In this document: positions 1 through 64,000 of the stretch, one piece after another
Layout of the letters: the number at the start of each line of letters is the position of its first letter
Position numbering within the stretch: position 1 is the stretch's first letter
Notes under the pieces: model-generated
Told to the model about the DNA's origin: nothing
Databases searched by the model: none
The model's input: the letters and a program-made list of their open reading frames with translations, nothing else
Translations under genes and position numbers: made by a program
NCBI RefSeq assembly: GCF_001750725.1
Contig: NZ_CP017279.1
Location: 1,860,001-1,924,000 of the forward strand
Reading direction: 5' to 3'
Origin: Enterobacter ludwigii
GTDB taxonomy: Bacteria; Pseudomonadota; Gammaproteobacteria; Enterobacterales; Enterobacteriaceae
DNA length: 64,000 nucleotides

Positions 1-507
1 CTGCTCGCCATCAGCATAGGGTTTTCCGGCCTGGTCGAGGCGAAGCACCATGCTGGCTTTACGGCCGCAAAAACAGATGGTTTTAAGTTCAACGAGTTTA
101 TCCGACCACGCAAGTAAATACTGGCTGCCGGCAAAAAGCTCGCCGCGAAAGTCAGTGCGCAGTCCATAGCACAGAACGGGAATATCAAGCTCATCGACAA
201 CCTCTGAAAGCGCATGAACTTGCTCACGCGTCAGAAACTGGCTTTCATCAACCAGAACACAATGGATAGGCTGTGAAGCATGCGCTGCGCGGATATCCTC
301 CAGCAGGTCAGTTTGCGGGTTAAACAGCCTTGCAGGCGATGAGAGGCCTATTCTGGAACTCACCTTCCCTGCACCAAAGCGGTCGTCAATTTCAGCCGTA
401 TAAACAACGGTACGCATCCCACGTTCCTGGTAATTGTATGAGGATTGCAGTAGCGCTGTCGATTTCCCGGCATTCATTGCCGAATAGTAGAAATAAAGTT
501 GTGCCAT
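1..507 (-). CDS. tdk: Thymidine kinase, 3' end outside window
   Basis: Type II thymidine kinase: phosphorylates thymidine and deoxyuridine with ATP in the cytosolic pyrimidine salvage pathway. The first 169 codons are present. The protein begins [20 protein letters not shown], which contains the P-loop, and continues through the VDESQF stretch (Walker B/DESQF) to the first zinc-binding pair CFCGR; the second cysteine pair lies beyond the window. The start is the ATG at 507-505 and the reading frame is open to base 1. It is divergent from hns across a 549-bp spacer, the same arrangement as in E. coli. Sequence agreement with E. coli Tdk is very high over the visible part. Confidence 0.97.
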
Positions 508-1056
508 TGGCCGTAAAACCCTAATCAATGTGTAATATTACCGATGATTCATTGTACCATATTTTGTCTGGTTATCAGCGATACGACGCACAGACTATGC
601 GGTTCAGCGCGGGGTTTACCGCCGGCGTTTTGCAAAAATAATGCGTTAAAACATGAAGTAAACGCATCCAGCCCAGCCAATATGTTATAGGGTCAGCCAA
701 ACATAACACTTCATTTTATAGTGGAATCATCGTTCATTAAAATTCACTATTTATTAACTATTTCTGCCTTAACATACCCGGTGTAAACTAATACAAAAGG
801 CTGATATTTATCCGCCGCAACTATAATTCCTGAGGCAAATGTCACAAAAAAAAGATGCAATCGACTGCGTTAAGCCACTTTACGTGATAACAAGCGAGAC
901 TGGCGGGTTATGAAATTTAAGTTAGCGTAATTAATAATAGCGGCAATATTCACTATTTTTTGAATTCCTTACATTCCCAGCTATTGCACAACTGAATTTA
1001 TCGCTCTATTATTAGGACAACAAACCACCCCCCATTATAAGTTTGAGATTACTACA
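508..1056. other. tdk-hns intergenic region, 549 bp
   Basis: AT-rich spacer between divergent tdk and hns with no convincing ORF. The hns core promoter sits at 984-1012. The region from about 700 to 980 carries many A/T tracts, the kind of curved DNA expected for the self-regulated hns upstream region. No tdk promoter could be picked out with confidence. Confidence 0.7.
984..1012 (+). promoter_or_regulatory. hns sigma-70 promoter
   Basis: A -35 TTGCAC (984-989) and -10 TATTAT (1007-1012) are separated by 17 bp, placing the start of transcription near 1019 and a leader of about 38 nt. The surrounding bases and the leader closely match the E. coli hns promoter region. Confidence 0.85.
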
Positions 1057-1470
1057 ATGAGCGAAGCACTTAAAATTCTGAACAACATCCGTACTCTTCG
1101 TGCGCAGGCAAGAGAATGTACCCTCGAAACGCTTGAAGAAATGCTGGAAAAATTAGAAGTTGTAGTTAATGAACGTCGCGAAGAAGAAAGCGCTGCTGCT
1201 GCTGAAATCGAAGAGCGTACTCGTAAACTGCAGCAATATCGTGAAATGCTGATTGCTGATGGTATCGATCCAAATGAATTGCTGAACAGCATGGCTGCAG
1301 CTAAAACCGGTACTAAAGCAAAACGCGCTGCTCGTCCTGCTAAATATAGCTATGTTGACGAGAACGGCGAAACTAAAACCTGGACCGGCCAGGGTCGTAC
1401 TCCTGCTGTTATCAAGAAAGCAATGGACGAGCAAGGTAAACAGCTGGATGACTTCCTGATCAAGGATTAA
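1057..1470 (+). CDS. hns: Nucleoid-associated protein H-NS
   Basis: Global silencer that binds curved AT-rich DNA, including transferred DNA such as the Rhs toxin tip in this window. 137 aa, the normal length. The N-terminal 1-65 is the helical coiled-coil dimerisation region, followed by a charged Ala/Lys linker (about 80-93) and the C-terminal DNA-binding domain with the AT-hook-like loop TWTGQGRTP at about 109-117. Within the dimerisation region residues 48-62 are identical or nearly so to E. coli; differences fall mainly in the linker and C-terminal tail. Preceded by its own promoter and followed by an intrinsic terminator, so monocistronic. Confidence 0.98.
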
Positions 1471-1490
1471 TCATCTCGCTTCCAGAAAAA

Positions 1491-1515
1491 TCCCGCGTAA
1501 TGCGGGATTTTTTTT
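1491..1515 (+). terminator. hns intrinsic terminator
   Basis: Stem TCCCGC/GCGGGA around loop GTAAT-type bases (1491-1507) followed by a run of T to 1515, 20 bp after the hns stop. Confidence 0.85.
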
Positions 1516-1620
1516 ACCCGCAATTTACCGCAAACATCCCCTTACACTCTGTCATAAAGCGTTATTTGGCTATTTAGCTTGCCTTACAATCGGACGTGAT
1601 GACGGTGTGTTATGGGCATA

Positions 1621-1650
1621 AAAAAACCGGTGGGCAGAGCCTCACCGGTT
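1621..1650 (-). terminator. galU intrinsic terminator
   Basis: Read on the minus strand, an 8-bp stem AACCGGTG/CACCGGTT (1650-1625) runs into a T tract (1626-1621). It lies 21 bp past the galU stop. Confidence 0.85.
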
Positions 1651-1670
1651 CAGATCAAATGAAGCCTGAG

Positions 1671-2579
1671 TTATTTCTTAATACCCGCGCTCTCTTTGAG
1701 CCAGGCTTTAAATTCTTCACCGAGCGTATTGTGGCGAATGCCATATTCTACAAACGCCTGCATATAACCGAGCTTATTACCGCAGTCATGGCTCTTACCT
1801 TTCATATGGTAAGCTTCAACGGTCTCTTTCTCGATCAGCATATCAATGGCATCGGTAAGCTGGATTTCATCACCCGCTCCTGGAGGCGTTTTCGCCAGCA
1901 GAGGCCAGATTTCAGCACTCAGGACATAACGACCTACAACCGCCAGATTAGAAGGCGCTACGTCGGCCTTAGGCTTCTCAACCACGCCAATCATCGGCAC
2001 GCTCTCACCCGGTTCAAGGTTAACGCCTTTGCAGTCAACAACACCGTAAGCGGTAACGTCATCCACAGGTTCAACCATGATCTGGCTGCTGCCTGTTTCA
2101 TCGAAGCGTTTGATCATCTCAGCAAGATTGTCCTGAGAAAGATCTGATTCATATTCGTCCAGAATAACGTCAGGCAGGATCACCGCAACAGGCTCATCAC
2201 CTACAACGGGATGCGCACACATGACTGCGTGACCCAGACCTTTAGCCAGACCCTGACGCACCTGCATAATGGTGACGTGTGGCGGGCAAATAGACTGAAC
2301 TTCTTCCAGCAGCTGGCGCTTAACACGTTTTTCCAGCATGGCTTCGAGTTCAAAACTTGTATCGAAATGGTTTTCGATAGAGTTTTTTGATGAATGTGTA
2401 ACCAGCACAATTTCAGTAATGCCGGCCGCGATACATTCGTTAACGACATACTGAATTAATGGCTTATCAACCAGAGGCAGCATCTCTTTAGGAATCGCCT
2501 TAGTTGCTGGTAACATCCTGGTCCCCAATCCCGCTACCGGGATGACGGCCTTTCTGACTTTCGAATTTAGGGCAGCCAT
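1671..2579 (-). CDS. galU: UTP-glucose-1-phosphate uridylyltransferase
   Basis: Makes UDP-glucose from UTP and glucose-1-phosphate, the precursor for LPS core, trehalose, capsule and galactose metabolism; a possible sugar donor for the two glycosyltransferases of the lipid operon in this window. 302 aa, full length for GalU. The nucleotidyltransferase signature [19 protein letters not shown] is at residues 17-36, and the VEKP motif of the sugar-binding region at about 200. Starts at the ATG at 2579 with GGAG upstream, and ends in an intrinsic terminator. Near-identical to E. coli over most of its length. Confidence 0.97.
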
Positions 2580-2779
2580 TCAAATTCTCCTGAGCTGTTC
2601 AAGTTTTGAACTTTTATGCAATAAATAACGCGTTAAGTATATCAGCCTCATCCCGCAGTCCGGGTCTGAAAAGAACGCGTTGCCGATCAATTAGGACAAA
2701 TACGCATGATTCCGGGCAGCGATAGTAGCACTCCCCATAAATCACAGGTAAAGCAATCTTAAAATTAAGATCCAACTGC

Positions 2780-3793
2780 TTATTCCGTGGACAACATTAA
2801 GCGTAGCCGTCCCCCGGCACCCCAAATTTGGCACTGCCAGGAGGAACAGCGATGGCTAATTTGATTAAGATAAGCCGTACCCAATGTTCCAAGCGGGACA
2901 CCGTTACTGACCTGAATATGATGTTCCCCGGTATTCAGCGAGGCATTAAGCCCCGCGGAAACGAGGATAAGATTTTTCAAACCGCTGTGGTAATAACCTA
3001 CCAACAGCGGAAACTGTCCGGGTAAATTGGCCTGACGGAAAAGCTGGTTTACCTGTTTGAGTAAACTGCCTAACTCGGGAAGCCGCTGTCCCTGATGGGA
3101 GAGTTGTTCCTGCAGCAACCCGTTAAATAGCGCACGAAGTAATAACGCGGCTAATACACCATTATCCCCTGCCCGGGTGACATCAAGACAATAAAATGCA
3201 AGGTCCGAATCCGATAATGGCGCAATATCGAGCACCAGCCCTGGCTGGTCAGCGGCCACCAGCTGGCGATAATTCACACGACAGTGAGAAATATTTTGTT
3301 GCACCGGCGGTTGAAGTTCTTGCAACAGTTTCGCCGCCGCAGGGGGATTACTCACTAAGGCGTCCCAGTCCTGGAAAAGGCGTTCCTCTTCCTCAACCCG
3401 GGAATTAAACATATTGGGATAAAGACAGGCTAAGACGGTTTCACGAAGTCGGTTAAGATCTTTAACCGGTTTAAGCAGAATATCCTGAACCCCCAGACGC
3501 AAGGCTTTGGCTATATCCGCCATGTTCTCTGTGGCGGAAATCACCAGTATCGGCATCTGGTTGGCTTCATTGCGCAGATGTTCGACCAGCTTCAGTCCAT
3601 TCATCCGTGGCATCTCAAGGTCACAAATCATCAGATCAGGCGTGATATTGACCATTTTTTCCAGCGCGTCGATGCCATCGTCAGCCAGTGAAGTGTTTGC
3701 CCCCAGTGATGATAACCACGAATCCAGTAGCGATCGGAAAACGGGCTCGTCTTCAACAATCAAAATGTGTTTTCCGGCCAATGGCTTCGTCAT
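2780..3793 (-). CDS. rssB: RpoS adaptor / response regulator RssB
   Basis: Adaptor delivering sigma-S to ClpXP for degradation. 337 aa. The receiver domain (about 9-125) has the acidic pocket VEDE, the phosphoacceptor D58 in ICDLEMP, and the conserved K in LLKPV (about residue 108). The C-terminal 200 residues are the PP2C-like, catalytically inactive effector domain. rssA lies directly upstream on the same strand, as in E. coli, with a 91-bp gap that may hold a separate rssB promoter. Confidence 0.96.
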   Translation of the reverse strand: MTKPLAGKHILIVEDEPVFRSLLDSWLSSLGANTSLADDGIDALEKMVNITPDLMICDLEMPRMNGLKLVEHLRNEANQMPILVISATENMADIAKALRLGVQDILLKPVKDLNRLRETVLACLYPNMFNSRVEEEERLFQDWDALVSNPPAAAKLLQELQPPVQQNISHCRVNYRQLVAADQPGLVLDIAPLSDSDLAFYCLDVTRAGDNGVLAALLLRALFNGLLQEQLSHQGQRLPELGSLLKQVNQLFRQANLPGQFPLLVGYYHSGLKNLILVSAGLNASLNTGEHHIQVSNGVPLGTLGTAYLNQISHRCSSWQCQIWGAGGRLRLMLSTE

Positions 3794-3884
3794 GGTTCCT
3801 CCCCTGGCTGACAGTAACTACATAGTGGCATGCTATCGGCACTGTCGCCTGTCAGATTTTGCTGAAGTAGTCAAAAAAAGGTGC

Positions 3885-4787
3885 TTAACGTGCTGTTCGC
3901 ACAAAAGGCAGCAACTCATCTATTTTCTTTTCGACGGCTAACGAGCCCGCTGCGATGGCGGCCTCAGCCCGATGGAAATCAAGGGTAGAAATTTGCGGAC
4001 AATACGGCTGAAGCAGAATATCCGGCGGGTCGCCAGCCATGCGGTTGCGCTTGAGGCGGTTCTCCAGGACCTGGATTGAGGTCGTCATAATTTCAATCGC
4101 CGTGGGTGCCGTTACCGCACGCCGGGCGGCCATCCGCCCGAGACGTCCGCGCAGACGCTCATGCCAGGCCAGTTTTTCGCCCTCGGCATCTTCACTCTGA
4201 AGATTGACTGGCATCAGGTCTTGTTGCATCAGATGAGCGTCGTGCTGTAAATCCACAGCAATAACGATATCGGCACCCATAGCGCGGGTCAGGGAAATGG
4301 GGACCGGGTTAACAACACCTCCGTCGACAAGCCAGTAACCGTTGTGTGGAACAGGGGCCATTAAGCCCGGCATGCTGCAGGACGCGCGAACGGCAAGATG
4401 GATATCCCCTTCGGTAAGCCAGAGTTCGCGGCCGGTACTGAGGTTCGTCGCAACGGCACCGAAGGGTAACTGACAATGACTGAAGTCATCGAGAGGCATA
4501 ATCTGACGGAACTGGTTAAAGACCCGTTCACCGCGCAGCAACCCACCGCGCTGCCACGAGAGATCCATCAGGCGCAATACGTCCCAGTAACTGAAGGAGC
4601 GTACCCAGGTTTCAAGTTCCGGAAGCTTTCCACACGCGTATGCGGACCCCACAAGCGATCCGATTGAACACCCTGCAACAATATCAACGTCAATGCCCAT
4701 CTGCTTTAAGGCATTTATCACGCCGATGTGCGACCATCCCCGGGCTGCACCTGAGCCCAGCGCCAGTCCAATTTTAACCTTTCTCAT
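3885..4787 (-). CDS. rssA: Patatin-like phospholipase family protein RssA
   Basis: Patatin-family serine hydrolase of unknown physiological substrate. Glycine-rich oxyanion motif GSGAARG at the N-terminus, nucleophile elbow GCSIG and the catalytic Asp in VDGG complete the Ser-Asp dyad. The start chosen is the ATG at 4787 (protein begins MRKVKIGLALG), 300 aa, which matches the E. coli protein (301 aa); a longer frame reaches an ATG at 4829 but adds 14 residues with no family support. It is divergent from ychJ and precedes rssB. Confidence 0.94.
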   Translation of the reverse strand: MRKVKIGLALGSGAARGWSHIGVINALKQMGIDVDIVAGCSIGSLVGSAYACGKLPELETWVRSFSYWDVLRLMDLSWQRGGLLRGERVFNQFRQIMPLDDFSHCQLPFGAVATNLSTGRELWLTEGDIHLAVRASCSMPGLMAPVPHNGYWLVDGGVVNPVPISLTRAMGADIVIAVDLQHDAHLMQQDLMPVNLQSEDAEGEKLAWHERLRGRLGRMAARRAVTAPTAIEIMTTSIQVLENRLKRNRMAGDPPDILLQPYCPQISTLDFHRAEAAIAAGSLAVEKKIDELLPFVRTAR

Positions 4788-4901
4788 TAGCCCTGTTTTA
4801 CGTCCCCTGGATTCCTGACATAGCATCAACGCAACTGCTCAGTTAACATGGTGCTACCCGAAGCGTTTAACGCCCTTATTTTTTGTTCCAGGAAGAGAAT
4901 C

Positions 4902-5360
4902 GTGTCTCAACTCTGCCCTTGTGGTAGCGCTCTGGAGTATAGCCTATGTTGTCAGCGATATCTGTCTGGCGATCAGGTTGCACCAGACCCGTCACACCTC
5001 ATGCGTTCACGGTATACTGCTTTTGTGATCAAAGACGCAGACTACCTGATTAAAACCTGGCACCCATCCTGCCACGCTGCCGATTTCAGACAGGATATTG
5101 AAGCCGGGTTTGCTAATACCCAATGGCTCGGCCTTACCGTCTATGAATCGTCAACGGGAAGTGATGCTGATGAAGGTTATGTCAGCTTCGTTGCCCGCTT
5201 TATCGAACGCAATAAGCCCGGTGCCATTATCGAACGTTCCCGGTTCTTAAAGGAAAGCGGGCAATGGTATTATATTGACGGAACGCGCCCACAGTTTGGT
5301 CGTAACGATCCCTGCCCTTGTGGTTCAGGTAAAAAATTTAAAAAGTGTTGCGGGCAGTAA
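4902..5360 (+). CDS. ychJ: YchJ, double SEC-C motif protein
   Basis: Small cytosolic protein of unknown function with zinc-binding SEC-C-type cysteine motifs at both ends: [13 protein letters not shown] at residues 5-17 and [13 protein letters not shown] at the extreme C-terminus. The middle is the YchJ/NTF2-like domain. The start is taken at GTG 4902 with GGAAGAGA upstream, giving 152 aa, equal to E. coli YchJ; an ATG at 4848 would add 18 unsupported residues. Confidence 0.93.
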
Positions 5361-5408
5361 TGCCTGACAACCCAGACTTCGCAAATACTCAAACAGGATT
5401 TCCCGGCG

Positions 5409-6251
5409 ATGCAATCACTACAACGTAAAGTTCTGCGCACCATCTGTCCCGATCAAAAAGGGCTGATCGCACGAATTACCAACATTTGTTACAAGCATGA
5501 ACTGAATATCGTGCAGAACAACGAGTTCGTTGACCACCGTACCGGACGCTTCTTTATGCGTACCGAACTCGAAGGGATTTTCAACGACACCACCCTGCTT
5601 GCCGATCTCGACAGCGCGCTGCCTGAAGGCTCCGTGCGTGAACTGACCCCCGCTGGCCGTCGTCGCGTTGTTATTCTTGTGACGAAAGAAGCCCACTGTC
5701 TTGGCGATCTGTTGATGAAAGCAAACTACGGTGGCCTTGATGTTGAAATCGCTGCCGTTATCGGTAACCACGAGACGCTGCGCACGCTGGTTGAACGTTT
5801 TGATATTCCGTTTGAGCTGGTCAGCCATGAAGGCCATACCCGTGAAGAACATGACAACCTGATGGCCAATGCTATCGAAGCGCATAACCCGGATTACGTG
5901 GTACTGGCGAAATACATGCGTGTGCTGACCCCATCCTTCGTGGCGCGTTTCCCGAACAAGATCATCAACATCCATCACTCATTCCTGCCAGCCTTTATCG
6001 GTGCACGTCCTTATCACCAGGCGTACGAACGCGGTGTGAAAATCATCGGCGCCACCGCGCACTACGTGAATGACAACCTGGACGAAGGCCCAATCATTAT
6101 GCAGGACGTGATTCACGTGGATCACACCTATACCGCAGAAGATATGATGCGCGCCGGGCGTGACGTAGAGAAGAACGTACTCAGTCGTGCGCTCTATCAG
6201 GTGCTGGCGCAACGTGTGTTCGTTTACGGTAACAGAACGATTATTCTTTAA
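5409..6251 (+). CDS. purU: Formyltetrahydrofolate deformylase
   Basis: Hydrolyses 10-formyl-THF to formate and THF, feeding formate to PurT and balancing one-carbon pools. 280 aa, the standard length. The N-terminal ACT domain (about 8-85, sensing Met/Gly) precedes the formyltransferase-like hydrolase domain with the catalytic Asn/His in INIHHSFLPAF and the Asp in NDNLDEGP. Nearly identical to E. coli PurU. Forty-eight bp after ychJ; a weak long-loop hairpin with T-rich tail lies at 6266-6319. Confidence 0.97.
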   Translation: MQSLQRKVLRTICPDQKGLIARITNICYKHELNIVQNNEFVDHRTGRFFMRTELEGIFNDTTLLADLDSALPEGSVRELTPAGRRRVVILVTKEAHCLGDLLMKANYGGLDVEIAAVIGNHETLRTLVERFDIPFELVSHEGHTREEHDNLMANAIEAHNPDYVVLAKYMRVLTPSFVARFPNKIINIHHSFLPAFIGARPYHQAYERGVKIIGATAHYVNDNLDEGPIIMQDVIHVDHTYTAEDMMRAGRDVEKNVLSRALYQVLAQRVFVYGNRTIIL

Positions 6252-6332
6252 TCGACAAGAAAATGAACTGGTTAGCTTTACAGCTTAACGCGTAAAATTC
6301 AGGCAACCAGTTTATTTTTATTGTGGTAACGC

Positions 6333-6360
6333 TTTACAGGGGCGTCTCATTTGATATGAT
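6333..6360 (+). promoter_or_regulatory. tRNA-Tyr operon promoter (stringent type)
   Basis: -35 TTTACA (6333-6338), 16-bp spacer, -10 TATGAT (6355-6360), followed by the GC-rich discriminator GCGCCCC. This is the arrangement of the E. coli tyrT promoter, which is strong and shut down by ppGpp. Transcription should start near 6367. Confidence 0.85.
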
Positions 6361-6408
6361 GCGCCCCGCTTCCAGCAGGAAGCAGGCCAGTAAATAGCAT
6401 TACCCCGT

Positions 6409-6493
<85 letters not shown>

Positions 6494-6528
6494 TCTCTCA
6501 GCATTACCTCAAAATTTGAATTACCCCT

Positions 6529-6613
<85 letters not shown>

Positions 6614-6674
6614 TCATCTCAAAGCCAATCCAGTGATGTTTTTCAAACGATGTGTCATGCATAGCAACAGACGA

Positions 6675-7118
6675 TCACATCGGTGGCAACCGGCGCTTCA
6701 CCGGTGAACTTTTCACGATCGACGTATTACACTGAGCATGTTCCGCCAGACCATCAAGCAACGCATCCAGTTGCTCAATCGACCGCACAACCAGCCTGAT
6801 AACAAAGCAGTCTTCACCGGTGACTTTATCGCTCTCAATACATTCCGGCATGGCCTGAATGTACTTATCTACCTTTTGCAGCAACCCCGGTAAAGGACGA
6901 ACCCGCACCAGCGCCTGCAACGTATACCCCAACGCCGTCAGATTGACGCGAGCGCCATACCCTTCAATCACCCCGCGCTCTTCCAGTCTTTTCAGACGCT
7001 CTGCTGTACTGGGAGATGTCAGTCCAATACGTCCGCTGAGTACCTTTAGCGACATGCGCGCATCCTCAACCAGACAGGCCAGGATTTGGCGATCGATATC
7101 ATCGAGAAGGTTTTCCAT
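6675..7118 (-). CDS. Lrp/AsnC-family transcriptional regulator
   Basis: 147-aa regulator with an N-terminal winged helix-turn-helix (about 5-65: DDIDRQILACLVEDARMSL, then SPSTAERLKRLEERGVI) and a C-terminal RAM/ligand-binding domain including the GEDCFVIRLV strand. This family senses amino acids or related small molecules. Divergent from the EamA-family exporter at 7226 with a 107-bp shared spacer, so it most likely controls that gene and itself. Not part of the E. coli K-12 order at this locus. Confidence 0.9.
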   Translation of the reverse strand: MENLLDDIDRQILACLVEDARMSLKVLSGRIGLTSPSTAERLKRLEERGVIEGYGARVNLTALGYTLQALVRVRPLPGLLQKVDKYIQAMPECIESDKVTGEDCFVIRLVVRSIEQLDALLDGLAEHAQCNTSIVKSSPVKRRLPPM

Positions 7119-7225
7119 CGTTTTTACCTAATTTAAAAAAGCCATCACTGTCTTTCACCTTATAACAGCCATGTTATTCCCGACAGCGGTATTCGACAAT
7201 ATCGTCATTAATCAGGAGGTGAACA

Positions 7226-8122
7226 ATGGGTGATGTACAAAAAGGCGTCTGGCAGATGAGCCTGGCGATGTTAATTTCCGGCTCGATTGGCGCGTTTGTT
7301 CTGCTTTCCGGCCTGCCGGTGACGGAAGTGGTTTTCTGGCGATGCCTGATCGGGGCGATGGCCCTTTTTATTTTCATCCGAATAAGTCGAAAACCATTTA
7401 GTCCGCTCACCCGTGTCACGCTACTGCTGGCAATTCTGGGCGGTGTTGCGTTAGTGGTGAACTGGTTGCTGCTGTTCGCGGCTTATGAACGTATTTCAAT
7501 CGGCCTTTCTACCGTGGTCTATAACACTCAGCCGTTTATGCTGGTGTTGATGGGGATGTTTTTAGGAGAACGCGTGAGCCTGGTGAAATGGGGTTGGCTC
7601 GTTCTCGCCTTTGGCGGCGTGATCATCCTGCTCTCCAGTGAGCTGAATGGCGCACAGGGCAAAGGCTGGCTCGCAGGAATCGGTCTGGCGATGGGGGCCG
7701 CTTTCTTCTACGCACTGACAGCCATAATCGCCCGCAGACTGAAATCAGTTGCGCCCCAGCATATCGCCTTTATTCAGGTACTGACCGGCGTGGTCATGCT
7801 GTTGCCCTTCGCCCACCAGCCGGCATTTTCAGCTGATTTCCCCTGGCCGATTTTACTGACGTTAGGTGTCGTCCATACCGGGATCATGTATCAGTTGCTG
7901 TATAGCGCGATCCAGAAGCTCCCGACGCCCGTTACCGGTTCTCTGTCTTTTATCTATCCCGTGGTGGCCATAATTGTCGATAACGTGGTGTTCGGACACT
8001 CGCTGAATATTACGCAACTGGCAGGTGGTGCATTGATACTGTTTGCGGCGGCAGGTAATAACCTGGGCTGGGGCGAGAAAAAACCCCGCGAGTGCGGGGT
8101 TGGGATCAAATCAGCAAATTAG
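7226..8122 (+). CDS. EamA/DMT-family inner-membrane transporter
   Basis: 298 aa with about ten predicted membrane segments arranged as two EamA repeats (about 8-135 and 145-280), the drug/metabolite transporter fold, often an exporter of amino acids or metabolites. The start has a strong AGGAGGTG site at the ideal distance. Divergent from an Lrp-type regulator, suggesting an amino-acid-responsive efflux pair; the substrate cannot be read from sequence. The last 14 or so codons (from about 8078) lie over the intrinsic terminator of the convergent lipid operon, so its C-terminal tail (WGEKKPRECGVGIKSAN) is probably shaped by the terminator sequence. Confidence 0.9.
   Translation: MGDVQKGVWQMSLAMLISGSIGAFVLLSGLPVTEVVFWRCLIGAMALFIFIRISRKPFSPLTRVTLLLAILGGVALVVNWLLLFAAYERISIGLSTVVYNTQPFMLVLMGMFLGERVSLVKWGWLVLAFGGVIILLSSELNGAQGKGWLAGIGLAMGAAFFYALTAIIARRLKSVAPQHIAFIQVLTGVVMLLPFAHQPAFSADFPWPILLTLGVVHTGIMYQLLYSAIQKLPTPVTGSLSFIYPVVAIIVDNVVFGHSLNITQLAGGALILFAAAGNNLGWGEKKPRECGVGIKSAN
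8078..8101 (-). terminator. Intrinsic terminator of the 11-gene lipid operon
   Basis: On the minus strand an 8-bp perfect stem AACCCCGC/GCGGGGTT with a 4-base loop (8101-8082) runs into six T (8083-8078). It is 38 bp past the stop of the last operon gene and lies inside the coding 3' end of the convergent transporter gene. There is no T tract on the plus strand, so it acts for the minus strand. Confidence 0.85.
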
Positions 8123-8139
8123 CGTCTGGGGCGAACAGA

Positions 8140-9330
8140 CTAATCCTTGCGGATTAACGTGAGGAGATGTTCACGAGCCTGTTCAAGTTGCCTGAGTCCG
8201 CCGCGCAGCCAGATACCTTTTCTGAAAAACTCGACCCGGGCAGCATGATCGAACTGATCGTAGTCAACCGGGTACACCAGAGCCGGGATCCCTTTTTGAA
8301 TACAGTGCCACATAATCCCCGCCCCGCCGTGGTGTATCACGACATCGTAACGAGATAACCAGGCATCATAATCAACCCAATGCATACGTAAGAAATTCCC
8401 TGCCCGTTCACATTCCGCACTTTCCAGGCTGCCATCCGTGAAATGGAACACCCAGTCTGGCATCGTTTTCGCCAGAGCTGTTGCCGCTTTCGCTACGTCA
8501 TCTTTATGCCAGTCCAGATGTGTACCCAGCGTAATCAGGACATGCCGCTTTCCTTCAATGAAGGTCGGTTTCTCTCCATCTGCAGGCGGTGTGTACAGCG
8601 CAGGTCCAATAAAGGCTACCGATTCAGGCCAGGTCCGCTCAAATTCCATCTCTTTTTCGCCCAGAGCGAGAATGTGCGAGGGTGAATATGCCGTTTCACT
8701 GCCGTCAGGCCGATATAGCCGGGTTATGCCCGTCTGACGAATCACACCGCGAAAAAACCAAAAAACAAGACTCTTGAACAACCTGACTTTTTTCCTGTGG
8801 AGCAGGTGGCTTATCCGTTCCCACGCGGTGATGGCCGGCATCAGCCCACCACAATAAGCGGGTGGGCCGTCCGGTGCTTCAAGAACGCAGGGCGACGGCA
8901 AGCTACTCCACCAGAGAACATTCATCCGGGTACAGACAGGCCCCACGACGGGAAGTGTAAAGTCGGCGATGGCCAAATCCGGCACGCCTTCCCGATGCCA
9001 CGCCCTCTCCAGTTCGTCAGCAAAACCCTTAAGCAGGCCTACGACTGAACGAAACTGACGATAAAGCCTCACAGGATGCGTCTTGACGGCATATTTTGGA
9101 TTGGCGATAGACACTAACGGTGTATCGAAATCGCCGTCAAGAATAAGCCCTTGCAGTCCGGACGCCGCAATCCGCGCGCTGGCACCGCGAGTACTGATAA
9201 TCCGGACCTGATAATGCGCTGAAAGCGCCCTCCCCATTGCCAGCACGGGATGCAAATGTCCGGAAAATGGCGGGGCCAACAAATCAATTCGCGTGACGTT
9301 GTCAGGAATCAGATCAAACAAGCGTTGCAT
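8140..9330 (-). CDS. UGT-like (GT1) glycosyltransferase, lipid operon gene 11
   Basis: GT-B glycosyltransferase of the UDP-glucuronosyl/CrtX-like type. The N-terminal acceptor-domain motif LLAPPFSGHLHPVLAMG and the C-terminal nucleotide-sugar (PSPG-like) motif VIHHGGAGIMWHCIQKGIPA followed by DYDQFDHAARV are both intact. The start is uncertain: the ATG at 9330 lies 8 bp after the preceding stop and is preferred (396 aa); ATG 9372 would add 14 residues and overlap the previous gene, and the frame is open further up. Such enzymes often glycosylate hydrophobic alcohols, so it may decorate the lipid made by the operon. Last gene before the terminator. Confidence 0.85.
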   Translation of the reverse strand: MQRLFDLIPDNVTRIDLLAPPFSGHLHPVLAMGRALSAHYQVRIISTRGASARIAASGLQGLILDGDFDTPLVSIANPKYAVKTHPVRLYRQFRSVVGLLKGFADELERAWHREGVPDLAIADFTLPVVGPVCTRMNVLWWSSLPSPCVLEAPDGPPAYCGGLMPAITAWERISHLLHRKKVRLFKSLVFWFFRGVIRQTGITRLYRPDGSETAYSPSHILALGEKEMEFERTWPESVAFIGPALYTPPADGEKPTFIEGKRHVLITLGTHLDWHKDDVAKAATALAKTMPDWVFHFTDGSLESAECERAGNFLRMHWVDYDAWLSRYDVVIHHGGAGIMWHCIQKGIPALVYPVDYDQFDHAARVEFFRKGIWLRGGLRQLEQAREHLLTLIRKD

Positions 9331-9338
9331 ATCAGACT

Positions 9339-9899
9339 CTATTTCCGTATTTGATTTATAAATCGCTGACATAAACAGACCAGCTCCGGCTGCGAGAGAT
9401 AGTCCATATGACCGCAGGGTATGCGCTCGTCCGCCTGGTGAAACCAAAGGCGAGAAATCCAGTCTTGCTGCCCCTGAACCAAAAGATGATGGCAGTCAGG
9501 ACGCTGACGAGCCACGGGGCCGTAAGCAAAAATACTCACGCGAGACAGGACTGAGGACGGCAGGTGAAGATTATTAAAGAGTTCCAATCCACAGCTTCCG
9601 GAAAGTAACAGCGTGTGATCCGCCGATTCCAGCAACGCGATCGCAATGTTTCGATAGCGCTCGCCAAACGCTGCCCTGCGAGAAGTGAGGTAGTCCCGCG
9701 CATTGCTGCAACTTGCACGCAATAAACCCGTATCACACCATGGCTGGGTTTGAGGTATCCAGGGGAAATTTTCAGTGACAGGCATGGCCCCCTCCGTCAG
9801 CAAAGACTGGAGGAACAAACTCTGCACCGGGCTGAGCGCAAGGTTGCCGGGACGGCTTCTTCCCGTGATAAAAGCGATGTTAAGTCGCATGCCGGTCAC
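9339..9899 (-). CDS. Small alpha/beta-hydrolase-like protein, lipid operon gene 10
   Basis: 186 aa, not recognised as a named family. Its pattern fits a divergent serine alpha/beta-hydrolase: a nucleophile-elbow-like LLLSGSCGLEL (S102, with small residues at -2 and +2), a later strand ending HLLVQGQQDW with D146, and PCGHMDYL with H164, in the Ser-Asp-His order and spacing of that fold. No signal peptide is seen. It overlaps the upstream glycosyltransferase by 4 bp (ATGA). It could be a thioesterase, a lipase-like deacylase, or a degenerate non-catalytic member. Confidence 0.6.
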   Translation of the reverse strand: MTGMRLNIAFITGRSRPGNLALSPVQSLFLQSLLTEGAMPVTENFPWIPQTQPWCDTGLLRASCSNARDYLTSRRAAFGERYRNIAIALLESADHTLLLSGSCGLELFNNLHLPSSVLSRVSIFAYGPVARQRPDCHHLLVQGQQDWISRLWFHQADERIPCGHMDYLSQPELVCLCQRFINQIRK

Positions 9900-11020
9900 A
9901 ATGAGCTGAAGCGGTCATTACTGAAAACGCGATAGCGACGCGAACGCCAGTGAATATTCCGGTTGAACAAGGCATGGATTAAATGCACAGGCTGCAACAG
10001 CTCTGATAACACCGACATCACCGGCCTTGCGGAAATAGTCTCTGACACTAAACGCTGTATACGGCGCAAGGCAACGTGGCGAACGAGAAGGACCACCGCC
10101 AGTAACACGCAATTTATCCCCCCATTGAATGCGAGCACCACCATCGCCCAAAGCAGTAACGGATGTAAACCCTGAAGAAGAAAGATTGCCAGATTCGTAC
10201 CAGCAGGCTTCTCACGCATCAACAATGTGGCGAACAAAAACCAGCGGTGCATCTGACGAAAATACCGTCTGACGTCAGGTACGCTGGTTTGTACGCTCAC
10301 AGGCGCGACAGACTGTACGATGTTTACCCCTTGCTGAGTAAGAAGCGTTGCCAGCGCGAGATCATCGGTCAGATGTCGAAGGATGGGCGAAAATCCCCCC
10401 ACGTTTTCCAGCACACGTAAAGGTAACAGGTAGCACATGCCATTTAGCGTTAACGGTCTGACAAAAGGCAGCAACGGCAGATACGTCAGCGCTGAGTTAT
10501 CATTAACAAATTGTGCCAGCAGTCGCGACGGTAAGTTGTCGGTAGCCACATACCAGGGCAGCGCGGTGACAAGCGAATGATCATCAAGCGCGGCAAGCAT
10601 CGTGTTTAGCGATGTCGCCGTCAGTACCGCATCGTCATCTAAAATCAGGACCGTCAGGGTCTTAACCTGCTTTCTTCCTTGCTCAAGCTTATATAACTTT
10701 GGATTTATCCCTTCCGGCGCTTCAGGGTATGCGCAGATATGAATAGCGCTCTGAGGGTAACGCGTCTGCAACCGCTGCGTTACCCTTGCGGCCTCCGCGT
10801 CGTCCACGTCAGTCAGCCAAAGAAACGTTGCGCCAGGCAAATTTTGAAGACTCGCGGCCAACACCGTCTCTAACGCAGGATCACCGCTGAGTATGGGTTG
10901 CATGACCGTAATGTCGCTGAAAGAGCGAGAGATGTTATCCCTTGTGGCTGTAAGCATTTTCTGCGTGATACAGACTTTGAAAAGCAGAATGGCCAGCCAT
11001 GCTATTGCGATAATTAACAC
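9896..11020 (-). CDS. HpnI/ceramide-glucosyltransferase-like GT2-fold enzyme, gene 9
   Basis: Membrane-bound glycosyltransferase of the GT-A fold, 374 aa. An N-terminal membrane anchor (about 1-18) precedes the catalytic domain with a DDD (128-130) metal site, a TDDLAL segment, and the processive/GT21-type signature RQMHRW. Two or more hydrophobic segments follow at about 280-330. This arrangement is that of ceramide glucosyltransferases and hopanoid-cluster HpnI, which transfer a sugar to a lipid alcohol at the inner membrane. The start is a GTG overlapping the preceding stop by 7 bp. The acceptor is unknown. Confidence 0.82.
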   Translation of the reverse strand: MLIIAIAWLAILLFKVCITQKMLTATRDNISRSFSDITVMQPILSGDPALETVLAASLQNLPGATFLWLTDVDDAEAARVTQRLQTRYPQSAIHICAYPEAPEGINPKLYKLEQGRKQVKTLTVLILDDDAVLTATSLNTMLAALDDHSLVTALPWYVATDNLPSRLLAQFVNDNSALTYLPLLPFVRPLTLNGMCYLLPLRVLENVGGFSPILRHLTDDLALATLLTQQGVNIVQSVAPVSVQTSVPDVRRYFRQMHRWFLFATLLMREKPAGTNLAIFLLQGLHPLLLWAMVVLAFNGGINCVLLAVVLLVRHVALRRIQRLVSETISARPVMSVLSELLQPVHLIHALFNRNIHWRSRRYRVFSNDRFSSL

Positions 11021-11988
11021 AGGCGCTCTTCCTTGAGTTGTTCTAAAAACGTACGCAGGCTGACGTCAAAATCCATTGATGGTGGACCAAAGTCATCCAG
11101 CATACGCGTAACATTCAGGGTGTTAGTATAGCCAAAGACGGCAACGCCAAAACGGGTAATCGGGGGTTCTCCCGGCAACGGCAGCCAGCGCCACAGCCTC
11201 TCAAGTATGCCAGCAAAACACATCGCTGTTCCCAGGCGCACGGTTTTATGCGGTTGAGGCAAACCCAACTGCTGCAAGACGTCACATAACAGCCGATGGA
11301 TTTCGACAGATTGACTGGCGGAGATGTTATAACACGGGCGGAGATGACTGCGTTTCACGGCACGCATCAGGTAATCCCCTAGCACATCGACGTGCATAAT
11401 GTCGGCCTGCACTTTTACACCGCGGCTAAGGATAGAGGGCAGCTTTCCTTTTTTAGCCGCAGCCAACAGAGGCGGTAAGAGCAAGCGATCGCCTTCACCA
11501 AATACGGCACAAGGGCGAAAAATGGTTTTCTCACCCTGATACGTCTCAACAAGGCACTCTGCCTGACGTTTTGTGCGCCCATATTGGCTGCTAAATTCGG
11601 GGCCGATAGCATCACATTCACGCAGTCCTGGCTGGTGCGCAAAACGGTAATAAACCGCCGCGCTTGAAATAAATATGAGTCGTGGAAAGCCACGATGACG
11701 GCAAAAATCGATAACATGCCGGGTCGTCTCAACGTTATCCCGGTAATAATCGTGCTCACGACCCCAGGGCGAAGTCCTTCCTGCCGCGTGAATAACCACA
11801 TCGGGTACGACATCTAGCGTATGAAGCTGGTCTAACCCAAGTGCGTAATACTCAACTGATGCGGGCAACGCGACATGTTCACGGCGCCCGACGCCGCACA
11901 GCGAAACGCCGTCAGTATCGGCAAAACGCCGGATAAAAGCCCCGCCAATGAAACCCGATGCTCCGGTTACCATAATCTTCACGGCCAT
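11014..11988 (-). CDS. NAD-dependent epimerase/dehydratase (extended SDR) B, gene 8
   Basis: 324-aa extended short-chain dehydrogenase with N-terminal nucleotide motif GASGFIG (9-15) and active-site S109/Y136/K140 (QYGRTK). It is a paralogue of the SDR at 16879-17895: both carry SPWG after the NAD-domain strand (73-76 here), AVYY/AVYF before the catalytic Tyr, and EPPITRF/EPPVTRY near the C-terminus. It resembles 3-beta-hydroxysteroid dehydrogenase/OleD-type enzymes that reduce or oxidise a lipid keto/hydroxyl group. Overlaps the desaturase gene by 10 bp. Confidence 0.83.
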   Translation of the reverse strand: MAVKIMVTGASGFIGGAFIRRFADTDGVSLCGVGRREHVALPASVEYYALGLDQLHTLDVVPDVVIHAAGRTSPWGREHDYYRDNVETTRHVIDFCRHRGFPRLIFISSAAVYYRFAHQPGLRECDAIGPEFSSQYGRTKRQAECLVETYQGEKTIFRPCAVFGEGDRLLLPPLLAAAKKGKLPSILSRGVKVQADIMHVDVLGDYLMRAVKRSHLRPCYNISASQSVEIHRLLCDVLQQLGLPQPHKTVRLGTAMCFAGILERLWRWLPLPGEPPITRFGVAVFGYTNTLNVTRMLDDFGPPSMDFDVSLRTFLEQLKEERLC

Positions 11989-13091
11989 TCTCCGTGTCGC
12001 TCAGGGCGTTCACCCATGCGCCTGAGAAAACGCTGCTGGAGAGACATTAAATCGGCGAGGGTGAGCCGTCGATAATCCAGCCCTTCTCGCGCGGCGACAT
12101 CCTCGATGATTCGGCTCAACTGAGGATAATGGCGATGACTCCAGTGCGGGAAAAGATGGTGAGTCAGATGAAGATTGAGGCCACCCAGCCAGTAACCCAT
12201 GAACGCGGGCCGTGTCGACCAGTCAAAGGTCGTTGCAAAGGTATGGGAAAGCCTGCCTTGAGCCATTTTACCCCCGTCAGGGGGGAGCTGAGCGCTGCCC
12301 TTTGCCCAGTGCGTCCCGATGACGAGCATGACGAATATCAGAGAAGAGATCATCTGACAGAGCATATAGGTCAGCAAAATTGAACCGGCGCTAAATCTGT
12401 CGGCCAACAACCACATGGGTAACACGAGGCTGAACGCTGCGTGCAAGGCTTTACCCGTCAAAAAAAACGTCCAGCCGATAATACCCTGCTGCGCCAGATG
12501 AGGCGTCACCGGTGTATATCCCCCTCTGTCGAGCCAGTCAACAATCCAGATATACCAGGGGAAGGTTAATGCGGCGACCAACGGCCAGTAGTAGCGCTGC
12601 GCCCGCATAAAGGGGCGCCAGCGCTGCCAGGGCGTCTGGCGCATAAGACCATTTTCTGCGGTGTCCGGATCGTAACATTCTATGTTGGTGAATCCATGAT
12701 GAAATCTGACATGGCGAACGCGCCAGCAATCGGGATCCAGGCCGAGTGGGATAGCGACAATACGGTTTACCCACGCGTTAGCTTTTTTACCTTTCAGAAA
12801 GGCATTATGAGACGCATCATGCACGACGTTCACGGTCAGCAACATCGCGAAAACGATGGCGGCAAAATACCATGAAAAATACAGGGGCAGGTCACTCTGA
12901 TGAAGCGCTAACGCATAACTTCCAATACAACCACCAGCCAGCATCACTGTTTTAACCAGCATTCGGCCATCTGCATAGCGATGATCGCCCCGTTCTGTTA
13001 ACAACGCGCGTGTTTCGCTGTGAAGTGCTGCAACCAGCCCGGGGGGATCGGCGGGAAAGGTCAACCGCTTGTCAGGATTAAACTGGTTCAC
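11979..13091 (-). CDS. Membrane fatty-acid desaturase, gene 7
   Basis: 370-aa di-iron membrane desaturase. Three histidine boxes are intact: HDASH (91-95), HVRFHH (127-132) and HLTHH near 308-312, with further His in FPHWSHRH. Hydrophobic pairs lie at about 45-90 and 180-260. Family members introduce a double bond or hydroxyl into acyl chains of lipids, using O2 and electrons from ferredoxin or cytochrome b5-like partners. No fused electron-transfer domain is present. The start is GTG 13091 with AGGGGGAT upstream, overlapping the previous stop by 14 bp. Confidence 0.85.
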   Translation of the reverse strand: MNQFNPDKRLTFPADPPGLVAALHSETRALLTERGDHRYADGRMLVKTVMLAGGCIGSYALALHQSDLPLYFSWYFAAIVFAMLLTVNVVHDASHNAFLKGKKANAWVNRIVAIPLGLDPDCWRVRHVRFHHGFTNIECYDPDTAENGLMRQTPWQRWRPFMRAQRYYWPLVAALTFPWYIWIVDWLDRGGYTPVTPHLAQQGIIGWTFFLTGKALHAAFSLVLPMWLLADRFSAGSILLTYMLCQMISSLIFVMLVIGTHWAKGSAQLPPDGGKMAQGRLSHTFATTFDWSTRPAFMGYWLGGLNLHLTHHLFPHWSHRHYPQLSRIIEDVAAREGLDYRRLTLADLMSLQQRFLRRMGERPERHGEWP

Positions 13092-14205
13092 TTATCCCCC
13101 TTTTTGTTCTGCGCCCAAGGCCATAGGTGAGTGCAATACCGTGTGCGGCCAGTGCCGCCATAACTGCAACCCAATAGACGTGATTCCAGCCCCAATAACC
13201 CAAGAAAAGCAGCGGTAAAGAGAGCGTGACCAGACACCACATCATCACTCCCCAGCGCTGCCCCTCGCTGATCCCACCCAATGCGACAGAGCCAGCTGCC
13301 AGCAATATAAACAACAGGGACTGCGCAGCACCCACGTTATCTATGCTGTATCCGTAGCGCTGGATGTAGCCCAGAACAAGCGCAAACAACAGAATAGCCC
13401 CGACACCTGTCATTAATATCGAACAGTCAAACTGGCGATGTCGGAGGCGAACCGTTTTAAAAATACCTGCCATTTGCAAAAAAGGAAGATTACTTTCCTG
13501 CATCGGGTTTAACGATGGCTTCCTGCCTTTTACCCCATAGGTCGACTTCTCCTGCGAGGGCATCTCGCAGAACGTACCGAATAATTTATCCCAGAAAATA
13601 AAGGTGCCACCGTAGTTGGTATCGGCATAGCGCTTATTATTAAGGTGATGAACGCGATGATGTGTCGGGGTAACAAATACCTTTTCTAGCCACCCCAGCG
13701 TTGGCGTTAATGCGTTATGGTTAAAAAACTGAATGCTGTAATGCACGATGGAAACCGCCAGAAAGACACTCAGCGGTACGCCAGCCAGCGCTAACACCAA
13801 AAAGAAAGGGATTGACGTTAATGACGAGTACCAGGAATTTCGCACCCCCAGCGACAGGTTATAGTTCTCCCCCTGATGGTGAACAACGTGAACAGCCCAC
13901 AGTAGCCGAAGCTGGTGATGGAGACGATGAAGCCAGTAGAAACCAACGTCCCATGCTAACAATGTAAAGAGCCATACCCCGACGGCAGGCCATCCCTCAA
14001 AAAGATTCAGGCTAAAGTGTTCCAGCACAAATCCGTAGCAAAGCACCTCCAGGCACCGGAAAAACCACAGCATAATGTGCCCGGAATTGAGATTGAAAAT
14101 GATATCGAGCCAGTCAATATTCTGCCGCCGTGTGAACTGAAGAATACAGGCCTCAGCACACACGAAAAACAGCATAAAAAGAACGGGAAACAGGAGTTCA
14201 CTCAC
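13078..14205 (-). CDS. Sterol-desaturase-family (fatty acid hydroxylase) membrane enzyme, gene 6
   Basis: Di-iron hydroxylase-superfamily membrane protein, 375 aa from the GTG at 14205, which overlaps the PAP2 stop by 8 bp and has AAAGGA upstream; an ATG at 14283 is possible but adds 26 residues over the preceding gene. Histidine clusters: HRLHH, HVVHH and HHRVHH, plus NHNAL. Hydrophobic segments fill residues 1-120 and the C-terminal 120 residues. Relatives hydroxylate sterols, sphingoid bases, fatty acids or carotenoids, so this gene probably oxidises the lipid chain. An O2 requirement contrasts with the anaerobic nar genes next door. Confidence 0.83.
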   Translation of the reverse strand: MSELLFPVLFMLFFVCAEACILQFTRRQNIDWLDIIFNLNSGHIMLWFFRCLEVLCYGFVLEHFSLNLFEGWPAVGVWLFTLLAWDVGFYWLHRLHHQLRLLWAVHVVHHQGENYNLSLGVRNSWYSSLTSIPFFLVLALAGVPLSVFLAVSIVHYSIQFFNHNALTPTLGWLEKVFVTPTHHRVHHLNNKRYADTNYGGTFIFWDKLFGTFCEMPSQEKSTYGVKGRKPSLNPMQESNLPFLQMAGIFKTVRLRHRQFDCSILMTGVGAILLFALVLGYIQRYGYSIDNVGAAQSLLFILLAAGSVALGGISEGQRWGVMMWCLVTLSLPLLFLGYWGWNHVYWVAVMAALAAHGIALTYGLGRRTKRGISEPV

Positions 14206-14815
14206 CGGGTATTCCTTTATATTTTTGTCTGCGCACGTCCAGATGCCCTGCCAGCCATACACTGGCCCCTGCCAGCAAAACACCCGCCATTAAATCAATA
14301 AACAGATGCCTTCTCAGCTGAAGGATAGAGTAAGCAATAGCACACGCCCAGATGACGCTTGCAACCGCCATCCAGCGTAAACGCCCTGCCGCTATCGCCC
14401 AGACGGCGAGTGCCGTCAGCGCAGCGTGCAAAGAGGGAAAGCAATTTTGACGGGAATCGACAGAGACCAGCCACCCCAAGACTCTGGAAGAAACACCCTC
14501 TCCTGCCAGCGTGGGATGCACCATGGTGGTCGGCCATAACAGATATATGATGCCTGCCCCCAGCGCCGAAAATTGCATGGACCGGGCAAGCCACCGCACT
14601 CGGTCATACGGCGTTAATAAATATCCCAACGGGACAATCAAGAAAAAGGACAAGTAGAGCCACACCGCATCAGGCGAAAAGGGAATTAACGCGTCAACCC
14701 GTAGTGGGGTTAAACGATAACCTTCACCCTGTAACCTGTCGCAAAGCGAATAAACGACCCCGACCGACCCCCACCCCACTAGCATCTGCTTGAGGCGTTG
14801 CAGAAATTCACTCAT
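14198..14815 (-). CDS. PAP2-family membrane phosphatase, gene 5
   Basis: 205 aa with about five membrane segments. The phosphatase motifs PSLH (131-134 counted from the ATG at 14827) and RRHLFID (172-178) match the C2 and C3 motifs of type 2 phosphatidic acid phosphatases; the C1 lysine/arginine motif is not clear. Such enzymes dephosphorylate lipid phosphates or pyrophosphates at the membrane. The ATG at 14815 is preferred since it forms an ATGA overlap with the upstream stop and follows GGGGAAAAGA; ATG 14827 is in frame four codons earlier. Confidence 0.82.
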   Translation of the reverse strand: MSEFLQRLKQMLVGWGSVGVVYSLCDRLQGEGYRLTPLRVDALIPFSPDAVWLYLSFFLIVPLGYLLTPYDRVRWLARSMQFSALGAGIIYLLWPTTMVHPTLAGEGVSSRVLGWLVSVDSRQNCFPSLHAALTALAVWAIAAGRLRWMAVASVIWACAIAYSILQLRRHLFIDLMAGVLLAGASVWLAGHLDVRRQKYKGIPGE

Positions 14816-16098
14816 TCTTTTCCCCATTCACGGACTATGCGCCGTCGTTTTGCGTCAAAGTTCGGTGATACGCTTCGGGACTGCAGCACCCATACCAGCC
14901 GGGAAGTGTCTATTCCCTGTAACGTAAACAGCTCATTCAGCGCGTCGCGGCAGTGAGGAAGTATTGCTGCGTCACAATCCGCGGTAAGACACAGTCTCTC
15001 TGCTTCTGTTTGTACCAGGCGATAGTCTGCGGTAAGTGGGAGCGTGACGGCCAGCACGCGGCTGCAGGGGTCGGCAAAAATAACCTGCGGTTTGCCCGTG
15101 CTATCCGGGAGAAGGAGTTGATCGTCCTGTCGACCCTCAATACGCTCAATCGCGCGCGCCGCACTTCCACACGAGCACCGCGCCTCGCGGGCAACCAGTA
15201 TGTCATCAAGGCGGTAACGGACGATGGGCTGCGTGCTGCGGGTGAAATCGGTGATAACAGGCGTAAAGCGCTTCTCATCCAGCCAGTGGGGCTCAACGTG
15301 AATAAATTCCTCGTTCAGATGTAACGTCCCAAAAGAACAGGTTGAAGCTAAAAAACCCTCTGTTGCCTGGTAGATTTCACCCACGCTACCAAATACCTGG
15401 TGGATAAGTGCCCTGTCCTGTTCCTCCAGAACTTCGGCGACAGAAATCACCTTTTTGACATTCAGCTGCAGCGTTCCGTCCAGTACCGCCAGCGCCAGCG
15501 CACGTAATACCTGTGCGGGGGCAACAATGATCGTCGGAGAAAACTGTTCTACATGGCGCAATTGCGGCTGAAACGGCGCCAGTAAATCGTAAAATTCCAG
15601 GCTCAACCAGCGGCTGCTCACACTCTGGTAAAGGTTATTATTTGCCCTCAGAAACAGTGCAACCCGTTCCCGGGCAAAAAGACCGTCCGGTAAGGCCCTG
15701 GCAAGCATACCTGCAGCCCAAATTTGCTGCTCCTTCGGACTGACAACAAATAACCCACGTCTGCCGGAAGTACCTGATGACAGGCCCACGCTAAATCGGC
15801 CTATTTTCGGACTGAAGTCCCGGCTCTGTTCACTTTTCAGCGCGCAGGCCATCAGCGCGTCACGCTTAAGACCTTCAGTGTTCATTTCATCGAAATGCGT
15901 CATCATCAACGCCTTGTCCATCAGCGGCCACTGTCCGAACGGCACCGCGCGAAATCGCTGAAACCATGGGCTTTTCGATAACACGTTCCGCCTGAAGCGA
16001 TGCAGTTTTTTTTCCTGCCATCTCTCCAGTTTTTCACGTTCGGTAAAACGCCGTCTGCGGGTGCAGAAATAGCGCCACATCAACATAATGAGGTTCAC
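14812..16098 (-). CDS. F390-synthetase/PaaK-like adenylate-forming enzyme, gene 4
   Basis: 428 aa, shorter than the usual acyl-CoA ligase and lacking part of the large domain, in the manner of the F390-synthetase-related group. AMP-binding motifs: SSGTSGRRG (107-115), YQATEG (243-248) and YRLDDI (295-300); a CSCGS Cys motif at 308-312 precedes RIEGRQDD. These enzymes activate a carboxylate with ATP. In this operon it could activate a fatty or beta-hydroxy acid, a role comparable with OleC, but the substrate is unknown. Start is GTG 16098, overlapping the MBL gene stop by 4 bp (GTGA). Confidence 0.82.
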   Translation of the reverse strand: MNLIMLMWRYFCTRRRRFTEREKLERWQEKKLHRFRRNVLSKSPWFQRFRAVPFGQWPLMDKALMMTHFDEMNTEGLKRDALMACALKSEQSRDFSPKIGRFSVGLSSGTSGRRGLFVVSPKEQQIWAAGMLARALPDGLFARERVALFLRANNNLYQSVSSRWLSLEFYDLLAPFQPQLRHVEQFSPTIIVAPAQVLRALALAVLDGTLQLNVKKVISVAEVLEEQDRALIHQVFGSVGEIYQATEGFLASTCSFGTLHLNEEFIHVEPHWLDEKRFTPVITDFTRSTQPIVRYRLDDILVAREARCSCGSAARAIERIEGRQDDQLLLPDSTGKPQVIFADPCSRVLAVTLPLTADYRLVQTEAERLCLTADCDAAILPHCRDALNELFTLQGIDTSRLVWVLQSRSVSPNFDAKRRRIVREWGKE

Positions 16099-16901
16099 AA
16101 ATCGCCCTCATGACACAGACGAATATCCACTTTACCGTTTTTCCAGAGTTGATTGAGTTGCCGGAGCGTCTGGTAATAAGCAGAGGGATCGGACATCACC
16201 AGACTGGCAAGCCGTGAAGGACCGCGCATCTCCCGGTAATTGTCAGGAGACCAGGCCGCATCTGCGGCCAAAAGTGTCCAGCCGTCCTCTGTCAGGACGA
16301 ATGCCCCGAAGTGTCCGGCCGCATGGCCTGCAAGCGGGATCAAAATAATTTCGCCCTGACTGTCCGGCAAAACATAGCCCCGCTCAAACGGAGCAAGCGC
16401 CTCGGGCAGCCTCAGGGTTTCGAAACCTTCAATGAAGCGCAATGACGACTCAAACCCGGAGGGGAAAAGTCCTGGCACAAATGCCTGACGCAGGGCGGCA
16501 AATCCTCTCAGCGCTCTCACCTGCTGCCAGCCCTCACCAGAACAAATACAGCTAACATCGGGGAAATCACGCAACCCTGCGACGTGATCGGCATGGAAGT
16601 GCGACAAGATAATCGCATCGATATCGCCCCCGACCAGGCCTTGTGCGTAAAGCTGTTGAGCCAGGGACTGTTTGGGGTCGAAATAGACCGGCGTGACTTG
16701 CCGGTAAATGCGAAAAATGCCCGAGCGCGTGTAGTGTTCAAACCAGGAGGAATAGCCGGTATCCCATAGCCATCGGTGTGAACCGACCTCCAGGAGCCAG
16801 GCTCGAGCGGGAAATTTGCACACCCTGAGACCAGCGCCTTTTAGAGCCATGCAGCCGATATGGGTGCAATATCCTGTTTCAAACGCGGTAATCTTTGCCA
16901 T
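16095..16901 (-). CDS. Metallo-beta-lactamase-fold hydrolase, gene 3
   Basis: 268 aa with a complete di-metal site: HFHADH (H101, H103, D105, H106), H193 in AGHAAGH, D214 in AADAAW and H264 in LCHEGDL. The pattern is closest to the N-acyl-homoserine-lactonase/quinolonase-like branch, so hydrolysis of a lactone or thioester is a reasonable guess. No signal peptide. It overlaps the SDR upstream by 23 bp and the adenylating enzyme downstream by 4 bp. Confidence 0.86.
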   Translation of the reverse strand: MAKITAFETGYCTHIGCMALKGAGLRVCKFPARAWLLEVGSHRWLWDTGYSSWFEHYTRSGIFRIYRQVTPVYFDPKQSLAQQLYAQGLVGGDIDAIILSHFHADHVAGLRDFPDVSCICSGEGWQQVRALRGFAALRQAFVPGLFPSGFESSLRFIEGFETLRLPEALAPFERGYVLPDSQGEIILIPLAGHAAGHFGAFVLTEDGWTLLAADAAWSPDNYREMRGPSRLASLVMSDPSAYYQTLRQLNQLWKNGKVDIRLCHEGDL

Positions 16902-17895
16902 TCGTCCTCAGCCATTCTCCCGTTAGCGCGATGCCTTCTGCCATTGAAAAGCGAGGGGTATAGCCCAACTCCTCTACGGCTTTTTTAGCGCTCAGCGTCA
17001 TATCGAAACAAACCGTTCCCGCACTGTAACGGGTGACGGGAGGTTCCTTATTGATGCACTTTCCGACTAATTCCATGCCACGCGCGGCCAGTGACACCAC
17101 CGGCCAGGGAATTGACCGGATCTGGTAGCGTAACCCCAGTTGCTGACGCAGCAACGCGTCAAGCATATCAACCAGCCGCTGCGGCTGGTGATTGGTCACG
17201 TTATAGATGCTGCCGGAATAAAGAGGCTGGCCCAAGGTTGCACGTTCCATAGCAAAGACCACGTTTTGTACGAAGGTCAAATCCAGAAGCGCTTCTCCTC
17301 CCCTGGGCAGGAGCAGTACCCCTCCGTCCTGATGGAGCTGACGCAGCAGGCGAGGAACGATCACCTTATCATGGGGACCGAAAAGCCCACGCGGGCGCAA
17401 AATGATGAACGTTGTCGCGCTGAAGTTTGCCACCGCATCTTCAATGATGCGTTCGGCTGCACGTTTGCTGCTGGCATAGTGGCTGGAAAATGTGTTCGCC
17501 AGGTAGGTTTCCGGAAGATCGTAGTGATGTTGAAAATCGAAGTAGACCGCAGGGGTAGAAATGTGGACAAAACGCGGAATGCCCGCGGTGCCCGCAGCCA
17601 TCGCCAGTTTTTTTGTTGCAATGACGTTAGCCTGCCAGAAAGCGTCCCTCCCTCCCCAGGGAGAAGATTTCGCTGCGCAGTGCCACACGGCATAGCACCC
17701 CTCCATGAGCCTGGCGCATTGGTCCAGAGACGCCAGGGACAAGTCGAGAGGGATAAACGTCGCGCCCACATGCTTTAAATGTGCACCTTCGACCTGATTA
17801 CGCCCCGTCGCCACTACGCTAAAGCCACGTTCCAGCAAATAGTGGACAGCGTTACGCCCCAGCCCGCTGGTTGCCCCTGTCACCAGGATCTTCAT
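16879..17895 (-). CDS. NAD-dependent epimerase/dehydratase (extended SDR) A, gene 2
   Basis: 338-aa extended SDR: GATSGLG nucleotide motif (7-13), S113, Y140 and K144 (YASSK) as active-site residues, SPWG at 78-81. Overlaps the KAS III-like gene by 4 bp (ATGA). A KAS III-like enzyme followed by such an SDR recalls oleA/oleD, where the SDR reduces the beta-keto group made by condensation; that role is inference. It is a paralogue of the SDR at 11014-11988, so the operon may carry out two redox steps on similar substrates. Confidence 0.84.
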   Translation of the reverse strand: MKILVTGATSGLGRNAVHYLLERGFSVVATGRNQVEGAHLKHVGATFIPLDLSLASLDQCARLMEGCYAVWHCAAKSSPWGGRDAFWQANVIATKKLAMAAGTAGIPRFVHISTPAVYFDFQHHYDLPETYLANTFSSHYASSKRAAERIIEDAVANFSATTFIILRPRGLFGPHDKVIVPRLLRQLHQDGGVLLLPRGGEALLDLTFVQNVVFAMERATLGQPLYSGSIYNVTNHQPQRLVDMLDALLRQQLGLRYQIRSIPWPVVSLAARGMELVGKCINKEPPVTRYSAGTVCFDMTLSAKKAVEELGYTPRFSMAEGIALTGEWLRTNGKDYRV

Positions 17896-18899
17896 GGCAT
17901 AAGTACCATGCCAGCCAGCGTCAGGCCTGCTGCAGTACCAATAAGCATCGCGGGTTTTCCCGGCGTGAAACGACCATGGGTTACCGCTTCATGCAGCGCC
18001 GTAGGGATGGAGGCGGCCACCTGGTTGCCGTAGTGACGGTAAACATCAATTAAGATGGATTCAGGGACGCCCAGCCGCTTACGCATGTGTTCAAGAGAAA
18101 GATGGCTGGCCTGATGCGGAATGACGGTACCGATATCCGACAGTTGCAGACCGCATTTTCCCAGCAGCCGCGCGAAGTAGTCATCAATCAGCGAAGAGGC
18201 ATACCGGAACAGCGCCTTACCCTGCATATGGAACATAAAATCACTGTCGCTCATGCCCGCTCTGGGGTTGCGACGCGTTCCTCCCGCACGGATTTCACAG
18301 AGTTCGCTGCCATCCGGGTACATCTCGATCAGGCTTGTTATAATCCCGCTGTTGCCGTCACCACGCTCCACGATCGCACACGCCGCACCATCACCGAAAA
18401 TCAACGAAGACTCTTCGTGGCTCCAGTCAATGCCGCGCGATGCTAAATCAGCTGAAACAATGGCGATGCGACGGTATGCGCCTGTATTCAATAAACCTGC
18501 AGCAACTTCTAAAGCGGAAATAAAGCTGACACAGCTGCTGTTAATATCAAACCCCGCCATACCCGCGGGCATACCCGCCGCCTTGATAATATGAACCGCA
18601 CTGCAGGGAAGCGCTTGTATGGCAATAGCCGATGCACAAATCAACAGGTCTATGGAATCAGGTGATATCGTTCCGGCATGTAGCGCGTTATGTAGCGCCT
18701 GTGCGGCCAGCCCGGCCTGGCTGGCGGTGTGAGAAGCGTGGTAGCGGGTAAGAATACCGGACCGTTTTTCAACGTAGCCAGGCGGTTTTCCTAACCATGA
18801 ATCCAGATCGCTGGATGTCAGTCTTTCAGCAGGCAAGGCAATGCCTGTTGAGATAATTTTTATTGCGGCCGAAATTTCCGGCTCTGTTGATTGACCCAC
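17892..18899 (-). CDS. 3-oxoacyl-ACP synthase III-like condensing enzyme, gene 1
   Basis: Thiolase-fold condensing enzyme, 335 aa from the GTG at 18899. Catalytic triad present: Cys123 in NSSCVSF, His262 in IPHQASH, Asn292 in GNQVAAS; the C-terminal GTAAGLTLAGM loop is typical. Members join an acyl-CoA/ACP to malonyl-ACP (FabH) or two acyl chains head to head (OleA). The frame extends to a TTG at 18962, but GTG 18899 has GGGAG 7 bp upstream and lies after the putative promoter, whose -35 covers the TTG. First gene of the operon. FabH itself is elsewhere in such genomes, so this is a specialised paralogue. Confidence 0.85.
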   Translation of the reverse strand: MGQSTEPEISAAIKIISTGIALPAERLTSSDLDSWLGKPPGYVEKRSGILTRYHASHTASQAGLAAQALHNALHAGTISPDSIDLLICASAIAIQALPCSAVHIIKAAGMPAGMAGFDINSSCVSFISALEVAAGLLNTGAYRRIAIVSADLASRGIDWSHEESSLIFGDGAACAIVERGDGNSGIITSLIEMYPDGSELCEIRAGGTRRNPRAGMSDSDFMFHMQGKALFRYASSLIDDYFARLLGKCGLQLSDIGTVIPHQASHLSLEHMRKRLGVPESILIDVYRHYGNQVAASIPTALHEAVTHGRFTPGKPAMLIGTAAGLTLAGMVLMP

Positions 18900-18934
18900 A
18901 CCAGTGCTCCCTTCACTAGCTAATCCAACCGCTA

Positions 18935-18962
18935 ATAATATAGGAGCCCCTTCTTTACACAA
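18935..18962 (-). promoter_or_regulatory. Putative sigma-70 promoter of the lipid operon
   Basis: On the minus strand TTGTGT (18962-18957), 16-bp spacer and TATTAT (18940-18935) give a good -35/-10 pair; the start point would be near 18928, leaving a leader of about 29 nt to the GTG at 18899. This also explains why the frame upstream of that GTG need not be coding. Confidence 0.55.
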
Positions 18963-18972
18963 TCTGAAATTA

Positions 18973-18993
18973 ACGGGAGCGTCCTGCTCCCGT
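18973..18993 (-). terminator. Hairpin after narI, weak terminator
   Basis: Perfect 8-bp stem ACGGGAGC/GCTCCCGT with a 5-base loop, 17 bp after the narI stop. The bases after it on the minus strand are TAATTTC, not a solid T run, so termination of the nar transcript may be partial and read-through into the lipid operon is possible. Confidence 0.5.
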
Positions 18994-19009
18994 GTCGGTT
19001 TTCAGTGAA

Positions 19010-19687
19010 TTAGCGACGGGCGCGAACAATCTGATATTTGCGCGTCAGATACTCCACCGGTGCACTCCAGATATGCACCAGACGAGAGAACGGGAACAGC
19101 ACAAACAGCGTCATCCCGAGCACCAGGTGCACGCGGAAGATAAACGCCACACCGTCAAGGTGCTCAGACGCACCACCGTGGAAAGTCACCACAGACTGCG
19201 CCCAGCCGACCAGCTTCATCATTTCGCTGCCATCCATATGCTGAGCCGAGAACGGAATGGTCAGCAGACCCAGCGCACACTGCACCATCAGCAGGGACAA
19301 AATCAGAATGTCCGCGCCGGTGGTAGTCGCGCGAACACGCGGGCTGAACAGACGGCGTTTGAGCAGCAGTAAACCGCCCACCAGCGTCATCACGCCGCAG
19401 GCACCGCCGGCAATCATCGCCATTTTCTGCTTCACCTCAATCGGCAGGAATGACTCATACATCCAGTGCGGCGTCAGCATTCCGAGGAAGTGACCCGCAA
19501 AAATCCCCAGGATCCCGATGTGGAACAGGTTAGAAGCCAGGTTCATCCCTTTGCGATCGAGCATCTGGCTGGAGGCAGCACGCCAGGTGTACTGGCCGTA
19601 GTCATAACGCAGCCAGCTTCCCACCAGGAACACGGTGCCCGCGATATACGGGTAAATGTCAAAGAAGAACATGTTCAGGAAGTGCAT
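19010..19687 (-). CDS. narI: Respiratory nitrate reductase A, gamma subunit (cytochrome b)
   Basis: Membrane cytochrome b of NarGHI: takes electrons from quinol and passes them to NarH. 225 aa, standard, with five membrane segments. Heme-ligand histidines H56 and H66 (LFHIG and GHFLG) and the C-terminal pair in VTFHGG and RVHLV are present. It overlaps narJ by one base. Last gene of narGHJI; followed after a weak hairpin by the lipid operon, where E. coli has the tRNA-Tyr locus. Confidence 0.97.
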
Positions 19688-20397
19688 TATTGCTGTCCTC
19701 CGTTAGAGATATTCAAATATTGCGGGGCAACGGCTCCGGCAAAACGACGTTGGTGAGCGGAGATTTCAGACTCACCGCAGTTCTGGTCAGCCATGAATTT
19801 CACCTGCTCCTCCTCCCAGACCGCATCCAGCGCCTGTGGCGTATCATCGCGGGCTTCATCGGCGATCTTCTCCGCAACTTTTTCACTGTCGACCGATGCG
19901 TTGGCGAGCTTCACCAGCAGGTCGAACAGCACCGCGTAACGGCTCTCGCGCTGCTGAAGTCGTGCGCCGAGCAGCGCCAGGATCGGCGCGATGTCCTGCA
20001 GCCCCCCCAGCGCCTCCTCTTTAGGCAACTGCGCCAGATACTCAAGATAGAGCGGCAGGTGGTCCGGCAGCTCGCGGCTGTCGAGCTGCAGGCCGTGTTG
20101 CTCGTACTGTCCCATCAGGTCAACCATCGCCTGACCGCGGTCACGTGACTCACCGTGAACATGTTCGAACAGCAGCAGCGACGTCGCGCGTCCGCGGTCA
20201 AACAGCTGGCTGTAATCCGCCTGCGCATCCAGTAAATCGCGCGCTAACAGGTCCCGGAGGAAAACGGCCAGTGTCTGGGCATCCTCTTTCTCAAGATTTT
20301 CAGATGACGCGAGTGCATCAAAGAGCTCCTGCTGATGCTGCGCAAGCGCAGCATCCGGGTACTCGAGCAGACGCGAAACAATGACAAGTTCAATCAT
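19687..20397 (-). CDS. narJ: Nitrate reductase molybdenum-cofactor assembly chaperone NarJ
   Basis: TorD-family chaperone needed to insert FeS and Mo cofactor into NarG and to attach NarGH to NarI; not in the final enzyme. 236 aa, all-helical, begins [15 protein letters not shown] as in E. coli and has the conserved [16 protein letters not shown] block (about 76-91). Overlaps narH by 4 bp and narI by 1. Confidence 0.97.
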
Positions 20398-21929
20398 TGG
20401 TGCGGCTCCGTTTTGCTCGTCACATCCAGGGCATCAATGCGGCGGCTGTTGAAGAGATTGAATTTCGTGTCTGAACCGTGGCATCCATCGCCAAAGGTAA
20501 AGCCACAGCCATTTTTCTCCGGGAAGGCTTCGCGAGCCAGTTCTCGGTGGCTGCTCGGCACCACGAAACGGTCTTCGTAATTGGCAATCGCCAGGTAACG
20601 GTACATCTCCTGCGCCTGGGCTTCGGTCAGACCTACCGCTTCCAGTGCACGGGTATCGTTAACACCGTCAACGGTTTCAGCGCGTTTGTAGTGGCGCATC
20701 GCCAGCATACGTTTCAGCGCCAGCAGGACCGGCTGGGTATCCCCTGCGGTTAACAGGTTTGCCAGATACTGAACCGGGATACGCAGGCTTTCCACGTCTG
20801 GCAGAATGCCGTTGCTGCCCAGCTCACCCGCATCCGCAGCAGACTGGATCGGAGACAGCGGCGGCACGTACCAGACCATCGGCAGCGTGCGGTATTCCGG
20901 ATGCAGCGGCAGCGCCAGCTTCCAGTCCATCGCCATTTTGTACACCGGAGACTGCTGCGCAGCGTCAATCACGCTCTGCGGAACGCCGTCTTTCAGCGCC
21001 TGCTCAATCACTTTCGGATCGTTAGGATCGAGGAAGACGTCCAGCTGACGCTGATAGAGATCTTTCTCGTTCTCGGTGCTGGCTGCATTTTCAATCGCGT
21101 CCGCGTCGTACAGCAGCACGCCGAGGTAACGAATACGGCCCACGCAGCTCTCAGAGCAGACGGTTGGCATACCGGCTTCAATACGCGGATAGCAGAAGAT
21201 GCACTTCTCAGACTTGCCGCTCTTCCAGTTGAAGTAGATTTTTTTGTACGGGCAACCGGTAATACACATACGCCAGCCGCGGCACTTGTCCTGGTCGATC
21301 AGCACAATGCCATCTTCTTCACGCTTATAGATGGCTCCGCTCGGACAGGTCGCCACGCACGCCGGGTTAAGGCAGTGCTCGCACAGACGCGGCAAATACA
21401 TCATGAAGGTGTTTTCGAACTGGCCGTACATCGCCTTCTGCATGTTCTCGAAGTTCTGGTCTTTGGCGCGTTTTTCGAACTCGCCGCCCAGAATCTCTTC
21501 CCAGTTTGGACCGCTGGTGATCTTATCCATACGCTGTCCGGTAATGAGCGAGCGTGGACGTGCGATCGGCTGATGTTTGCTTTCCGGCGCGTTGTGCAGG
21601 TTCTGGTAGTCGTAATCAAACGGCTCGTAGTAATCATCGATGCCAGGCAGATGCGGGTTGGCGAAGATTTTACCGAGCAGCATCGCACGGTTACCCATGC
21701 GCGGCTGCAGTTTACCGTTGATTTTACGGATCCAGCCGCCCTTCCATTTCTCCTGGTTTTCCCAGTCGGTCGGGAAGCCGGTGCCGGGTTTACTTTCCAC
21801 GTTATTGAACCACGCGTACTCCATCCCTTCGCGGCTGGTCCAGACGTTTTTACAGGTGACTGAGCAGGTATGACAGCCGATGCATTTATCCAGATTCAGC
21901 ACCATGCCGACTTGTGAACGAATTTTCAT
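20394..21929 (-). CDS. narH: Respiratory nitrate reductase A, beta subunit (FeS)
   Basis: Cytoplasmic-face electron-transfer subunit with four FeS clusters. 511 aa. Cysteine groups: CIGCHTCSVTC at 16-26, CEHCLNPACVATC, CRGWRMCITGC (the Trp in place of Cys that makes this the 3Fe-4S cluster) and CIFCYPRIEAGMPTVCSESC. Overlaps narG by 4 bp and narJ by 4 bp, consistent with tight coupling. Confidence 0.98.
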   Translation of the reverse strand: MKIRSQVGMVLNLDKCIGCHTCSVTCKNVWTSREGMEYAWFNNVESKPGTGFPTDWENQEKWKGGWIRKINGKLQPRMGNRAMLLGKIFANPHLPGIDDYYEPFDYDYQNLHNAPESKHQPIARPRSLITGQRMDKITSGPNWEEILGGEFEKRAKDQNFENMQKAMYGQFENTFMMYLPRLCEHCLNPACVATCPSGAIYKREEDGIVLIDQDKCRGWRMCITGCPYKKIYFNWKSGKSEKCIFCYPRIEAGMPTVCSESCVGRIRYLGVLLYDADAIENAASTENEKDLYQRQLDVFLDPNDPKVIEQALKDGVPQSVIDAAQQSPVYKMAMDWKLALPLHPEYRTLPMVWYVPPLSPIQSAADAGELGSNGILPDVESLRIPVQYLANLLTAGDTQPVLLALKRMLAMRHYKRAETVDGVNDTRALEAVGLTEAQAQEMYRYLAIANYEDRFVVPSSHRELAREAFPEKNGCGFTFGDGCHGSDTKFNLFNSRRIDALDVTSKTEPHQ

Positions 21930-24900
21930 TTTACGCTCTCCTGTACCTGGTCATTACCTTCGCCGTCTAACCAGTTAATATTCTTCATCTTACGTACCAC
22001 CACGAACTCATCGCGGTTAGATCCTACCGTGCCGTAGTAGTTAAAGCCGTAGGCTAGCTGCGCATAGCCGCCGATCATGTGCGTCGGTTTTGGCGTAATA
22101 CGGGTCACGGAGTTGTGAATGCCGCCGCGCTGCTCGGTGATTTCAGAACCCGGCAGGTTAACGATACGTTCCTGCGCGTGGTACATCATGGTCATCCCGG
22201 CCGGGACACGCTGACTGACAACCGCACGCGCCGTCAGCGCACCGTTGCTGTTGAACACTTCGATCCAGTCGTTATCTTCAATGCCCAGATCTTTGGCGTC
22301 CGTCTCGCTCATCCACACAATCGGGCCACCGCGGGACAACGTCAGCATCAGCAGGTTGTCGCTGTAGGTGGAGTGAATGCCCCACTTCTGGTGCGGCGTC
22401 AGGAAGTTCAGCGCCTTCTCCGGGTTACCGTTCGATTTCGTACCCATTACCGCTTTCACGGAGCGGGTATCGATTGGCGGACGATAAACCAGCAGGCTCT
22501 CACCGAAGTCGCGCATCCACTGGTGATCCTGATACAGGGACTGACGACCGGACAGGGTACGCCATGGGATCAGTTCGTGAACGTTGGTGTAGCCAGCATT
22601 GTAGGAGACGTGTTCATCTTCCAGGCCAGACCAGGTCGGGCTGGAGATAATTTTGCGCGGTTGAGCCTGAATATCGCGGAAGCGGATCTTCTCTTCCTCT
22701 TTATTCGTCGCCAGATGGGTATGATCGCGACCGGTAAACTCACTCAGTGCCGCCCATGCTTTCACCGCCACGTGACCGTTGGTTTCCGGTGCCAGAGTCA
22801 GGATCATTTCTGCAGCATCAATGGCCGTGTTCAGCATTGGCTGGCCTTTGGCCGGGCCGTCCGCTTTGGTGTAATTGAGCTTACGCAGCAGGTCCATTTC
22901 GCTCTGGGTATTCCACGCAATCCCTTTACCCCCGTTACCGATTTTTTCCATCAGCGGGCCGATAGAGGTAAAGCGTTCGTACGTTGCCGGGTAGTCACGT
23001 TCAACGGGAATAATGTGCGGCGCTGTCACGCCCGGGATCAGGTCACACTCGCCTTTTTTCCAGTCCTTCACGTCCAGCGGCTGCGCCAGTTCGGCTGCAG
23101 AGTCGTGCTGAATCGGCAGGGTCACCACATCGGTCTCTTTGCCCAGATGTCCTACGCACACTTCGGAGAATTTCTTCGCGATATCTTTGTAGATATCCCA
23201 GTCGCTTTTGGATTCCCACGCCGGGTCAACGGCTGCAGACAGCGGATGAATAAACGGATGCATATCCGAGGTATTCATGTCGTCTTTTTCATACCAGGTA
23301 GCGGTTGGCAGCACGATATCGGAATACAGGCAGGTACTGGACAAACGGAAGTCCAGCGTCACCACCAGATCCAGCTTGCCGTCCAGACCGTTGTCTTTCC
23401 ACTCCACTTCTTCTGGTTTCACGCCGCCCTGCTTGCCCAGATCTTTCCCCTGAATACCGTTTTCAGTACCCAGCAGATATTTCAGCATGTACTCGTGGCC
23501 TTTACCGGAGGAGCCCAGCAGGTTAGAGCGCCAGATAAACAGGTTACGCGGATGGTTTTTGCCGTTTTCAGGCTGCTCGGCCGCAAAGCGAATGGTGCCT
23601 TCTTTCAGTGCCTTGACGGTGTAATCCGCCGGGGTCATGCCCGCTTTCTTCGCCTCGTCGGCAATGCGCAGCGGGTTAGTCCCTAACTGAGGTGCAGACG
23701 GCAGCCAGCCCATGCGTTCAGCGCGGACGTTGAAGTCGATCAGGTGGCCGCTGTAGCGGGATTTATCCGCCATTGGCGACAGCAGTTCCTGGGCCGTTAC
23801 CGTCTCATAGCGCCACTGGCTGGAGTGGTTGTAGAAGTAAGACGTACTGTTCATATGACGCGCCGGACGCTGCCAGTCGAGGGCAAACGCCAGTGGCTGC
23901 CAGCCCGTCTGCGGACGCAGTTTTTCCTGGCCGACATAGTGCGCCCAGCCGCCGCCGCTTTGACCCACACAACCGCAGAAGATCAGCATGTTGATCAGGC
24001 CACGATAGTTCATATCAAGGTGATACCAGTGGTTCAGACCGGCACCAACAATGATCATTGAACGGCCATGCGTCTTGTCAGCATTTTCAGCGAATTCACG
24101 GGCGATACGGGTGATGTGTCCACGCGGCACGCCGGTGATCTGCTCTGCCCAGGCCGGGGTATACGCTTTGATGTCGTCGTAGCTGGTTGCGCAGTTTTCA
24201 TCATTCAGGCCGCGCTCCAGGCCGTAGTTGGCCAGCGTCAGGTCATACACGGTGGTCACCAGCGCCGTCGACCCATCCGCCAGCTGCAGACGTTTGACCG
24301 GCAGCTTATGCATCAGGATGTTCTGCAGCTCAACTTTGTTGAAATGCTCGGACCCTTCGCCGCCGAAGTACGGGAAGCCCACATCAGCAATTTCGTCCTG
24401 GCTACCCAGCATGCTCAGACGCAGTTCAGTCTCTTCACCGGTGGTACCGTTACGCTGCTCGAGGTTCCACTTGCCCTTCTCGCCCCAGCGGAAACCGATA
24501 GAGCCGTTGGGTGCCACCAGCTCGCCGTTATTGTTATAGGCGACCGTTTTCCACTCAGGATTGTTTTCCTGACCCAGCGCATCCACCAGATCGGCGGCAC
24601 GCAGTGTGCGGCCCGCTGCATAGTAGCCATCACGCTCTTCCAGCATGACCAGCATCGGCATGTCGGTATAGCGACGGACATAGTCAGTAAAGTACTGGCT
24701 GGGTTTATCGAGGTGGAACTCACGCAGCATCACGTGGCCCATCGCCAGCGCCATCGCGGAGTCGGTACCCTGTTTAGGGGCCAGCCACAGGTCGCACAGC
24801 TTGGCAATTTCCGCATAGTCCGGGGTCACCGCAACGGTTTTGGTGCCTTTGTAACGCACTTCCGTGAAGAAGTGGGCATCCGGCGTACGGGTCTGTGGAA

Positions 24901-25669
24901 CGTTAGAGCCCCAGGCAATAATGTAGCTGGAGTTGTACCAGTCAGCGGATTCCGGCACGTCGGTCTGCTCGCCCCAGGTCTGCGGAGAGGCTGGCGGCAG
25001 GTCGCAGTACCAGTCGTAGAAGCTCAGACAGGTTCCGCCGATAAGCGACAGATAACGAGCACCTGAGGCGTAAGAGACCATCGACATCGCCGGGATAGGC
25101 GAGAAGCCCGCGACGCGGTCCGGTCCGTAGGTTTTGACAGTATAAACGTTTGAAGCGGCAATCAGTTCGTTGACCTCTTTCCAGGAAGAACGAACAAAAC
25201 CACCGCGACCGCGCGCCTGCTTAAAGCTTTTTGCTTTGTCGGCATCTTCGATAATGGATGCCCAGGCATCAACCGGATCGCTGTGCAGCACTTTCGCCTC
25301 ACGCCACATTTTCATCAGGCGTTTGCGCATCAGAGGGTATTTCAGACGGTTGGCGCTGTACAGATACCAGGAGTAGCTTGCACCACGCGGGCAGCCACGA
25401 GGTTCGTGGTTTGGCATATCCGGACGGGTACGCGGATAGTCGGTCTGCTGCATTTCCCATGTCACCAGGCCGTTTTTAACGAAAATCTTCCAGCTACATG
25501 AGCCAGTGCAGTTCACGCCGTGGGTCGAACGGACGACTTTGTCATGCTGCCAGCGCTGACGGTAACCGTCTTCCCAGTCCCGGTTGGTCTCCAGAACCTG
25601 GCCGTGCCCATCGGCAAAAGTTTCACCCTTCTGTTTGAAGTAGCGAAACCGGTCCAAAAATTTGCTCAT
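21926..25669 (-). CDS. narG: Respiratory nitrate reductase A, alpha (molybdenum) subunit
   Basis: Catalytic subunit reducing nitrate to nitrite with Mo-bis-MGD. 1247 aa, the full length. The N-terminal FS0 cluster ligands H50, C54 and C58 (STHGVNCTGSC) and a downstream Cys are present, and the N-terminus lacks a true Tat signal, as expected for an enzyme facing the cytoplasm. The YNSSYIIAWGSN segment precedes the Mo-site Asp region. First gene of narGHJI, driven by an FNR/NarL region at 25756-25919. Confidence 0.98.
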   Translation of the reverse strand: MSKFLDRFRYFKQKGETFADGHGQVLETNRDWEDGYRQRWQHDKVVRSTHGVNCTGSCSWKIFVKNGLVTWEMQQTDYPRTRPDMPNHEPRGCPRGASYSWYLYSANRLKYPLMRKRLMKMWREAKVLHSDPVDAWASIIEDADKAKSFKQARGRGGFVRSSWKEVNELIAASNVYTVKTYGPDRVAGFSPIPAMSMVSYASGARYLSLIGGTCLSFYDWYCDLPPASPQTWGEQTDVPESADWYNSSYIIAWGSNVPQTRTPDAHFFTEVRYKGTKTVAVTPDYAEIAKLCDLWLAPKQGTDSAMALAMGHVMLREFHLDKPSQYFTDYVRRYTDMPMLVMLEERDGYYAAGRTLRAADLVDALGQENNPEWKTVAYNNNGELVAPNGSIGFRWGEKGKWNLEQRNGTTGEETELRLSMLGSQDEIADVGFPYFGGEGSEHFNKVELQNILMHKLPVKRLQLADGSTALVTTVYDLTLANYGLERGLNDENCATSYDDIKAYTPAWAEQITGVPRGHITRIAREFAENADKTHGRSMIIVGAGLNHWYHLDMNYRGLINMLIFCGCVGQSGGGWAHYVGQEKLRPQTGWQPLAFALDWQRPARHMNSTSYFYNHSSQWRYETVTAQELLSPMADKSRYSGHLIDFNVRAERMGWLPSAPQLGTNPLRIADEAKKAGMTPADYTVKALKEGTIRFAAEQPENGKNHPRNLFIWRSNLLGSSGKGHEYMLKYLLGTENGIQGKDLGKQGGVKPEEVEWKDNGLDGKLDLVVTLDFRLSSTCLYSDIVLPTATWYEKDDMNTSDMHPFIHPLSAAVDPAWESKSDWDIYKDIAKKFSEVCVGHLGKETDVVTLPIQHDSAAELAQPLDVKDWKKGECDLIPGVTAPHIIPVERDYPATYERFTSIGPLMEKIGNGGKGIAWNTQSEMDLLRKLNYTKADGPAKGQPMLNTAIDAAEMILTLAPETNGHVAVKAWAALSEFTGRDHTHLATNKEEEKIRFRDIQAQPRKIISSPTWSGLEDEHVSYNAGYTNVHELIPWRTLSGRQSLYQDHQWMRDFGESLLVYRPPIDTRSVKAVMGTKSNGNPEKALNFLTPHQKWGIHSTYSDNLLMLTLSRGGPIVWMSETDAKDLGIEDNDWIEVFNSNGALTARAVVSQRVPAGMTMMYHAQERIVNLPGSEITEQRGGIHNSVTRITPKPTHMIGGYAQLAYGFNYYGTVGSNRDEFVVVRKMKNINWLDGEGNDQVQESVK

Positions 25670-25755
25670 CGGGTATCTCCTGTGTGGAGCCTGTGGCTCT
25701 CTAAATCGACATTGCTGATTTGCAGCGAAGGTAACGCTCTGATAGATGGCGAGAA

Positions 25756-25769
25756 TTGATAACGATCAA
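25756..25769 (-). promoter_or_regulatory. FNR box of narG promoter
   Basis: Perfect TTGAT-NNNN-ATCAA palindrome (TTGATAACGATCAA), 87 bp upstream of the narG start, expected to be the class II FNR site at about -41.5. Confidence 0.9.
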
Positions 25770-25837
25770 GGCGGAGAGGGAGTTTCAGGTGGGGTATTAG
25801 ATCGGATACCACCAAAGCGGTAGATTTTTAATTTTTA

Positions 25838-25850
25838 TAATCTATTGATT
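25838..25850 (-). promoter_or_regulatory. IHF site in narG promoter
   Basis: TAATCTATTGATT fits the IHF consensus YAANNNNTTGATW, in an AT-rich context about 80-95 bp upstream of the FNR site, matching the position of the IHF site that loops NarL onto narG in E. coli. Confidence 0.65.
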
Positions 25851-25902
25851 TATAATGATATTTATAATTTATCGTACAAAAAGCAGGGCTAAATTTAACA
25901 TC

Positions 25903-25919
25903 TCAGGTATTAAGGGGTA
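25903..25919 (-). promoter_or_regulatory. NarL heptamer sites upstream of narG
   Basis: Minus-strand TACCCCT (25919-25913) is an exact TACYYMT heptamer; TACCTGA (25909-25903) is a degenerate neighbour. They lie near -190 relative to the expected narG start, the place of the distal NarL sites in E. coli. Confidence 0.65.
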
Positions 25920-26007
25920 GAACGCCCTGTAAAGCGATGGCGATCACAGTGTTACCCGCAGGCATTGTTCCTCAAACGCCATCAGTATGTTGTAACTACT
26001 GTAGTAA

Positions 26008-26033
26008 TAAAAAAACGCGGCCCGAAGGCCGCG
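26008..26033 (-). terminator. narK intrinsic terminator
   Basis: 7-bp stem CGCGGCC/GGCCGCG with a CGAA-type tetraloop (26033-26016) followed by eight T on the minus strand (26015-26008), 18 bp after the narK stop. Confidence 0.88.
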
Positions 26034-26050
26034 CAAACGGATAATCACAC

Positions 26051-27448
26051 TTACTTATTTTTTTTGGTATTACGGCCATATACCAGCCACGTAATCACTA
26101 CGCAGGCGATATAGAAAACGAGGAAGACTTTCATTGCTCCTGCCGGAGAGCCGGTCAGGTCCAGAGAGATACCGAACGCTTTCGGAATAAAGAAACCGCC
26201 AATTGCGCCGATGGCAGAGATAAAGCCCAGTGCAGCAGCCGTATCCGTCGCGGCTTCACGCATGGCCTGCTCTTCGCTTCCGCCCTGCGCTTTAACGCGA
26301 TCCATCGTCAGTTTACGGAAGATAACGGAAATCATCTGGAAGGTCGATGCGCTACCCAGACCGGCCGTCAGGAACAGCACCATAAACACGCCGAAGAAGG
26401 CGGTAAAGTTGCCACCCTGGCCATTGGCGGGCAGCGTCAGGAACAGCAGCGCACAGAAAACAGCCATGATCACAAAGTTCACCAGCGTCACGCGTGTTCC
26501 GCCCAGACGGTCAGACACCATCCCGCCCAGTGAACGCGCCAGGGCACCGATGAACGGACCAAAGAAGGCAAACTGCAGGATCTGCACTTCCGGGAACTGT
26601 GTTTTGGACAGCATGGCAAAGCCTGCGGAGAAACCGATAAACGACCCGAAGGTTGCCAGATAAAGCAGCGCCATGACCCACAGGTGCCCGCGTTTCAGCA
26701 CCGGCAACTGCTCGCTCAGCGAAGCCTTAGATGCCGACAGATCGTTCATAAAGAACCATGCCGCCAGGGTGAAGACCACCAGGAACGGAACCCAAATCCA
26801 CGCCGCATTCTGCAGGTACAGGGAAGAACCATCCGCCTGCTCGACGCCACCGCCACCAAAGGCTGCAAAAATGGAGACAGAGATTGCCAGCGGTGCAATT
26901 AACTGCATCACGCTTACGCCCATGTTTCCCAGACCGCCGTTAATACCCAGCGCACCGCCCTGCTTCGCTTTCGGGAAGAAGAAGCTGATGTTCGCCATAC
27001 TGGAGGCGAAGTTAGCGCCAGCAAAACCGCACAGCAGGGAGATAATCACGAACACGCTGAAAGGCGTGGAGGTATCCTGCACCGCAAAACCCAGCCACAC
27101 GCAAGGTACGATCATGATGCCCGTACTGAACGCCGTCCAGCGACGACCACCAAACACCGGCACCATAAACGCGTAAGGGACGCGCAGCAGCGCACCGGAC
27201 AGCGACGGCAACGCGGTCAGCATAAACAGCTGATCGGTCGTAAAGGTAAAACCCACTTTTGGCAGATTGACTGCCACTGCACTAAACAACATCCATACGC
27301 AAAACGCTAACAGCAAACACGGAACGGAAATCCACAGATTCCGGCTCGCTATACGATGGCCGCGCTGTTGCCAGAACGCCGGATCCTCTGGACGCCATTC
27401 AGTAATAACGGCACCATTTTCCCTTTCGGGAGCGGATGAGTGACTCAT
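26051..27448 (-). CDS. narK: Nitrate/nitrite antiporter NarK
   Basis: Major-facilitator nitrate/nitrite exchanger with 12 membrane segments; imports nitrate and removes nitrite during nitrate respiration. 465 aa from the ATG at 27448 (begins MSHSSAPERENG) with AGAGGTG upstream; an in-frame GTG two codons earlier is not preferred. The nitrate-signature glycine-rich stretches GFAGANFASSMANISFFFP and GLGSASTFQMISVIF are intact. Single-gene unit with its own FNR box and terminator, divergent from narXL. Confidence 0.97.
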   Translation of the reverse strand: MSHSSAPERENGAVITEWRPEDPAFWQQRGHRIASRNLWISVPCLLLAFCVWMLFSAVAVNLPKVGFTFTTDQLFMLTALPSLSGALLRVPYAFMVPVFGGRRWTAFSTGIMIVPCVWLGFAVQDTSTPFSVFVIISLLCGFAGANFASSMANISFFFPKAKQGGALGINGGLGNMGVSVMQLIAPLAISVSIFAAFGGGGVEQADGSSLYLQNAAWIWVPFLVVFTLAAWFFMNDLSASKASLSEQLPVLKRGHLWVMALLYLATFGSFIGFSAGFAMLSKTQFPEVQILQFAFFGPFIGALARSLGGMVSDRLGGTRVTLVNFVIMAVFCALLFLTLPANGQGGNFTAFFGVFMVLFLTAGLGSASTFQMISVIFRKLTMDRVKAQGGSEEQAMREAATDTAAALGFISAIGAIGGFFIPKAFGISLDLTGSPAGAMKVFLVFYIACVVITWLVYGRNTKKNK

Positions 27449-27506
27449 AGACACCTCTGATTCTCGAATGATGCTGCAAACATTAGGGTTTTAGGGCGGC
27501 GGTAAG

Positions 27507-27520
27507 TTGATATAAATCAA
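27507..27520 (-). promoter_or_regulatory. FNR box of narK promoter
   Basis: Perfect TTGATATAAATCAA, 59 bp upstream of the narK ATG, consistent with a class II FNR site driving anaerobic narK expression. Confidence 0.88.
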
Positions 27521-27662
27521 AGGAAAAGTGGGAGGTTTTACAGCGCGAAAAAAGCCCTTATCCTTAGTGAGTAGGCTATTTCAGTAAAAAAGACGTGGTT
27601 TTTCACGGCACTGAAGCGTCCCTGATACCGCCTCCTCCTGCCGCTTACTCCGTTGGCAATTT

Positions 27663-27696
27663 AGGGGTAATCCTTTATTGGTATGGGTATACTCCT
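27663..27696. promoter_or_regulatory. Cluster of NarL/NarP heptamers before narX
   Basis: Three TACYYMT matches: TACCCCT on the minus strand (27669-27663), TACCCAT on the minus strand (27689-27683) and TACTCCT on the plus strand (27690-27696); the last two abut as an inverted pair. They lie 60-95 bp upstream of narX and about 215-250 bp upstream of narK, where NarL acts on narK in E. coli. Confidence 0.65.
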
Positions 27697-27757
27697 GGGT
27701 ATGCACCAGAATAGCGCCATTCCTGCAAGCAGGCCACGTCAGGAGCCCGGCAACTCT

Positions 27758-29554
27758 ATGTTAAAAAGATGTTTATCTCCGCTAACACTGGTTAACCAGT
27801 TGGCACTGATCGTTATGCTGTCCACCGCCCTCGGTGTGACCGGTATGGCGATTTCTGGCTGGCTGGTACAGGGCGTACAGGGTAATGCGCATGCCATCAA
27901 CGAGGCAGGCTCTCTGCGCATGCAGAGTTACCGCCTGCTGGCGTCGGTACCGCTGACGGAAGACGATCAGCCTCTGATCGACGAAATGGAGCGTACCGCG
28001 TTCAGCCCGGAGCTGGAACGTGCCGCCATCCGTGACGGGCAGGAATCACAGCTTAAATCCCTGCAAAACTACTGGCACACCCAGCTTCAGCCTGGTCTGA
28101 AACAGGCGCGCAATACTGAGACCGTAGCACGGGACGTCGCGGGCTTTGTGTCGCGTATTGACGCGCTGGTCTCCTCTTTCGATCAGACCACCGAATTGCG
28201 TATCGACCGGGTGCTGATGGTTCACCGTGCCATGGCGTTGTTTATGGGGCTGCTGCTGATTTTCACCATCCTCTGGCTGCGCGCCCGGCTGTTGAACCCC
28301 TGGAAACAGTTGCTGGCGATGGCCCGCGCGGTGACCGCACGTGATTTTACTCAGCGCACGCATATCAGCGGGCGTAATGAAATGGCGATGCTGGGCCAGG
28401 CGCTCAATACCATGTCGGAAGAACTCTCCGAAAGCTACGCCGTGCTGGAAAAACGCGTGCAGGAGAAAACGGCAGGGCTGGAGCAGAAAAACGAAATCCT
28501 CTCCTTCCTGTGGCAGGCCAACCGTCGTCTGCATATGCAGGTGCCGTTATGTGAACGCCTCTCGCCGGTGCTGAATGGCCTGCAAAATCTGACCTTGCTG
28601 CATGACCTGGAGCTGCGGGTCTACGATGTTGAAGATGAAGATAATCATCAGGAATTTACCTGTCAGTCCGACATGTCCTGCGATGACAAAGGCTGTCATC
28701 TTTGCCCGCGAGGCTTGCCGCCCCTGACCTCCGGCGGTACGACGCTGAAGTGGCGACTGACGGACAGCCATACCCAGTACGGTATCCTGCTGGCCACGCT
28801 GCCCGCCGGGCGGCATCTGAGCCACGATCAGCAGCAGCTGGTCGATACGCTGGTCGAGCAGCTGACCGCTACGCTGGCGCTCGACCGCCATCAGGAAAAG
28901 CAACAGCAGCTGATCGTCATGGAAGAGCGTGCGACTATCGCGCGCGAATTGCATGACTCCATCGCCCAGTCGCTCTCCTGTATGAAAATGCAGGTCAGCT
29001 GTCTGCAGATGCAGGATGCGGAGATGCCGGAAAGCAACAAACAGCTGCTGAGCCAGATCCGCAACGAACTCAATACCTCATGGATTCAGCTTCGCGAGCT
29101 ATTAACCACCTTCCGCCTGCAGCTGACCGAGCCTGGCCTGCGCCCCGCGCTGGAGTCCAGTTGCCATGAATTTAGCGCCCGACTGGGGTTCCCGGTGAAG
29201 CTTGATTATCAGCTGCCGCCGCGGTTTGTCCCCTCCCATCAGGCGATTCATCTACTGCAGATCGCCCGTGAAGCCCTGAGCAACGTGCTCAAACACGCTG
29301 ACGCGACGGCGGTCACCGTTACCGTCAGCCAGCACGATAATCAGGTCAGGCTCACGGTTCATGACAACGGCTGCGGCGTGCCGGAAAATGCCGAAAGAAC
29401 TAACCATTATGGTTTAATTATCATGCGAGACCGCGCCCAAAGCCTGCGCGGTGATTGCCAGGTTCGCCGGCGAGAGACAGGTGGCACGGAAGTCGTGGTC
29501 ACCTTTATTCCCGACAAACCGCTCACAACTGCTCAAGGAGAAACCCATGACTAA
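27758..29554 (+). CDS. narX: Nitrate/nitrite sensor histidine kinase NarX
   Basis: Senses periplasmic nitrate and phosphorylates NarL/NarP. 598 aa, same length as E. coli, from the ATG at 27758 with AGGAG upstream. TM1 (about 15-37), periplasmic domain with the P-box [13 protein letters not shown] (48-60), TM2 (about 150-175), HAMP, a Cys-containing central module ([12 protein letters not shown]), and a HisKA_3 domain with the phosphorylated His in [10 protein letters not shown], then the HATPase domain with DNGCGVP. Overlaps narL by 8 bp. Confidence 0.97.
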
Positions 29555-30197
29555 TCAGGAACCGGCATCCATCCTGTTGATCGACGACCATCCGATGCTG
29601 CGTACTGGCGTTAAACAGCTGGTCAGCATGGCACCCGATATCACCGTCGTTGGCGAAGCCAGCAATGGCGAACAGGGCATTGAGCTTGCCGAATCGCTTG
29701 ATCCCGATCTGATCCTGCTCGATCTCAACATGCCGGGCATGAACGGTCTGGAAACGCTCGACAAGCTGCGGGAAAAATCGCTCTCCGGACGCGTAGTGGT
29801 CTTTAGCGTCTCGAACCATGAAGAGGATGTTGTGACGGCGCTCAAGCGTGGCGCGGACGGCTACCTGCTGAAAGATATGGAGCCGGAAGACCTGCTTAAG
29901 GCCCTGCAACAGGCCGCCGCGGGTGAGATGGTACTGAGCGAAGCCTTAACCCCGGTGCTGGCCGCCAGCCTGCGGGCAAACCGCGCCACCTCGGATCGCG
30001 ATGTCAGTCAGTTGACGCCGCGTGAGCGCGATATTCTGAAGCTGATTGCCCAGGGCCTGCCGAATAAAATGATTGCGCGTCGCCTGGATATCACCGAAAG
30101 CACGGTCAAAGTGCATGTGAAACATATGCTGAAGAAAATGAAGTTAAAATCGCGGGTTGAAGCCGCGGTATGGGTACACCAGGAACGTATTTTTTAA
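29547..30197 (+). CDS. narL: Nitrate/nitrite response regulator NarL
   Basis: FixJ/NarL-type regulator that activates narGHJI and narK and represses alternative anaerobic pathways. 216 aa. The receiver domain has LIDDHP and the phosphoacceptor D59 in LLDLNMPG; the C-terminal LuxR-type helix-turn-helix runs over about 150-215 ([15 protein letters not shown], then [17 protein letters not shown]). The ATG at 29547 follows CAAGGAGAAACC. The stop is 3 bp from the convergent ychO stop. Confidence 0.98.
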
Positions 30198-30200
30198 GCA

Positions 30201-31646
30201 TTACTCATCCGGCAGCAGCTTCCAGCGCGGATCGTCGGTGGGTAATGCCACAAGCGGTTGCGCCACAGCCAGCGTGATCTCATTGGACGAGACGCGCTTG
30301 CCATCATTATCTTCGACCACCACCGAAAGCCGCCAGCGGTTGCTCGCGCCCTCACTATCATCCCAGGCAGGCATAATCACGCTCCAGCCGTCTTCGCTGG
30401 TATTGTTGGCCGGCGATGTCAGACTCAGCGCCTGCGTATCTCCCTGCCAGTGAAGCTGGCGAATCCCGTGCTTACTGCGGATCTGCAGCTTAAGCATCAC
30501 GGTTTCGCCCCCTTTAAGATCCCACGGCGGTGTCGCCAGGTAGACGGACAACGTTTTGCTCTGGCGGAACTCCATCACCGGCAGGTTATCCCGCTCTGGC
30601 GAATCATAGCGACTGCCGCGCAGAGAACGGGTGGCGGCGACTTCACTGGCAGAAAGTTGCTTCACCAGCGGCACGCCAAAGCGGTAGTTGAGCTTGAGGC
30701 CAAGATTATTCTGGCTCACCCCACTCTCCCCTTGCTTATGCCCGGCGGTGAGGGTTACCAGCGGAACGGGGGTATAATTCAGCCCCAGATTGACCGCCAC
30801 CGGGTTGTGATAACCGGTACCGCTGTTGAACAGGTCAACGTTATCACCAAAATATTGCTCAAAGCTGACGCTGGTATTCAGGTGATGGAACCACGGCAGC
30901 CACGCTTTAGCGGTCACGTCGTACCCCCGGGCCATGCGCTGCTCCTGAATGTCAGAGCGATCGCGCCAGCCGGCAAAGGGCTGATAATAGTTCGCAGACA
31001 GACGCAGGTTCTCGCCCCATACTTCCGCACCTAACCCGGCACGCTGCAGGTTTTCATCCAGCAGGTTGTCGTAAAAGGTGTTGTAGCCGAGCAACCATTT
31101 TCCGGCAACCCAGCGCTGCCCAATGCCGGCATTGCTCACCAGACCGTCAGTCTGCTGCGTCAGGCCAAGCTGGCTCCAGCTCAGATAATGGTTGTTATCG
31201 TTCCACGGAATAAACCAGCTGCCGCTGCTGCCGTTAAATTTGCCGTCGTCATCCACCAGCAAGTTCACGCTGGCATTCCCCCACGGCGAAAGCCAGGATT
31301 CAATATGCTGGTTCACTTCGCCGCTCACCGCGTCACGCACCTTGCCAAAGGCAAACTGACGCGCCTGCTCGCCTGTCGTCAGGCCGTTATCGGTCATACT
31401 GGCTTCGCCAAACGCTTTCGCCATTTCTGCCAGATGTTTTTCGCCCTCGGTCGTGGGCGCCGCCATGCCGAGATCGGGCAGATTATCCCCGTTGTTATCA
31501 AAGGGGTTCTGTGCCTGCTGCACAAAGGAATTCGGCGCACCGTGAACGGCTCCGACCGGAATGAGGGGGAGTAAAGCAAGCAAACGAAGATGAGATGAAA
31601 CAGCCATTAACGTCGTAAGAAATACCCGATGCTTACGTGAGAACAC
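30201..31646 (-). CDS. ychO: Invasin/intimin-like outer-membrane protein YchO
   Basis: 481 aa (E. coli 464). A hydrophobic N-terminal segment ending near AVHGA (about 37) is a likely signal peptide. Residues about 60-340 are the intimin/invasin-type beta-barrel (inverse autotransporter) with WLSPWGNASV, LSWSQLGLT and the RFGVPL end-strand, followed by one Ig-like C-terminal module. It lacks the long extracellular repeats of true intimins, so adhesion is not implied. The start is a GTG in CCGGTGTTC. Convergent with narL. Confidence 0.88.
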   Translation of the reverse strand: MFSRKHRVFLTTLMAVSSHLRLLALLPLIPVGAVHGAPNSFVQQAQNPFDNNGDNLPDLGMAAPTTEGEKHLAEMAKAFGEASMTDNGLTTGEQARQFAFGKVRDAVSGEVNQHIESWLSPWGNASVNLLVDDDGKFNGSSGSWFIPWNDNNHYLSWSQLGLTQQTDGLVSNAGIGQRWVAGKWLLGYNTFYDNLLDENLQRAGLGAEVWGENLRLSANYYQPFAGWRDRSDIQEQRMARGYDVTAKAWLPWFHHLNTSVSFEQYFGDNVDLFNSGTGYHNPVAVNLGLNYTPVPLVTLTAGHKQGESGVSQNNLGLKLNYRFGVPLVKQLSASEVAATRSLRGSRYDSPERDNLPVMEFRQSKTLSVYLATPPWDLKGGETVMLKLQIRSKHGIRQLHWQGDTQALSLTSPANNTSEDGWSVIMPAWDDSEGASNRWRLSVVVEDNDGKRVSSNEITLAVAQPLVALPTDDPRWKLLPDE

Positions 31647-31682
31647 CGGGTACCTTACCGTTATTCCTCACGTTTTGCAGCC

Positions 31683-34181
31683 TTAAGAGGAATTTTCCGG
31701 AATATCCTGAAACATTGTTTTTAGTTCAGGCACACAGGAGCCGCAGTTCGTTCCGCAGCGCAGCCTGGCACCCAGCGCCGCGACGGAATTACACCCTCCC
31801 CCAATCGCCTCGCGTATGACGGTTTCCCCCACGCTGAAACAGCTGCAGATGATCCGACCCGGATCGACACTGTCCCCGGTTCCCTGTCCATTCAACAACG
31901 CGTGGCGCTCAGCAAGCGTCACGGGAGATGAACGAAACGCGGCTTCAATTACCGCGTGCGCCAGTGTCGGTAACGCAGTGCCTTCCCAGAACCCGAGCAT
32001 CAGTTGTCCGTCATGCCAGGCCAGCACGCTGCTGCGCTCGCTGGTCTGCGCGACCTGCAGCTGCCAGCCCCGTTCACTGGCGTACTGCATAACCCACGCC
32101 AGCAACGGCTTATCCCCCGCCACCGTCAGACGTGAGACTTTACGCCACCAGCAGACAGAGGGGGGAAGCTCCGGCAGTTCACGGGCATAAAGCTCACCCT
32201 GCCAGCCCGGCTGCCAGGGCATAATCCTGACGGCCGTCTGTTTACTCTCGGGCTGACCGGACAGCGGGTCACAGCGCCCCTCCACCAGCGCATTCACCTT
32301 CCCCTGGCGGGCAAACTGGGCATTCCAGTGCATTGGCACAAACAGCTCACCTTCTCGCTGCCCGTCAGTGATGCGCACTCTTGCCAGCATCACTCCACGC
32401 GGAGAGCTGATGCGCGCCAGCTGTCCGTCGTACAGTGAGAAGCGCATGGCATCGGCGGCGCCGATCTCAACACACGGCTCAGCACTATGCTGCATCAGTT
32501 TCGGGACGTACCCCGTCCGGGTCATGGTGTGCCACTGATCGCGGATACGCCCGGTATTGAGAATCAGCGGGTATAGCGCGTTTATTGCCGCACCGTGTGG
32601 CTGAGGCTCTACCGGCACAATTTCCCGGCGCGCAAAGGCCCCCGCTGGCCACTGATAAGGCTCAAGCCGGTCCCATTCCTCACGGGTAAGTGACGCCAGT
32701 TCATGGAGGTTAAACGCCCGCGCGCCGTCATTTTCAAAGGCCGAGAGCGCTGCATGCTCACAAAAAATTTGCTGCGGATGTTCCCAGGCGAAGGCTTCAC
32801 CATAGCCCAGCGCCTGTGCCACCCGGGCGATGACCCACCAGTCCGGTTTGGTCTCGCCTGGCGCCGGCAGAAAGGCGCGCTGGCGCGAAATACGCCGCTC
32901 GGAATTGGTTACCGTACCGTCTTTTTCCCCCCACGCCTGTACCGGGAAGCGGATATGGGCATAGCGGCTGGTGTCGGTCTCCTGCATCACCTCGGAGACA
33001 ATCACCAGCGGGCAATGTTCCAGCGCCTGACACACCGCGTGGCTGTCCGGCAGCGAGACGGCAGGATTGGTGCCCATGATCCACACCGCTTTCACTTCGC
33101 CGCGGGCGATCGCATCAAACAACTCCACCGCCATCAGGCCCGGCGTCTGGGCCAGTCTTTCCGTACCCCAAAAACGCGCCACCCGCGAAAGAGACTCCGG
33201 CTCGAAATTCATGTGAGCGGCAAGCTGGTTCGCCAGCCCACCCACCTCCCGCCCCCCCATCGCGTTAGGCTGTCCGGTCAGCGAAAACGGTCCGCAGCCC
33301 TGACGGGCGAATTTTCCGCTGGCCAGATGAACGTTGATGATGGCATTACACTTGTCGCTGCCGCTTGAGGACTGATTAATGCCCATGGTGTAGAGCGTGA
33401 TGGCCCGCGGCGCAGTCACAAACCAGTCGTAGAAGGTCCCCACGTCCTCGGTTGAGAGGCCACAAAACTCAGCCACCCGGGCGATGGGCCACGCGTCGGT
33501 TCCCTGAATCAGATTGAGTAAACCGACAAACAGCCCGGCGTCACTGCCGGGCGTAAGCGCCAGATGCAGGTCAGCAATATCGCAGGTGGCCGTTTTGCGC
33601 GGATCGATAACCACAACTTTCATCGCAGGGTTGTTCTGGCGCGCCTGTACCAGCCGCTGATACAGCACCGGATGGGTCCATGCCGCATTCGACCCGACCA
33701 GCACCACCACATCGCTGTTTTCCACATCCTCATAGCTACACGGCACCACATCTTCACCAAACGCGCGCTTGTAGCCCGTCACCGCGGACGACATACAGAG
33801 CCGCGAGTTGGTATCAATGTTTGCCGCACCAATAAACCCTTTCATCAGCTTATTGGCGGCGTAATAGTCCTCGGTCAGCAGCTGGCCGGAGGCGTAAAAC
33901 GCCACCGCCTGTGGTCCCCAGGTGTCGATGATGGTCTGCAGCCGTTCACCAGCCGCCGCCAGCGCCCGGGACCATTCCACCTCCTGCCCGTCGACCACCG
34001 GGTGCAGCAATCGCTCCTGCAGACCGGTCGTTTCGCCTAATGCCGAGCCTTTAACGCACAGGCGTCCAAAACTGGCGGGATGTCGTTCATCTCCGCGCAC
34101 GGTAACCTTCTCACCCTCTACCGTTGCGATCACGCCGCAACCCACCCCGCAGTAAGGGCACGTCGTTCGGGTTTCATTCAT
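31683..34181 (-). CDS. nasA: Assimilatory nitrate reductase catalytic subunit
   Basis: Cytosolic molybdoenzyme reducing nitrate to nitrite for nitrogen assimilation. 832 aa from the ATG at 34181, which overlaps the upstream stop (ATGA) and has GGAGGCG before it; a frame extension to 34223 is rejected. N-terminal 4Fe-4S cysteines C8, C11, C15 and C42; Mo-ligand Cys in NSRLCMSSAV; C-terminal BFD-type 2Fe-2S domain (CSCFSVG ... CGTNCGSC). This two-cluster layout matches Klebsiella NasA. Last gene of nasFED-BC-A. Confidence 0.95.
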   Translation of the reverse strand: MNETRTTCPYCGVGCGVIATVEGEKVTVRGDERHPASFGRLCVKGSALGETTGLQERLLHPVVDGQEVEWSRALAAAGERLQTIIDTWGPQAVAFYASGQLLTEDYYAANKLMKGFIGAANIDTNSRLCMSSAVTGYKRAFGEDVVPCSYEDVENSDVVVLVGSNAAWTHPVLYQRLVQARQNNPAMKVVVIDPRKTATCDIADLHLALTPGSDAGLFVGLLNLIQGTDAWPIARVAEFCGLSTEDVGTFYDWFVTAPRAITLYTMGINQSSSGSDKCNAIINVHLASGKFARQGCGPFSLTGQPNAMGGREVGGLANQLAAHMNFEPESLSRVARFWGTERLAQTPGLMAVELFDAIARGEVKAVWIMGTNPAVSLPDSHAVCQALEHCPLVIVSEVMQETDTSRYAHIRFPVQAWGEKDGTVTNSERRISRQRAFLPAPGETKPDWWVIARVAQALGYGEAFAWEHPQQIFCEHAALSAFENDGARAFNLHELASLTREEWDRLEPYQWPAGAFARREIVPVEPQPHGAAINALYPLILNTGRIRDQWHTMTRTGYVPKLMQHSAEPCVEIGAADAMRFSLYDGQLARISSPRGVMLARVRITDGQREGELFVPMHWNAQFARQGKVNALVEGRCDPLSGQPESKQTAVRIMPWQPGWQGELYARELPELPPSVCWWRKVSRLTVAGDKPLLAWVMQYASERGWQLQVAQTSERSSVLAWHDGQLMLGFWEGTALPTLAHAVIEAAFRSSPVTLAERHALLNGQGTGDSVDPGRIICSCFSVGETVIREAIGGGCNSVAALGARLRCGTNCGSCVPELKTMFQDIPENSS

Positions 34182-37100
34182 GACGCCTCCGCACGCAAGA
34201 TCTGCGCGTCGTTCCCGACCCACACCTGACCGTTTTCTATTTTCACCGGCCAGGCGCGCACCGCAGGTTCCCCGTTATCGGCCTGACAGCCGTCGCGCAG
34301 ACGGATACGCTGCTTATAGAGCGGAGAGATGACCACCGGCTCGCCGGCAGCATCGCCGAGAATGCCGCGTGAAAGCACGTTTGCTGTGCTGCCCGGCTCG
34401 AGGTCGTCGAGGGCATAGACAGATTGACCAAAGCGGAAAAGCGCAATCGGTTTTCGCCCCAGCCGGGCGCCGATCCCCGCCTGCTCAGGGATCTCATCGA
34501 TAGCGCAGACCGCTTGCCAGCGTTTATTCTCCTCCACCGGCTGACGGTTCACTTCGGTACGGAACAACGCCAGACGGCTCGGATCGTTAAGCGTGGTCTG
34601 CCATTCACACTGGTAGGTTTCCACCACGCGGGCCATCTCCTGTTCCAGCTCGTGCGCAATGCCCAGGCTGTCGTTAAGAATCACCTCGCGCAGGTAGTCG
34701 ATCCCCCCTTCCAGATTGTCCATCCACGTACTGGTACGCTGCAGGCGATCCGCCGTGCGGATGTAGAACATCAGGAAGCGGTCGACGGTACGGATCAGCG
34801 TCTCGTCATCCAGATCGCTGGCAAAGAGATCCGCATGGCGCGGTTTCATGCCGCCGTTACCGCAGAGATAAAGGTTCCAGCCTTTGTCGGTCGCAATGAC
34901 GCCCACGTCCTTGCTCTGAGCCTCCGCACATTCACGGGTACAACCGGACACGGCCATTTTAATTTTGTGCGGCGCGCGTAAGCCTTTATAGCGGTGCTCA
35001 AGCGTGACCGCGAGACGCGTGGAATCTTGCACGCCATAGCGGCACCAGGTCGACCCGACGCAGGATTTCACCGTGCGCAGGGATTTACCGTACGCGTGAC
35101 CGGTCTCAAATCCGGCCTCCACCAGCGCCTGCCAGATCGCCGGCAGCTGGTCGAGCGTGGCGCCAAAGAGGTCGATACGCTGTCCGCCCGTGATTTTGCT
35201 GTACAGCTGGTAGCGTTTGGCAATCTGGCCGATAGCTATCAAGCCGTCGGCCGACACTTCCCCTGCAGGCATCCGGGGCACGATGGAGTACGTCCCGTCT
35301 TTCTGAATATTGGCAAAATAACGGTCGTTGGTGTCCTGCAGCGGCAGATGTGCCGGTTTCAGCAGGTACTCATTCCAGCAGGAGGCGAGCACTGATCCCA
35401 CCAGCGGTTTACAGATTTCGCAACCGTGCCCCTGCCCGTAACGGCTGATAAGCTGGTCGAAGGTACGAATATGATTGACGCGCACCAGGTGATAGATTTC
35501 CTGACGCGACCACGGGAAGTGTTCGCAGATGTCCTTTTTCACCTCCACGCCCTGCTCTGCAAGCTGGTACTCCATCACCTGTTTCACCAGCGCGCTGCAT
35601 CCTCCGCAACCGGTCGCGGCTTTGGTGCACTGTTTTATGGCTCCAATATCCGCGGCACCGGCACTTACCGCCTGACAGATATCACCTTTGCTGACGTTAT
35701 GGCAGGAGCAGATCTGCGCACTGTCAGGCAGTGCCGCCACGCCGAGGGCTTTTGGCGCGCTCCCGGCGAAGGAAGGTAAAATCAGCGTTTCAGGCTCTTT
35801 GGGCAACGCTATGCCGTTGAGCATCATCTGCACCAGGGTCGCATATTCGCTGGCATCCCCCACCAGTACGCCGCCCAACAGGGTTTTATTGTCCTCACTG
35901 ACCACGATCTTTTTATAGATTTGCTGCGGACCATGCGTCCATTGATAGCTTAGCGCGCCGGGTGTTCTTCCATGGGCATCACCAAACGAGGCCACATCTA
36001 CCCCCAGCAGCTTCAGTTTGGTGCTCATGTCAGCCCCGGTAAAGGCGCTCGCCTCTCCCGCCAGCGTGGCCGATGCCACCCGCGCCATCTGATAACCCGG
36101 GGCGACCAGGCCAAAAATTTTACCCTCCCACAGTGCACATTCGCCGATAGCGAACACGTCTTTATCGGAAGTCTGGCACTGGTTATCAATGCAAATCCCG
36201 CCGCGCTCTCCGGTCACCAGGCCACTGCTGCGCCCCAGTGCATCCTGCGGGCGAATACCTGCAGAGAAGACCACGATGTCAGTTTCCAGCTGTTCGCCGT
36301 CCGCAAAGCGCATCACCAGCCCGCCGTTCGCAGAGACGATGTCGGTGGTGGCTTTGCTGGTGTGAACGCCCACGCCAAGCGCTTCGATCTTTTTGCGCAG
36401 CATGGCCGCGCCGTCGTTGTCGAGTTGTACCGCCATCAGGTGTGGCGCAAACTCCACGACGTGCGTTTCCAGGCCCAGCTGTTTCAGGGCATTCGCGGCT
36501 TCCAGTCCCAGCAGGCCACCGCCAATGACCACCCCGCGACGGGATTGCTTTGCCTGCGCGGCGATGTTATCCAGGTCGTCCAGCGTACGGTAAACAAAGC
36601 AGCCCGGCAGCGTGCTGCCCGGTACCGGAGGCACAAACGGGTACGAGCCGGTCGCCAGCACCAGTTTGTCCCAGTGGGTTTCATGCCCACTGGCGGTACG
36701 CACGACGTGTGCGTCGCGATCGATACTCACAATTTGCTGCGAGAGGCGAAGCTCAATGCCGTGTTCAGCAAAGAAATCACCGTCCACCAGCGAGAGCGAT
36801 TCTGCGCTTCGTCCGCCAAAATACTCTGACAAATGCACACGATCGTAGGCGGCATAGCGCTCTTCGCCAAAAACGATAATCTGGTACTGCCGGTGCAAAT
36901 TGCGCTTCACACAGTCTTCGAGAAAATGATGGCCGACCATACCGTGTCCAACCACCACCAGCGTAGGTTTTGTCATAGCGTTTTGTCCTGCAACCTGCGG
37001 TTGCGTAGTGAATCGATTGAACAGCCAGTCCGCGTGGGCGGGCGCAGCCGTTGCCAGTAAATCGGTGAATGTTGCCGCGTTGCGGCAATCCCCCATCAGC

Positions 37101-38167
37101 AGCACGCCAGCAAGCGCACCGCGATGCAGTAACAAACGGCGATAGTGACGGGTCAGCGGATCCCAGGCGCTCCAGACCACATCGTCTGGCAGAACCTCTA
37201 CTCGCCCGGCGCTGAACAGCTCCACACCGGGTACTTTGAGGCGCATGCCGCTGTCGGTCAGGGCAAATGGCGTGCTAGCCTCCCCAGCCAGCCGGGCGGC
37301 GAGGATATCCGCCTGCGCCAGGCAAGGTGCGACCAGGCCGAACGTCTGGCCGTCGATTTCGCAGCACTCACCGATGGCGCTGATCGCCGGGACTGAGGTC
37401 TGCATCTGGTGGTTAACCACAATGCCGCGGGCACAGTGAATGCCGCTGGCTTTTGCCAGTGCGACATTGGGCTGCACGCCGGTCGCCAGCACCACGCGAG
37501 AGGCGTTAATCTTGCGTCCGTTGTGTAACGTCACGGCATCCGCCGCAATGGCGGTCACTCCCGATGACAGTTCGCAGCGAACGCCGCGCTCCGCCAGCGC
37601 CTCTTCAAGCAAAACGCCTGCCTGGCGATCGAGCTGCTGTTCCATCAGCCACGCACCACGATGCACCAGCGTGACGTTGTCACAAGACCGGACCAGTGCC
37701 GCAGCGACCTCAACGCCGAGCACCCCACCGCCCAGCACTACAGCTGGCCCCGGGTTCTCCTGAATCGCGCGGATATCGGCCAGCGTACGAAAGGTGAAGA
37801 CATGTGGAGCGTCACCGCCCGGAATGGGAGGTACAAAAGGCGTCGACCCGGTGGCAAAGACCAGTTCGTCCCAGGCCAGCGTGGCTGCTGTGGTACGGAC
37901 CTCGCGTTTCTCAACATCCACGGAGAGCACCTTTTCGCCCCGTCGTACCGTCACACCCCGTGCGTGATACCAGGCGTCATCCTGCAGGCGGATCTGCTGC
38001 GCCTGTTTTTCCCCGCCCAGTACCGGCGAGAGCATGATGCGGTTGTAAGCGTGTTCCGACTCCTCGCCAAACACGGTGATCGTGAAGCGACCGGGCGCAC
38101 GCTCGGTCAGCGAGGCAATCAGCCGTGTTGCGGCCATCCCATTACCGATAACGATCAGTCGCATCAC
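34178..38167 (-). CDS. nasB: Fused NasC-NasB-NirD assimilatory nitrite reductase
   Basis: 1329-aa fusion. Residues 1-395 are a NasC-like FAD/NAD(P)H oxidoreductase (GNGMAATR, GGGVLGVE), the electron-transfer partner of nitrate reductase. Residues 398-1200 are NirB/NasB-type nitrite reductase with its own FAD and NAD motifs (GHGMVGHHF, GGGLLGLE), BFD cysteines C820/C822/C854/C857, and siroheme-4Fe-4S ligands C1036/C1042 (SCVGSTWC) and C1076/C1080 (SGCTREC). Residues 1215-1329 are a NirD-like Rieske-fold domain without the Cys/His ligands. Met398 (nt 36976) begins the NirB part and could be a weak internal start. Reduces nitrite to ammonium with NAD(P)H. Confidence 0.93.
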   Translation of the reverse strand: MMRLIVIGNGMAATRLIASLTERAPGRFTITVFGEESEHAYNRIMLSPVLGGEKQAQQIRLQDDAWYHARGVTVRRGEKVLSVDVEKREVRTTAATLAWDELVFATGSTPFVPPIPGGDAPHVFTFRTLADIRAIQENPGPAVVLGGGVLGVEVAAALVRSCDNVTLVHRGAWLMEQQLDRQAGVLLEEALAERGVRCELSSGVTAIAADAVTLHNGRKINASRVVLATGVQPNVALAKASGIHCARGIVVNHQMQTSVPAISAIGECCEIDGQTFGLVAPCLAQADILAARLAGEASTPFALTDSGMRLKVPGVELFSAGRVEVLPDDVVWSAWDPLTRHYRRLLLHRGALAGVLLMGDCRNAATFTDLLATAAPAHADWLFNRFTTQPQVAGQNAMTKPTLVVVGHGMVGHHFLEDCVKRNLHRQYQIIVFGEERYAAYDRVHLSEYFGGRSAESLSLVDGDFFAEHGIELRLSQQIVSIDRDAHVVRTASGHETHWDKLVLATGSYPFVPPVPGSTLPGCFVYRTLDDLDNIAAQAKQSRRGVVIGGGLLGLEAANALKQLGLETHVVEFAPHLMAVQLDNDGAAMLRKKIEALGVGVHTSKATTDIVSANGGLVMRFADGEQLETDIVVFSAGIRPQDALGRSSGLVTGERGGICIDNQCQTSDKDVFAIGECALWEGKIFGLVAPGYQMARVASATLAGEASAFTGADMSTKLKLLGVDVASFGDAHGRTPGALSYQWTHGPQQIYKKIVVSEDNKTLLGGVLVGDASEYATLVQMMLNGIALPKEPETLILPSFAGSAPKALGVAALPDSAQICSCHNVSKGDICQAVSAGAADIGAIKQCTKAATGCGGCSALVKQVMEYQLAEQGVEVKKDICEHFPWSRQEIYHLVRVNHIRTFDQLISRYGQGHGCEICKPLVGSVLASCWNEYLLKPAHLPLQDTNDRYFANIQKDGTYSIVPRMPAGEVSADGLIAIGQIAKRYQLYSKITGGQRIDLFGATLDQLPAIWQALVEAGFETGHAYGKSLRTVKSCVGSTWCRYGVQDSTRLAVTLEHRYKGLRAPHKIKMAVSGCTRECAEAQSKDVGVIATDKGWNLYLCGNGGMKPRHADLFASDLDDETLIRTVDRFLMFYIRTADRLQRTSTWMDNLEGGIDYLREVILNDSLGIAHELEQEMARVVETYQCEWQTTLNDPSRLALFRTEVNRQPVEENKRWQAVCAIDEIPEQAGIGARLGRKPIALFRFGQSVYALDDLEPGSTANVLSRGILGDAAGEPVVISPLYKQRIRLRDGCQADNGEPAVRAWPVKIENGQVWVGNDAQILRAEAS

Positions 38168-38175
38168 CGCCTCCG

Positions 38176-38964
38176 TTACGCCGCTTTAGGCTGTTTTTCA
38201 TAGAGGAAATGGAGGATCTGCTGACGCATATGGTGATAGCGGCTATCGTCCGCCAGCTGAACCCGATTGCGCGGGCGAGGCAGGTCAACATGCAGCACCT
38301 CGCCGACGGTGGCCGCCGGGCCGTTAGTCATCATCAGTACCCGGTCAGAAAGCAACACGGCCTCATCCACATCGTGGGTGATAAGCACGATGGTGGTGTT
38401 CAGCGCCTGCTGGATTTGCATCACCGAGTCCTGCAAATGCGCGCGCGTGAGCGCATCCAGCGCGCCAAACGGTTCATCCATCAGCAGGACCTTCGGCTTC
38501 ATCGCCAGCGCACGGGCAATGCCAACGCGCTGTTTCATGCCGCCGGAGATTTCCGAAGGCCGTTTATGCAGGGCATGCCCCATCTGGACGCGATCGAGGT
38601 TGTGTTCAATCCACTCCTTGCGCTCCGCCTTGCTCATGGTGCGGCGAAAGACCTGATCCACCGCCAGCGCAACGTTGTCGAAGCAGGTGAGCCACGGCAG
38701 CAGAGAATGGTTCTGAAACACCACCGCACGCTCCGGTCCTGGCCCGGCGATTTCGCGGTTATCGCAAATCAGCCCACCTTCGGTCGGCAGGGTGATCCCG
38801 GCAATCAGGTTGAGCAACGTCGATTTGCCGCACCCGGAGTGGCCAATCAGGCTCACGGTTTCGCCTTCGTGAATATCAAAAGAGACGTTCTGCAGCGCCA
38901 GAAACTCGCCGCTGGCGGTAGAAAAACGCTGGCTCACGGCCTGGACCTGAATTAATGGTTTCAT
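38176..38964 (-). CDS. nasD: Nitrate/nitrite ABC transporter ATP-binding protein
   Basis: 262-aa ABC ATPase of the nitrate/sulfonate/taurine class. Walker A GHSGCGKST (about 38-46), signature SGGMKQRVG, Walker B LLMDEPFGALD and the H-loop LITHD are intact. Works with NasE and the lipid- or Tat-exported NasF to import nitrate. 8 bp upstream of the nasB fusion and 9 bp downstream of nasE on the same strand. Confidence 0.95.
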   Translation of the reverse strand: MKPLIQVQAVSQRFSTASGEFLALQNVSFDIHEGETVSLIGHSGCGKSTLLNLIAGITLPTEGGLICDNREIAGPGPERAVVFQNHSLLPWLTCFDNVALAVDQVFRRTMSKAERKEWIEHNLDRVQMGHALHKRPSEISGGMKQRVGIARALAMKPKVLLMDEPFGALDALTRAHLQDSVMQIQQALNTTIVLITHDVDEAVLLSDRVLMMTNGPAATVGEVLHVDLPRPRNRVQLADDSRYHHMRQQILHFLYEKQPKAA

Positions 38965-38973
38965 CTTCGCTCC

Positions 38974-39855
38974 TTATTTTTCCTGCCAGCTAAAGCGACG
39001 GGCGATCAGCATCAGCCCCTGCTCCAGCAGCAACCCGACCACGCCAATGATGACGATGGCGATGAGAATGTTTTCGACGTTGAGGTTGTTCCACTCATTC
39101 CAGATCCAGAAGCCGATCCCCAGCCCACCGGTGAGCATCTCGGCGGCGACAATGACCAGCCAAGCGATGCCAATAGAGAGGCGAACCCCGGTCAGCACCG
39201 CGGGCAGCACGGCCGGGAAGAGGATCCGCCGCATGATGGTCCACTCGGAGAGCTGCAGCACGCGGGCAACGTTGAGGTAATCCTGCGGAATACGACGTAC
39301 CCCTTCGGCGGTGTTAATCACCATTGGCCATATTGAACAGATAAAAATGGTCCAGCTGGAGGCGGGCTCCGCTTTCTGGAACAGCAGCAGGCCGATAGGC
39401 AGCCAGGCTAAAGGACTGACCGGGCGTAACAGTGCAATCAACGGGCTGAACATGCGCGAGCAAAAGGTGAAGCGACCGATCAGGAAACCGAGCGGGATCC
39501 CCGCGAGCGCCGCCAGACCAAAACCCACCGCCACGCGCTGCAGCGAAGCGAGCACGTTCCAGCCGATCCCCATATCGTTTGGCCCGTCGCGGTAAAACGG
39601 GTCAGCGAAGAGCGTTAATGCGGAATCCAGCGTGCTGAGCGGCGTCGGGAACCCTTTGCTGTTGATCGCGGCCAGTTGCCAGAGCAACACCAGTAACCCG
39701 AGCCCCAGCAGCGCCGGGATCACGCGCTGCAGAAGGTCATTCATCCGTCGCGTGAACGTCGGTGCGCGGCGGCGAACCTGTACCGGAGGGAGGGTAATCA
39801 CTTCCCCGCTCGCCGGCGTCTCGTCTTTCGATTTCGTGCTGTGCAGATGCTGCAT
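38974..39855 (-). CDS. nasE: Nitrate/nitrite ABC transporter permease
   Basis: 293-aa inner-membrane permease of the NtrB/SsuC type with about six membrane segments and the EAA loop (EGVRRIPQDYLNVARVLQLSEW-type stretch around 185-207) that contacts NasD. Begins with a cytoplasmic charged N-terminus (about 1-35). In the nas operon between nasF and nasD with 2- and 9-bp spacers. Confidence 0.95.
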   Translation of the reverse strand: MQHLHSTKSKDETPASGEVITLPPVQVRRRAPTFTRRMNDLLQRVIPALLGLGLLVLLWQLAAINSKGFPTPLSTLDSALTLFADPFYRDGPNDMGIGWNVLASLQRVAVGFGLAALAGIPLGFLIGRFTFCSRMFSPLIALLRPVSPLAWLPIGLLLFQKAEPASSWTIFICSIWPMVINTAEGVRRIPQDYLNVARVLQLSEWTIMRRILFPAVLPAVLTGVRLSIGIAWLVIVAAEMLTGGLGIGFWIWNEWNNLNVENILIAIVIIGVVGLLLEQGLMLIARRFSWQEK

Positions 39856-39857
39856 AA

Positions 39858-41105
39858 TCAGGCCCCTTTACGGTGAATAGCGAAGCGGTTGGCGTAACCG
39901 TCCGGATCGGTACCGTTCCAGACGGTACCGTCCATCAGGGTGCTGCTGCGATACGGTGATGACGGGGTGGATATGCCTCCCACCGCCGTGGCGGCATCCT
40001 GCCAGACCGAGGTCTGGTTAATGCGCTGCGCGATGGCGGCATAATCCGGCGCCGATTTGAGCAAGCCCCAGCGGCGGAACTGGGTTAAAAACCACATCCC
40101 GTCGGAGAGGTACGGATAGCTGACGGCACCCTCGTTGAAGAAACGGATCGGATGCGCATCCTGCCAGCGCTGGCCAAGCCCGTTGTCGTACTCTCCCAGC
40201 ATCCGTCCGGTGAGATACTGCTCTTTGGTGTTCAGCCACGCCCGGCGAGAGAGGATTTGGGCGGTCTCACGTTTGTTGTCTGGTGATGCATCGATCCAGC
40301 GTGCGGCTTCCAGTACCGCACTCACCAGCGCCCGCGCGGTGTTCGGGTTTTTCTCCACCCAGTCGCGGCGTGTGCCAAGAATTTTTTCCGGATGATCGGC
40401 CCAGATCGACTGGGACGTTGCGGCGGTAAACCCGATGCGGTCGTTAATGGCGCGCGCATTCCACGGCTCACCAACGCAAAAGCCGACCATGTTGCCAATC
40501 CGCATGTTCATCACCATTTGCGGCGGCGGCACAACCACGGTTCGGACGTCATCGAACGGATTAATGCCCGCGCTGGCCAGCCAGTAGTACAGCCACATCG
40601 CATGCGTACCGGTCGGGAAAGTGTGTGCGAAGGTGTAAGTGCCGGGTGCCTGCTGCCCAATCAGCGTTTTCAGCCCGTCGAGATCGCGAACGCCCTTCTC
40701 TGCCAGATCGCTGGAGAGCGTGATGGCTTGACCGTTCTGGTTCAGGGTCATCAGGTTTGCCATCTGCTGTGGCTTACCGGCAAGCCCCAGCTCCAGCCCG
40801 TACAGCAGGCCGTAAAGAATGTGGGCGGCGTCCAGTTCGCCTGCCACCAGCTTATCGCGCACGGCTGCCCAGCTTGCCTCTTTGGTTGGCACGATGGTGA
40901 TGCCATATTTTTTATCAAACCCCTTCAGCGCCGCGATAACCACCGGCGCGCAGTCGGTTAACGGTATAAACCCGATGCGCACCGTCTCCTGCTCCGGTTT
41001 ATCCGAGCCTGCCGCCCACGCGGCCTGCATGACACCCGGTAATAACATGGCGCCGCTCGCCAGCATGCTGGCCTGTAAAAACCGCCGTCTCGACAAATCC
41101 GCCAT
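39858..41105 (-). CDS. nasF: Nitrate/nitrite ABC transporter substrate-binding protein, Tat-exported
   Basis: 415-aa periplasmic nitrate-binding protein (NrtA/NasF family). The N-terminus has a twin-arginine signal: SRRRFLQAS followed by a hydrophobic stretch and cleavage near AWAAG. The ATG at 41105 (MADLSRRRF) follows CAGGAGTGGTC; an upstream in-frame start at 41156 lies inside the leader terminator and is rejected. First gene of the nas operon, controlled by the leader at 41106-41244. Confidence 0.94.
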   Translation of the reverse strand: MADLSRRRFLQASMLASGAMLLPGVMQAAWAAGSDKPEQETVRIGFIPLTDCAPVVIAALKGFDKKYGITIVPTKEASWAAVRDKLVAGELDAAHILYGLLYGLELGLAGKPQQMANLMTLNQNGQAITLSSDLAEKGVRDLDGLKTLIGQQAPGTYTFAHTFPTGTHAMWLYYWLASAGINPFDDVRTVVVPPPQMVMNMRIGNMVGFCVGEPWNARAINDRIGFTAATSQSIWADHPEKILGTRRDWVEKNPNTARALVSAVLEAARWIDASPDNKRETAQILSRRAWLNTKEQYLTGRMLGEYDNGLGQRWQDAHPIRFFNEGAVSYPYLSDGMWFLTQFRRWGLLKSAPDYAAIAQRINQTSVWQDAATAVGGISTPSSPYRSSTLMDGTVWNGTDPDGYANRFAIHRKGA

Positions 41106-41126
41106 GACCACTCCTGAAAAAAAGAC

Positions 41127-41166
41127 AAAAAAAAGCGCCCACCCGTGCCGAAGCACCGCTGGACGC
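41127..41166 (-). terminator. nasF leader terminator (3:4 hairpin)
   Basis: On the minus strand a GC-rich hairpin spanning 41166-41135, with a TTCG tetraloop capping GGTGC/GCAC, is followed by eight T (41134-41127), 22 bp before the nasF start. It is positioned to stop transcription unless NasR antiterminates. Confidence 0.85.
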
Positions 41167-41182
41167 CTTTATCCCGAAGACA

Positions 41183-41204
41183 GATGCACCGCCGTTGGCG
41201 CACC
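41183..41204 (-). ncRNA. NasR-binding leader hairpin (1:2 hairpin)
   Basis: RNA (minus) forms an 8-bp stem GGUGCGCC/GGUGCAUC, using two G-U pairs, around the hexaloop AACGGC. A at loop position 1 and G at position 4 fit the ANTAR-target hexaloop pattern. It lies just upstream of the terminator hairpin, as in the Klebsiella nasF leader. Binding by NasR when nitrate is present would block termination. Confidence 0.8.
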
Positions 41205-41227
41205 GTCAAAAATGGTTAATCAGATAA

Positions 41228-41244
41228 TGCAAAGGGAATGCCAG
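41228..41244 (-). promoter_or_regulatory. Sigma-54 promoter of the nas operon
   Basis: CTGGCATTCCCTTTGCA matches the -24/-12 consensus (YTGGCAC, N5, TTGCA) with correct GG-GC spacing. Transcription would start near 41217, so the leader contains both hairpins. Implies NtrC control under nitrogen limitation. Confidence 0.8.
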
Positions 41245-41315
41245 GTTTTACTGCCCTGTTTTTCGGGCGTTTACCGGGAAATCTCCACGACCGCGCACCT
41301 CAATCAGGCACTAAA

Positions 41316-41332
41316 TGCCCACTCATTGTGCA
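41316..41332 (-). promoter_or_regulatory. Possible NtrC-binding site upstream of nasF
   Basis: TGCACAATGAGTGGGCA is a 17-bp imperfect match to the NtrC dyad (TGCAC, N7, GTGCA) about 100 bp upstream of the expected start. One half-site is degenerate, so this is only a candidate. Confidence 0.35.
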
Positions 41333-41333
41333 G

Positions 41334-42518
41334 CTACTCCTTAGGGGTTACCTGCCACAAGCTCTTCACGGTGAGCAGCGCGCGGGCGATATCTACCATG
41401 CGCTGATTTTTGTCCATCGCCATTTTACGCAGCGCCGTCCATGCCTGTTCCTCACTCATCTTTTGATGGGTCATCAGTACGCTTTTCGCTTTATCGATGG
41501 TTTTGCGCTCTTCGAGCGTATCGCGCAGTGACGCGAGCTGACGGGAAAGCTGTTCTATCTCGCGCGCCTGCTGGCGAACCAGGGTTAACAAGGGCTTATC
41601 CGGATAAGAGGCCAGCGGATCGTCCTGCTCCTCAGCCGGTAGCGTGTACTCCTCCTGGCGATGGATACGCTCGTCCACCGCGATCATCAGATCGGCGATA
41701 ACCATCTCCTCCAGGGTGCGCAGATGCTCAAGGCGTGCCGTTTGCAGAGCAAACCAGGCCAGTGCGGTATGGCCATTGTCAGCGGCTGGCTGGCGGGTAC
41801 AGGCCACGCGCCTCAGTTGCTCCGTCTCACGGTCAGGCTGGCAATTCTGGGAAAAGGTGGTTTGCACATCCGCCGTGCTGTGGGTCATGAAAATCTCGAA
41901 GCAGGCCTGCTGTCCGTCAATCCGGTCCACCAGCCGCTGACGGATGCCATCGTCAAAATAGCCCTGCGTGAAGCCAATGGCGCCCAGCGCCCGCTCTTGT
42001 CCCGCCAGCTCTTTACCCTGCATCAGGCTATAAAGCGCGACAAAACGGCCTGCGATTTGCGGATCGTCAATGCTGTCGTTAAGCTGCGGTACGATACTGA
42101 GCAGATGACGCAGGATGCGACAATAGTGATCCATCGCCTGCGGGGCCGTGATGGTTTGCTGAATAACGCCATCACGAAGGGCTGACAGGTTATCCAGACT
42201 GAGCAGCGCGGCGGCTATACGTTCGCACACGCCGCTGCCCTGGAACGGGGAGTGGTTATCCAGAACGTCATAAAGCGCAGTGAGGTTTTCATTCACCAGC
42301 GCCCGGCTCGCTTTGCATTCGGCAGCGTACAGCTTACCCTGTGAGCAGAGCCAGACGTTAGAGGCTCCACGCTCGCACTGCAGCATATGCACCAGCAGGC
42401 TGATGGCGTTAACCAGCACGCCAAGCTGTGCCAGCCTGCTCAGTTGCTCCCGGCGCATCGACCTTGCACGCTGGAGCCATTCGGTCGCACCTGGCGAAAT
42501 GCCAGCCATTAATGTCAT
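41334..42518 (-). CDS. nasR: Nitrate-responsive transcription antiterminator NasR
   Basis: 394 aa. An N-terminal, all-helical NIT nitrate/nitrite-sensing domain (about 30-280) is followed by a C-terminal ANTAR RNA-binding domain (about 320-385: TLEERKTIDKAKSVLMTHQ, then EEQAWTALRKMAMDKNQRM). When nitrate is bound it binds the nasF leader hairpin and prevents termination. It lies immediately upstream of nasF in the same orientation, as in Klebsiella, and is divergent from ychN. Confidence 0.94.
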   Translation of the reverse strand: MTLMAGISPGATEWLQRARSMRREQLSRLAQLGVLVNAISLLVHMLQCERGASNVWLCSQGKLYAAECKASRALVNENLTALYDVLDNHSPFQGSGVCERIAAALLSLDNLSALRDGVIQQTITAPQAMDHYCRILRHLLSIVPQLNDSIDDPQIAGRFVALYSLMQGKELAGQERALGAIGFTQGYFDDGIRQRLVDRIDGQQACFEIFMTHSTADVQTTFSQNCQPDRETEQLRRVACTRQPAADNGHTALAWFALQTARLEHLRTLEEMVIADLMIAVDERIHRQEEYTLPAEEQDDPLASYPDKPLLTLVRQQAREIEQLSRQLASLRDTLEERKTIDKAKSVLMTHQKMSEEQAWTALRKMAMDKNQRMVDIARALLTVKSLWQVTPKE

Positions 42519-42590
42519 GCTTACTCTCCCGGACAGCGAAACCCTGGATAGCTAAGCAATATTCGTGCCTTTAAAAGAACAGGAGTCAAC

Positions 42591-42944
42591 ATGCAGAAGA
42601 TTGTTATCGTCGCCAACGGTGCGGCTTACGGCAGCGAATCCCTTTTTAACAGCCTGCGCCTGGCGATCGCGCTACGCGATAAAGAGAGTGAACTGGAGTT
42701 ACGGCTCTTTTTAATGTCGGATGCGGTCACCGCCGGGCTGAAGGGGCAAAAACCGGCAGAAGGCTACAACATTCAGCAGATGCTGGAGATCCTGACCGCG
42801 CAAAACGTTCCGGTCAAACTGTGCAAAACCTGCACCGACGGGCGCGGCATCACCGGATTGCCGCTGATTGAAGGTGTGGAAATCGGCACGCTCGTTGAGC
42901 TGGCCGAGTGGACTCTGCGCGCCGATAAAGTATTAACTTTTTAA
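42591..42944 (+). CDS. ychN: DsrE/DsrF-like sulfur-relay family protein YchN
   Basis: 117 aa, same length as E. coli YchN, which forms a hexamer of the DsrE fold. A Cys pair CKTCTDGRG (about 79-87) is the conserved surface Cys motif of the family. Function is unknown; the family includes sulfur-transfer proteins. Start is the ATG at 42591 behind AGGAG. Confidence 0.93.
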   Translation: MQKIVIVANGAAYGSESLFNSLRLAIALRDKESELELRLFLMSDAVTAGLKGQKPAEGYNIQQMLEILTAQNVPVKLCKTCTDGRGITGLPLIEGVEIGTLVELAEWTLRADKVLTF

Positions 42945-42991
42945 TAATAAACCCGTAAAAATATTATTTTCTTATGGACGCGGTTTCAGCA

Positions 42992-43019
42992 TCAAGTTTA
43001 CCTGCAGGGTTGCCGATAG
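42992..43019 (+). promoter_or_regulatory. FliA (sigma-28) flagellar class 3 promoter
   Basis: TCAAGTTT (42992-42999), 12-bp spacer, GCCGATAG (43012-43019) closely matches the TAAAGTTT/GCCGATAA consensus. It is 31 bp before the chemoreceptor start, where such promoters drive receptor genes. Confidence 0.75.
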
Positions 43020-43050
43020 GCATGGAAACAACACAGTAGGTATTTCACTT

Positions 43051-44835
43051 ATGTTCAGATCCATTCGTGCACGCATCATTGCCGCGACGACAGGTTGTCT
43101 GGTCGTCGCCCTTCTTCTTAATACTGTCATCAATTTTCAGGTCACACGCCAGGATAACCAGCAGTCACAGCGCGACATCCTGACCAGCACCAGCGCCAGC
43201 CATAACATGGCGATTGCGGACTGGGTGAAGAGCAAAATGACGGTTATCGCCTCCGCACAAACCGTTGCGCTCAGTGACGATCCGGTTCCGGTCTTTAAAC
43301 AGCTTGCCCAGGCGGGTGGGTTCACTAACGTATACGTTGGCTATGCCAGCAAAACGGCGAAATTCTCTGAACCAGCGGGCGTACCGGCGGATTATGACCC
43401 CACGATCCGTCCCTGGTATCAGCAGGTCGTAAGCCAGGATAGCCCGGTCGTGACCGCGCCTTACGTTGACGCCGGTAGCGGAAAACTGGTGGTGACGTTT
43501 GCCGTGCCGGTGAAAGAAAACGGTACCCTGAAAGCCGTGGTGGCTGGCGATGTGGCGATGGACAGCGTGGTTGCTAATGTGCGCGGGATCCACCCAACCC
43601 CGGCAAGCAGCGGGCTGCTGCTGAATAGCGATGGCACCGTCATTGCCGCCAGCGACCCTGCCCTGACGCTTAAACCGTTCGCCGAAACCCTCAAAGGCAT
43701 CGACTTTGCGGCGCTGAAAAGCGGAAACCCGGTAAACGGGACCTTCAATGGCGCCGAAAAAACCTTCGTGGCAACCGCCGTGCCGGGTACGAACTGGATG
43801 CTGGTTGTTGCCCTGGACACAGGCGATGCCACCTCCGGAATGCGCTCGCTGCTGAAAGCCTCGGCCATCTCGCTGGTGATCCTGGCCTTACTCAGCGGCG
43901 CCATTGTTCACTTCCTGATTGCGCGTCTGCTGAAGCGCCTGTCTGACATTCGCGATGCGATGCATAACATTGCGAACGGCACTAACGATCTGTCGCAACG
44001 CCTGCCGGAGAGCGGCGATGACGAAGTGGCGCAAATAGCGCAGGCGTTTAACGCCTTCAGTGACAAGCTCTCGGTGGTGATGGTACAACTGCGGGATGCC
44101 AGCGCATCGGTGAAAAACGCCGCGCGGGAAATTGCGGCAGGTAACCAGGACCTCTCAGGGCGTACCGAGCAGGCCGCCTCCAGCCTTCGCGAAACGGCCA
44201 GCGCCGTGGAAGAGATCACCGCGTCGGTAACCCAGTCGAACGAGTCTGCGGCTGAAGCCAATGACCAGGCGAGTAAGGCCTCTGCGGCGGCGGCTCGCGG
44301 CGGCGAGGTGGTATCTCAGGCCATCAGCACCATGCAGTCCATTGAAGTGGCTTCCGCGAAGATTGGCGACATCACCAGCGTGATTGACGGGATTGCCTTC
44401 CAGACCAATATCCTGGCGCTGAATGCCTCGGTGGAAGCCGCACGCGCCGGAGAGCAAGGCCGTGGGTTTGCCGTGGTGGCCGGCGAGGTGCGTAATCTGG
44501 CCAGCCGCAGCGCGCAGGCGGCGAAAGAGATTAAAACGCTTATCGATTCCACCACCAACAGCGTGGCCACCGGCTCCCGCTACGTTCATCTGGCCGGGGA
44601 AAGCATGAACGAAATCCGCTCCAGCATCGGTAGCGTGTCGGGCATCATGCGTGAAATCTCCATCGCCACCAGCGAGCAGATGAAAGGCATCCAGGAGATT
44701 AACCATGCGGTGACCCATCTGGACAGAATGGTTCAGCAGAACGCCGAACTGGTGGTGCAATCTGCGGCTGCAGCCGGCGCGCTGCAGAGCCAGGCGGGCG
44801 ACCTTGCTGAAACTGCCGGGCATTTCCGCATTTAA
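43051..44835 (+). CDS. Methyl-accepting chemotaxis protein with dCache sensor
   Basis: 594 aa transmembrane chemoreceptor. TM1 at about 8-28; periplasmic dCache-type domain (about 35-270) with the RPWYQQ motif common in amino-acid/organic-acid-binding dCache receptors; TM2 at about 275-298; HAMP (about 300-350); signalling domain with the conserved hairpin tip in GIAFQTNILALNASVEAARA and VVAGEVRNLASRSA. The C-terminus ends ETAGHFRI, without the NWETF-type CheR/CheB pentapeptide, so methylation would depend on other receptors. Ligand unknown. No E. coli Tar/Tsr-like orthologue. Confidence 0.92.
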   Translation: MFRSIRARIIAATTGCLVVALLLNTVINFQVTRQDNQQSQRDILTSTSASHNMAIADWVKSKMTVIASAQTVALSDDPVPVFKQLAQAGGFTNVYVGYASKTAKFSEPAGVPADYDPTIRPWYQQVVSQDSPVVTAPYVDAGSGKLVVTFAVPVKENGTLKAVVAGDVAMDSVVANVRGIHPTPASSGLLLNSDGTVIAASDPALTLKPFAETLKGIDFAALKSGNPVNGTFNGAEKTFVATAVPGTNWMLVVALDTGDATSGMRSLLKASAISLVILALLSGAIVHFLIARLLKRLSDIRDAMHNIANGTNDLSQRLPESGDDEVAQIAQAFNAFSDKLSVVMVQLRDASASVKNAAREIAAGNQDLSGRTEQAASSLRETASAVEEITASVTQSNESAAEANDQASKASAAAARGGEVVSQAISTMQSIEVASAKIGDITSVIDGIAFQTNILALNASVEAARAGEQGRGFAVVAGEVRNLASRSAQAAKEIKTLIDSTTNSVATGSRYVHLAGESMNEIRSSIGSVSGIMREISIATSEQMKGIQEINHAVTHLDRMVQQNAELVVQSAAAAGALQSQAGDLAETAGHFRI

Positions 44836-44844
44836 TTTTAGGGT

Positions 44845-44874
44845 GGCGCGCGTTCACCGGGCAAAACGCGCGCC
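44845..44874. terminator. Perfect 10-bp hairpin after chemoreceptor gene
   Basis: GGCGCGCGTT and AACGCGCGCC flank a 10-base loop, 9 bp after the stop. No T run follows on the plus strand (AGAGTAAATTTT), so it may be a weak terminator or an mRNA 3'-end stabiliser. Confidence 0.5.
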
Positions 44875-45046
44875 AGAGTAAATTTTCAGGAATTTTGTCA
44901 TTTTTGTTTAATCGTTACGCCATTTTTTGATCAAAGTCAGCATCCTCACCCTCCCCCTTTGGTGTTATGCCATGAGTGAATTGTGAACAATATCACGCTC
45001 GGATATGGCAGCAGGGAGAGCGTTGTTTAAGACTACGGGGTAAAAA

Positions 45047-45286
45047 ATGGCACTGGTAAAAACAAGTTTGAAATTGTTTGGCGGGGATACGGTCGTTGTA
45101 CGGTGTTCTGAGCGATGCCGCATTCATTTGATGAGTTCGAAAGCACAACAACACTCGCAGGCGGATATCCTGACCGTGCAGGATGACAAGGCATGGCTTA
45201 CCGTGCCGTACACCGGCACGTGGGATGTCCTGATTGACAGCCATAGCCAGTCACTGGAGCATTCCGTAAGCTACGTTGCTGCATAA
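45047..45286 (+). CDS. Small DUF1883-like protein
   Basis: 79 aa, cytosolic, no signal peptide or membrane segment. The run from VKTSLKLFGGDTVVV to YTGTWDVLIDS is the compact beta-rich pattern seen in DUF1883 proteins. Start ATG 45047 behind GGGGTAAAAA. Single gene between the chemoreceptor and convergent chaC; an inverted repeat CGCCCGG/CCGGGCG at 45295-45321 separates it from chaC. Function unknown. Confidence 0.75.
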   Translation: MALVKTSLKLFGGDTVVVRCSERCRIHLMSSKAQQHSQADILTVQDDKAWLTVPYTGTWDVLIDSHSQSLEHSVSYVAA

Positions 45287-45326
45287 GAGACAAACGCCCG
45301 GTCCGCTCACGCAGCCGGGCGCATTC

Positions 45327-46022
45327 TCAGGCAAAACCGGGACGCAGCGTATTATTCAGCGGGTTTCCTTCCAGCAGCGCTTTCACCTTCACCACCAGCT
45401 CATTCAGACAATCGTCCTTCATGCCGAGGCGCGTCAGCTCCTGGTCGAGCGAAAAGAGATACTGCGCGTTGGTGCCCAGCGGTCCACTGGCGGCAGCGAT
45501 CAACGGGGCAATAACCTGCGTGCGGGTATCCGCTTCATACAGCGGATGGCGCGGATCCATAATAAACACCAGCGCGTTAACGGTACGTCCGTCATCAAGT
45601 TCCAGCTTGCACCAGCTCGGCATATAGCAGCCGGTGATCATCTCGCGCTTCCACAGCAGCGTCAGTTCGTCTTCCAGCGTTGCATCCGGCAGGCGGTAGG
45701 CCACCCCCGTGGTGCGTCCGCCCTCTTTTAGTGCAAGCATGCGTCCCGGCTGACACGCGCTACCTCGACCGGCCGTGAGGCGCAAACAAAATGCACGATG
45801 CCAGCCAGGAAGTGTACCTGTTGCCGATTCGACAAATTCGAGAGCCGGGTTCCACATCAGCGAACCGTAGCCAAAAATCCATACCGGGCCATCATCCGGG
45901 CGGCACGCCAGCGTGGCAGCGAGCGACGCCGCACGTTGTTCAGCTGACCAGAGAAGCGATTCCTCAATAGCACCAAATGCCGTCTTACAATCTGCCTTCA
46001 TTAAGAAATCACGCGTTAACAC
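45327..46022 (-). CDS. chaC: Glutathione-specific gamma-glutamylcyclotransferase ChaC
   Basis: Cleaves glutathione to 5-oxoproline and Cys-Gly. 231 aa, identical in length to E. coli, from the GTG at 46022, which has GGAGGTGGAAA upstream; an in-frame extension to 46094 is not supported. The substrate loop FGYGSLMWNP (about 49-58) and the catalytic Glu region are present. Same strand and order chaC-chaB, opposite to chaA. Confidence 0.93.
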   Translation of the reverse strand: MLTRDFLMKADCKTAFGAIEESLLWSAEQRAASLAATLACRPDDGPVWIFGYGSLMWNPALEFVESATGTLPGWHRAFCLRLTAGRGSACQPGRMLALKEGGRTTGVAYRLPDATLEDELTLLWKREMITGCYMPSWCKLELDDGRTVNALVFIMDPRHPLYEADTRTQVIAPLIAAASGPLGTNAQYLFSLDQELTRLGMKDDCLNELVVKVKALLEGNPLNNTLRPGFA

Positions 46023-46199
46023 TTTCCACCTCCGCCACTGCATGCTTCCTTGCGACATCTGTAATCCGCCTTCCTGGCATTGTGTGCTGGTCATTTTGCC
46101 AGCAGTTGAGTAACGATAAGCAATTCACGGGCCAGTTGCAATACAACGGAAGTTCAACCGCCTGAAAAGTCAAAACGAAGGCAGCGAATGATTTCACGG

Positions 46200-46430
46200 C
46201 TATTTCTTTTTATGCCATTTATCGTCGTCTCCTTTCTCATATTCATGTTTTACTGCGGCCCAGGCGACTTTGTGCGCGGTCTCTTCACGGCTGGCATCAT
46301 CACGTCGATCTTCTTTATCTTTGTACTGATCCCAGGCGCTGTTAAAGGCCTCTTTGTAGATATCCTGCGCGTGCGCGGGCAATACGTGTTGCACGCTGTC
46401 TGGTAATTCGCGTTTCGTTTTATATGGCAT
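46200..46430 (-). CDS. chaB: Putative cation transport regulator ChaB
   Basis: 76 aa, same as E. coli, acidic-basic alternating with KDKEDRRDDASREE, and the ChaB fold residues YKEAFNSAWDQY. Said to influence ChaA, but its function is not proven. About 180 bp upstream of chaC on the same strand. Confidence 0.92.
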   Translation of the reverse strand: MPYKTKRELPDSVQHVLPAHAQDIYKEAFNSAWDQYKDKEDRRDDASREETAHKVAWAAVKHEYEKGDDDKWHKKK

Positions 46431-46667
46431 CGCTAACCCCTCTTTTGGTTAAAGAGATAAGTGTGGACGACGATACGGCATGGTGCCAGTCAATTGAGAA
46501 TTATGCGTAAATGATAATTTTAATATTATGTTATTAAAGGATTAATTACAGAACACGTTCCATTATCGACACCCCAAAGCCAAAACATTACAAACAGTAA
46601 AATTGAGTAAAAAATCAAGGGTATTTAACAGAGATCTGTTAATTTAATGACCGAAAATTCTATCTAT

Positions 46668-46697
46668 AATTACAAGCACCTGAATTACAAGCACCTG
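46668..46697 (+). repeat. 15-bp tandem duplication in the chaA leader
   Basis: Two exact, abutting copies of AATTACAAGCACCTG (46668-46682 and 46683-46697), beginning inside the -10 hexamer TATAAT (46665-46670) and ending 17 bp before the chaA start. Confidence 0.9.
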
Positions 46698-46714
46698 CAT
46701 TGATGGAGAAGCAC

Positions 46715-47809
46715 ATGACAGCAGCACACGAGGCGGTGAAGACCCGCCACAAGGAGACATCACTCATTTTCCCGGTCCTGGCACTGGCTGTGCTGCTCTT
46801 CTGGGGAAGCAGTCAGTCACTGCCAGTGGTAGTTGGTATCAATATTCTTGCTCTGGTGGGTATCTTAACCAGCGCCTTTAGCGTCGTTCGCCATGCGGAC
46901 GTATTAGCCCACCGCCTGGGTGAGCCTTACGGCTCGTTAATTCTCAGCCTTTCGGTGGTTATCCTCGAAGTCAGCCTGATTTCCGCGCTGATGGCGACCG
47001 GTGACGCCGCACCGACCCTGATGCGTGACACCCTCTACTCCATCATTATGATTGTGACAGGTGGTCTGGTGGGCTTTTCACTGTTACTGGGCGGCCGCAA
47101 ATTTGCGACCCAGTACATGAATCTGTTCGGCATAAAACAGTATCTGATTGCCCTTTTCCCGCTGGCGATTATTGTGCTGGTCTTCCCGATGGCATTGCCG
47201 GGGGCCAACTTCTCAACCGGTCAGGCGCTGCTGGTTGCGCTGATTTCCGCAGCCATGTACGGCGTGTTCCTGCTGATTCAGACCAAAACGCACCAGAGCC
47301 TGTTCGTCTATGAACATGAAGATGATGGCGACGACCCGCATCACGGTAAGCCGTCGGCTCACAGCAGCGCGTGGCATACGGTTTGGCTGATCGTACATCT
47401 GATTGCGGTTATCGCCGTGACCAAAATGAACGCCAACCCGCTGGAGACGCTGTTAACCGAGCTGAATGCCCCGGTCGCGTTTACCGGTTTCCTGGTGGCG
47501 CTACTTATCCTGTCGCCTGAGGGTCTGGGGGCGTTGAGGGCGGTGCTGAACAATCAGGTGCAACGCGCAATGAATCTGTTCTTTGGCTCGGTCCTGGCGA
47601 CAATCTCACTCACCGTGCCGGTAGTGACGCTGATTGCCTTTATGACCGGCAACGAGTTGCAGTTCGCGCTGGGTGCGCCAGAGATGATTGTGATGGTGGC
47701 TTCACTGCTGCTGTGTCAGATATCCTTCTCGACCGGGCGCACCAACGTGCTGAACGGCGCGGCGCACATGGCGCTGTTTGTGGCCTATCTGATGACGATA
47801 TTTGCCTAA
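46715..47809 (+). CDS. chaA: Ca2+/Na+(K+):H+ antiporter ChaA
   Basis: CaCA-superfamily inner-membrane exchanger with about 11 membrane segments, exporting Na+/Ca2+ (and K+) at high pH. 364 aa from the ATG at 46715 with GGAGAAGC upstream; ATG at 46700 (residue 1 of a slightly longer frame) lies on a poorer context. The two alpha-repeats carry the conserved acidic residues in VVILEVSLISAL and LILSPEGLGAL. An acidic/His-rich cytoplasmic loop (EHEDDGDDPHHGK) lies near the middle. Promoter -10 TATAAT at 46665. Confidence 0.94.
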   Translation: MTAAHEAVKTRHKETSLIFPVLALAVLLFWGSSQSLPVVVGINILALVGILTSAFSVVRHADVLAHRLGEPYGSLILSLSVVILEVSLISALMATGDAAPTLMRDTLYSIIMIVTGGLVGFSLLLGGRKFATQYMNLFGIKQYLIALFPLAIIVLVFPMALPGANFSTGQALLVALISAAMYGVFLLIQTKTHQSLFVYEHEDDGDDPHHGKPSAHSSAWHTVWLIVHLIAVIAVTKMNANPLETLLTELNAPVAFTGFLVALLILSPEGLGALRAVLNNQVQRAMNLFFGSVLATISLTVPVVTLIAFMTGNELQFALGAPEMIVMVASLLLCQISFSTGRTNVLNGAAHMALFVAYLMTIFA

Positions 47810-47872
47810 GCGTTGTTCGGTGAGGCTCTGAGGCCACACCCGACACCTCTTCCATCGGGAGAGGAATAGCCC

Positions 47873-47900
47873 AAAAAAACCCGCCGAAGCGGGTTTTTTT
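47873..47900. terminator. Bidirectional terminator between chaA and kdsA
   Basis: Stem CCCGC/GCGGG with loop CGAA, flanked by seven A (47873-47879) and seven T (47894-47900), so it can stop chaA (plus) and kdsA (minus). Confidence 0.88.
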
Positions 47901-47901
47901 A

Positions 47902-48765
<864 letters not shown>

Positions 48766-48792
48766 TTATTCAGGTGTGAATCGGAATTAAGA

Positions 48793-49602
48793 TTAATGCA
48801 GTGTAATTTGTTTGTGCGAGATCGCGTTGATCTGCGCACGAATCATTTCGCTGATCGGGTCTTCCGGGCATTGCTCAACAAAATAATTCAGATCGTTCAG
48901 CGCCACATGCTCGCAATCAAGCTGGGCATAAATCAGCCCGCGATCGCGGATTTCGTACGGATCTTCCGGATTAAACTGCAGCAGCACTTCACTGGCACGT
49001 AATGCCAGCTCCATCTGACGCTCTTCCATCAGCGCAGATTTCAGCGTATCCAGCAGTTTACGGATCACCTCGGCGTTATCCGCCTCGTCGAGATCTTCAT
49101 TAAAGAGCTCGGCAACCGGGCTGATATTGCCTTTTAACCAGACGTCCAGCGTATGCTCATCCAGCGTATCGCCGTTAAACGGATTGATGAGCCACATCTC
49201 ACCGTCCAGCCACTCCGCTCGCAGGATCATCTGCGTCGGGAAAATGACCGGCACCAGTGGAATATCCAGACGATGCGCGACCCACAGCAAAATGGAACCC
49301 AGCGCAACCGCGCTGCCCTGACGATTTTTTAAGACCTGATCCAGCCATAGTGCGTCAGACAGACGATACACGCCACGCGTGTCGCAGAAACCCCATTCGC
49401 CGTAGAAAAGCTCAAGCAGCTTCTCTAATTGCCAGTCCTGCGGGCGCGCCTGATTGATCTCTTCACGCGCCAGGCTGACCAGATTCTCCAGCTCTTCGTA
49501 GACGTACTGCGACGTAAAATCGTCGCGGATCATCTCCGAAATCAGGATCATGCCATCGCAAAGCGGCACTTTATTAAATTCGAAATCGGCTAAGGACCTC
49601 AT
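48793..49602 (-). CDS. sirB1: SirB1/YchA, transglutaminase-like TPR protein
   Basis: 269 aa, collinear with E. coli YchA (MRSLADFEFNK). The N-terminal two-thirds is a transglutaminase-like SirB1 domain without obvious catalytic Cys triad; the C-terminal part has TPR-like helices (ALRASEVLLQFNPEDPYEI...). Function not established. The 4-bp gap to sirB2 implies co-transcription. Confidence 0.92.
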   Translation of the reverse strand: MRSLADFEFNKVPLCDGMILISEMIRDDFTSQYVYEELENLVSLAREEINQARPQDWQLEKLLELFYGEWGFCDTRGVYRLSDALWLDQVLKNRQGSAVALGSILLWVAHRLDIPLVPVIFPTQMILRAEWLDGEMWLINPFNGDTLDEHTLDVWLKGNISPVAELFNEDLDEADNAEVIRKLLDTLKSALMEERQMELALRASEVLLQFNPEDPYEIRDRGLIYAQLDCEHVALNDLNYFVEQCPEDPISEMIRAQINAISHKQITLH

Positions 49603-49605
49603 GAC

Positions 49606-50004
49606 TTACCCCAGTAACGGTATTCTTGTGGTGGCGAGTTTAATGATGATGTACAGCACCACCAGCCCCAGCAAAAAGGCGATAAAACCGGTCTGCTGGC
49701 TGCGCGGACGACGACGCCCAAGCGCGATAAAACCCAAAACGATGTAGATGATAACGCCAAACAGCTTTTCAGTCAGCCATGCGCCTTTATCAGTAAATGG
49801 CAGATAGCCGGTCTTCCACATTAATCCGGCCCCTGAGAGAAACAGCACCGTGTCAATACAGTGCGGCGCAATACGCACCCAGCGGGCATCAATCAGCGGA
49901 TTATTGCTGTAACGCCACCAGTAACGGACGATGAAAAAGCTGATGGTCAGGGCAACGGCTATCAGGTGGGCCGTGATCAGCACGGTAAACAGACTCATGC
50001 CCAT
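49606..50004 (-). CDS. sirB2: SirB2/YchQ inner-membrane protein
   Basis: 132 aa with four predicted membrane helices, beginning MGMSLFTVLITAHLIAVAL. Member of the SirB family; despite the name it is not an established invasion regulator. Overlaps prmC by 10 bp. Confidence 0.9.
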   Translation of the reverse strand: MGMSLFTVLITAHLIAVALTISFFIVRYWWRYSNNPLIDARWVRIAPHCIDTVLFLSGAGLMWKTGYLPFTDKGAWLTEKLFGVIIYIVLGFIALGRRRPRSQQTGFIAFLLGLVVLYIIIKLATTRIPLLG

Positions 50005-50825
50005 TGTCCCAGCGTCAGACGGTCGTTGCCGCCATAGTCGCGACAGGTTTCCACCGCACGATAACCTGCAGCGATGAACACGTCACGCACCGCGTCCCCT
50101 TGCGTCCAGCCGTGCTCGACCAGCAGCCAGCCGCCGGGGTGCAAATGCTGTCGTGACGTTGTCACAATATGCACAATATCCGCCAGCCCTTCGTTGGCAG
50201 CGACCAGCGCCGTCAGCGGTTCAAAACGCACGTCCCCTTGCGTCAGGTGCGGGTCATGCTCGTCGATATAGGGAGGGTTGCTGACAATCATCCCGAACGT
50301 GCGGTTATCCAGCGCGCTAAACCAGCTGCTTTGCAGAACGGTGACGTTCGGGAAGCCCAGACGCGCCACGTTACGCTGCGCCAGCGCTACCGCATCGGGC
50401 ATCACGTCAACCGCCGTCACCTCGCAGTCCGGACGCTCGCTGGCCAGCGCCAGGGCAATTGCGCCAGTGCCGGTTCCAAGATCGAGAATTCGGCAGGCTT
50501 GTGCGGGTAAACGCGACAGTGCCTGCTCCACCAGACACTCGGTGTCCGGACGTGGGATCAGGGTCGCTGGGGAGACGTACAACGGCAGTGACCAGAACTC
50601 ACGCTCCCCGACCAGATGCGCCACCGGCTCACCGGTTTTGCGGCGGGCAAGCAGCGTAGCGAGCTGCGCTTCCTGCTCAGCGCTCAGCTGGGTCTCGCCG
50701 AAAGCCAGCAGGTAAGTGCGGGCTTTCCCCGTCACAAACTCAAGCAAAATTTCGGCGTCACGTTTAGGGCTTTCGCTCGCGGAAAGCTCACTGGCGGCCT
50801 GCCGTAACCAGTGCTGAAACTCCAT
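49995..50825 (-). CDS. prmC: Release-factor glutamine methyltransferase PrmC
   Basis: Methylates the Gln of the GGQ motif of RF1 and RF2. 276 aa. SAM-binding motif LDLGTGTGAIALAL (about 114-127) and the catalytic NPPY in IVSNPPYIDEHD. Overlaps prfA by one base, its protein substrate gene, as in other enterobacteria. Confidence 0.96.
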   Translation of the reverse strand: MEFQHWLRQAASELSASESPKRDAEILLEFVTGKARTYLLAFGETQLSAEQEAQLATLLARRKTGEPVAHLVGEREFWSLPLYVSPATLIPRPDTECLVEQALSRLPAQACRILDLGTGTGAIALALASERPDCEVTAVDVMPDAVALAQRNVARLGFPNVTVLQSSWFSALDNRTFGMIVSNPPYIDEHDPHLTQGDVRFEPLTALVAANEGLADIVHIVTTSRQHLHPGGWLLVEHGWTQGDAVRDVFIAAGYRAVETCRDYGGNDRLTLGQWA

Positions 50826-51907
50826 TATTCCTGCTCGGACAGTGCTGCCAGCTGGTCGGCCTGGTATTCCTGCACGATAGGCTCAATCAGCATATCCAGC
50901 TTTCCTTCCATCACTTCGTCCAGACGGTACAGGGTCAGGTTGATGCGGTGGTCGGTAACACGGCCCTGCGGGAAGTTATAGGTACGGTTACGGTCGCTGC
51001 GATCGCCGCTGCCCAGCAGGTTACGACGCGTGGAGGCTTCCGCCTGTTGACGTTTTGCCATTTCAGCCGCGTGGATACGCGCGCCCAGCACGGATAAGGC
51101 TTTGGCTTTGTTCTTGTGCTGAGAACGTTCGTCCTGGCACTCCACCACGATGCCGGTTGGCAGGTGGGTAATACGGATAGCGGAATCGGTGGTGTTAACG
51201 TGCTGACCCCCTGCCCCGGAGGAGCGGAAGGTATCGATACGCAGGTCCGCCGGGTTGATGTCCGGCAATTCTGCTTCAGGCAACTCTGGCATCACCGCAA
51301 CCGTACAGGCAGAAGTGTGAATTCGCCCCTGAGATTCGGTGGCAGGTACGCGCTGCACGCGATGACCGCCGGATTCAAACTTCAGACGACCGTACACGCC
51401 GTCACCGCTGATTTTAGCGATAACCTCTTTGTAGCCGCCATGTTCACCGTCGTTGGCGCTCATGATCTCAACGCGCCAGCGACGCGCTTCGGCGTAGCGG
51501 CTGTACATACGGAACAGATCGCCGGCAAACAGTGCCGCTTCGTCACCGCCGGTCCCGGCGCGGACTTCGACAAAGGCGTTACGCTCATCGTCCGGATCTT
51601 TTGGCAGCAGAAGCACCTGCAACTGTTGCTCCATCTCTTCAGCACGCGCTTTTGCGTCCAGCAACTCTTCCTGCGCCATCTCGCGCATTTCAGGGTCGTC
51701 GAGCATCATCTGCGCGGTTTCAATATCTTCCTGGACCTGTCGCCAGTCGGTAAAGCATTTTGATACATCACTCAACTGCGCGTATTCACGCGAGAGCGCG
51801 CGAAAACGTTCCTGGTCAGCAATGGTCCCGGCATCGCCGAGCAGCGCCTGTACTTCTTCATGGCGCTCGTGCAGAGCTTCCAGTTTAGCGACGATAGAAG
51901 GCTTCAT
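50825..51907 (-). CDS. prfA: Peptide chain release factor 1
   Basis: RF1, terminating translation at UAA and UAG. 360 aa, same as E. coli and nearly identical. Stop-codon recognition PAT in RVPATESQG and the peptidyl-hydrolysis motif GGQ in [10 protein letters not shown] are intact. Between hemA and prmC. Confidence 0.98.
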
Positions 51908-51948
51908 AGGCGTAAATGCACCTTGTAATAGAAAATGGGTATAGGGCG

Positions 51949-53205
51949 CTATTCCAGCCCGAGGCTGTTGCGCAGAATAGTCAGGCGTTCATCATCCCCG
52001 TCACGGGCGGCCTGCTGAAGGGATTTGGTTGGTGCATGGATCAGGCGGTTGGTCAGTTTCCAGGCCAGATCCTGCATAATGGCTTCTGCGTCGCCGCCCT
52101 GCTGAAGGGCGGCCAGCGCTTTGGCGGTCAGGTCATCACGCACCTGCTCCGCCTGACCGCGGTACTCACGGATAGTCTCGCTGACGCTTTGCGCGCGCAG
52201 CCAGGCCATAAACTCACTCGTTTCCTGCTCTACAATGGTTTCCGCCTGAACCGCCGCCGCTTTACGCTGGGCAAGGTTATGCGAAATGATGCTTTGCAGG
52301 TCGTCCACGCTGTAAAGGTAGGCGTTCGCCAGTTTACCGACTTCCGGTTCGACATCGCGCGGGACGGCAATATCCACCAGCAGCATCGGTTGATTACGGC
52401 GGGATTTCAGCGCTCGCTCGACCATCCCTTTACCGATAATCGGCAGCGGGCTGGCGGTAGAGCTGATGATAATATCTGCCTCTTTCAGGCGCTCATCGAT
52501 GTCGCTCAGCGCAACCACCTCGGCACCCACCTCGTCCGCCAGCACCTGTGCACGTTCGCGGGTACGGTTAGCGATAATCATCTTTTTAACTTTGTGTTCG
52601 CGCAGATGGCGCGCCACAAGTTCGATGGTTTCGCCCGCCCCGACCAGCATCACAGTGACGGTCGACAGGGATTCAAAGATTTGACGGGCCAGGGTACAGG
52701 CCGCGAAAGCAACAGAAACCGCACTGGCACCAATGTCGGTTTCGGTTCGCACACGCTTCGCCACGGAGAATGACTTCTGGAACATACGCTCCAGTTCACT
52801 GGCTTTCAGATGCCCTTTTTGCGAATCGGCAAACGCCTTTTTCACCTGACCGAGAATTTGCGGCTCGCCGAGCACCAGCGAGTCCAGGCCGCTGGCCACA
52901 CGCATCAGATGGCTGACTGCATCGTTATCCTGATGCCAGTAGAGGCTATTACGCAGCTCTTCTTCGTTGAGGTTGTGGTAATCACATAACCAGCGGATCA
53001 GCGCTTCATGCAGGTTGTCCTGCTCTTCAACGCTTAGGTAGAGTTCAGTACGGTTGCACGTCGAGAGCACCACGCCACCCTGCACCATCGGCTGTGCAAG
53101 CAGGCTGTCCAGCGCCAGGTCAAGCGTATCCGGCGAAAACGTGACGCGTTCTCGCAGCGAAACCGGGGCTGTTTTGTGGTTAATACCGAGTGCTAATAGG
53201 GTCAT
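51949..53205 (-). CDS. hemA: Glutamyl-tRNA reductase
   Basis: First step of C5 heme/siroheme synthesis: reduces Glu-tRNA to glutamate-1-semialdehyde. 418 aa. Catalytic Cys in [10 protein letters not shown] (about 50), the NADPH-binding [11 protein letters not shown] (about 190-200) and a long C-terminal dimerisation helix. Siroheme made through this pathway is required by the NasB nitrite reductase domain. First gene of the run down to kdsA; divergent from lolB. Confidence 0.97.
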
Positions 53206-53406
53206 GTTGAGCGGGAGTAGTACCAGCGTTAATAAGGTTAGCAGAACGCATCATACAGGATGCGCGAGATCAATAAAAGAGACTGCCCCCTTTCGGAGTA
53301 ATAGCTTATACAATGCTTTGAGATAATTTGAACGTAGACGGTGGCACCCTTCGACGCTAGCATTAACAGTTATAACTGCAACGTATCTCAAGGATTTGTC
53401 CTCATT

Positions 53407-54018
53407 ATGACCCGACTGATTCGCCTGCTGCCCCTGGCGGCACTGGTTCTGACCGCATGTACCGTCACCCAACCTAAAGGCCCGGGCAAAAGCCCTGATT
53501 CACCGCAGTGGCGTCAGCACCAGCAGGACGTCCGCAATTTGAGCCAGTACCAGACCCGTGGTGCCTTCGCTTATCTCTCTGATGAACAAAAAGTGTATGC
53601 GCGTTTCTTCTGGCAGCAAACCGGGCAGGACAACTATCGCCTGCTGCTGTTAAACCCGCTGGGCAGCACCGAACTGGAGCTTATTGCCAAACCGGGTGAA
53701 GCGCAGATCACCGATAACAAAGGCAAGCACTATACCGCCACCGACGCCGAAGAGATGATCGGCAAGCTGACCGGAATGCCTATTCCGCTGAACAGCCTGC
53801 GCCAGTGGATTCTGGGCCTGCCGGGTGACGCGACCGACTACCAGCTTGACGACCAGTACCGTCTGAGCCAGGTGAGCTACACCCAGAACGGCAAAACCTG
53901 GAAAGTGGTGTACAGCGCCTATGACAGCAACACCAGGCCTTCCCTGCCATCCAACATGGAACTGACCCAGGGCAGCCAGCGGATCAAGCTAAAAATGGAC
54001 AACTGGATCGTTAAATGA
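53407..54018 (+). CDS. lolB: Outer-membrane lipoprotein receptor LolB
   Basis: Accepts lipoproteins from LolA and inserts them in the outer membrane. 203 aa from the ATG at 53407 (the E. coli protein has 207); a longer in-frame ATG at 53341 is rejected. Lipobox LTAC with the lipidated Cys at about residue 18, then the mature half-barrel domain. Overlaps ispE by 4 bp (ATGA). Confidence 0.95.
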
Positions 54019-54884
54019 TGACCCACTGGCCTTCTCCGGCAAAACTGAATCTGTTTTTATACATCACCGGACAGCGTGCTGACGGATACCATACCCTGCA
54101 GACGCTGTTTCAGTTCCTTGATTACGGCGACACGATCGCGATTGGCCCGCGTCAGGACGGCGAGGTTTGCCTGCTGACGCCGGTTGACGGCGTGGCGCAT
54201 GAAGATAACCTGATTGTGCGCGCTGCACGTCTGCTGATGAAAGTGGCGTCGGACACCGGTCGTCTGCCGGCAGGAAGCGGCGCGGATATCCGTATTGAGA
54301 AGCGTCTGCCGATGGGCGGTGGACTGGGCGGTGGCTCATCAAATGCCGCCACCGTGTTGGTTGCCCTGAATCACCTCTGGGGCTGCGGATTATCTCAGGA
54401 TGAGCTGGCAGCGTTAGGCTTAACGCTGGGGGCGGACGTCCCGGTCTTTGTGCGCGGTCATGCGGCGTTTGCTGAAGGGGTGGGCGAAATACTTTCCCCG
54501 GTCGAGCCGCCGGAAAAATGGTACCTGGTGGCCCACCCGGGCGTCAGCATTCCGACCCCGGTCATCTTCAACGATCCTGACCTGCCACGGAATACCCCGG
54601 TGCGGTCAATAGAAACGTTATTAAATTGTGAATTCAGCAACGATTGCGAGGTTATCGCAAGAAAACGTTTTCGCGAGGTTGATGCGGTGCTTTCCTGGCT
54701 GTTAGAATACGCGCCGTCGCGCCTGACTGGCACAGGGGCCTGTGTCTTTGCTGAATTTGACACCGAATCCGCCGCTCGTCAGGTGCTTGAGCAAGCGCCG
54801 GTTTGGCTGCATGGTTTTGTAGCACGTGGGATGAACACCTCCCCCCTACAGCAAGCCATTCTGGCGCAGACTGAGTTTCGGTGA
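54015..54884 (+). CDS. ispE: 4-diphosphocytidyl-2-C-methyl-D-erythritol kinase
   Basis: GHMP kinase of the MEP isoprenoid pathway. 289 aa (E. coli 283; the extra residues are at the C-terminus). Substrate residues in [10 protein letters not shown] near the start, and the ATP-binding [15 protein letters not shown] (about 96-110). It carries a PurR box for prs within its 3' part. Confidence 0.96.
54659..54674 (+). promoter_or_regulatory. PurR box inside ispE, controlling prs
   Basis: AAGAAAACGTTTTCGC agrees with the PurR 16-mer around the central ACGTTT at most positions, and occupies the same place in ispE as the prs PurR site known from E. coli. PurR would repress prs when purines are plentiful. 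Confidence 0.6.
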
Positions 54885-55958
<1,074 letters not shown>

Positions 55959-55973
55959 TCGAACACGGCCGAA

Positions 55974-55997
55974 AAACCCGCTGCGGCGGGTTTTTTT
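55974..55997 (+). terminator. prs intrinsic terminator
   Basis: Stem CCCGC/GCGGG with loop TGCG, then seven T, 15 bp after the prs stop. Confidence 0.88.
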
Positions 55998-56082
55998 GTC
56001 TCTGATATTTATTTGTATGATCAATGCCTCCTTCACCTGCCATTCACATGACAGATGATGCGCACACGGATGAGAGATAATT

Positions 56083-57762
56083 GTGAAACACGTAACCTCC
56101 TCACATGTTCTTCCCTTTCGCGCCCTCATCGACGCTTGCTGGAAAGAGAAATACACCGCTTCACGTTTTATGCGTGACCTTATTGCCGGTATCACCGTCG
56201 GGATTATCGCCATTCCGCTCGCCATGGCACTGGCAATTGGCAGCGGCGTAGCACCGCAGTATGGGCTTTACACGGCGGCCGTCGCCGGGATTGTGATTGC
56301 GCTAACGGGCGGGTCTCGCTTCAGCGTTTCCGGCCCGACAGCCGCATTTGTGGTGATCCTCTATCCCGTTTCTCAGCAGTTTGGCCTGGCAGGCCTGCTG
56401 GTCGCCACCCTGATGTCCGGCGTCTTTTTGATCCTGTTTGGTCTGGCCCGTTTTGGCCGGCTGATTGAATACATTCCCCTTTCCGTGACGCTGGGGTTCA
56501 CCTCCGGGATTGGCATTACCATCGGGACAATGCAGATCAAGGACTTCCTCGGCCTGCAGATAGCCCACGTCCCTGAACATTACCTGCAAAAAGTCGGGGC
56601 GCTGTTTATGGCGCTCCCCACCGCCAACCCGGGCGATGCCGCCATCGGGATTGTTACCCTGGGCACACTGATTTTCTGGCCTCGTTTAGGCATTCGTCTG
56701 CCTGGCCACCTGCCCGCCCTGCTGCTGGGCTGTGCGGTGATGGCCATCGTTAATCTTTTTGGTGGCCACGTCGCGACCATTGGGTCTCAGTTCCACTATG
56801 TTCTGGCTGACGGTTCACAGGGAAGCGGTATTCCTCAACTGTTACCGCAACTGGTACTGCCATGGGATATGCCGGGTTCCAGCTTCACCTTAAGCTGGGA
56901 TTCCCTGCGCGCCCTTCTGCCCGCGGCCTTCTCAATGGCGATGCTGGGGGCCATTGAATCCCTGCTCTGTGCCGTCGTGCTGGACGGCATGACCGGCACC
57001 AAGCATAAAGCCAACAGCGAACTGGTTGGGCAGGGTCTGGGCAACATCATCGCCCCGTTCTTTGGCGGTATTACGGCAACAGCGGCCATCGCCCGCTCTG
57101 CGGCAAACGTACGTGCCGGGGCGACGTCGCCGGTATCGGCAGTTATCCACTCCGTGCTGGTGATCCTCGCCCTGCTGGTCCTCGCTCCTCTCCTCTCCTG
57201 GCTGCCGCTTTCAGCCATGGCTGCCCTGCTGCTGATGGTGGCGTGGAACATGAGCGAAGCACATAAGGTGGTCAATCTGCTGCGTCGCGCACCGAAAGAC
57301 GACATCATCGTGATGCTGATGTGTATGTCGCTGACCGTGCTGTTCGATATGGTTATCGCCATCAGCGTCGGGATCGTGCTGGCCTCCCTGCTGTTTATGC
57401 GCCGTATAGCGCAGATGACGCGCCTTTCCCCGGTTAACGTAGAGGTACCTGACGATGTGCTGGTGCTGCGTGTGATTGGCCCGTTGTTCTTTGCTGCCGC
57501 GGAAGGTCTGTTCAGCGAACTGGAAACCCGTATCGTGGGCAAACGCATTGTGGTGCTGAAATGGGATGCCGTGCCGGTGCTGGATGCGGGTGGTCTGGAT
57601 GCCTTCCAGCGCTTCGTTTCGCGTCTGCCGGAAGGCTGCGAACTGCGGGTGAGTAATCTCGAATTCCAGCCGCTGCGCACCATGGCGCGCGCTGGCGTGC
57701 AGCCGATCCCTGGCCGCCTGGCCTTTTATCCTAACCGTGAAGCCGCGTTAGCGGATCTGTGA
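56083..57762 (+). CDS. dauA: C4-dicarboxylate transporter DauA (SLC26/SulP)
   Basis: SLC26-family transporter, in E. coli taking up succinate aerobically at acidic pH. 559 aa, same as E. coli. Membrane domain about 20-430 with the SGPTAAF and [12 protein letters not shown] repeats; C-terminal cytoplasmic STAS domain (about 450-555). Start GTG 56083 behind GAGAG. The last 15 bp overlap the convergent MerR gene. Confidence 0.95.
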
Positions 57763-58806
57763 ATGCCCTGATGCAGGGAAACGTCTCTGCATCATCACGG
57801 CTATCGCCTGCTGGAGCCATGCAAGCACGGCAGGCGTCATCCATGTTCCTTTCATCAGATGCGGCTCCTGCTGCATGGCAACGCGAAACTTTTGCTGGGT
57901 TTCAGGATTCGTTCCCGCGTATGACTGGAACAATACCCGCCAGTGTTCAGCGAGCATTTGCGCCTCACCAGAAGACGGGTCAAGGTTTTCCCGCTGCGCC
58001 TGATGCAATTTCGCTACCAGTGGCGGCCATTCCATCATGCGATCAAAATAGTGTGCGCGGGTAAAGGCCATCTCTTCTGCAGAGAGATACTTTTCCCAGA
58101 TGGCAAGCTTCGATTCGGCAAACGCCCGCGTAATATAGTCAGTCATTTCCGCCGTAATACCCGTCTGCTCACGCATCTGCGGCTCGACGCTGTGCATTTC
58201 GTTCAGCCGGGTGAGAAATTCCGGCTTACCTGCTGTATCCTGCTCCAGGCGTGACATCCAGCGCGTCGCCAGATCCCTGGCACGGGGATCCGAAACGTCG
58301 ATATTATGCTTCAGCAGGCTATTTGCCTCAGCAACCAGACCTGACCAGATATCCGCAAGTGCCTCCTTCTGTACGGCAAACGGCAACTGCTGTAACTCCT
58401 CTTTGCTAAACCAGCGTTCGTACATATTCATTAACTCCAGAGTCTGTAGCCAGGATTCCAGATTGGGTGACGCATCGTTGGTAAGCCCGGTACGCAATTC
58501 CACCAGCCTCTCGCGCAGCGTCAGCATGCTGCGCAGTTGCTTATCCAGCAAACTGATTTGCGCATCGAGTAATTCGGTTAACGACAGCGACTCCTGTTTC
58601 AGAAAATCCCTGATCTCAGCAAGTTCCAGCCCGGCTTTTGCCAGCACCTGAATCATATGCAGACGTTGCACATCCGCCAGATTATACAGCCGGTAACCTG
58701 CCGCACTTCTGGCAGAAGGCAGTAACAACCCTGTTTGCTCATAGTGATGCAATGTTCGCACGGTGATCCCGGCACGTTTCGCGAGTTCACCCACCTGAAT
58801 CAACAT
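57748..58806 (-). CDS. MerR-family regulator with TipAS-like effector domain
   Basis: 352 aa. N-terminal MerR helix-turn-helix (about 2-70: [24 protein letters not shown]), dimerisation helix, then a long all-helical region (about 140-260) resembling the TipA antibiotic-binding (TipAS) domain, and a further C-terminal helical segment. In Streptomyces TipA binds thiopeptides; here the ligand is unknown. Accessory: not found between dauA and ychH in E. coli K-12. Overlaps dauA by 15 bp tail to tail. Confidence 0.86.
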
Positions 58807-58877
58807 AACTGCTCCTTTTACTTTGCCAGTGGCACCACTCTGAAGCCTTACGTTACGTGAGGGTCAACCTTTCATGC

Positions 58878-58906
58878 AAAAAAAAACGACTCCATGAGGA
58901 GCCGTT
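58878..58906 (-). terminator. ychH intrinsic terminator
   Basis: On the minus strand a 9-bp stem AACGGCTCC/GGAGTCGTT (one G-U) with loop TCAT (58906-58885) runs into T's through 58878. It lies about 25 bp past the ychH stop. Confidence 0.85.
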
Positions 58907-58930
58907 TCGGTGTTCTTTCGTCGTAGTACG

Positions 58931-59206
58931 TTAGCTGTGTTTGTGCTGGTCCCTGCGACAGCGCTTATCGTAATGGCGCACCCACCAGTATTTATCGCAG
59001 ACTTCTTCATGACCACTCACGCGTGCACCGGCAAGCCATAGCACTGCACCAAGGAAGATACTCAATACCGCGCCATGCGCGAAGTATTGCGGAAGGTCAA
59101 GTTGCGGCAATTGGTTTAAAATTGAATAACCCACGCCAGCGACCATCACAAACAGTCCCAACCCCATCAGCACATTACCGAGTATCGAAGCGTTTTTGCG
59201 TTTCAT
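58931..59206 (-). CDS. ychH: Small inner-membrane stress protein YchH
   Basis: 91 aa with two membrane helices (about 13-35 and 47-65) and a His/Asp-rich C-terminal tail (HYDKRCRRDQHKH). Member of the YchH family, induced by stress in E. coli; molecular role unknown. Divergent from pth across 274 bp with no clear ORF. Confidence 0.92.
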   Translation of the reverse strand: MKRKNASILGNVLMGLGLFVMVAGVGYSILNQLPQLDLPQYFAHGAVLSIFLGAVLWLAGARVSGHEEVCDKYWWVRHYDKRCRRDQHKHS

Positions 59207-59480
59207 ATGTCACCTCCGGAACTTTGGGTTGTAAGGGGAAAAGCCCCTGATCCTTGTGTGTAAAGTATAGACAACGGCTCTTTTATGAGTTGCGTGAATG
59301 ATCACATTTACAGATAACTCCCAGACAAAAGTTTACAAATAAGACATTGAACAGCTTGAAATTCTAATTGTTCAGATAAGTAATTATTCATATCTCGCGG
59401 TTCGGGCATCAGAATTTTGTCAAGCGGCGCGTCAGACAGTAAACTACGCGCCAGATCTGGAACCCATTAGGAATTGAATC

Positions 59481-60065
59481 GTGACGATTAAACTGATTGT
59501 CGGCCTCGCGAACCCAGGCGCAGAGTACGCGGCGACCCGCCACAATGCCGGCGCCTGGTACGTTGATCTGCTGGCCGAACGGTTACGTGCTCCCCTGCGT
59601 GAAGAACCAAAATTCTACGGGTATACCTCACGTATCAATCTTGCTGGCGCAGATGTTCGTCTGCTGGTGCCCACCACCTTTATGAACCTGAGCGGCAAAG
59701 CTGTTGCAGCCATGGCGACGTTTTATCGCATTAACCCGGATGAAATTCTGGTGGCCCACGATGAACTGGACCTGCCCCCCGGTGTGGCAAAATTCAAACT
59801 GGGCGGTGGTCATGGCGGTCACAATGGTCTGAAAGACATTATCAGCAAGCTGGGCAATAATCCCAATTTCCACCGTTTGCGCGTGGGAATCGGCCATCCG
59901 GGCGATAAAAACAAAGTTGTCGGTTTCGTACTGGGTAAGCCACCGGTTTCTGAGCAGAAACTGATTGACGAAGCGGTTGACGAAGCGGTGCGCTGCACCG
60001 AAATCTGGCTGCAGGATGGCCTAACCAAAGCGACAAACCGCTTACACGCTTTCAAAGCGCAATAA
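59481..60065 (+). CDS. pth: Peptidyl-tRNA hydrolase
   Basis: Releases peptides from drop-off peptidyl-tRNA. 194 aa, same as E. coli. Catalytic His in TRHNAG (H21, H20 without Met), Asn in MNLSGK, and Asp in VAHDELD. Start is GTG at 59481 behind AGGAA, as in E. coli. Confidence 0.98.
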
Positions 60066-60191
60066 TCCGCCCGATACGGCTTTTTTACCGCGCGTGGTGC
60101 GGGTTACGTGTATAATAGGCGTAGTTATTTACTTTTCATCAATCGGTTATCGTTAACGGATTGATTATCAAGATATTAAGGTGATTTAGAA

Positions 60192-61286
60192 ATGGGATTC
60201 AAATGCGGTATTGTCGGTCTGCCAAACGTGGGCAAATCCACCCTGTTCAACGCGCTCACCAAAGCAGGTATTGAAGCGGCGAACTTCCCGTTCTGTACCA
60301 TCGAACCGAACACCGGCGTAGTGCCAATGCCCGATCCGCGTCTGGACCAGCTCGCGGAAATCGTGAAGCCGCAGCGCATTCTGCCAACCACCATGGAGTT
60401 CGTGGACATCGCGGGCCTGGTGAAAGGTGCATCCAAAGGCGAAGGCCTCGGTAACCAGTTCCTGACCAACATCCGTGAAACGGAAGCAATTGGTCACGTT
60501 GTCCGTTGCTTCGAGAACGACAACATCATCCACGTTAACAACAAAGTGGACCCGGCTGACGACATCGAGGTGATCAACACCGAGCTGGCACTGTCTGACC
60601 TCGACACCTGTGAACGCGCTATTCACCGCGTGCAGAAGAAAGCCAAAGGTGGCGACAAAGACGCGAAAGCAGAACTGGCTGCGCTGGAAAAATGTCTGCC
60701 ACAGTTGGAAAACGCGGGCATGCTGCGCGCGCTGAAAAACCTGACGGAAGAAGACAAGGCGGCAATCAAATACCTGAGCTTCCTGACTCTGAAGCCAACT
60801 ATGTACATTGCCAACGTTAACGAAGACGGTTTCGAGAACAACCCATACCTGGACAAAGTGCGTGAAATCGCGGCGGCTGAAGGTTCAGTGGTTGTAGCGG
60901 TTTGCGCTGCCGTTGAATCCGACATTGCAGAGCTGGACGACGCTGACCGTGACGAATTCATGGCCGAGCTGGGTCTGGAAGAGCCGGGCCTGAACCGCGT
61001 GATCCGCGCAGGCTATGAGCTGCTGAACCTGCAGACCTACTTCACCGCTGGCGTGAAAGAAGTGCGTGCGTGGACGATTCCTGTCGGTGCGACTGCGCCT
61101 CAGGCGGCCGGTAAGATCCACACCGACTTCGAGAAAGGCTTCATTCGTGCGCAGACTATAGCGTTTGAAGACTTTATCACCTACAAGGGTGAGCAAGGCG
61201 CGAAAGAAGCAGGCAAGATGCGTGCGGAAGGGAAAGATTACATCGTTAAAGATGGCGATGTGATGAACTTCCTGTTTAACGTTTGA
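60192..61286 (+). CDS. ychF: Ribosome-binding Obg-like ATPase YchF
   Basis: 364 aa. P-loop GLPNVGKST (about 8-16), NVNE in place of NKxD (the reason YchF prefers ATP), a coiled helical insertion (about 125-195) and a C-terminal TGS domain. Redox-sensitive regulator of stress response. Probably co-transcribed with pth in part; a TATAAT at 60111 suggests an own promoter. Confidence 0.97.
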
Positions 61287-61300
61287 TTTGTTTTGAATAA

Positions 61301-61328
61301 AAAAATCCACGCTTTGGCGTGGATTTTT
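61301..61328. terminator. Bidirectional terminator between ychF and Rhs immunity gene
   Basis: 9-bp stem AATCCACGC/GCGTGGATT with loop TTTG, flanked by A's and T's, serving ychF (plus) and the Rhs/immunity transcript (minus). Confidence 0.88.
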
Positions 61329-61367
61329 TTTCATTATGGATGAGCCATTGCGTCACCCGAATAATAT

Positions 61368-61565
61368 TTAAAGTTGAATTGGTTTGTAATTTATAATTTT
61401 ATCAGCAATTTCTTCTGCGCTAAGCTCTTCATAATAAATGTAATTAGCTGCCTGAGGGTCAGCGACACTTCTACATAGTAGGTCAATGTCACTATCAGCT
61501 TCTTCTTCTGTACCTTCACTACGCTGGATTTTTTTTATCAGCTCAATAAGTTCTTGTCTTTGCAT
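61368..61565 (-). CDS. Colicin/pyocin-DNase immunity protein (Im-like)
   Basis: 65 aa from the ATG at 61565, with GAGGAATAAT upstream; an in-frame TTG at 61577 is weaker. The pattern of acidic residues and the NYIYYEE motif matches the helix-III DxIYY recognition region of Im2/Im9 immunity proteins, which bind colicin E-type DNases. It is shorter than Im9 (86 aa), missing about 11 N-terminal residues and a loop. Located directly after the Rhs toxin, so it should block the DNase tip. AT-rich compared with its neighbours. Confidence 0.83.
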   Translation of the reverse strand: MQRQELIELIKKIQRSEGTEEEADSDIDLLCRSVADPQAANYIYYEELSAEEIADKIINYKPIQL

Positions 61566-61573
61566 ATTATTCC

Positions 61574-64000
61574 TCAAAAATGATAAGCACGGTCTAATAT
61601 ATCAAGGTGATATCTTGGCGTAACAATTACTAGATTATCAACATCATAAACACCGCCTCCATGTTGGATAGGGGTTCTATGGTGTAGTACGTAAGATCTA
61701 TTTTTCCCGTTCCATTGCGTATCATGCGCTATTGGCGCTTTTCCGCCCCGCATTCTGGTAACATTTGATGAACTAAATTGCTTTGACAGATGTGGATCGA
61801 AAGATACCTCTTTCCAGAAATTCTCCCTAAAATCATCAAAGGATTTAAATTCCCGGCCTCGTAATTTATCAGCAACAGACGATGGGAATAAACCGGCATT
61901 ACCATGCGATCCCCTTAACCACTTGCCTTTTATTTTACTACCTTTTCCTGAAGCAACTCCTGCCTCGCATCTATTAAGACCCCACGGATCCACCCACCCC
62001 AGCGCATTAGGCGCATACTGGTAAAGGTTTATCCCCCCCGCCAGCCCTATCGGGTCCTGCTGCGTAAACCTACCGCAGTCCGGGTCGTAATACCGGAACA
62101 GATTGTAGTGCAGCCCTGTCTCACGGTCCAGGTATTGCCCCTGCATGCGCAGGTTCTGAGAATATCCTGATACCTGCGTCTCGCTTTCCCGTAGCAGCTT
62201 GCCCCAGGCGCTGTTCACCCCTTCCCAGCGCACCTGCCCTTCGCTATCCGTCATCCGCTCCGGCGTACCGTTGGGCTGGCAGTGGAACCAGAAGATTTCC
62301 GGGGCATCAACGCCGTCGATACGCGCCAGCGGATCGTAGCTGTCCTGATCGCTGTAGACGTAGGTTAGCGGCACGTCCCCGTGCACTTCCTGCAGCAGGC
62401 GGAAACCTTCCCAGACAAACCGGGTGGTGATCGGCTTGCCGGTTGGCTGTCCGTCCAGCATCTGGCGTCGCGTTTTGCTGATGCGTCGCCCCAGCGGATC
62501 GTAGCGGAAGCTGACCTGCGTCTGAGGTTTGTTGCGGTCCCGCGGCTGGCTGATGACTTCCGTCAGACGGTGCTCACCGTCGTAGCGGTAGTGCCAGCGG
62601 GTCTGGCCGTTATCCTTCTCCACGGTGCGGCCGTGGATGTCATAACGCCAGCGAATGCCGTTCAGCTGCGTCAGGCGGTTGTGCGTGACCTTCTCAGCAG
62701 AACCTTCCAGCGGATTACCGGCAGCATCCCAGCGCCACTGCTCCTGGCCAGGCAACGTGCCGTCCTGAACAAGCAAACGCCCGGCGCTGTCGTACTGCCA
62801 GCGGTACCAGCTGAACGGGTTATCGTCCCGCTCTTCCCGCACCAGGTTATTGCGGTAGTCGTAATCCCAGCGGCGGGACCAGCGGCGCGGCGACGGGCGC
62901 TGGGCATTGCCGGTAAAGACGTCCCGGCGATGCAGTCGCCCAAGACGATCGTATTCGCTACGGGTGGTCAGCAGCCCCTGGGTGCGGCTGGTCTCCCGGT
63001 GGAGTTCGTCGCGGGTAAAATCGGAGACCGACAGCTTATCGAGGGCAATGCTGAGCAGATGCCCGCTGCCGTAGTAGAACTGCTTCAGCTCGCGGCCATC
63101 GGGCAGCGTGACGGAGGTGCGGTTGCCGAGAGCATCATACTCCCATGCCAGCTCACCGTGCTCGCCCACTTCACGCGTGACACGCCCCAGGGCGTCATAG
63201 TCAAAGGCAAGCTCCTGTTCTGCCTCTGCACTCCAGGCGTCAACGGAAAGTGCCGGATGAAGTCCAATACGACTCAACAAACCTGACGATGTGTAGTGAT
63301 AACGGGTCTGCCCTTCCGGCGTGGTGCGGGCAACCAGCTGGCCACTCGCGCTCCAGGCGAAGGCATGGGTGATGGCTTCCGGATGACCGGCGGCAAACGT
63401 GCGCGCTATCGTACGCCCGCAGGCGTCATAGCGATACTGTGAGGCCACGCCATCGAGCCCCACCTCTTCCAGCAGCAGCGAGTCGGGCCCCCAGCGGAAC
63501 TGATAGGCTTCGCCATTTTCATTTTCCAGGGCAATCAGTCGCCCGCGGCTGTCCCAGCGGCGACGGACCTCTTCACCCTGAGTATTACGTGTAGCGGTTA
63601 ATCGTCCTGCCTCGTCGTATTTAAACTCACTTTCTTTGCCATCAGCGCCCGCATGCGTCACCGGCAGGCCGCGTTCGTTCCATGCAAGTAACTCTGTCCA
63701 GCCTTCCGGTCGATCGAGTTGCACCGGACGCCCTGCGGCATCGTAGCGATAGCGCGTCTCTTCGCCGTCAGCGCCGATCTCAGTCGTTAACCAGCCCAGC
63801 GGATGATAGGTATAGCGGGTTATACGTCCTGAACAGTCTGTAGCACGAATGACCTGCCCGGCCTCGTTGTACTCCTGGTAGCGACTGTTTCCCGCGGCAT
63901 CAACTTCTTCAACGACCTGACCAAACTCGTCCCGGCGCAGCAATGCTGTCTGCCCCATCGGGTCTACCACACGCTTCAGCCCGTGATGCTCGTCGTACCA
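61574..64000 (-). CDS. Rhs polymorphic toxin with colicin E-type HNH DNase tip, N-terminus outside window
   Basis: The last 808 codons of an Rhs/YD-repeat protein; the frame is open at base 64000. About 650 residues are YD repeats (e.g. TRYRYDAAGRP), ending in the Rhs core motif DPIGLAGGINLYQYAPNALGW and VDPWGL, after which the toxin begins. The C-terminal 125 aa align with the colicin E9/pyocin S DNase: KWLRG..., FKSFDDFRENFWKEVS, DPHLSKQFSSSN, GKAP, then the HNH motif LHHRTPIQHGGGVYDVDN. The last metal His of the family (HIDIH) is Leu here (HLDIL). Rhs cores are usually delivered by type VI secretion and cleave their own tip. The tip is AT-rich relative to the core. Confidence 0.92.
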   Translation of the reverse strand, partial: WYDEHHGLKRVVDPMGQTALLRRDEFGQVVEEVDAAGNSRYQEYNEAGQVIRATDCSGRITRYTYHPLGWLTTEIGADGEETRYRYDAAGRPVQLDRPEGWTELLAWNERGLPVTHAGADGKESEFKYDEAGRLTATRNTQGEEVRRRWDSRGRLIALENENGEAYQFRWGPDSLLLEEVGLDGVASQYRYDACGRTIARTFAAGHPEAITHAFAWSASGQLVARTTPEGQTRYHYTSSGLLSRIGLHPALSVDAWSAEAEQELAFDYDALGRVTREVGEHGELAWEYDALGNRTSVTLPDGRELKQFYYGSGHLLSIALDKLSVSDFTRDELHRETSRTQGLLTTRSEYDRLGRLHRRDVFTGNAQRPSPRRWSRRWDYDYRNNLVREERDDNPFSWYRWQYDSAGRLLVQDGTLPGQEQWRWDAAGNPLEGSAEKVTHNRLTQLNGIRWRYDIHGRTVEKDNGQTRWHYRYDGEHRLTEVISQPRDRNKPQTQVSFRYDPLGRRISKTRRQMLDGQPTGKPITTRFVWEGFRLLQEVHGDVPLTYVYSDQDSYDPLARIDGVDAPEIFWFHCQPNGTPERMTDSEGQVRWEGVNSAWGKLLRESETQVSGYSQNLRMQGQYLDRETGLHYNLFRYYDPDCGRFTQQDPIGLAGGINLYQYAPNALGWVDPWGLNRCEAGVASGKGSKIKGKWLRGSHGNAGLFPSSVADKLRGREFKSFDDFRENFWKEVSFDPHLSKQFSSSNVTRMRGGKAPIAHDTQWNGKNRSYVLHHRTPIQHGGGVYDVDNLVIVTPRYHLDILDRAYHF

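Follow-up and report, generated by a model that had tools for sequence, protein, structure and literature searches.

Gene content and boundaries

The locus lies within 64,000 nucleotides of Enterobacter ludwigii DNA (the whole stretch analysed, hereafter the window), whose minus strand holds eleven intact, tightly packed genes at 8140-18899; all eleven open frames fall within 8140..18962. In gene order from the condensing enzyme KS, neighbours overlap by 4, 23, 4, 16, 8, 14, 10, 7 and 4 bp, and the sole gap, of 8 bp, separates the last gene, UGT, from the preceding HYP. This confirms the series of eleven genes with 4-23 bp overlaps and a gap before the last that a sequence-only reading had proposed. 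For three genes the better-placed start was preferred (KS, GTG 18899; FAH, GTG 14205; UGT, ATG 9330), the longest open frame of FAH beginning at 14283. The genes fall into a core and two modules, B and C:

18973..18993, minus strand: hairpin between narI and KS, whose minus-strand T-run is weak
18935..18962, minus strand: candidate sigma-70-like promoter TTGTGT-16-TATTAT before KS (sequence)
17892..18899, minus strand: KS, core, KAS III-fold condensing enzyme, MxnB/CorB-like (sequence and fold comparison)
16879..17895, minus strand: SDR1, core, extended SDR of Epimerase/3beta-HSD type with conserved YxxxK (profile search)
16095..16901, minus strand: MBL, core, metallo-beta-lactamase-fold hydrolase with conserved HxHxDH and distal His/Asp
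14812..16098, minus strand: core, F390-related adenylate-forming enzyme, TIGR02304 (624 bits, cut-off 251.9)
14198..14827, minus strand: PAP2, module B, PAP2_3-type membrane phosphatase/phosphotransferase (Pfam)
13078..14205, minus strand: FAH, module B, sterol-desaturase/fatty-acid-hydroxylase family (FA_hydroxylase), His boxes conserved
11979..13091, minus strand: FAD, module B, membrane fatty-acid desaturase (FA_desaturase, Pfam)
11014..11988, minus strand: SDR2, module C, OleD-like extended SDR of Epimerase/3beta-HSD type (profile search)
9896..11020, minus strand: GT2, module C, Glyco_transf_21 (ceramide-glucosyltransferase/HpnI-like) glycosyltransferase (Pfam)
9339..9899, minus strand: HYP, module C, 186-aa protein with a minimal alpha/beta-hydrolase fold (AlphaFold model)
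8140..9330, minus strand: UGT, module C, GT1/MGT-like glycosyltransferase with an HHGGAG motif (profile search)
8116..8139, no strand assigned: degenerate copy of part of the narI 3' end, next to eamA (alignments, by eye)
8082..8101, minus strand: terminator-like hairpin downstream of UGT, within the 3' end of eamA (sequence)

In Pfam and NCBIfam profile searches the domain assignments of the sequence-only reading hold, apart from the HpnI label, and frames and domain search alike place no ACP, PKS module or transporter inside the operon, as had been claimed. Within the core, residues C123, H262 and N292 of KS are invariant. The nearest NCBIfam model of SDR1 is OleD (NF042422), at 155.8 bits under its cut-off of 580; SDR2 reaches 130.2 bits against the same model. 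The best PDB matches of MBL are lactonases, PqsE not being named among the best 25 listed, and the roles assigned to MBL and PAP2 are those that their families suggest. The TIGR02304 match of the adenylate-forming enzyme spans residues 4-426; a Pfam search returned no domain for this protein, and a PDB sequence search gave weak PaaK-type matches that name no substrate. TIGR02304 exceeds its cut-off in 2 of 369 members of a class sample and 7 of 398 of a phylum sample, both of which include the window's genome, and four of the other six phylum-sample members are family genomes that had already been found. Rows labelled 'coenzyme F390 synthetase' stand in a table on P. aeruginosa ATCC 27853 (in PMC5467263) and in a transposon list of kiwifruit Pseudomonas (in PMC9823363).

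In the modules, FAD is present as two copies in many relatives, and a PDB sequence search with it named no substrate. The HpnI-like label of GT2 survives as a distant match: its 89.8 bits against TIGR03472 miss the cut-off of 310 by 220 bits, and the genome has no match to hopene cyclase (TIGR01507), on which two grounds a hopanoid reading was rejected. HYP matched no Pfam family, but its AlphaFold model (pLDDT 95.7) points via Foldseek to a small alpha/beta-hydrolase, an assignment of fold and not of function; residues S102, G104, E106 and H164 are invariant in 57 sequences. The UGT/MGT-like matches of UGT lie at or just under the Pfam cut-offs.

A shared promoter and terminator had been proposed earlier. 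The candidate promoter before KS was missed by a consensus scan, and similar sites occupy the same place in relatives, by eye. A hairpin does lie downstream of UGT, but it sits within eamA and recurs, adjoining the narI end, in four congeners whose site is empty. The convergent eamA (7226-8122) is itself found in congeners carrying nothing at the site; it is therefore not part of the operon and was rejected as its transporter. The narI-KS hairpin has a longer T-run in several same-site relatives. Because of such terminator-like hairpins and the promoter-like sites in relatives (by eye), read-through from nar was rejected as the sole route of expression, although some may occur in the window, where the T-run is weak on the minus strand. 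The degenerate narI copy at 8116..8139 is a probable insertion scar; a donor-borne insertion might also have left imported sequence at the 3' end of narI, an idea rejected because sliding identity to congeners does not clearly fall there. An Rfam search returned two tRNAs only.

Modularity, distribution and selection

The operon is modular. The 62 near sets, of which the window is one, divide into 39 that add only B to the core, 11 that add B and C, 9 that add only C and 3 that add neither, four loci whose contigs end (L017, L020, L083, L090) being counted by their visible genes; the 39 sets without C and the 9 without B speak against a single pathway needing all eleven genes. A genus of another family has a six-gene form, KS-MBL-SDR2-GT2-HYP-UGT, seen in 4 of the 147 genomes from that family. 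It lacks both SDR1 and the adenylating enzyme, and these two steps are therefore not universal. Since core+B, core+C and six-gene forms all exist, the window operon joins separable blocks, and we regard it as a portable lipid-biosynthesis unit. On a quick tree, which carries long-branch warnings and comprises 69 loci plus the window after removal of eleven duplicates, gains and losses of the blocks are separate, with at least five changes for B (L083 omitted) and at least four for C (L017, L020, L083 and L090 omitted), the omissions being loci whose contigs end. Loci with an incomplete core (L093 and L096 without KS; L097 in fragments) were left unused.

All 30 loci of a genome-wide scan keep the core order KS-SDR1-MBL-TIGR02304, as do 37 of the 40 family genomes that gave a match (10 of the 40 being the same records as scan loci) and 6 of 8 distant genomes (L098-L103). 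L106 and L107 show nothing beyond a weak adenylating-enzyme homologue, and a Paenibacillus plasmid has the core order with an ATP-grasp gene inserted between KS and SDR1. Relatives also occur in bee-gut symbionts, Serratia and Pseudomonas. The gene order thus recurs across genera, with both blocks optional.

All eleven genes are under purifying selection. Against the nearest same-site relative dN/dS is 0.06-0.21, at high dS (0.97-2.05), and in the closer pair L061/L065, both with all eleven genes, it is 0.06-0.30; catalytic motifs are conserved. In these comparisons the row given as 'SDR2' for the E. coli pair is in fact SDR1, picked up with the SDR2 query; the handles L104 and L003 denote a single contig; and the stops displayed for FAH and UGT probably lie in over-extended N-terminal parts of the queries. 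As the gene order recurs across genera and dN/dS is low for all eleven genes, chance is excluded and the eleven-gene operon is real.

Of 5426 complete E. coli genomes, 672 (about 12%) carry a seven-gene core+B form, located at narI/tRNA-Tyr where examined; carriers include CFT073, an ST131 strain and two strains in wide use, Nissle 1917 and ATCC 25922. A nucleotide search of E. coli at ~85% identity gave no match, and a distant-mode search alone detected this form. K-12 has no operon at that site, which may be why the pathway, for which we found no described product, was overlooked; the open-access literature searched held no paper on the operon, and the shorter E. coli version is apparently undescribed. 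Core, core+B, core+C and core+B+C together form a ready-made series for reading the product stepwise.

Affinity of the condensing enzyme and the proposed product

KS scores 204 bits against MxnB, 192 against CorB, 178 against the best FabH, ~145 against E. coli FabH and 97 against PqsD; CorB and MxnB, about 31% identical to it, also rank first in Foldseek with the KS model. A plain FabH identity was rejected because KS reaches 197.4 bits against TIGR00747 (cut-off 292.1); it likewise stays below the PRK07204 KAS III equivalog NF005541 (329.1 bits, cut-off 402). The genome has a second KAS III gene, 29% identical to KS and likely the host's FabH. According to passages of PMC4578411, the base of OleA is a glutamate from the partner subunit, E117, and that of PpyS is E105. 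At this position the window KS has Leu97, the 20 core-type KS have 13 Leu, 6 Ile, 1 Met and no Glu, 68 seed sequences have 66 Leu and 2 Ile, and MxnB and CorB have Val. A GG[T/S]R segment is common to 18 of the 20 core-type KS and to MxnB/CorB and is found in 0 of 2 FabHs (in-frame comparison; one row, L136_KS6, cut out of frame with 6 stops, was ignored). Both segments were compared by sequence, because the model is weak there (pLDDT below 50 at residues 93-97 and 203-211). By sequence and fold, MxnB and CorB are thus the closest solved relatives of KS, which shares their lack of a base glutamate and their GG[T/S]R segment and, by the modest margin of 204 to 178 bits, lies nearer to these chain-fusing enzymes than to FabH.

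The lipid or glycolipid reading proposed earlier stands, and no cluster of known product matching the operon was found. Our leading interpretation, held at somewhat less than even chances, is that the core builds a fused-chain 2-alkyl-3-hydroxy lipid which B oxidises and C glycosylates; substrates, step order and product are inferred. The adenylate-forming enzyme would activate a carboxylic acid, and KS, acting in the manner of MxnB/CorB, would fuse two chains derived from host FAS, an acyl group on its cysteine and a beta-ketoacyl thioester. SDR1 would reduce the keto group and MBL free the product through hydrolysis of a thioester or lactone, likely giving a 2-alkyl-3-hydroxy (mycolate-like) acid or something closely derived from it. 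Module B would contribute O2-dependent hydroxylation and desaturation of the chains and the handling of a phospho-group, and module C a glycosylated version through two sugar transfers; because B and C are joined in the window, a doubly modified glycolipid would be expected there.

Three other routes compete with this interpretation. KS might instead add two carbons from malonyl-ACP/CoA to one activated acid, with SDR reduction and MBL hydrolysis giving a simple beta-hydroxy acid for B to oxidise and C to glycosylate; we consider this PQS-type route unlikely though worth keeping in view, as the operon has the enzyme classes of pqsA, pqsD and pqsE, KS has the KAS III fold and the best FabH score is close to those of MxnB/CorB, yet KS is closer to MxnB than to PqsD (204 vs 97 bits) and the best PDB matches of MBL are lactonases, with none of the 25 listed named PqsE. 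That B and C act on different molecules, sharing KS and MBL and using one reductase each (SDR1, SDR2), seems improbable: B-only and C-only forms, a tailoring set in each module and the reliance of the six-gene form on SDR2 alone agree with two products, but C-only forms near the window retain SDR1 and the adenylating enzyme, and the 4-23 bp overlaps suggest a single route. Least credible, and very improbable, is an OleABCD-like route to olefin or beta-lactone, in which KS fuses the chains, SDR1 acts as reductase, a beta-lactone is closed by the adenylating enzyme, and MBL either opens or decarboxylates it. The classes do parallel OleA, OleD, OleC and OleB, OleD is the best NCBIfam model of both SDRs and the nearest solved relatives of MBL are lactonases; against this, Leu replaces the catalytic Glu of OleA, SDR1 remains far under the OleD cut-off, the adenylating enzyme belongs to TIGR02304, and glycosylation ill suits a hydrocarbon.

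A bolder extension of the fused-chain interpretation, which we offer as speculative and doubtful, is that enterobacteria including E. coli ST131, CFT073 and Nissle would possess a mycolate-like pathway, their 2-alkyl-3-hydroxy lipids being made by a free-standing, chain-fusing KS that works with a dedicated adenylating enzyme and reductase; the window operon would then merge an oxygen-tailored pathway (B) with a glycosylated six-enzyme pathway (C) and yield a new class of glycolipid, either secreted or placed in the outer envelope.

Relation to known systems

MxnB and CorB, of myxopyronin and corallopyronin, join two acyl chains head to head and also have the Cys-His-Asn of KS. In the portions of PMC4578411 and PMC12304814 that describe them, they use PKS-made chains and give alpha-pyrones; the window operon, by contrast, has no PKS or ACP gene. 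Ladderane clusters are treated in part of PMC2649909. The OleABCD system shares with the operon a KS, an OleD-like SDR, an adenylate-forming enzyme, a hydrolase and a head-to-head logic; the window differs in lacking the catalytic Glu, in SDRs under the OleD cut-off, in MBL in place of OleB, and in its glycosyltransferases and desaturases. GT2 matches Glyco_transf_21 and aligns with HpnI along almost its entire length, but unlike the HpnI and GT21 ceramide glucosyltransferase systems it misses the HpnI cut-off, in a genome with no hopene cyclase match and an operon without a serine palmitoyltransferase-type gene. The pqsABCDE alkylquinolone genes combine a ligase, a FabH-like KS and an MBL hydrolase, classes that recur in the window; PqsD is a poorer match to KS than MxnB, CorB or FabH, and the window adds SDRs, desaturases and glycosyltransferases. 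The mycolic acid route, with FadD32, Pks13 and CmrA, proceeds by adenylation, two-chain condensation, SDR reduction and sugar attachment. The window has a free-standing KAS III-fold KS rather than Pks13, and the likeness, one of logic for which no homology is claimed, extends over all four of these steps.

Operon anatomy and probable insertion site

The operon, which reads 5'->3' KS, SDR1, MBL, F390 (a TIGR02304 adenylating enzyme), PAP2, FAH, FAD, SDR2, GT2, HYP and UGT, is placed in the window as follows:

8140-18899, minus strand: the eleven operon genes together, between narI and eamA
19010-19687, minus strand: narI, flanking the operon
7226-8122, plus strand: eamA, flanking the operon

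With better-placed starts of KS, FAH and UGT, neighbouring genes overlap by 4-23 bp and a lone 8-bp gap precedes UGT, which bears out the packing described in the sequence-only reading. Across the operon genes GC3 spans 0.52-0.62; narI, narJ and narH have values of 0.67-0.74, and the lrp-like gene, purU and eamA values of 0.57-0.63.

Four congeners have narI and eamA end to end with nothing between them, and one of these four (G1048) carries the core (KS-SDR1-MBL-F390) with module B (PAP2, FAH, FAD) at a different place; within the genus, a close KS was found in only 3 of 50 genomes, among them that of the window. Beside eamA the window has a degenerate duplicate of narI's 3' end (8116-8139, by eye), and the hairpin that follows UGT is the same one that adjoins narI at the empty sites. 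This remnant and the shared hairpin favour arrival of the operon by insertion over its loss from the empty-site congeners. No imported tract is visible in narI itself in the window. Between the window and its nearest same-site relative (L104), dS of narI is 0.58 and that of every operon gene is higher, which is consistent with the operon having been transferred separately, although codon constraint could account for it as well.

The core is also present in 672 of 5426 complete E. coli genomes at ~72% nucleotide identity, a carriage of 12% that is not a population frequency, because the collection is skewed to what people sequence. When an E. coli copy served as query, 671 of the 672 carriers proved to have 80% or more of the seven-gene stretch; CFT073, Nissle, ATCC 25922, NRG 857C and an O25b:H4-ST131 strain are among the 60 matches listed. 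In CFT073 and a further E. coli genome (EC28) the operon is located between narI and tRNA-Tyr, a site at which K-12 MG1655 is without it. One E. coli 'plasmid' (NZ_CP141085.1) holds narGHJI, the operon, purU, galU, hns and adhE together and is either a mislabelled replicon or a plasmid bearing a piece of chromosome. In E. coli S7 (NZ_CP107128.1) the operon matches at two places, with 70% in the best, and is probably interrupted, the lone such case among the 60 carriers listed.

Modular history among relatives

Genome-wide, a query with the adenylating enzyme gave 30 loci, every one in the order KS-SDR1-MBL-F390. In the family-level sample, 41 of 295 genomes had a TIGR02304 match, 40 of them above the cut-off with the window's genome counted. 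Apart from that genome, 37 of the 40 places examined (10 being records already in the genome-wide scan) hold all four core genes; two lack KS (L093, L096) and one has fragments only (L097). With duplicates removed and E. coli, plasmid and distant loci included, the final set comprises 70 complete cores including the window, 62 near and 8 distant. The near sets divide into 39 with module B only, 11 with B and C, nine with module C (SDR2, GT2, HYP, UGT) only and three with neither, the counts for L017, L020, L083 and L090 being limited by contig ends; on a quick core tree module B changes at least five times and module C at least four. Block order is constant while the neighbouring genes differ, and a distant plasmid locus (L057) retains the order but has other genes interspersed. 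One genome (G215) has core and module B at one site; at a second (L134), module C is accompanied by a TIGR02304 remnant. Two members of one genus (G023, G168; loci L133, L135) carry a broken copy, in which a KS piece is fused to SDR1 and GT2 pieces adjoin HYP and UGT; a frame close by looks integrase-like by eye. A common 818-aa protein adjoins UGT in both loci, and L012 has a similar frame, of 815 aa, after its UGT.

With the small hydrolase HYP as query, we found an operon KS-MBL-SDR2-GT2-HYP-UGT in one genus of a different family of the same class, in 4 of 147 genomes of that family. It is complete in L136 and L140 (GT2 of the latter matched as two pieces); L141 and L142, cut by contig ends, are compatible with it. 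SDR1 and the adenylating enzyme are absent from these operons, and one of the four genomes (G661) is not among the 89 with any TIGR02304 match in a class-level sample; KS, MBL, one SDR and module C can thus stand alone. The window operon looks like a merger of this six-gene line with the B line.

The cores of Gilliamella and Snodgrassella (L030, L031), bee-gut symbionts from different proteobacterial groups, are sisters in the quick tree (SH-aLRT 100; both flagged for letter make-up), probably through transfer within the bee gut. Pseudomonas copies (L023, L024, L026) are nested among those of Serratia in the core tree, which suggests lateral transfer. Distant core operons carry different tailoring genes: annotated ATP-grasp and GNAT genes on a Paenibacillus plasmid (L056), and ATP-grasp-like and Rieske-like frames, recognized by eye from sequence, in L100-L102.

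Conserved motifs and purifying selection

At least 95% of the close relatives retain the following family motifs:

KS: Cys-His-Asn
SDR: YxxxK
MBL: HxHxDH and distal ligands
Adenylating enzyme: YQATEGF, IEGR
FAH and FAD: His boxes
GT2: DDD, HRW
UGT: HHGGAG
HYP: GSCG, GHM

For all eleven genes, dN/dS is 0.06-0.21 between the window and the contig of L003/L104, with dS of 0.97-2.05 near saturation; the closer pairs L061/L065 (all eleven genes) and L063/L064 (eight genes) each give 0.06-0.30. An E. coli strain pair gives 0.13-0.33 for six genes and 0 for MBL, an eighth row being a mis-assigned duplicate. For narI the values are 0-0.04 in the three different pairs in which it was found, so narI is more constrained.

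Candidate product and affinity of the KS

OleD is the best match of both SDR1 and SDR2, with a score far under the cut-off; lactonases are the closest solved relatives of MBL, and HYP has a predicted lipase/thioesterase-like fold. Because of these likenesses and the affinity of the KS, the operon product would be a fused-chain beta-hydroxy lipid. Module B is presumably oxygen-dependent, as expected of di-iron enzymes. A search of open-access literature gave no paper on the operon. The enzyme families are already known, the small hydrolase excepted; the novelty lies in how these genes are combined and in the modular history of the operon.

Scored with the KS family profile, MxnB reaches 204 bits and CorB 192, ahead of the best FabH listed at 178 and of PqsD at 97, and CorB and MxnB are also the top structural matches of the KS AlphaFold model (pLDDT 86.4). 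According to PMC4578411, OleA and PpyS require a glutamate base, a position at which MxnB and CorB have Val. Here, core-family KS have Leu (66) or Ile (2) in the 68 seed sequences, and Leu (13), Ile (6) or Met (1) in a wider set of 20 core-type KS in frame; a GG[T/S]R segment as in MxnB/CorB occurs in 18 of these 20 and in neither of two FabHs. Since model pLDDT falls below 50 at exactly these two segments, the residue comparison rests on sequence. Following the argument in PMC4578411, the absent Glu would suit a beta-ketoacyl nucleophile.
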